Source: a virus
Length of the DNA stretch: 21,099 nt
IMG/VR virus record: IMGVR_UViG_3300029990_000063
Span: 1 to 21,099 of that record
Direction: 5' to 3' (one strand)
The position numbers were made by a program, and so were the translations under genes. Under the pieces are notes generated by a model, which was not told the origin of the DNA, ran no database searches, and saw only the letters and a list, made by a program, of their open reading frames with translations. Below are positions 1 to 21,099 of this stretch, in pieces. Each line of letters starts with the position of its first letter. Within the stretch, counting starts at the first letter, position 1.

Positions 1-30
1 GTATTATTGGGATAGAAAGGAATATAAATA

Positions 31-246
31 ATGTCAATGACGGAACGAATAAGAATTTTATTAGTTAAACATGGGAATATGTCGGAAGCTGAATTCGCTC
101 GAAAGATTGGACAAAGTCCACAGAATTTCCATAACAAGATGAAAAGAGATAATTTCAATGAAGAAGATCTGACGCAAATGGCTGCAGCTCTTAATTGTGA
201 TTTAAAGATTTCTTTTATCGACAAAACAACCAATGAAGAAGTATAA
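31..246 (+). CDS. Small XRE-family helix-turn-helix protein
   Basis: A 71-aa protein that is essentially one Cro/CI-type DNA-binding domain. Residues 18-50 contain the HTH pattern (AEFARKIGQSPQNFHNKMKR), and a short strand (LKISFID) closes the fold. There is no dimerisation or peptidase tail, so it is much shorter than a lambda CI-type repressor. Stand-alone proteins of this kind are common in clostridial phages and probably act as Cro-like or accessory regulators; the target is unknown. The start has a good ribosome binding site (AGAAAGGAA, about 8 nt upstream). It sits just before the replication gene, which suggests early expression. Family assignment is confident and the role is inferred. 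Confidence 0.85.
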   Translation: MSMTERIRILLVKHGNMSEAEFARKIGQSPQNFHNKMKRDNFNEEDLTQMAAALNCDLKISFIDKTTNEEV

Positions 247-247
247 T
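218..247 (+). promoter_or_regulatory. Candidate sigma-A-type promoter upstream of the replication gene
   Basis: TCGACA (218-223), 18 nt, then a perfect TATAAT (242-247) overlapping the stop of the upstream gene. It would start transcription shortly before the replication initiator at 320. The -35 box matches five of six consensus bases. AT-rich phage DNA produces such matches by chance, so this is tentative. Confidence 0.3.
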
Positions 248-319
248 ATACAACCAGAGAATATATAATTAAAATACTAATGATGGGCTACAATGAAATC
301 GCCAGGGTGGTGAAAATGA

Positions 320-1123
320 ATGAGTTATATTATAGAGGATTTATGGAAAAGTAATTTTAATTTTAAGCCAGTTGATGCTTTAATTTATTCTAATATTTCA
401 AGTTGGAACAAATCTGGAACTGGATGCTATGAAAGCATAGAAACCATTAGTAAAAAAAGTTTCTGTAATTATAAAACAGCAGAGCGATCCATAAAGAAAT
501 TATTAGATTTAGGGTTAATAGTTAAAGGTGACTTTAATCCAAAGAGCAAAACATATATATATATTACCACAGACAAATTGACCTATATCAGTCAAACTGA
601 CTCAGTCAAATTGTCTCAGTCAAATTGTCCTATATCCCCCAAATTGACCGTGACAGACAGTCAAACTGACCAATTACCACAGTCAAATTGTCCAAACACC
701 ACAGTCAAATTGACTGACTATAATAATATATATAATAAAGAATATAATAAAGAATTAAAAGATATAGGTATTGAACCTCTTGTTTCTGATAATAAAATCT
801 TTTTGATTCTAAAGGATAATACGAATTTTGAAGTTCCGGCAGATAAAATAATAGAATGGCAAAAAGTTTATTCTGGAATCAATATAATTAAAGAACTTGG
901 AAAAATGAAATTATGGTTAGAAAGTAATACGCAAAAGCGAAAGACAGAAACCGGAATGCCAAGATTTATAAATAGTTGGTTATCAAGAGCAGACAACCCG
1001 CAGCCAATTAAACCGAATTATAATAATAGCAATGTTGAAAATACAGCTAAGCCAATTGGAAATACGGAAGCGGTAACAGAACCAGAAGAAGAACCTAAAA
1101 ATTATGGTTGGACAGACGATTAA
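320..1123 (+). CDS. Replication initiation protein (helix-turn-helix replisome organiser)
   Basis: A 267-aa protein. Residues 15-85 look like the winged-helix N-terminal domain of phage replisome organisers: helices, then ETISKKSFCNYKTAERSIKKL and the wing (GLIVKGDF, YIYITTD). Residues 90-135 are low complexity and are encoded by the DNA iterons described separately, so this linker is shaped by the origin rather than by protein function. Residues 150-225 form a helical C-terminal domain (IEWQKVYSGINIIKELGKMKLWLESN, PRFINSWLSRA) resembling those thought to recruit helicase loader or helicase. The acidic tail ends GWTDD. No helicase loader gene follows in the window. The ATG at 320 is preceded by GGGTGGTGA. 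An intrinsic terminator follows. The replication role is supported by the fold pattern plus the internal origin-like repeats; the exact family is not certain. Confidence 0.75.
   Translation: MSYIIEDLWKSNFNFKPVDALIYSNISSWNKSGTGCYESIETISKKSFCNYKTAERSIKKLLDLGLIVKGDFNPKSKTYIYITTDKLTYISQTDSVKLSQSNCPISPKLTVTDSQTDQLPQSNCPNTTVKLTDYNNIYNKEYNKELKDIGIEPLVSDNKIFLILKDNTNFEVPADKIIEWQKVYSGINIIKELGKMKLWLESNTQKRKTETGMPRFINSWLSRADNPQPIKPNYNNSNVENTAKPIGNTEAVTEPEEEPKNYGWTDD
570..766 (+). other. Putative phage replication origin: iterons plus AT-rich 12-mers
   Basis: Eight copies of a CAGTCAAATTG(A/T)C-like unit begin near 570, 589, 603, 617, 637, 658, 680 and 702; those at 570 and 637 are degenerate. Spacing is 14 nt for the tight trio and 20-22 nt (two helical turns) for the rest. 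The unit is read in all three frames of the host gene (SQTD, VKL, QSNC), which argues for selection on DNA. Immediately downstream, 719-766 is almost pure A+T and contains a perfect tandem 12-mer TATAATAAAGAA (731-742, 743-754), as expected of a DNA unwinding element. Origins inside the initiator gene are known, for example lambda O. Confidence 0.75.
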
Positions 1124-1142
1124 TTAAATAATACATACTCAG

Positions 1143-1172
1143 GGCATCAATCAAACGATTGGTGTCTTTTTT
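1143..1172 (+). terminator. Rho-independent terminator after the replication gene
   Basis: A 10-bp stem with two G-T pairs (1143-1152 with 1157-1166), loop AAAC, followed by six T. It separates the replication gene from the packaging and late genes. The rest of the gap to 1319 is AT-rich; a TATAAT lies at 1266-1271, but I see no convincing -35 box. Confidence 0.8.
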
Positions 1173-1318
1173 GTGTGGATTCAACAACTAAGTCAATGTA
1201 AAAATAAATATTGGAACGCCTACAAAATACAACAAAATAATACAACATAGTGTTTTTGAATAATTTATAATGTCGGTATAGGGAATCTAACGGAGTAAAT
1301 AGAGAGGATGTGCAGAAC

Positions 1319-1906
1319 ATGGATAACAACAATATAGACAGCAATTTAAAGGATCAACTTATAAAGACTAAACGTAAGTCAAACGGTAAGAACAGTCCAG
1401 TAATCGGAGATAACGGATATCTAACTAATCCAGGTGATAACAGTAAGGCTATATCAGATATGCTTTATATATATCAAATGCCACCTATAGATGTCAACAG
1501 TGATGAAGAAGTGTTGAACCGTATACAAGAGTACTTTAGTTACTGTATAGGGAAAGACATAAGGCTTGGAGTAGAAGGTCTTGCAATGGCTCTAGGTGTG
1601 AACAGGTGTACGCTTTGGGACTGGGAAACGGGTAGAAGTAGAGCAAATCTCGGTTCTTCGCGTTCCGACATCATAAAAAAAGCCAAACAATTTTTAGCAT
1701 TATATTCAGAAAATTTAGCACAGACAGGCAAGATAAATCCAGTTACTTGGATATTCCAGATGAAGAACCATTTCGGATATAAGGATGTGCAAGAGATCAG
1801 TGTCAGTGCCACTTCACCATTGGGAGAGATACCAAGCGATGCTGAGATACAAAAGAGAATTGTACAAGCAGACCCAAGTATTATTGATAGTGTTGATGAT
1901 TTCTAA
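1319..1906 (+). CDS. Terminase small subunit (Gp3-type DNA packaging protein)
   Basis: About 195 aa. The central part (GVEGLAMALGVNRCTLWDWE, then SDIIKKAKQFL and GKINPVTWIFQMKNHFGYKD) matches the Gp3-like small terminase family, whose HTH domain recognises the packaging site and whose oligomer stimulates the large subunit. The N-terminal 45 residues are polar and probably disordered; the C-terminus is acidic (DPSIIDSVDDF). I chose the ATG at 1319 because AGAGAGG lies about 11 nt upstream; a GTG at 1310 is in frame but only 2 nt from that site. The large subunit is 5.5 kb downstream rather than adjacent, which is unusual. Confidence 0.8.
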   Translation: MDNNNIDSNLKDQLIKTKRKSNGKNSPVIGDNGYLTNPGDNSKAISDMLYIYQMPPIDVNSDEEVLNRIQEYFSYCIGKDIRLGVEGLAMALGVNRCTLWDWETGRSRANLGSSRSDIIKKAKQFLALYSENLAQTGKINPVTWIFQMKNHFGYKDVQEISVSATSPLGEIPSDAEIQKRIVQADPSIIDSVDDF

Positions 1907-1976
1907 TGTTTTTATGCATTATTTACATGGTTATTTTGGATATTATACATTATATAGTTAACAAATGGCTTATATA

Positions 1977-2011
1977 TGCGATAGTTCGCAAACTAATAAT
2001 AAATGCGAACT
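1977..2011. repeat. Inverted repeats TGCGAA/TTCGCA, possible operator
   Basis: AGTTCGCA (1983-1990) and TGCGAACT (2004-2011) form an 8-bp inverted repeat 13 nt apart, and TGCGA (1977-1981) pairs with TCGCA (1986-1990). The three half-sites in an AT-rich gap upstream of the accessory genes look like an operator or a small hairpin. The binding factor is unknown. Confidence 0.4.
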
Positions 2012-2042
2012 TTATAAAATAGATATAATCGCAGATATATAA

Positions 2043-2104
2043 GGACCACCCCGGGGGTCTAATGGCTGTCAGATTGTGGGGGTACCTCAGTACTCCGACC
2101 GCCG
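2043..2104. other. GC-rich block downstream of terS, candidate packaging (cos) site
   Basis: This stretch is far richer in GC than its surroundings. It holds a near palindrome around ACCCCGGGGGT (2048-2058) and a stem-loop GGGGTAC-CTCA-GTACTCC (2079-2096). Phage cos sites are often GC-rich with imperfect dyad symmetry and lie beside the small terminase gene, which ends 136 nt upstream. There is no HNH gene nearby, which weakens the cos case. A 38-aa reading frame overlaps the block. Confidence 0.35.
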
Positions 2105-2178
2105 AAAATTTAAAAAAGGCTCTTTCCAATATGATGTATCGAAATCATCCAAAAAACAAAAAGGCTAATTCAATGTAA
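2062..2178 (+). CDS. Possible 38-aa small protein across the GC-rich block
   Basis: ATG at 2062 with a G-run just upstream, stop at 2176-2178. The product begins MAVRLWGYLSTPTAENLKKA and ends in a basic tail rich in Lys and Asn. The composition looks protein-like, with no run of odd codons, but the ribosome binding site coincides with the palindrome and the frame is short. I do not recognise it. The GC-rich DNA could be conserved because it is coding, because it is a packaging site, or both. Confidence 0.3.
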   Translation: MAVRLWGYLSTPTAENLKKALSNMMYRNHPKNKKANSM

Positions 2179-2192
2179 GGGAGATAGATACT

Positions 2193-2444
2193 ATGACACT
2201 AAATAAAAGAACACAAATGGATTTAAGAACGCTAGAAGTACTTTTAAAAGATAGATACAAAATCACTAAATTCATAGTAAATGATAATATCGACAACTTA
2301 ATGATTAAATTTGACTGTGATTTTGCAATAGAATTTAGCTTGTGGATTATTTGCGATTCACTTAATGAATTTGGTATGGATAAAACAGTCAAGTATATAT
2401 CTCAAACAATAGAAAATAGATTTATGTCGCAAATAAAAAGATAA
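2193..2444 (+). CDS. Unrecognised phage protein (83 aa)
   Basis: An 83-aa protein with a good ribosome binding site (AAGGGAG, about 9 nt before ATG). The predicted pattern is helix (TQMDLRTLEVLLKDRY), two strands (KITKFIVN, NLMIKFDCDFAIEFSL), then a C-terminal helix (DKTVKYISQTIENRFM). There is no signal peptide or membrane segment and no known motif. It opens the accessory island between the two terminase genes. Function unknown. Confidence 0.7.
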   Translation: MTLNKRTQMDLRTLEVLLKDRYKITKFIVNDNIDNLMIKFDCDFAIEFSLWIICDSLNEFGMDKTVKYISQTIENRFMSQIKR

Positions 2445-2484
2445 AAAGACCATATCTTGATAGCCCTAAAGAAAGTAGGAGCAT

Positions 2485-2784
2485 ATGAAAATCGAAGACG
2501 AACTATCAGAACAACAAAAGTTTACTCTAATGCTTTTATATAACAGTCTTGAAGCTATTCAAGTAGCATATATGAATCAAGTGAAGATAAAGCCATGGCG
2601 TGCTGAGGAAATCATAAAACAAATGTATTTAGACAAAGGCTATTTAAAAATAAGCCAAGCTATTGCTAATGAATATTTATTCTCAACTAAAGTTATTATT
2701 ACCGCTGAAACAGAAGATGAAAGAAAAAGGCTTATGGAAATGGCTAATAGATCAGTTCAACCAAAGGAGATTATCCAATTATGA
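2485..2784 (+). CDS. Unrecognised helical phage protein (99 aa)
   Basis: Largely helical and charged, without membrane segments or Cys clusters. The middle (AYMNQVKIKPWRAEEIIKQM) and the end (ETEDERKRLMEMANRS) look like amphipathic helices. AGTAGGAG precedes the ATG. Its stop overlaps the next start as ATGA (2781-2784), so the two genes are translationally coupled. Function unknown. Confidence 0.7.
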   Translation: MKIEDELSEQQKFTLMLLYNSLEAIQVAYMNQVKIKPWRAEEIIKQMYLDKGYLKISQAIANEYLFSTKVIITAETEDERKRLMEMANRSVQPKEIIQL

Positions 2785-3035
2785 CAATCGAAGAATATGG
2801 AGCTGCAGAACCTAAAATCAATAATTTTAAAATACTTAAAGATAAAATATCTAATTACGAAAGCCAAAGAAATCGGATTAGCAATGGTATTTTATCAATA
2901 ACGGCTTACTATCAGCACGAAATCAACTTTATTGAAAACAAATCACTAGAACAAAAGGTTGTTAATGCTATAGTTCGTGTTTATGAAGATGAAATCTCAA
3001 GTATTGAAAAGGAAATGAACGATATAAAGCTTTAA
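2781..3035 (+). CDS. Unrecognised coiled-coil-like phage protein (84 aa)
   Basis: Starts inside the stop of the previous gene (ATGA overlap). Residues 15-50 and 55-84 have heptad-like spacing of hydrophobic residues among charged ones (NNFKILKDKISNYESQRN; VVNAIVRVYEDEISSIEKEM), suggesting a helical hairpin or coiled coil. Coupling suggests it may partner the upstream protein. AAAGGAGA, the gene's likely ribosome binding site, is at 2763-2770. Function unknown. Confidence 0.7.
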   Translation: MTIEEYGAAEPKINNFKILKDKISNYESQRNRISNGILSITAYYQHEINFIENKSLEQKVVNAIVRVYEDEISSIEKEMNDIKL

Positions 3036-3070
3036 AAATTCCAAAATTTATAAAAAGGAGATTTCAAATT

Positions 3071-3334
3071 ATGAAATACGTCAAAAAGCCATTAGAGGTT
3101 GAAGCAATTCAATTTACTGGAACAAACGAAAGCTTAAAAGAAATTGAAGATTTTGCAAAAGAAAATTGTACAAGTGCTGAATTTCAAGGTGGAAAAGTCA
3201 TTGGATTATCCATACGGACACTTGAAATTAATTTATACGCAAGCATTGGAGACTTTGTTGTTAAAGATATTGATGGTAACTTTAGTCTCTTAAGTCCTAG
3301 AGTTTTTGAAAAGATATACGATTTATTAAATTAA
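3071..3334 (+). CDS. Small conserved phage protein (MKYxKKPxxVEAIQFTG family)
   Basis: An 87-aa protein of a type found in many Firmicutes phages. The N-terminus MKYVKKPLEVEAIQFTG, the middle 'LEINLYASIGDFVVKDIDG' and the end 'SPRVFEKIYDLL' follow the usual pattern of that family (a lid-like beta domain with a GD-(Y/F)-(I/V) turn). The biochemical role of the family is not known to me. AAAAAGGAG lies upstream. It is followed closely by the HTH/DUF3310 gene, so they are probably co-transcribed. Confidence 0.75.
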   Translation: MKYVKKPLEVEAIQFTGTNESLKEIEDFAKENCTSAEFQGGKVIGLSIRTLEINLYASIGDFVVKDIDGNFSLLSPRVFEKIYDLLN

Positions 3335-3352
3335 AAAGGAGAGTGACCCAAA

Positions 3353-4564
3353 ATGACAATGACAACAGAAGAAATAATATATAGATATAGACAAGCCATG
3401 ACCGACCACAAGAAACAAATCAAGATCATATCCGAACTAAACGGATGTCGAAAAGAAGATATCGAAAAGATACTCGCTGAGAACGGTTATATGAAACTTT
3501 TCGTCAATGGAAAGGATTTATCAATTGATATTCCTAAGATGGTCGATATGAGGACACATGGAAAGTCTCAAACAGAAATAGCCAAGCTGTACGGAACTAC
3601 TCAACCAAAAATCAGTTTATTGCTGAATGAAAAGGCTGATGAAAAGAAAAAGCAGACTGAAAAGCTTGAAAAAGAACAAAAAGAAGCTGTTGGTATGTTA
3701 TTTCGTGGCACAGACCCAGAAACTCGCAAACTTGGCGAACCGCTTGAATGGAAAAAGAGTACGGCTCCACTTCCGATGCAAAAAGAAGTCGTTGTTCCAA
3801 AACTGCCCAAACTAAGCCTTCCGATGGATGGGGAAGAAATGATATCACAACACGGAAAAGGAATCGAATGGAATTCGACATATTCAAGTCAACCTATTAC
3901 TGATAAAATAGGCAACGCTATTGCACCCGCTATAAATATAGCTATAGCCAATGCAAATAAAGATGGAAAATATGCAACTGGTGGAATCGTTAAAAACCCT
4001 CTATTTGCACCATCTTTAAATATTGGAGTTGATATTGATGATGAATCAGTTCTGAAACAAGTTGAAGCTATTGATATCATCAAAGAAAATGCAGAAGATG
4101 TGATGGCTTTTAATCAACAGTTTGTATCGCAATATTTGAAATCAAAATGTGGAGAAGAACCAATTCCAAAGGATTATCTGATATGTGATGATTTAACTGA
4201 AAAGAGTAGTCCAGAAGAGAAACAGCAATTGAATGACTTCTTGACGAAATGGACACTTCCCTTTTCCAAAACTAATGCAGCTAATGAAAAATCATATGTT
4301 AGCGGTAATCTAGCGGTTGGCGATGGTTTTACATTAAATCAAGATGGAGAAAAATTCGACCCAGTAGAACATCCAAAAGGATATTGCGTCAACGATATGG
4401 AGTCAATCGACATAATGATTTCCATCTACGGAGCTGATGCAGTAAAAACATTCTGTAAAATAACAGCATTCCAATATTTATTCCGTTGTGACCGCAAAAA
4501 TGGTGATGAAGATGTTCTGAAAGCTAATTGGTACCTAAATAAATTCAAGGAGCTATCGAAATGA
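3353..4564 (+). CDS. HTH protein with C-terminal DUF3310-like domain
   Basis: A 403-aa protein of at least three parts. Residues 20-46 (KQIKIISELNGCRKEDIEKI) resemble a short helical module seen in phage regulators. Residues 63-92 are a helix-turn-helix (GKSQTEIAKLYGTTQPKISL). Residues 93-115 are a charged helix, and 115-330 are not recognised. Residues 335-400 resemble DUF3310 (EHPKGYCVNDMESIDIM, then AFQYLFRCDRKNGDEDVLKA and NWYL), a domain also found in phage proteins called nucleotide kinases without proof. Combining a sequence-reading HTH with DUF3310 suggests a DNA-bound regulator or a modular defence or nucleotide-related protein; this is inference. GGAGAG lies about 9 nt upstream, and the stop overlaps the next start (ATGA). 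Confidence 0.65.
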   Translation: MTMTTEEIIYRYRQAMTDHKKQIKIISELNGCRKEDIEKILAENGYMKLFVNGKDLSIDIPKMVDMRTHGKSQTEIAKLYGTTQPKISLLLNEKADEKKKQTEKLEKEQKEAVGMLFRGTDPETRKLGEPLEWKKSTAPLPMQKEVVVPKLPKLSLPMDGEEMISQHGKGIEWNSTYSSQPITDKIGNAIAPAINIAIANANKDGKYATGGIVKNPLFAPSLNIGVDIDDESVLKQVEAIDIIKENAEDVMAFNQQFVSQYLKSKCGEEPIPKDYLICDDLTEKSSPEEKQQLNDFLTKWTLPFSKTNAANEKSYVSGNLAVGDGFTLNQDGEKFDPVEHPKGYCVNDMESIDIMISIYGADAVKTFCKITAFQYLFRCDRKNGDEDVLKANWYLNKFKELSK

Positions 4565-4710
4565 TTATTTTAAAATCCTTAGCAATCTTGTATTTGATTT
4601 ATTCAATCGCTATGTATTTCTTAACAATGGATGAAAATAAATCCAAAAGCGACACTGGAACAAGAAGTATTTTCATAGTTTTTTCAATTCTAATTTTGAT
4701 ATATGGTTGA
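4561..4710 (+). CDS. Small two-helix membrane protein (49 aa)
   Basis: Starts at the ATGA overlap with the upstream stop, with AAGGAG at 4547-4552. The 49-aa product has two hydrophobic segments (residues 2-22, IILKSLAILYLIYSIAMYFL, and 36-49, SIFIVFSILILIYG) joined by a polar loop rich in Lys, Ser and Asp. It would be a membrane hairpin. Phage membrane microproteins of this size include superinfection exclusion and holin-like proteins, but nothing here decides between these. Tight coupling to the HTH/DUF3310 gene suggests co-expression. Confidence 0.65.
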   Translation: MIILKSLAILYLIYSIAMYFLTMDENKSKSDTGTRSIFIVFSILILIYG

Positions 4711-4777
4711 CAATATAATTAAGCGTGAAATTCAAGCCATAGAAACTTGCGAAGCCTATGTGTAGTTAAAGCCTACT

Positions 4778-4926
4778 TGGATAGTGGCGGAAAGGGTACA
4801 CGCTAGATAAAACGCTGTTCGTTGTAAGTAAGTGATGCGATGACCCCATCTATTCTTACACGAGAGGTAGTATCGAGAGAAACTATCGTCGGAAATCATA
4901 TAGGGTTCGAATCCCTATCTATCCAA
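4778..4926 (+). ncRNA. tRNA-like structured RNA (pseudo-tRNA or tRNA mimic)
   Basis: The 3' end carries an unmistakable T arm: ATAGGG-TTCGAAT-CCCTAT (4900-4918), followed by CTATCC. The 5' end has the matching GGATAG (4779-4784; TGGATAG/CTATCCA pairs fully if 4778 is included), then TGGCGGAAAGGGTACACGC, which reads like a tRNA-Leu D arm (GCG pairing with CGC). The element is about 149 nt, roughly 65 nt longer than tRNA-Leu. No normal 17-nt anticodon arm follows the D arm. Instead there is an extended hairpin TGTAAG/CTTACA (4823-4828, 4855-4860) with an inner GATG/CATC, and a second hairpin GGTAGT/ACTATC (4866-4871, 4882-4887). There is no encoded CCA tail. A TATAAT at 4714-4719 could start it. 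It may be a degenerate or insertion-bearing tRNA, or a cloverleaf mimic. Confidence 0.5.
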
Positions 4927-4956
4927 TTTATTTTATTTGAAAAGGAGAATTAAATT

Positions 4957-5118
4957 ATGGACAAAAATCTATTCAAGGCATTGTTTTATGTAGTTTTGCA
5001 TAAGAAAATGGACAAGTTAGAACGCAAACTTCAAAAATACGGAAAGATTTACTTTGATAAAGAGGTTGCGATTATGTATGTTCCTAAAGATAATTTGAAA
5101 GTTGGTGAACCCAAATGA
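4957..5118 (+). CDS. Unrecognised small basic protein (53 aa)
   Basis: ATG at 4957 with AAAAGGAG 9-10 nt upstream; stop at 5116-5118 overlaps the next start (ATGA). The 53-aa product starts with a hydrophobic helix (LFKALFYVVL), then a basic amphipathic helix (HKKMDKLERKLQKYGK) and short strands (IYFDKEVAIMYV). Function unknown. It directly follows the tRNA-like RNA. Confidence 0.6.
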   Translation: MDKNLFKALFYVVLHKKMDKLERKLQKYGKIYFDKEVAIMYVPKDNLKVGEPK

Positions 5119-5297
5119 ATCCAACAGACCAAGAACTATATAATTATCTTTCTAAACTTGAAACTAGCATAGAATCTCATTTGCATAATTACTGTATGTA
5201 CTGTATCGAGGAACATTGCATAATGAATAAAATTGACATAGAAATCAAGGAAGATAGAAAGCATTTATGGGAAACCAAGCAAGGAGAACCCAAATGA
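5115..5297 (+). CDS. Unrecognised small protein with Cys/His cluster (60 aa)
   Basis: Coupled by ATGA overlap at both ends. Residues 22-35 (H22, H24, C27, C30, H34, C35; CMYCIEEHC) could bind a metal ion, but the spacing is not a standard zinc knuckle. The rest is polar and helical. The upstream GGTGA is a weak ribosome binding site, so translation may rely on coupling. Function unknown. Confidence 0.6.
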   Translation: MNPTDQELYNYLSKLETSIESHLHNYCMYCIEEHCIMNKIDIEIKEDRKHLWETKQGEPK

Positions 5298-5704
5298 CAA
5301 ATTATGAATTTTTACAATCATTAAAGATTGAAGATACGGCAGATGTACTTGAATTATTTTGTCTGACAGCAGAATTTAATGGATTTGATATTAGAATGGA
5401 TTTATCAGAATACAAAGAACGATTAGTCGTAAGAAGAGAATATCTAAAAAAATACGAAGATTATAGCCATTGGTTAAACCCAGGCACATTAACTTGGTTG
5501 AAACGTACATACGATGGTAAAACCGTATATGAAAGTGTACAAGGATGGACAATTGAAGAGTGGGCGAGCTTCATAGGATATTTATGTATATCACACCGAT
5601 TAAGAATTGCTGTTATTGTTGGATATGATGATTGTAATACTCATAAGCGAGGATGTTCGCCACCTGAAAGATATGTAGATTGGTTGATGGATGAATACAA
5701 ATAA
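5294..5704 (+). CDS. Unrecognised phage protein (136 aa)
   Basis: I place the start at the ATG at 5294: AAGGAG lies at 5281-5286 and the ATG overlaps the upstream stop. A longer in-frame start 27 nt upstream lacks these signals. The protein has helices (TADVLELFCLTAEFNGFDI), a Trp-rich middle (SHWLNPGTLTWLKRTY; GWTIEEWASF) and a hydrophobic segment (LRIAVIVGYDD). The C-terminus, CSPPERYVDWLMDEY, is of a kind common at the ends of small phage proteins. No enzyme motif seen. Its stop overlaps the next start by one base (TAATG). Confidence 0.65.
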   Translation: MTNYEFLQSLKIEDTADVLELFCLTAEFNGFDIRMDLSEYKERLVVRREYLKKYEDYSHWLNPGTLTWLKRTYDGKTVYESVQGWTIEEWASFIGYLCISHRLRIAVIVGYDDCNTHKRGCSPPERYVDWLMDEYK

Positions 5705-5955
5705 TGGGACTATTAAAATTATCAGAGAAGTGTCAAAAGTGCGATAGAGTTTTATTTTGCAATGAAAAGAGAATGGAAGCGTGTGCATACTTAATCCCAA
5801 ACAATGGCGCTGAAATGCCCGCAAAAATGTCATATGAACCTAAGCTTGTAGATATTCGCCTTGACGCTAATACGACCGTTAGTGTGGATTTAGCAGATAT
5901 TCAGAAAGCATTAACAAAGTCATTAAGTGTTAACTGTCAATCATTTAGTAGATAA
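5704..5955 (+). CDS. Cys-rich phage protein, probably zinc binding (83 aa)
   Basis: Four cysteines near the N-terminus (C10, C13, C19, C27; the run CQKCDRVLFCNEKRMEACAY) form a likely zinc site of a type frequent in clostridial phage genes near the replication or packaging region. Residues 45-75 alternate strand and helix (LVDIRLDANTTVSVDLADI). Function unknown; the family pattern is recognisable. The start is set by the TAATG overlap with the upstream gene. Confidence 0.65.
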   Translation: MGLLKLSEKCQKCDRVLFCNEKRMEACAYLIPNNGAEMPAKMSYEPKLVDIRLDANTTVSVDLADIQKALTKSLSVNCQSFSR

Positions 5956-5964
5956 GGAGCAAAT

Positions 5965-6222
5965 ATGAATCTGTCTAACGCAATATCTCAAGCAATCACT
6001 CAACAAGTAGATGAATTTGAAAAGTACAGAGACAAAATTATTGACAAAGAACTTAGAGAAGTTTTAGTTACCAATGAGATATTTACGTTAGCCGAAGCTA
6101 CTGAAAGAGTTGAAATTATGCAAGTTCAGAATACATATGAATATCACATAATGTTAGATGGTAAATGCGTTAGTAAGTTTAAGTTTGAAGTTGATTTAAA
6201 AAAAAATTGTGAGGTGAAATAA
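5965..6222 (+). CDS. Unrecognised phage protein (85 aa)
   Basis: AAGGAGC precedes the ATG by about 6 nt. The N-terminal half is a charged helix (QQVDEFEKYRDKIIDKELRE); the C-terminal half is strand-rich (NTYEYHIMLDGKCVSKFKFE). Its stop is one base before the next start (TAATATG), a spacing shared by the next two junctions, so these genes are translated together. Function unknown. Confidence 0.65.
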   Translation: MNLSNAISQAITQQVDEFEKYRDKIIDKELREVLVTNEIFTLAEATERVEIMQVQNTYEYHIMLDGKCVSKFKFEVDLKKNCEVK

Positions 6223-6223
6223 T

Positions 6224-6628
6224 ATGGAAAATTCAAAAATCAGAATTGAATCTGATGGAAGAGTGATAACCCAAATTTACATTGACGGAGAAAAAGTGAA
6301 TCGAGCAATAAAATGTGACTTTTACGCAGAAGTTGGAAAAGTAGCTTGTATTGTTGAAAAACTTGAAACAGATGAATCGGGGAAAATAATTCTTGAAAAC
6401 GATGAAACTGTTAAGGGAATAGCTTTTGAATTAAATCAAGACTATATTATTTCGAATGCTAAATCAATAATTGATAAATCTTTGAAATTAGATAAAAGCC
6501 CTAACAGTTGGTATTATTCTTGGCAAGCGAATTTAGCTATGATGATTCACGACAATTCAGAAATTGATGTTGACAAGGCGAATGAGATAGCTAAGAAGTT
6601 CCTTGATAGATTGATTGGGGATGAATGA
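6224..6628 (+). CDS. Accessory protein with shared N-terminal beta domain (134 aa)
   Basis: Residues 1-72 begin MENSKIRIESDGRVITQIYI and are about two thirds identical by eye to the same region of the protein at 6907-7410. The domain is strand-rich. Residues 75-134 are unrelated to that paralogue: they are helical with Trp and Tyr residues (NSWYYSWQANLAMMIHD) and end in an acidic helix. One N-terminal domain on two different tails suggests domain shuffling or duplication followed by divergence. Function unknown. Confidence 0.7.
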   Translation: MENSKIRIESDGRVITQIYIDGEKVNRAIKCDFYAEVGKVACIVEKLETDESGKIILENDETVKGIAFELNQDYIISNAKSIIDKSLKLDKSPNSWYYSWQANLAMMIHDNSEIDVDKANEIAKKFLDRLIGDE

Positions 6629-6629
6629 T

Positions 6630-6905
6630 ATGGGTGAAAATGATGAAAATTCAAAAATCGGTTATATGGTCAATGGAGAATTTAAAGAAATTAGTCCAAT
6701 CACATTAGAAACAAACCCACCGACATTTGATTATGAACGCAGAACCGACTTCGATGGTGGCTCAATGACTATTGAACTCATATATGGTTCGACCGAAGCA
6801 CTTAAGCAAATGGGAATTCTTATAGATTTGAAACATTTACGAGAATATACGAATAATTGGCGCAAGATTCATCATTTGACAAAGAGAAGAAAGAAGGTTA
6901 GATGA
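6630..6905 (+). CDS. Unrecognised phage protein between two paralogues (91 aa)
   Basis: The ATG at 6630 is preferred: it lies one base after the upstream stop (TGATATG), with GGGG about 9 nt before it, matching the neighbouring junctions. TTG (6615) and ATG (6621) are in frame further upstream. The sequence is strand-rich (GYMVNGEFKEISPITLE; GGSMTIELIYGS), with a basic tail (HHLTKRRKKVR) that could contact nucleic acid. Function unknown. Confidence 0.6.
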   Translation: MGENDENSKIGYMVNGEFKEISPITLETNPPTFDYERRTDFDGGSMTIELIYGSTEALKQMGILIDLKHLREYTNNWRKIHHLTKRRKKVR

Positions 6906-6906
6906 T

Positions 6907-7410
6907 ATGGAAAATCCAAAAATTAGAATCGAATCAGATGGGAAAATAATAACCCAAGTTTACATTGATGGAGAAAAAGTGAACCAAGCAACTATGTGTG
7001 ATTTACATTTTCACGCAGAAGTCGGAGAAGTATCTTGCGTCGTTGAAAGACTCAAAACAGACGAGCATGGAAAAGTGATTCATATAAATGATAAAATCGT
7101 TAGGGAAATAGCATTTGAAATTAAGCCTAAAATAGTTATTTTGAAAAATGGAGAACAAATGAAATCAAAGGTTTCTGTAACCATAAAAGCTACTGGACAA
7201 ATAATAGATATGATGGAATTTACTATTCCAGTGTATTCCAAAGCTAGATGGGAAAATAGACGCTTTTCTCGAAATGTAAGTCGGTTTATTTCCGACTTAT
7301 CAATAATATCTTTTGGTGAGTTTTCAGAAATCGAAGTATTATATCCAGATGGGACAATAAGAACAACAACTGTATATCAGACAACTGAATCAGATTTGAT
7401 TGAAAAATAA
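6907..7410 (+). CDS. Accessory protein with shared N-terminal beta domain (167 aa)
   Basis: Residues 1-74 are a paralogue of the N-terminal domain at 6224-6628. Residues 75-167 are different: strand-rich, with a basic patch (SKARWENRRFSRNVSRFI) and a second beta unit (SEIEVLYPDGTIRTTTVYQ). It starts one base after the upstream stop. It is the last gene of the accessory island; the repeat leader of the large terminase follows. No recognised function. Confidence 0.7.
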   Translation: MENPKIRIESDGKIITQVYIDGEKVNQATMCDLHFHAEVGEVSCVVERLKTDEHGKVIHINDKIVREIAFEIKPKIVILKNGEQMKSKVSVTIKATGQIIDMMEFTIPVYSKARWENRRFSRNVSRFISDLSIISFGEFSEIEVLYPDGTIRTTTVYQTTESDLIEK

Positions 7411-7425
7411 GTAATTAAATAAACT

Positions 7426-7445
7426 AGAGCGCCATAGAGCGCCAT
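7426..7445 (+). repeat. Tandem AGAGCGCCAT repeat in the large terminase leader
   Basis: Two perfect 10-bp copies, AGAGCGCCAT, 21 nt before the terminase ATG. The same arrangement precedes the tape measure gene (17229-17248). Both leaders start with TAAATAAA and end with a GTGGTG ribosome binding site. Confidence 0.8.
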
Positions 7446-7465
7446 TCAAGAAAGAGTGGTGCAAT

Positions 7466-9094
7466 ATGGCAATATCAATAAAAAATGCAAAACTGATTGA
7501 TACAATTAAAAAATTAGACCTAACTAAATTCTCGAATCTTGATTTGCTATTTGAAACCGCAAGAAAAATTCAAGACGAAGATAATGACTATTCAATGGTT
7601 GTTGCTAATGCCGTCAAGAATAGGGCATCAAAATTAGTTGTTAAAGATAAAAACTTTTATGGATTATATACAAAATGCTTATTGTTCAGGGCGCCGTATT
7701 TCTTTGAAGATTATCTTCTGTATATGGAAAAAGATAGAGAAGTCTTAAAACAATTCTATATGCCAAGGCGAAGAACCTTAAAAATCGTTGTTGATGATCT
7801 ACAAGACTTGGAAGATGGAATAATTAAGTTTTTAGGTGTTTCAATGCCTTCACGAACTGGAAAATCAACTTTATGTATATTTTTTATGAGTTGGGTTATG
7901 GGTAGGAATCCAGATAAGGCAAACCTAATGTCTGGTCATTCCGATAAGTTGACCAAAGGATTCTACAAAGAAGCATTTAACTTTATTGAAAATACTGAAT
8001 ATAACTTCGCTGATATATTCCCAACGGTCAAAGTCGAAAGCAAGTCTGCAGATGATGAATCAGTAAACTTAAATTCCAAAACTAGATTTCCAACATTAAC
8101 TTGTAGATCCATTGATGGAACATTGACCGGTGCAGTTGAAGCCGAAAACTATTTATATTGCGATGATTTAATTCGAGATAGAACAGAAAGTTTGAATCCG
8201 CAGCGACTTGAAGATAAATATCAAAGTTACTTGAATGTTTTAGTTGATAGAAAAAAAGATGGCTGCAAAGAGTTGATGGTCGGGACCAGGTGGAATCTAT
8301 TTGACCCACTTGGAAGAATTGAAAGAGATTATTGCAATAATCCATTATATAGATTTAGAAAATTACCGGCTCTTGATGAAAATGAACAATCTAATTTCTG
8401 CTATGACTATAACAAAGGATTCTCAACAGCATACTACCTGGATATTAAACATCGACTCGATAATAACGAATGGATGTCAAAATATCAACAGTCACCATAT
8501 TTACGAGAGGGACTATTATTTCCAGAGGAACAACTTAAAACTTTCAACGGAACATTGCCAGATGAAAGCGCATTAGTCCGTAAGGTTGCAATTTGTGATG
8601 TATCTTGGGGCGGAGATTTCTTGTCAATGCCGTTTGCCTATATATACCAAGATGGTTCAGTGTACATTGTAGACGCTGTATTCAATAATGGTGATAAAGA
8701 TACCACTCGACCAATTGTAGTCGGTAAAACGCTTCACCATAGACCTAATCAAGAACATTTCGAAGCTAATAACGGGGGTCACGAATACGCAGATAGAGTT
8801 GATGGAGAATTACAACTAGCCGGATATACTTGCAGCGTAACTTCTGCAATGGCACCATCCAACGTAAGCAAGATATCAAGAATCGTTCAGTACCAAACAG
8901 ATATTAGAAGTTATTATTACCTGGATGCAACACATAGAGATAAGGATTATAGAGATTTTATCAACAACTTAACGATGTTCGTACAAATCGGAAAAAATGA
9001 TCACGATGACGCGGCTGACAGTTTGGCGCAGTTAGCAGCATTTTTAGAAGGCGGAATGATTGCAAAATGCGAACCTTTCCGTAGACCTTGCTAG
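7466..9094 (+). CDS. terL: Terminase large subunit
   Basis: A 542-aa packaging motor with N-terminal ATPase and C-terminal nuclease. Walker A is at 128-135 (PSRTGKST), Walker B at 229-234 (YLYCDD) and the coupling motif at 272-276 (VGTRW). The RNase H-like nuclease starts near D378 (VAICDVSWGGDF), and its last acidic site is near the end (NDHDDAADSLAQLAAFLEGG). The length is normal. It pumps DNA through the portal and cuts concatemers together with the small subunit. It follows the accessory island, with its own repeat-bearing leader and a GTGGTG ribosome binding site, and ends in TAG. Its separation from the small subunit by over 5 kb is unusual. Confidence 0.95.
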   Translation: MAISIKNAKLIDTIKKLDLTKFSNLDLLFETARKIQDEDNDYSMVVANAVKNRASKLVVKDKNFYGLYTKCLLFRAPYFFEDYLLYMEKDREVLKQFYMPRRRTLKIVVDDLQDLEDGIIKFLGVSMPSRTGKSTLCIFFMSWVMGRNPDKANLMSGHSDKLTKGFYKEAFNFIENTEYNFADIFPTVKVESKSADDESVNLNSKTRFPTLTCRSIDGTLTGAVEAENYLYCDDLIRDRTESLNPQRLEDKYQSYLNVLVDRKKDGCKELMVGTRWNLFDPLGRIERDYCNNPLYRFRKLPALDENEQSNFCYDYNKGFSTAYYLDIKHRLDNNEWMSKYQQSPYLREGLLFPEEQLKTFNGTLPDESALVRKVAICDVSWGGDFLSMPFAYIYQDGSVYIVDAVFNNGDKDTTRPIVVGKTLHHRPNQEHFEANNGGHEYADRVDGELQLAGYTCSVTSAMAPSNVSKISRIVQYQTDIRSYYYLDATHRDKDYRDFINNLTMFVQIGKNDHDDAADSLAQLAAFLEGGMIAKCEPFRRPC

Positions 9095-9117
9095 GAAAAT
9101 AAAAGGAGAACCTCAAA

Positions 9118-9555
9118 ATGAAGATTACTAGAAAGAATTTATTAGACTATCCATACATACCGAAGGTTATTGAAATTGATAAAAAGAAATTACAGAAATT
9201 AAAAGATAATCCTCCGATTGCTGAACATGGAAAAGTTATCGGTTCAAATCACGTATTTCCATATCAACTTAGAAGTTTTACGGTATCGGGTCCAAATCTT
9301 GCAGATAAAAAAGAATGGGAAATGAATGTCAGATACTTAGAAGTTAAATTATCATCCGAAATACGTTTGTTTGGATTTATCAAGACAGAGATTGATACAC
9401 GGCTTGCAACAATTGGTAGTGCAAGAGATAAAGTAGCTATGGAATATATATTGCAAGGAATGACGCAAGAAGAAGTCGGAGATAAGTTGTTCCTTAGCCA
9501 AAGTGCAATATCAAAAACAATAGGAAAATTTGTTGACGACAATGAAGTGGAATAA
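9118..9555 (+). CDS. Sigma-70 region 4-like transcriptional activator
   Basis: A 145-aa protein whose C-terminal third is a sigma-region-4-type HTH (residues 104-140: KVAMEYILQGMTQEEVGDKL, then SQSAISKTIGKFV). It resembles the ArpU/RinA-type activators of late genes in Firmicutes phages, which usually lie just before the terminase genes; here it lies between large terminase and portal. It would act on late promoters. AAAAGGAGA precedes the ATG. Family recognition is good; the exact role is inferred. Confidence 0.75.
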   Translation: MKITRKNLLDYPYIPKVIEIDKKKLQKLKDNPPIAEHGKVIGSNHVFPYQLRSFTVSGPNLADKKEWEMNVRYLEVKLSSEIRLFGFIKTEIDTRLATIGSARDKVAMEYILQGMTQEEVGDKLFLSQSAISKTIGKFVDDNEVE

Positions 9556-9640
9556 AAGTAATAATTAAATGTGGTATTCTTATAGTAAGAAAGTGTTTTA
9601 ACAACATAATCTTCATTTGAAACTCTCCTTTCATTTGTAA

Positions 9641-9676
9641 AAAGGCGTCGGTACTTAAATTGTATCGGCGCTTTTT
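9641..9676 (+). terminator. Rho-independent terminator before the portal gene
   Basis: A 12-bp stem (9643-9654 with 9662-9673) with three G-T pairs, loop TTAAATT, flanked by A-rich sequence on the left and five T on the right, so it may work in both directions. It sits just upstream of the portal ribosome binding site. Confidence 0.8.
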
Positions 9677-9705
9677 GTATGCTTAAAAATAAGGCGGTGA
9701 TAGCA

Positions 9706-11181
9706 ATGTTACTAAACGAACGTAATAAACGGAAATTTGTAGATGTGTGTGCTAGTTATTTTGGAAGAAAGGTAATTTCAACTTCCGCGAACGAAATAAC
9801 CAAAGATAATGTGGTTAAAGTTCTTAATCTAGCATTGTCTACACACTGGCAAAATAGAGATGAAATTGATTATCTTGATAAATATTATCGTGGAGATCAA
9901 CCAATATTGTATAGAACCAAGCCAGTTAGACCCGAAATCAATAATCGTATCGTTGAGAATCACGCATATGAAATTGTTGAGTTTATGACTGGTCAAAATT
10001 TCAGTGAACCAATGCAATATGTCAGCAACAGTAAAGATAAAAATACGGATATATCAATACAAGTAGATAAGCTGAATAAATATATGGATTATGAAAATGC
10101 CGGTTATTACAATGCTGAAATGGGGCGTTGGAGAAGTATTTGCGGTACCTCATATAAGTTTGTATGGAATGACAGTTCTGCTCAATTAGATTTGGACGAA
10201 GCGCCATTCGGAATTGATGTATTAGATCCTAGAGATGTATTTGTAATCTATTCTACTGGATTTGGTAGACGTCCTAAAATGTCAGTTCAAATCATCAAAA
10301 CAGAAGATGGTCAAAAGATGTATTGCTGCTATACGGACAATAGATATTTCGAAATAGTAAATTCACAAATTGTTAATTCCGATGAAGATGGTCCAGGCAA
10401 GCGTAATATATTAAGGATTCCAGTTATTGAATATGCGAATAACGAAAGGCGTATGTCCGATATCGAAACCGTTATTACAATGACAGATATGCTAAATAAT
10501 ATGCAATCAAACCGCATGGATGGAATTGAACAATTCGTACAAGCCTTTATGAAGTTTATAAATTGCGATATTGACGAAGATAAGTTTTTAACTATGTGCA
10601 AACTTGGTGCGGTTAAAGTTAAGGCGCCCATGGGAATGAGAGCAGACGTTGATATGATTTCAAGTCAACTTGACCAAGGACAAACACAGATATCAAAAGA
10701 TGATGTTTATAAAAATATGCTTATCATTAACGGAATGCCTAGTCGTGAACAGAATACTGGTGGTGATACTGGTCAAGCCGTGTATCTTCGTAACGGTTGG
10801 GACTTCGCAGCACAAAGAGCCGATATTGGAGAAACGATTATCAAGAAAGCTGAAAGAGAATTTCTAAAGATTGTATTGAAAATTCTCAACAACACACAAG
10901 CAACTGGAATTAGCTTGAAGTTAAGCGATATTGATATTAAGATTACCCGAAGCAAAACAGATAATCTGCTTGTTAAGGTTCAGGCGTTAGTTCAAATGCT
11001 TACGAGTGGTATTGATCCTAAGATAGCAATTAAAACATCTAACCTATGGAGTGATTCAGAAAAGGTTTATTTATTGTCAATGAAAGGCCTTGAAGAAAAA
11101 TTCCAAAGTGGTTTAAAAACTAATGCAACAAATACATCTACCCAAAGTCAAAGCGCGAACGGTGGTGGTCAAAATGTCTGA
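9706..11181 (+). CDS. Portal protein (SPP1 gp6-like)
   Basis: About 491 aa, the usual size for this family. The N-terminal pattern (DKYYRGDQPILYRTK, then NNRIVENHAYEIVEFMTGQ) and the clip/stem region (FNSREQNTGGDTGQA-like stretch near 345-360, then helices RADIGETIIKKAEREFLKIV) are typical. It forms the dodecameric ring at one capsid vertex through which DNA enters. I set the start at ATG 9706 because AAGGCGGTGA lies 5-6 nt upstream; the in-frame ATG at 9679 falls just behind the terminator T-run. The tail is rich in Ser, Thr, Asn and Gln. No MuF-type minor head gene follows, unlike SPP1. Confidence 0.9.
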   Translation: MLLNERNKRKFVDVCASYFGRKVISTSANEITKDNVVKVLNLALSTHWQNRDEIDYLDKYYRGDQPILYRTKPVRPEINNRIVENHAYEIVEFMTGQNFSEPMQYVSNSKDKNTDISIQVDKLNKYMDYENAGYYNAEMGRWRSICGTSYKFVWNDSSAQLDLDEAPFGIDVLDPRDVFVIYSTGFGRRPKMSVQIIKTEDGQKMYCCYTDNRYFEIVNSQIVNSDEDGPGKRNILRIPVIEYANNERRMSDIETVITMTDMLNNMQSNRMDGIEQFVQAFMKFINCDIDEDKFLTMCKLGAVKVKAPMGMRADVDMISSQLDQGQTQISKDDVYKNMLIINGMPSREQNTGGDTGQAVYLRNGWDFAAQRADIGETIIKKAEREFLKIVLKILNNTQATGISLKLSDIDIKITRSKTDNLLVKVQALVQMLTSGIDPKIAIKTSNLWSDSEKVYLLSMKGLEEKFQSGLKTNATNTSTQSQSANGGGQNV

Positions 11182-11365
11182 ATTAAATGATTTTAGATGT
11201 GGCGGTTGTAATTCCATGCTTGCTAAAACAGATGGAAACACTGAAATAGTGTGTCGCAAGTGCCACGGTAAAAATATATACGACCCATCGACTGGGAAAG
11301 TAAAATTTATTAAAGAAATAAAGAAACCAGAAAGAACTTCAAGCAGTGGATGTAGATTCTACTAG
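11174..11365 (+). CDS. Com-like zinc finger protein
   Basis: A 63-aa protein with two CxxC pairs (C9, C12 and C27, C30): FRCGGCNSML and IVCRKCHGKN. This is the pattern of the Mu Com family, where Com activates translation of the DNA modification gene mom. No mom-like gene is in this window, so its target here is unknown. The ATG at 11174 overlaps the portal stop by 8 nt and has GGTGGTGG before it; a longer in-frame start inside the portal gene lacks this site. Confidence 0.75.
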   Translation: MSELNDFRCGGCNSMLAKTDGNTEIVCRKCHGKNIYDPSTGKVKFIKEIKKPERTSSSGCRFY

Positions 11366-11382
11366 CTTTGAGGTTCTTTTTT
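11331..11382 (+). terminator. Rho-independent terminator overlapping the end of the Com-like gene
   Basis: AAAGAACTTCAAGC (11331-11344) pairs with GCTTTGAGGTTCTTT (11365-11379) with one bulged T and one G-T pair; a small inner hairpin is GTAGA/TCTAC. The T run is at 11377-11382. It divides portal from the scaffold/capsid genes. Confidence 0.65.
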
Positions 11383-11453
11383 ATATGCAAATAATCCGTA
11401 GCGGAATCGACCCGCGTTAACAAAGTGTGGCGGTATGAAAGGAATTAAAAGTT

Positions 11454-12047
11454 ATGAAAAGAGACGAAGCAAAAACAAACTTGATTGCCTTAGGAATTGA
11501 AGAACCAACCAAGGAGCAGATAGATAGTTACTTGAATTCATTCCAAGGGGATATACAAAAGGAAAAAGATAATGCGCTTAAGTTTAAGGAAAATTCAGAC
11601 AAGTATGAGGCAACTCAAAAAGAACTTGAATTAGAAAAAGCCAAAACACTTACCGCAGACGAAAAATTACAGGCTGCCATTGATGCTGCAAACCTAGAGA
11701 AATCTGGATTTACTAGAGCTACTAATAAGTTGGCAGTTGAAAAAATCTTAGTAGGAGCTGGTCTGAAAGAAACAGATTATGCAGATTTGATTGATGGATT
11801 GGTTTCGGAAGATTCCGAAAAATCAACAAAGTTAGCAACTAGCCTGTCGGCCATGATTGCTAATCAAAAGACAACAACAGAAGCGAATGTAAAAGAACAA
11901 ATGTTAAAGGGAAATCCATTACCACCAGGAAATGGTGGAGCGGGTACACCGCCAGCAATAACAGAAGCGGAACAAATTGCTTCAAGTATAGCAAAGAGCT
12001 CCGTAAGCACGGAACAAACAAATTCAATCATTGAAAATTATAAGTAG
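11454..12047 (+). CDS. Capsid scaffolding protein
   Basis: A 197-aa protein with a long charged helical region (residues 33-85, e.g. KEKDNALKFKENSDKYEATQ), a middle domain (FTRATNKLAVEKILVGAGLK and DYADLIDGLVSED), and a Pro/Gly-rich linker (GNPLPPGNGGAGTPP) before a helical tail. This is the usual make-up of Firmicutes phage scaffolds, which guide capsid assembly and are then removed. No protease gene is present. Position directly before decoration and capsid genes supports the call. AAAGGA precedes the ATG. The leader from 11383 contains GCGG/CCGC (11400-11415 area), a possible small hairpin. Confidence 0.8.
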   Translation: MKRDEAKTNLIALGIEEPTKEQIDSYLNSFQGDIQKEKDNALKFKENSDKYEATQKELELEKAKTLTADEKLQAAIDAANLEKSGFTRATNKLAVEKILVGAGLKETDYADLIDGLVSEDSEKSTKLATSLSAMIANQKTTTEANVKEQMLKGNPLPPGNGGAGTPPAITEAEQIASSIAKSSVSTEQTNSIIENYK

Positions 12048-12060
12048 GAGGAAATGAATT

Positions 12061-12399
12061 ATGGCAATTCAAGCAATGGGTTATACCCAAACAACAGTAG
12101 CAGATGAAGTAAACATTTTAAAAAGAGCGGGTTTTGAAGCAATTCCAAGAACCTTAGATTCAACAGCTTTTACAAATGGAGTATGCAAAGCGGGTACGCC
12201 AATTACAACGTTAGGGACTATTGATAATGGCTCTACATCGGCTGCTATCGGAATCTTGCTAAGAGATGTATATGCAGTGTGTCCACAAGGCGCATTAATC
12301 GTAAAAGGCTATTTGAATAGTGCGATTGTAGCTTCAAACAGTGGGTTAACAATTAACGCAAGTGTCAAAACAAAACTACCTATGGTTATCTGGGAATAA
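12061..12399 (+). CDS. Putative capsid decoration protein
   Basis: A 112-aa protein, strand-rich, with the pattern GVCKAGTPITTLGTIDNGST, AIGILLRDVYAVCPQGALIV and KGYLNSAIV seen in head decoration or stabilisation proteins of Firmicutes phages. It lies between scaffold and major capsid, the normal place. Such proteins bind the outside of the mature shell as trimers or monomers. AGGAGGAAA precedes the ATG. The call rests on pattern and position. Confidence 0.7.
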   Translation: MAIQAMGYTQTTVADEVNILKRAGFEAIPRTLDSTAFTNGVCKAGTPITTLGTIDNGSTSAAIGILLRDVYAVCPQGALIVKGYLNSAIVASNSGLTINASVKTKLPMVIWE

Positions 12400-12412
12400 G
12401 GAGGAAGAAATT

Positions 12413-13777
12413 ATGAATTTATCAGCAATTTATACAGCAAAAGCAGTAGCTTTGAATCAGACAGCAGCTGCAAGTAATAAGATAGCAGACTTAGGTGAGG
12501 GATTTTTCCCACGCGATAAAAAGATGGGATTAGACCTTAAATGGATTAAAACACATAAGGGTCTTGCAGTATCATTGGCACCAAGTACTTTTGATGCTAA
12601 ATCGAAAATCAGAACTCGTAAAGGGTTTAAATTCGATCAACAGAAAATGGCATTCTTCCGTGAGTCTATGACAGTATCAGAAGAAGATCAGCAAGAAATT
12701 CTAAGAGTGCAAGAATCGTCTGATCCATATGCACAAGAAGTGCTTAAACATATTTATAGTGATGTTGATACATTAGTTTCAGGCGCTAGAGTTGTTCCAG
12801 AACGTATGAGAATGCAATTGTTATTTCCTACATCTGGCGGTCCATCAATTTATATTAGTGATGGAGATGTGGATTATTCATATAACTATGATGGAGATGG
12901 CACTTGGGCTCTTTCAAACAGAAAAGATTTATCTGGCACATTCCAGTGGAGCAATCCAACAACAGCTAAACCATTATCTGATATCAAAGATGTAAAGAGA
13001 GCATTATCAAAGAAGGGTTCAATTCCTAAGTATATGCTTATGAATCAGACTACTTTCGATATGATGCTTGAGAGTGAACAGATTAAAAGTGCGATCTTAG
13101 CACAGAATTCAACAGCTAACATCTTCCTTGATGATCCTATGCTTAAGACATTCATTGCTGCTAAATGTAGCTTAACAATTCTTGTGTATAACAAAATTGT
13201 AAAAGATGAATCAGCTGCAGATATTCAACTCGTTCCAGATGGCTTTGTTGCATTCTTACCAGAAGGAACACTTGGAAAAACTTGGTTTGGTACAACACCA
13301 GAGGAAAGAACTCTCATGGGGAATGCCAATGCTGAGGTTTCAATTATTGATAATGGTATTACTGTAACTGTAATTACAACGGCTGCTATTCCAGTAGAGA
13401 CAGAAACAACCGTTTCAATGATCGTACTTCCATCATTCGAAAGAATGGATGAAGTGTACTTACTTGGAGTTGGAGTTCCAACAGAAGTTAATGCAGAACT
13501 TGACTTCTTGACCGCAACATCTGTAGCCGGCACAGCAACTGGAACAACTGTATTTGCAGTAACAGAAGCCTTAGGGTCTGGCAATAGTTATAAAGTTAAG
13601 GCCGTAGCAACTGGTGCAACACTTCCTAACTATGGAACAAGTCTTAGAACTTGGGCAGCTTATGTAGAAGGTGCTGATTTCGTAACTACAACTGGATATG
13701 AAGTTGTTATTGCAGAAGTTGATTCAGATTATAAGGCAATAGCTGCAGTTGTAATTAAAGCTGTATGTAAAGCCTAA
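12413..13777 (+). CDS. Major capsid protein (family E) with C-terminal extra domain
   Basis: About 454 aa; start set by GGAGGA about 10 nt before ATG 12413. The body matches phage capsid family E: an N-terminal arm, FFRESMTVSEEDQQEIL, the adhesin-like stretch KPLSDIKDVKRALSKKG, and the hallmark DGFVAFLPEGTLGKTWFGTTPEE. The family fold usually ends around 'VLPSFERMDEVYLLGV' (near residue 353). Here about 100 further residues follow, strand-rich with a pattern (ATGTTVFAVTEALGSGNSYK, WAAYVEGADFVTTTGYEVVI) that recurs in other clostridial phage and surface proteins. This tail probably decorates the shell; its function is inferred. Confidence 0.9.
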   Translation: MNLSAIYTAKAVALNQTAAASNKIADLGEGFFPRDKKMGLDLKWIKTHKGLAVSLAPSTFDAKSKIRTRKGFKFDQQKMAFFRESMTVSEEDQQEILRVQESSDPYAQEVLKHIYSDVDTLVSGARVVPERMRMQLLFPTSGGPSIYISDGDVDYSYNYDGDGTWALSNRKDLSGTFQWSNPTTAKPLSDIKDVKRALSKKGSIPKYMLMNQTTFDMMLESEQIKSAILAQNSTANIFLDDPMLKTFIAAKCSLTILVYNKIVKDESAADIQLVPDGFVAFLPEGTLGKTWFGTTPEERTLMGNANAEVSIIDNGITVTVITTAAIPVETETTVSMIVLPSFERMDEVYLLGVGVPTEVNAELDFLTATSVAGTATGTTVFAVTEALGSGNSYKVKAVATGATLPNYGTSLRTWAAYVEGADFVTTTGYEVVIAEVDSDYKAIAAVVIKAVCKA

Positions 13778-13796
13778 ATAAAGGTAGGTGATAAGG

Positions 13797-14111
13797 GTGG
13801 ACGAATTATTAACAAGTCTTAAGCTAGAAGTAGGTGAGGGTGATGATGATTATCTCACCCTTAAACTTAACCGAGCAATATCAGCAGTAGTAAAAGCACG
13901 TAGACCTTTTGGATGCACAGAAGAACAAAAAACAGAGATACTTGTTGACTATGAGAGTGAAATACTTGACATAGCGACTTATCTTTATAATCGAAAAGGT
14001 AGCGAAGGCGAGAAAAGCCATAATGAAAATGGTATCAACCGTGGCTATGAAAGTGCGGGTATCCCTTCTAGTTTCCTTGACGGAATCGTACCTATGTGTG
14101 GAATTATTTAG
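13797..14111 (+). CDS. Head-tail connector (gp6-like DNA packaging protein)
   Basis: About 104 aa starting at GTG 13797, with AAGGTAGG 8 nt upstream; GTG 13788 is in frame but too close to that site. Helical protein (KLNRAISAVVKARRPFG; TEILVDYESEILDIATYLYN), with a Gly/Asn-rich insert and the end 'SFLDGIVPMCGII', in the style of connector proteins that bind beneath the portal. Position after the major capsid gene is canonical. Confidence 0.75.
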   Translation: MDELLTSLKLEVGEGDDDYLTLKLNRAISAVVKARRPFGCTEEQKTEILVDYESEILDIATYLYNRKGSEGEKSHNENGINRGYESAGIPSSFLDGIVPMCGII

Positions 14112-14129
14112 ATTAGAAATGGAGCAATT

Positions 14130-14363
14130 ATGAATTTTGGAAAAGCGCTAGAAGAATTGAAAAAAGGAAATAGAGTTGCTCGCAATGGTTGGAATGGTAA
14201 GAATATGTGGATTGTGCAGATTAATGATTGCGAAATTCCATATAGAGGAATCGGGCGAGTAAAACTGAACCCATTCTTTGCAATTAAGAACGTCAATGAC
14301 ACTATGAGTACTTGGGTACCATCTGTTAACGATACTCTTGCAGAAGATTGGAAAGTTATTTAG
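14130..14363 (+). CDS. tad2: Tad2-family (DUF2829) anti-Thoeris protein
   Basis: A 77-aa protein matching DUF2829: MNFGKALEELKKGNRVARNG, then WNGKNMW, and the end 'MSTWVPSVNDTLAEDW'. This family includes Tad2, which captures the gcADPR signal made by the Thoeris ThsB protein and so keeps the NAD-consuming effector off. It is a small cytosolic protein that works as an oligomer. Family membership is clear; the ligand of this copy is inferred. It lies inside the neck gene operon, between connector and head closure, where no structural role is expected: a moron-like insertion. ATG 18 nt after the upstream stop, with ATGGAGC before it. The frame stays open beyond its TAG to 14474. Confidence 0.8.
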   Translation: MNFGKALEELKKGNRVARNGWNGKNMWIVQINDCEIPYRGIGRVKLNPFFAIKNVNDTMSTWVPSVNDTLAEDWKVI

Positions 14364-14375
14364 CAATTAAGATGG

Positions 14376-14474
14376 ATGCGTGACAATAAAATGTCGCAAG
14401 GGAAAGATGCTAATTACGATGCAAGGGGTTGGGAGAGCGTAGCGTCTTATTTTATTAAAGATTGGAGTGTGTAA
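14376..14474 (+). CDS. Possible 32-aa protein following Tad2
   Basis: ATG at 14376, in the same frame as tad2 and after its TAG; ends TAA one base before the next start (TAATATG), like other junctions in this genome. The product begins MRDNKMSQGKDANYDARGWE and ends SYFIKDWSV. No good ribosome binding site, so it would rely on reinitiation or readthrough of the TAG. Function unknown. Confidence 0.35.
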   Translation: MRDNKMSQGKDANYDARGWESVASYFIKDWSV

Positions 14475-14475
14475 T

Positions 14476-14913
14476 ATGAGGTCGTTAGAACGAAACAAAC
14501 AAGATTTATATTACGCCCTTTATGGTGCAAAAATTATAGAGTACGAAAAAGATGAAGATGGAAATATTCTTTATATTGATATTGGTGGCGTTCAAGTCCC
14601 AATTGAAAAAGGTGTAACTACTGGATATTCAGCGCCAGTTTTATTTAAGGCAAATATTTCAGCGGGTAAGGGTGATTCAGAGACAGCAGTTTTTGGAACT
14701 TCACTTGATTTCACCAGAACTATTTCATCTTGTAATATGGAATTACCAATCAAACAAACTTCTCTTATATGGTATGAAACTACTCCAATATTGAATGCGG
14801 ATGGAACAGCCAATAAGGATAGTGCAGATTATTCAATCGCCGCACCTATTGCTCGAAGTCTTAATTCTTTGACGATTGCTCTAAAGGCGATAACTAAGAA
14901 TGAGGTGGAATGA
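14476..14913 (+). CDS. Putative head closure / head-tail joining protein
   Basis: About 145 aa starting at ATG 14476, with TGGAGTG before it; an in-frame GTG at 14467 is less likely. The start, MRSLERNKQDLYYALYGAKI, and the parts 'VLFKANISAGKGDSETAVFG' and 'LPIKQTSLIWYETTPIL' follow a family found after the gp6-like connector in many clostridial siphoviruses and taken as the head closure protein. Function rests on position and family pattern. Confidence 0.65.
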   Translation: MRSLERNKQDLYYALYGAKIIEYEKDEDGNILYIDIGGVQVPIEKGVTTGYSAPVLFKANISAGKGDSETAVFGTSLDFTRTISSCNMELPIKQTSLIWYETTPILNADGTANKDSADYSIAAPIARSLNSLTIALKAITKNEVE

Positions 14914-14914
14914 T

Positions 14915-15415
14915 ATGGCAAAAGTAATATCATTTGGATTTTCCGTTGCTGAAATAACAAAAGCAATTAAAGAAGTCGAAAACTTCAAGGCTGAAATAAA
15001 TTACAAAACAAAGATTCTTGCTGAGCGATTGGCAGAAGAGGGCGTATATATAGCAAGGGTAAACATAGCAGAAGAGGGCGCAATCTACAGTGGCGAACTT
15101 ATTTCTAGTTTAGATACAGAATATCAAGGAAGTACGAAAGATGGTGCTACATGGGTCACATATACTGATTGTGCGTGGGCTCCTTTCGTTGAATTCGGAT
15201 TCGGGATAATAGGTTCTGAAAATCCACATCCAATGACTTCACTTATTAGTTGGAAATATGACGTTAACGAACACGGTGAAAAGGGTTGGTTCTATGAAAA
15301 AGATGGACAATGGTTTTGGTCTCAAGGTCAACCATCAAAGCCTTTTATGTGGGAAACAGCCATTGAGTTACGAAAGAGAGTAAATGCTATTGCGAAGGAG
15401 GTATTCGCTAAATGA
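14915..15415 (+). CDS. HK97 gp10-like tail completion protein
   Basis: About 166 aa; ATG 14915 is one base after the upstream stop (TGATATG), with GAGGTGG before it. The pattern of the HK97 gp10 family is clear: an N-terminal helical part (YKTKILAERLAEEGVYIARV), then 'APFVEFGFGIIG' and a Trp-rich loop (KGWFYEKDGQWFWSQGQPSK), then PFMWETAIELRKR. These proteins sit at the head-tail junction. AAGGAGG (15394-15400) near its end serves the next gene, which starts in the ATGA overlap. Confidence 0.85.
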   Translation: MAKVISFGFSVAEITKAIKEVENFKAEINYKTKILAERLAEEGVYIARVNIAEEGAIYSGELISSLDTEYQGSTKDGATWVTYTDCAWAPFVEFGFGIIGSENPHPMTSLISWKYDVNEHGEKGWFYEKDGQWFWSQGQPSKPFMWETAIELRKRVNAIAKEVFAK

Positions 15416-15819
15416 TTGATGTGGAAAGTATCGTGTATACGAAATTAAAATATTTGATAACACAGTATTTAGTTGCACAGAAGTATACGAAATATAATTT
15501 TTCAACAGCAACTCCAACGATTGCCCCAACAGTATTCCCTACAATAGTAATTGAACAGATTGATAATTCAATTAATGGAACGAATTTAGAGAATGACGAA
15601 CTTTCCGTTGGTTCTGCAATCAAAATCGAGATATATACAAATACGGATTCTGCATTATCTATTAGCCGAGGTATTGCGAAGGTAGCAGATGATGCAATGA
15701 AAACGATGTATTACAAACGTATATTTGGATTCGCAAAAATTGATAATTTATCAGATGCGACTATTTTAAAGCGTGTCGGAAGATATAGTCGAACCATTTC
15801 TGATGATGATACCGTTTAA
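15412..15819 (+). CDS. Putative tail terminator protein
   Basis: A 135-aa protein with an alpha/beta pattern typical of tail terminators: helix (VESIVYTKLKYLITQYLV), strand (FPTIVIEQIDNS), strand (SAIKIEIYTNTD), helix (ISRGIAKVADDAMKTM) and closing strands (ILKRVGRYSRTISDDD). The position, between gp10-like and tail tube genes, is the standard one. It caps the tail tube and joins it to the neck. Starts in the upstream stop (ATGA). Confidence 0.75.
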   Translation: MIDVESIVYTKLKYLITQYLVAQKYTKYNFSTATPTIAPTVFPTIVIEQIDNSINGTNLENDELSVGSAIKIEIYTNTDSALSISRGIAKVADDAMKTMYYKRIFGFAKIDNLSDATILKRVGRYSRTISDDDTV

Positions 15820-15822
15820 CAA

Positions 15823-15847
15823 AAGTCCTTTAAGGGCTTATTTTTTT
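15823..15847 (+). terminator. Rho-independent terminator before the tail tube gene
   Basis: AAGTCC (15823-15828) pairs with GGGCTT (15834-15839), with one G-T pair and loop TTTAA, followed by A and seven T. The stem is short, so it may only partly stop transcription. Confidence 0.65.
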
Positions 15848-15870
15848 ACTCAAAATAGGAGGAAACAATT

Positions 15871-16359
15871 ATGGCAACAGGCTTAAAATCAAGAATTATA
15901 TTTAGAGAACACGCTACAGAAAACGCAACATTAGCGGGCACCTACAAGTTATTAGTTAGGGCAACAAAGATTCCATCTCCAATAAAGGATCCAGACGTAA
16001 AAGAATCATCCACACTTGAAGATATGGTTCAAACGTTTGAAACTGGCAGAGCTCAGTCGGGATTAATAAAAGCAGAAGGATTTCTTGATGAAAGGACTTA
16101 TCTTGATGCGATTAATGCAATGGCGGGTAAAAAGGTTGATGTTATCCATCTTTACGGTACTGACGGTCTTGGTGGACTCGCAAAGTATTCTTACGTTGCA
16201 CAGATTTCGGCAGTTCCAGGTGATGTTGATGATGGAATAATTCCTTTATCAGTATCAATCATTCCGAACACAGCACCAATAGATGTTTTTGCAACATTCA
16301 CAGTAACCGAAGCAGTAGCCTTGGGAATATCAACATTCACAGTAGCACCAAAAGCGTAA
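15871..16359 (+). CDS. Major tail (tube) protein
   Basis: A 162-aa protein with a strong ribosome binding site (AGGAGGAAA). The sequence has the features of a siphovirus tube protein: an N-terminal arm, 'DPDVKESSTLEDMVQTFETG' (an extended loop), a helix 'DERTYLDAINAMAGKKVDVI', and the strands YSYVAQISAVPGDVDDGIIP and LSVSIIPNTAPI. It stacks as hexameric rings around the tape measure. It is flanked by terminators on both sides, consistent with its own expression level. Confidence 0.85.
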   Translation: MATGLKSRIIFREHATENATLAGTYKLLVRATKIPSPIKDPDVKESSTLEDMVQTFETGRAQSGLIKAEGFLDERTYLDAINAMAGKKVDVIHLYGTDGLGGLAKYSYVAQISAVPGDVDDGIIPLSVSIIPNTAPIDVFATFTVTEAVALGISTFTVAPKA

Positions 16360-16374
16360 CTAATAACAATAATT

Positions 16375-16403
16375 AGGCGAGGATTAAACCCCTTGCCTTT
16401 TTT
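16375..16403 (+). terminator. Rho-independent terminator after the tail tube gene
   Basis: AGGCGAGG (16375-16382) pairs with CCTTGCCT (16391-16398), with one G-T pair and loop ATTAAACC, followed by a T run to 16403. It would lower transcription into the chaperone and tape measure genes relative to the tube gene. Confidence 0.8.
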
Positions 16404-16428
16404 CAAATTAAAAGGAGAAATGAGAACT

Positions 16429-16884
16429 ATGGATATTAAAATTGGAGAAAAGACTTACAAGATAGAATTTACTTTTGAAGCTGCGCTTTATGATGATTGC
16501 GTTACTTCACTTTTTGATTTAGTAGCAAATTCCGCAGATGGTTCGATGCAAGGTGATGCGGGGAAAGTATTAGTTTCAATGGCGGGAAAACCAAGTACAG
16601 TCGCTACATTATTTTATGCGGGATTACTTGAACATAATCCAGTTGATAGTATGTCAACGGCAAAGGAACTTCTCAAACAATATTTTAATGAAAATAAGGG
16701 CAAGAAAGATGCCAATTTCTATGGTGTTTTTGCTGCATTAAATAAGCAAATGGAAACAGATGGTTTTTTAGATTTAATCGGTCTGACAGCAGTATTGGAG
16801 ACACTGACCGAGAATGCGAAGAAATTAACAGCTCCGAAACTACAAGGACACAAGAAGAAGGCCCCATCAACTTTACAGAATTAA
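16429..16884 (+). CDS. Tail assembly chaperone (gpG-like, DUF6096-type)
   Basis: About 151 aa; ATG 16429 is 11 nt after AAGGAG, while ATG 16420 is only 2 nt from it. The N-terminal strand (DIKIGEKTYKIEFTFEAAL), the helical body (AGKVLVSMAGKPSTVATLFY, STAKELLKQYF) and the basic tail (KKLTAPKLQGHKKKAP) match chaperones that coat the tape measure during tail assembly and are absent from virions. Its gene contains a -1 frameshift signal at codon 114 leading into the next reading frame. Confidence 0.8.
   Translation: MDIKIGEKTYKIEFTFEAALYDDCVTSLFDLVANSADGSMQGDAGKVLVSMAGKPSTVATLFYAGLLEHNPVDSMSTAKELLKQYFNENKGKKDANFYGVFAALNKQMETDGFLDLIGLTAVLETLTENAKKLTAPKLQGHKKKAPSTLQN
16764..16811 (+). promoter_or_regulatory. 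Programmed -1 ribosomal frameshift signal
   Basis: The heptamer TTTTTTA (16764-16770) is in the correct phase (T TTT TTA in the gpG frame). After a 7-nt spacer there is a 6-bp perfect stem, TCGGTC (16778-16783) with GACCGA (16806-16811). The -1 frame is open from 16746 to the stop at 17222, so slippage gives a fusion of about 264 aa (114 + 150). I found no other in-phase heptamer in the overlap. Confidence 0.75.
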
Positions 16885-16898
16885 TAAATAATGAATTT

Positions 16899-17222
16899 AT
16901 GCCAAATGCATTAATGTATGGCATTTCCGATGAACGATTTCCACATTTGAACCCAACAAAGCTAACTCCATATCGAATTTCATTTGAAAGAAAACGGAAA
17001 CTTGACTTAAAAGACCAAGAATCTATTGCTTATCTTAATGGAATCTATACAAAGTTAGCAATTAGTACGGCATTCGGTGGTAAGTTCCCGGAAAAGCCAA
17101 TTGAGTTCTTTACGGCTAGTAATAAAAAAGAACCAGATGATATCGAAATCAATGAACGTCTAGCGATCGCTGAAATGGCTACATGGGCGAAATCGTTAGA
17201 ATTGCAAGGATTAGGACAATAA
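16899..17222 (+). CDS. Tail assembly chaperone, T domain (expressed as gpGT fusion)
   Basis: The independent ATG is at 16899, but the frame is open back to 16746 and overlaps gpG in the -1 frame; there is no ribosome binding site before the ATG. It is therefore probably made mainly as the C-terminal part of a gpGT fusion through the heptamer at 16764. The sequence upstream of the ATG (INFTELINNEF) continues the domain seen after it (MYGISDERFPHLNPTKLTPY, then RISFERKRKL), typical of T-domain proteins that bind the tube protein. The C-terminal half includes a helix (LAIAEMATWAKSLELQ). Confidence 0.8.
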   Translation: MPNALMYGISDERFPHLNPTKLTPYRISFERKRKLDLKDQESIAYLNGIYTKLAISTAFGGKFPEKPIEFFTASNKKEPDDIEINERLAIAEMATWAKSLELQGLGQ

Positions 17223-17228
17223 ATAAAT

Positions 17229-17248
17229 CAGAGCGCCCAGAGCGCCAT
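17229..17248 (+). repeat. Tandem CAGAGCGCC repeat in the tape measure leader
   Basis: Two copies of CAGAGCGCC (17229-17237, 17238-17246) then AT, 29 nt before the tape measure ATG. The leader resembles that of the large terminase (7426-7445): the same TAAATAAA start, paired AGAGCGCC units and a GTGGTG ribosome binding site. Confidence 0.8.
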
Positions 17249-17277
17249 CTAGTAATCATTGAAGGGTGGTGGAATTT

Positions 17278-20200
17278 ATGGGCGCAGAACTAGATCGCCT
17301 TGAGATAAAGGTTGAATCGAATGCAAGAAGCGCAAACACACAGCTTGATAGTTTGATTTCAAAACTGAACGGAGTTAAATCTAGTTTAACTGGATTAAAT
17401 GGAAGTGGACTTCAAGGCCTTTCAAATGGTGTAGCTAAATTATCAACCGCTATGCAAGGAATGAACAGTGTCAAGACAACTGATTTCACAAGACTTGCGA
17501 GCAATATAACGAAATTAGCAAATGTAAGACCCGCAGCATTAAACTATACAGCTGATTCATTAACGGAAATGGCAAAATCATTATCGGGTCTTAGTTCTGT
17601 ATCTAAAAATGCGATAGAACTAGGAGAGGTTGTTAAAAGCATTGCTAAATTCGGTAATAAAAGTACAAGCAATGCTATTACCAATATGCCATTACTAGGG
17701 AAAGCCTTAACAGAGTTAATGACAACGCTTTCAAAGGCTCCAAATGTATCGAGTAATCTAATCAAAATGACTACAGCAATGGCTAATTTAAGCGCACAAG
17801 GTTCAAAAGTAGGCAGCGCTAGTAAATCTATGGCTAATGGCTTAAAGTCTTACGATTCGTCAGCCAAGAACGCAACAGTAAGTTCCAAATCACTTGCTAG
17901 TCAAATCGGAAAGTTGTATGCAAATTATTATGTGTTGATAAAAGCATTTAAAGGTCTTGGAAGCGCAATCACGTCATCTATGGATTACATAGAACAGTAC
18001 AATTTCTACAATGTAACAATGGGTAAGGTATCAGATGAATGGTCAAAGGACTATGCAAAGTACGGATATGAAAACGCTCAAAGTTACGGAGATTCATTCC
18101 AGGCTAGAATGACAGAAACGATTTCTAAAATGAGTGGATTCAATATGAATGCAAATGGAACACTCACAGATACACAATCTTCTAATCTTGGTCTTGATGT
18201 AACATCATTGACAAATTATAGTGCCGGCCTTGAACAAGTAACAAACTCGTTAGGATTGACCGGCGAAGCGGGAACAACTACCGCAAAAGCATTAACAATG
18301 CTTAGTGGTGATATGAGTTCATTTAGAAACTTAAGCCAAAGTTCTATTCAAACTGCCTTTACGTCAGGCTTAATCGGTCAAAGTCGCGCACTTTACAAGC
18401 TGGGCATTGATACCACAGTGGCTACATTGCAACAGTACGCTTACGATGCGGGAATTGAGAAATCTGTTAAGGATATGACACAAGGCGAGAAGATGCAATT
18501 AAGAGCGATTGCAATTTTAGACCAATCGAAAGCTGCTTATGGAGATTTAGCAAATACGATCATGTCTCCATCAAATCAATTAAGGCTACTTCAAAATAAT
18601 TTCGCTGCACTTTCAAGAACTATAGGAAATATGTTTCTTCCAGTAGTTGCAAGCGTGCTTCCATATGTTAATGGTTTAGTTATAGCAATTAGAAGATTAT
18701 TCGATTGGGTAAGTTCAATGCTTGGAGTTGATTTATCTAAAATTATTGGACAATCAAGTGCGGGGTATTCGGATGCGCTTGGAGAATTAGCAGATAATGC
18801 AGATGAGACAAGTGATTCCATAGATGGCGTAGCGGATAGTGCTAAGAATGCGAAAAATGCTTTCCTTGGAATTGACGAAATCAACCCGCTGGGGAGTGAT
18901 TCAAGTTCATCAACAACAAATGCCAATAAAGAACCAATAGATTTGACAAATGCACTTTCAAAATCACTTGCTGATTATCAATCTGTTTGGGATGCAGCGT
19001 TTGGTGGAATGAACAATACGGCTAATCAATACGCAAATGATATTATCGGATTCTTTGAAGGAATTGCAAAATATGCAGAGCCTAGTGTTAAAGCCGTTGA
19101 AAATCTTTGGAATGATGGATTATCAAAATTTGGTACATTTGCTTGGGATACTTTAGGAAGTTTTGTTTCGGACTTCTTGATTCCAATTGGAAAATGGACG
19201 CTAGGTGAGGGATTGCCTAGATTACTAGATGTAGCAAATAATTTAATAAAATCAGTGAAGTGGAGCAGCTTGTCAAATGCGCTTTCGAATCTATTCAAAG
19301 CATTAGCACCATTTGCAATCAATGTAGGTAAAGGACTTATTACATTTATAGAAGGCCTTGCAATCGTTCTTAAGCCAACAATATCGGTGTTATCAAGTGT
19401 ATTAGCCGGCGCATTAAATGTATTGGCTAAAGCAATAGGTGCAATCCCAGAAAATGTTGTTAAATCATTGGGTGCAGCGCTTGGCGGATTTATAACGACG
19501 TTACTCGTATTCGCAACGTTAGCGAAGGCTATTGATATGATAAATAATATAAAAATCGCATTTGGTTCGTTTTTAAATGTATTAGAAATGAATAAGGTAA
19601 TGCTGATTGTAGGAGCGGTCGTTGCTTTAGTAAGCGCAATATCGGCATTCAGTAAAGCTACCTATGATAGTTCGGCGATTGGTCAATATGTAAACAAAAC
19701 TAAGGAGCTAGCCGAATCAACACAATTGGCTTGTGATAATACTGATAAGCTTATAAAGACAAATAAGGATAGTATGGATGATGCAAACGCTCAAGCGGGT
19801 TCATTAGAATTTCTATCTCAAATGTATTACCACCTCGCTGATAAACAAAATCTAAGCGCAGATGAACAAAAAAGATTAGTTGGATACGCAAAAACATTAA
19901 TTGGTCAAGTTCCAGAATTGAGCGGTTTAATTGACGACCAAACTGGCGCATATAAAGGCACAAAAGAAGAAATTGAAAAACTGATTACGAAAACGCAAGA
20001 ATATTATATGACGCAAGCCGCCGAAGCTGATTTGGTGGAAGCATATAAACAAAAATATTCCAATATTAAGGATTTGGGTAAGGCTACAGATGCATTAAAA
20101 GATAGCCAAAAGAAGTTATCAGATGCAAATGCAGAATATGCAAGAATTCAAAAAGATGCTGCTGACAAAGGAACTCAATCAAGTAGAGAAACTATAAATG

Positions 20201-21099
20201 CGTTAAATGCACAGAGAGAAACTGTTTACGGATTAACTACATCGGAGCAAATTAATCAAACCGCCGTTGATAATTTAACATCAAAACAAGGAGAATTAAA
20301 TACATCAATCCAGTACGCGACTGATTACATGACGAACTATGGAGTAAATTCAACGTCCGTGGCTCAAGTAGTATCGGGTGCACAAACACAAGCATCTTCG
20401 GCGGTTACTGGAACGGCATATGCAACAGTACAAGCAACAAATACTATTTCATTATGTTCGGCTAATGTGGCAACCAATGTTTCTACTTCAATGGGCAGTG
20501 CTAGTGGATCATTCGGAAATCTAGCGACTAATGCTAGCAATTCAGCTATAAATATTAGCAATGCGTTTACCAACGTTGCATCATCATTAGCGGTCTCTGG
20601 ATACAACGCAACTGTTTCATTTTTAAATAATTTTCATGCAGATGCAATCACGTCAACCGCATATAACGCAGTTAATGGAATCGCAACGGCGTTTAGCCAA
20701 CTTGATTTATCAGCATACGGAGCAAGGGCGGGAAGTACATTCATTGAAAGTTTAAGTCAGAAGTTATCTGGAACTGAAATTCAATTAGGTATGAATCCGT
20801 CTGTAACAACTGGAAATATGGCGCTAACTATATCTCGAATTAAACCACCAGGGTATGCGACTGGCGGTTTTCCAACTCAAGGTCAAATATTTATGGCAAG
20901 AGAAAATGGACCCGAACTTGTCGGTACCAGTTCAAATGGTTCTAGTATGGTCGCAAATAATTCTCAAATAGAAGGCGGTATCGCTCAAGCCGTTGGCCCC
21001 GCAGTCTATGAAGCCGTTGTAATGGCTATGAATAGTAGCGGTGGCGGTTCAAATAGCAATCAGCCAATGACCGTTCAAAGTACAATTATAGAATTATTT
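17278..21099 (+). CDS. Tape measure protein (3' end beyond the window)
   Basis: Open for 1274 codons with no stop; the window ends inside the gene. Residues 1-200 are repetitive and helical (LDSLISKLNGVKSSLTGLNG), with coiled-coil spacing. Residues 220-430 contain a tail-length domain of PhageMin_Tail type (FYNVTMGKVSDEW; GLTGEAGTTTAKALTMLSGD; MSPSNQLRLLQNNFAALSRT). Hydrophobic segments lie near 660-730 and 770-790 (VMLIVGAVVALVSAIS), as usual for the part that enters the host membrane. A Ser/Asn/Ala-rich region follows, and the C-terminal mark is 'YATGGFPTQGQIFMARENGP' with ELVG and 'VANNSQI', close to the normal end of this family. It sets tail length and helps eject DNA. GGGTGGTGG is the ribosome binding site. 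Confidence 0.95.
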   Translation, partial: MGAELDRLEIKVESNARSANTQLDSLISKLNGVKSSLTGLNGSGLQGLSNGVAKLSTAMQGMNSVKTTDFTRLASNITKLANVRPAALNYTADSLTEMAKSLSGLSSVSKNAIELGEVVKSIAKFGNKSTSNAITNMPLLGKALTELMTTLSKAPNVSSNLIKMTTAMANLSAQGSKVGSASKSMANGLKSYDSSAKNATVSSKSLASQIGKLYANYYVLIKAFKGLGSAITSSMDYIEQYNFYNVTMGKVSDEWSKDYAKYGYENAQSYGDSFQARMTETISKMSGFNMNANGTLTDTQSSNLGLDVTSLTNYSAGLEQVTNSLGLTGEAGTTTAKALTMLSGDMSSFRNLSQSSIQTAFTSGLIGQSRALYKLGIDTTVATLQQYAYDAGIEKSVKDMTQGEKMQLRAIAILDQSKAAYGDLANTIMSPSNQLRLLQNNFAALSRTIGNMFLPVVASVLPYVNGLVIAIRRLFDWVSSMLGVDLSKIIGQSSAGYSDALGELADNADETSDSIDGVADSAKNAKNAFLGIDEINPLGSDSSSSTTNANKEPIDLTNALSKSLADYQSVWDAAFGGMNNTANQYANDIIGFFEGIAKYAEPSVKAVENLWNDGLSKFGTFAWDTLGSFVSDFLIPIGKWTLGEGLPRLLDVANNLIKSVKWSSLSNALSNLFKALAPFAINVGKGLITFIEGLAIVLKPTISVLSSVLAGALNVLAKAIGAIPENVVKSLGAALGGFITTLLVFATLAKAIDMINNIKIAFGSFLNVLEMNKVMLIVGAVVALVSAISAFSKATYDSSAIGQYVNKTKELAESTQLACDNTDKLIKTNKDSMDDANAQAGSLEFLSQMYYHLADKQNLSADEQKRLVGYAKTLIGQVPELSGLIDDQTGAYKGTKEEIEKLITKTQEYYMTQAAEADLVEAYKQKYSNIKDLGKATDALKDSQKKLSDANAEYARIQKDAADKGTQSSRETINALNAQRETVYGLTTSEQINQTAVDNLTSKQGELNTSIQYATDYMTNYGVNSTSVAQVVSGAQTQASSAVTGTAYATVQATNTISLCSANVATNVSTSMGSASGSFGNLATNASNSAINISNAFTNVASSLAVSGYNATVSFLNNFHADAITSTAYNAVNGIATAFSQLDLSAYGARAGSTFIESLSQKLSGTEIQLGMNPSVTTGNMALTISRIKPPGYATGGFPTQGQIFMARENGPELVGTSSNGSSMVANNSQIEGGIAQAVGPAVYEAVVMAMNSSGGGSNSNQPMTVQSTIIELF

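What the first reader, a model, noticed from the sequence alone, without database searches (positions are those of the whole stretch)
4778..4926. Oversized tRNA-like RNA with a canonical T arm and a Leu-like D arm but no normal anticodon arm
The two ends match a tRNA (acceptor stem, GTTCGAATC T loop, TGGCGGAA...ACGC D arm), while the middle is about 65 nt too long and folds into two extra hairpins. It could be a tRNA carrying a small insertion, a decayed tRNA, or a tRNA mimic acting on host translation, RNases or tRNA-targeting defences. It is placed between small accessory genes rather than in a tRNA cluster.
Basis: partly seen in the sequence, partly recalled or inferred. Interest (0 to 1): 0.65.

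Follow-up and report, generated by a model that had tools for sequence, protein, structure and literature searches.

The report
Unannotated phage tRNA-like RNA family
This stretch encodes one member of a widespread but unannotated family of phage RNAs that keep the outer two-thirds of a transfer RNA but replace its decoding arm with a fast-changing folded insert, so phages, including well-known Enterococcus and Lactobacillus phages, appear to make non-decoding tRNA mimics whose job is still unknown.

Summary
It is a 149-nt RNA with a 7-bp acceptor stem, Leu-type D arm, 6-bp T stem and all elbow nucleotides, but a 96-nt central domain instead of an anticodon arm. It is not a lone decayed tRNA. 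A scan for its D arm alone gave 119 viral places; 110 continue into the same architecture (57 distinct sequences, 26 unrelated central domains). All 57 have a 13-bp (7+6) acceptor/T helix and none is seen by ARAGORN. A covariance model trained without the window scores it 58.7 bits (E=1.6e-16), against 27-37 for ordinary tRNA-Leu. Acceptor and T stems covary (11 of 16 pairs changed on both sides; no shuffle of 500 matches), and D loop and T loop covary. The segment before the T stem pairs with its own insert (permutation p=5e-5), often as a pseudoknot, although this helix is weak in the window. Members lie between late activator and terminase, or in tRNA arrays, in phages of many Firmicutes. 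One gene is 98.6% identical, exactly to its ends, in two unrelated Enterococcus phages. Rfam 15 has no such family. Function is inferred only; I favour a non-decoding tRNA mimic that occupies tRNA-handling enzymes.

The parts
4778..4926 (+). complete tRNA-like RNA (149 nt): acceptor to discriminator base
   Evidence: covariance model R1, trained without this sequence, 58.7 bits, E=1.6e-16; scanner
4778..4784 (+). acceptor stem 5' strand TGGATAG (pairs with 4919-4925)
   Evidence: pair probabilities 0.81-1.0; covariation across family
4785..4786 (+). U8 and G9 connector
   Evidence: sequence; alignment A4
4787..4803 (+). D arm GCG-GAAAGGGTACA-CGC with A14, G18, G19; type-1 D loop of the family
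   Evidence: pair probability 0.70; family D arm
4804..4899 (+). central domain replacing the anticodon arm (96 nt), starting TA and ending CAT
   Evidence: 37 of 49 distinct family inserts end in AT before the T stem
4823..4860 (+). inner hairpin P1: TGTAAG (4823-4828) / CTTACA (4855-4860), with GATG (4834-4837) / CATC (4847-4850) inside
   Evidence: pair probabilities mostly 0.86 (outermost pair 0.43) and 0.84; no homologous sequence to test covariation
4866..4887 (+). inner hairpin GGTAGT (4866-4871) / ACTATC (4882-4887)
   Evidence: pair probabilities 0.87-0.93
4900..4918 (+). T arm: 6-bp stem ATAGGG / CCCTAT, loop TTCGAAT; with the acceptor makes 13 bp
   Evidence: pair probabilities 0.77-0.96; 6-bp T stem in all 57 family sequences found by D arm alone
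4919..4925 (+). acceptor stem 3' strand CTATCCA
4926..4926 (+). discriminator position 73 (A); CCA is not encoded
   Evidence: sequence
4714..4776 (+). conserved 5' leader shared with the closest relative L002 (90% over 63 nt), ends right before the RNA
   Evidence: blastn of loci, L002 sequence
1310..1906 (+). small terminase gene, upstream boundary of the cassette (context)
   Evidence: phrog_606, E=1.8e-13
7466..9094 (+). large terminase gene, downstream boundary of the cassette (context)
   Evidence: phrog_38, E=3.6e-46

Best explanation
SHOWN by sequence: this is one member of a phage RNA family with a tRNA-like domain (7-bp acceptor, Leu-type D arm, 6-bp T stem, D/T elbow) whose anticodon arm is replaced by a rapidly diversifying domain of about 24-180 nt, usually closed by a helix that ends 1-3 nt before the T stem and often forms a pseudoknot. 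INFERRED: it is transcribed with the late/packaging operon, its ends are matured by host RNase P, RNase Z and CCA-adding enzyme, and it folds into a tRNA-shaped elbow that cannot decode. It then acts in trans as a stable tRNA mimic that occupies or inhibits host tRNA-binding enzymes (most likely tRNA-targeting defence nucleases or other tRNA-handling factors), with the variable insert tuning the target or keeping the RNA off the ribosome. The confidence given is for this whole statement including mechanism; the structural identity alone I hold at about 0.95.
For: Membership: model R1 (trained without the window) 58.7 bits, E=1.6e-16; ordinary tRNA-Leu score 26.5-37 bits with the same model. 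D-arm-only scan: 110 of 119 places continue into the architecture, 57 distinct sequences, 26 insert clusters, all with 13 bp, none seen by ARAGORN. Covariation of acceptor and T stems: 98.8% of cells paired, 11 of 16 pairs two-sided, 0 of 500 shuffles. Tertiary covariation: D loop GAAAGGG with T-loop U55 58/58; GAA(T/C)AGG-type with G55 17/18. Tail before T stem pairs with its own insert, permutation p=5e-5; pseudoknot test combined p=9e-8. Discrete gene: 98.6% identity over 209 nt, exactly the RNA plus 4 nt, between EFDG1 (148 kb myovirus) and VEsP-1 (39 kb phage), with no similarity in the compared flanks. Context: between late activator (phrog_248) and terminase of several unrelated types, or in tRNA arrays. 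No usable anticodon, no open tag frame, discriminator base variable. [quoted passage not shown] phage tRNAs counter tRNA-targeting defences (PMC10264068, PMC11555353); Cas12a3 recognises acceptor and T arm (PMC12851939).
Against: No transcript, processing or phenotype data. The closing helix that defines the insert at family level is weak in the window (rank 0.66; pseudoknot p=0.24), so its inner fold is single-sequence prediction. A decoy needs only the arms, yet the insert is kept and diversified, which fits a separate effector domain as well. CCA is almost never encoded, so charging or binding of a mature 3' end is assumed. The D arm is invariant partly because the search pattern required it.
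Confidence: 0.38

Rival explanations
1. tRNA-capped effector RNA: the tRNA-like ends serve only for maturation and stability, while the variable pseudoknotted insert is the working part (antisense, protein-binding or regulatory).
For: Arms are constant while inserts are unrelated across 26 clusters; inserts of a parallel 12-bp group fold better than random segments of the same phages (p=1.7e-4); in Family A the insert is nearly invariant while the arms covary.
Against: No complementarity of the window's insert to its own genome beyond chance (9 nt against a shuffled mean of 10.3); no insert-associated protein gene seen.
Confidence: 0.27
2. Processing punctuation: the element is a cis-acting RNase P/RNase Z site that separates early and late parts of the operon; the excised RNA has no function of its own.
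For: Same-strand position upstream of terminase genes in many phages.
Against: Ordinary tRNAs at the same place would do the same job; the insert would not need its own covarying helix; the gene is exchanged exactly to its ends between unrelated phages and also lies in tRNA arrays beside a tmRNA.
Confidence: 0.1
3. Leucine tRNA with a small intron or insertion in the anticodon loop, spliced to a working tRNA.
For: Leu-type D arm and A73; some phages do carry tRNAs interrupted in the anticodon loop (L047).
Against: No closing anticodon stem in the window (p=0.68) and no general excess in 49 oversized Leu-like RNAs; 13-bp acceptor/T helix; discriminator is often U in relatives; inserts lack Rfam intron matches.
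Confidence: 0.05
4. Decayed tRNA: a pseudogene that happens to keep its ends.
For: The closest relative L002 has a decayed tRNA-Ser(GCU) at the same place.
Against: Perfect arms and elbow here; covariation in the family; recurrence in phages of many host genera.
Confidence: 0.03
5. A reduced tmRNA-type RNA that interferes with trans-translation.
For: Topology acceptor - D arm - closing helix/pseudoknot - T arm resembles the tRNA-like domain plus P2 of tmRNA; in EFDG1 and relatives a member starts 2 nt after a phage tmRNA.
Against: No match to the Rfam tmRNA model where the neighbouring tmRNA scores 131-146 bits; no tag frame; no G3-U70; 13 bp rather than 12.
Confidence: 0.06
6. Aminoacylated, non-ribosomal amino-acid donor (LeuRS does not read the anticodon).
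For: Leu-type D arm and A73 in the window; type-2 members have a GUGC-like T loop, which I recall from non-proteinogenic staphylococcal tRNA-Gly (memory only).
Against: Discriminator is U in many Enterococcus members and varies in the family; 13-bp helix.
Confidence: 0.06

Closest known systems
tmRNA (Rfam RF00023)
   Same: tRNA-like domain at the ends, large insert with pseudoknots, closing helix next to the T arm (tmRNA architecture from general knowledge)
   Different: no tag reading frame, much shorter, proper 3-bp D stem, 13-bp acceptor/T helix, no G3-U70, no match to the tmRNA model; lies beside a true tmRNA in EFDG1
YrlA, bacterial Y RNA with tRNA-like module (Rfam RF02553)
   Same: non-decoding RNA that mimics tRNA through D and T arms; proposed to inhibit a tRNA nuclease (PMC7790460)
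   Different: no Rfam match in the window; no Ro60-type gene among the proteins scanned; here the 5' and 3' ends form a true acceptor stem
bacterial tRNA-Leu
   Same: D arm GGCGGAA..GG.A.ACGC, T arm, A73
   Different: no anticodon arm, 13 instead of 12 bp, 96-nt central domain
phage tRNAs that resist tRNA-targeting defences (PMC10264068, PMC11555353)
   Same: phage-borne, in tRNA cassettes, possible role against tRNA-targeting systems
   Different: those are decoding tRNAs with anticodon-loop changes; these cannot decode
ROOL and GOLLD RNAs (Rfam; PMC12286853)
   Same: structured phage RNAs of unknown function near tRNA islands; ROOL sits in the same cassette in relative L011
   Different: unrelated structure and size

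Membership tests
new 13-bp tRNA-like family described here | match to a covariance model built from other members | tested here: met
   58.7 bits, E=1.6e-16; ordinary Leu tRNAs 26.5-37 bits
new 13-bp tRNA-like family described here | 7-bp acceptor directly stacked on a 6-bp T stem (13 bp) | tested here: met
   TGGATAG/CTATCCA + ATAGGG/CCCTAT
new 13-bp tRNA-like family described here | D loop and T loop of one matched type (GAAAGGG with UUCG) | tested here: met
   GAAAGGGTACA with TTCGAAT; 58 of 58 type-1 sequences have U55
new 13-bp tRNA-like family described here | closing helix P2 ending a few nt before the T stem | tested here: inconclusive
   family p=5e-5, but the window's best helix is weak (rank 0.66)
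new 13-bp tRNA-like family described here | upstream of terminase genes or in a tRNA cassette, same strand | tested here: met
   between terS 1310 and terL 7466; relatives
canonical tRNA-Leu | 5-bp anticodon stem with 7-nt loop and anticodon | tested here: not met
   ARAGORN none; closing stem p=0.68
canonical tRNA-Leu | 12-bp acceptor/T helix | tested here: not met
   13 bp
tmRNA | match to RF00023 | tested here: not met
   no match at E<=1 in the window; members beside the EFDG1-type tmRNA do not match it
tmRNA | tag-peptide reading frame | tested here: not met
   ARAGORN tmRNA mode negative for all 57 members
YrlA | match to RF02553 | tested here: not met
   no match at E<=1
YrlA | Ro60/Rsr gene nearby | tested here: inconclusive
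   no TROVE domain among 10 proteins of the cassette; the rest of the phage genome is not in the window

The most novel reading that the evidence does not exclude
A previously undescribed family of phage RNAs uses a constant 13-bp tRNA-like scaffold to carry a hypervariable, pseudoknotted effector domain. It is exchanged gene-by-gene between unrelated phages as a counter-defence or host-takeover module, a non-coding analogue of modular anti-defence proteins.
Probability: 0.35. Interest if true: 0.9.

Novelty: new variant of a known kind. Interest (0 to 1): 0.74.

Why it matters
It turns one odd sequence into a recognisable RNA family that annotation tools miss even in cultured phages: of 52 annotated phage records hit by an acceptor/D-arm query, 51 carried no annotation under the match, and the members I checked in 15 named phages include Schiekvirus EFDG1, Lb338-1, Lenus and D6E. 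A non-decoding tRNA mimic in late phage operons would bear directly on the open question of why phages carry tRNA cassettes, and it is testable at once in laboratory phage-host pairs.

Tried and rejected
Intron or insertion in the anticodon loop: tested by looking for a closing anticodon stem in 49 oversized Leu-like RNAs; not enriched, window p=0.68. Antisense to the phage's own genome: nothing beyond chance. Host or phage BLAST homologues of the whole RNA: none, because inserts are unrelated. A search with the upstream 403-aa protein found nothing. Two scans of 397 Lachnospiraceae genomes for oversized Leu-type arms gave two apparent tandem ordinary tRNAs and two real tRNA-likes. A first pattern (TGGCGGAANNGG...) caught mostly a parallel 12-bp group (40 of 49 with perfectly paired acceptors in 30 sequences), which is related in idea but distinct from the window's 13-bp family. 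Aminoacylation as leucine tRNA was weakened when relatives proved to have U73. A viral scan for members with the window's own T-stem sequence returned only one other cluster. Full-text searches found no paper describing the family; the library holds open-licence papers only.

Full report
WHAT IS IN THE WINDOW. The window is a 21,099-nt viral record with small terminase (1310-1906), large terminase (7466-9094), portal and capsid genes of a tailed phage. Between the terminase genes, on the same strand, lies 4778-4926: TGGATAG-TG-GCGGAAAGGGTACACGC-[96 nt]-ATAGGG-TTCGAAT-CCCTAT-CTATCCA-A. It keeps U8, A14, G18, G19, G53, U54, U55, C56, A58 and C61, the residues that build a tRNA elbow (established tRNA knowledge), but no 5-bp stem/7-nt loop that could hold an anticodon. 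ARAGORN and Rfam at E<=1 do not recognise it. Strict hits to acceptor + D + T arms do not occur in 300 Markov copies of the window. Two inner hairpins fold with probabilities near 0.9.

FROM ONE ODDITY TO A FAMILY. The closest relative, L002 (terminase 85% identical), shares a 63-nt leader and then, close by, has a decayed tRNA-Ser instead. More distant relatives, found through the terminase (hosts mostly Lachnospiraceae and other Clostridia), carry tRNA cassettes there: 87 ARAGORN tRNAs upstream of the large terminase against 1 downstream, and 25 non-canonical tRNA-likes upstream against 2 downstream, none on the minus strand (105 loci).

A scan of viral contigs for nothing but the window's D arm (TGGCGGAAAGGGTANACGC) gave 119 places. 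Of these, 110 continue into a tRNA-like with a 7-bp acceptor and a 6-bp T stem: 57 distinct sequences in 26 clusters of unrelated central domains, 89-223 nt long; all 57 have the 13-bp helix and none is an ARAGORN tRNA or tmRNA. For comparison, a parallel group found earlier with the common Leu D loop has 12-bp helices (40 of 49 ARAGORN-negative RNAs with 7/7 acceptor pairs in 30 different sequences; shuffled mean 2.9, maximum 9; tandem-tRNA controls 2 of 62).

COVARIATION. On the arms of 21 representatives, 98.8% of cells pair, 11 of 16 pairs change on both sides and no shuffle of 500 reaches the score; sliding the partner by one column drops pairing to about 38%. The D loop and T loop change together: GAAAGGG with U55 (58 of 58), GAATAGG-type with G55 (17 of 18), as expected if the elbow forms; relatedness of the sequences is not removed in that count. 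Inside the insert, the last 13 nt before the T stem pair with their own insert better than with the inserts of other members (13.8 against 11.5, permutation p=5e-5, 38 members); the helix usually ends 1-3 nt before the T stem, and 37 of 49 distinct inserts end in AT there. In many members its 5' strand lies in the loop of another helix, a pseudoknot (combined p=9e-8 over 24 clusters). In the window this helix is weak (rank 0.66; p=0.24), so the window's inner fold stays unproven.

MEMBERSHIP OF THE WINDOW. A covariance model of 16 members, without the window and with only the arms as structure, finds 4778-4926 at 58.7 bits, E=1.6e-16. Ordinary tRNA-Leu genes score 26.5-37 bits with it, so part of the score is tRNA-like, but the margin is wide. 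The same model finds members in the window's own phage group upstream of the terminase in L219, L212, L202, L184, L139 (two), L233, L155 and L201, each with a 6-bp T stem and most with different acceptor sequences.

CULTURED PHAGES. In the annotated phage collection a 31-nt query of acceptor and D arm hits 52 records; 51 have no feature under the match and one is annotated tRNA-Leu. Of 16 named phages examined, 15 have the 13-bp architecture: Enterococcus EFDG1, phiSHEF13, vB_OCPT_Ben, vB_Edu_21C1, EFP01, VEsP-1 and EH-TP1, Lacticaseibacillus R29.1, Lactobacillus Lb338-1 and Lenus, Lactiplantibacillus H1-Guo, Leuconostoc phiLM33_01, Weissella WC29P3, Brochothrix BtpYZU01 and thermophilic phage D6E; Flavobacterium FL-1 has the 12-bp form. 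In temperate-type phages the RNA lies between the late activator (phrog_248/ArpU/DUF1492) and terminase genes of several unrelated families. In EFDG1-type phages it lies in a tRNA array, 2 nt behind a tmRNA. EFDG1 and VEsP-1, a 148-kb Herelleviridae phage and a 39-kb phage, share 98.6% identity over exactly 209 nt, the RNA plus 4 nt, and nothing else in the stretches compared: the RNA gene moves as a unit.

WHAT IT PROBABLY DOES. Shown: a non-decoding RNA with a tRNA-like domain under selection, spread horizontally, with a fast-changing insert. Inferred: maturation by host tRNA enzymes and action in trans. I favour a tRNA mimic that occupies tRNA-handling enzymes, with tRNA-targeting defences the likeliest target, because phage tRNAs are known to counter such systems (PMC10264068, PMC11555353), because some effectors read only acceptor and T arm (PMC12851939), and because an anticodon-less tRNA-like domain has been proposed as a nuclease inhibitor for YrlA (PMC7790460). 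A tRNA-capped effector RNA is nearly as likely. Leucine charging is disfavoured because many relatives have U73.

NOVELTY. tRNA-like-domain RNAs are a known kind (tmRNA, YrlA). This family is not in Rfam 15 at gathering score in 17 family loci nor, for the window, at E<=1, and no paper in the open library describes it; a subscription paper could. I therefore call it a new variant of a known kind, with a real chance that it deserves its own class.

Noticed in passing
window 4714-4776; L002 4306-4368: 63-nt leader 90% conserved between two phages whose following RNAs differ; holds three copies of AAGCC (two of AAGCCTA). Could be a promoter, processing or protein-binding element.
   Followed up: partly
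L140 5233-5316, L212 2891-2974, L233 6082-6165, L246 6792-6875 (-), L158 4886-4969, L239 2495-2575, L240, L241: A second non-canonical tRNA-like (Family A, 80-85 nt) with a mostly near-invariant insert (GCGGTGCGCACC..AAAACAG..GAGAGC) and covarying arms, shared by Lachnospiraceae and Gordonia phages; annotated tRNA-OTHER (Undetermined) in Gordonia phage Smoothie.
   Followed up: partly
L078 4495-7219 (-): Array of tRNA-likes that reuse the acceptor AGTCAGG/CCTGACT with different inserts between ordinary tRNAs; the same arms recur in about ten other contigs (12-bp group).
   Followed up: partly
L047 3272-3422 and 5133-5327: A tRNA with encoded CCA appears to sit inside the anticodon loop of another tRNA (a Leu UAA tRNA in the first case): nested tRNA genes in a large phage contig.
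   Followed up: no
L011 6512-7063: ROOL RNA (345 bits) inside the tRNA/tRNA-like cassette of a relative of the window phage.
   Followed up: no
L367 2151-2501, L370 1151-1501, L372 1151-1501: Phage-borne tmRNA with tag AKNEELLAVA in Enterococcus Schiekvirus, directly before a family member.
   Followed up: no
L105 9217-9291; L261 6582-6655: Hammerhead II and Pistol ribozyme matches within about 1 kb of tRNA-likes in two viral contigs.
   Followed up: no
L260 and seven further loci: D arm of the family followed by unrelated sequence, apparently broken copies, in Enterococcus-type prophage contigs.
   Followed up: no
window 3353-4564: 403-aa protein with an HTH-like stretch and a C-terminal DUF3310 domain, next to the RNA.
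   Followed up: no
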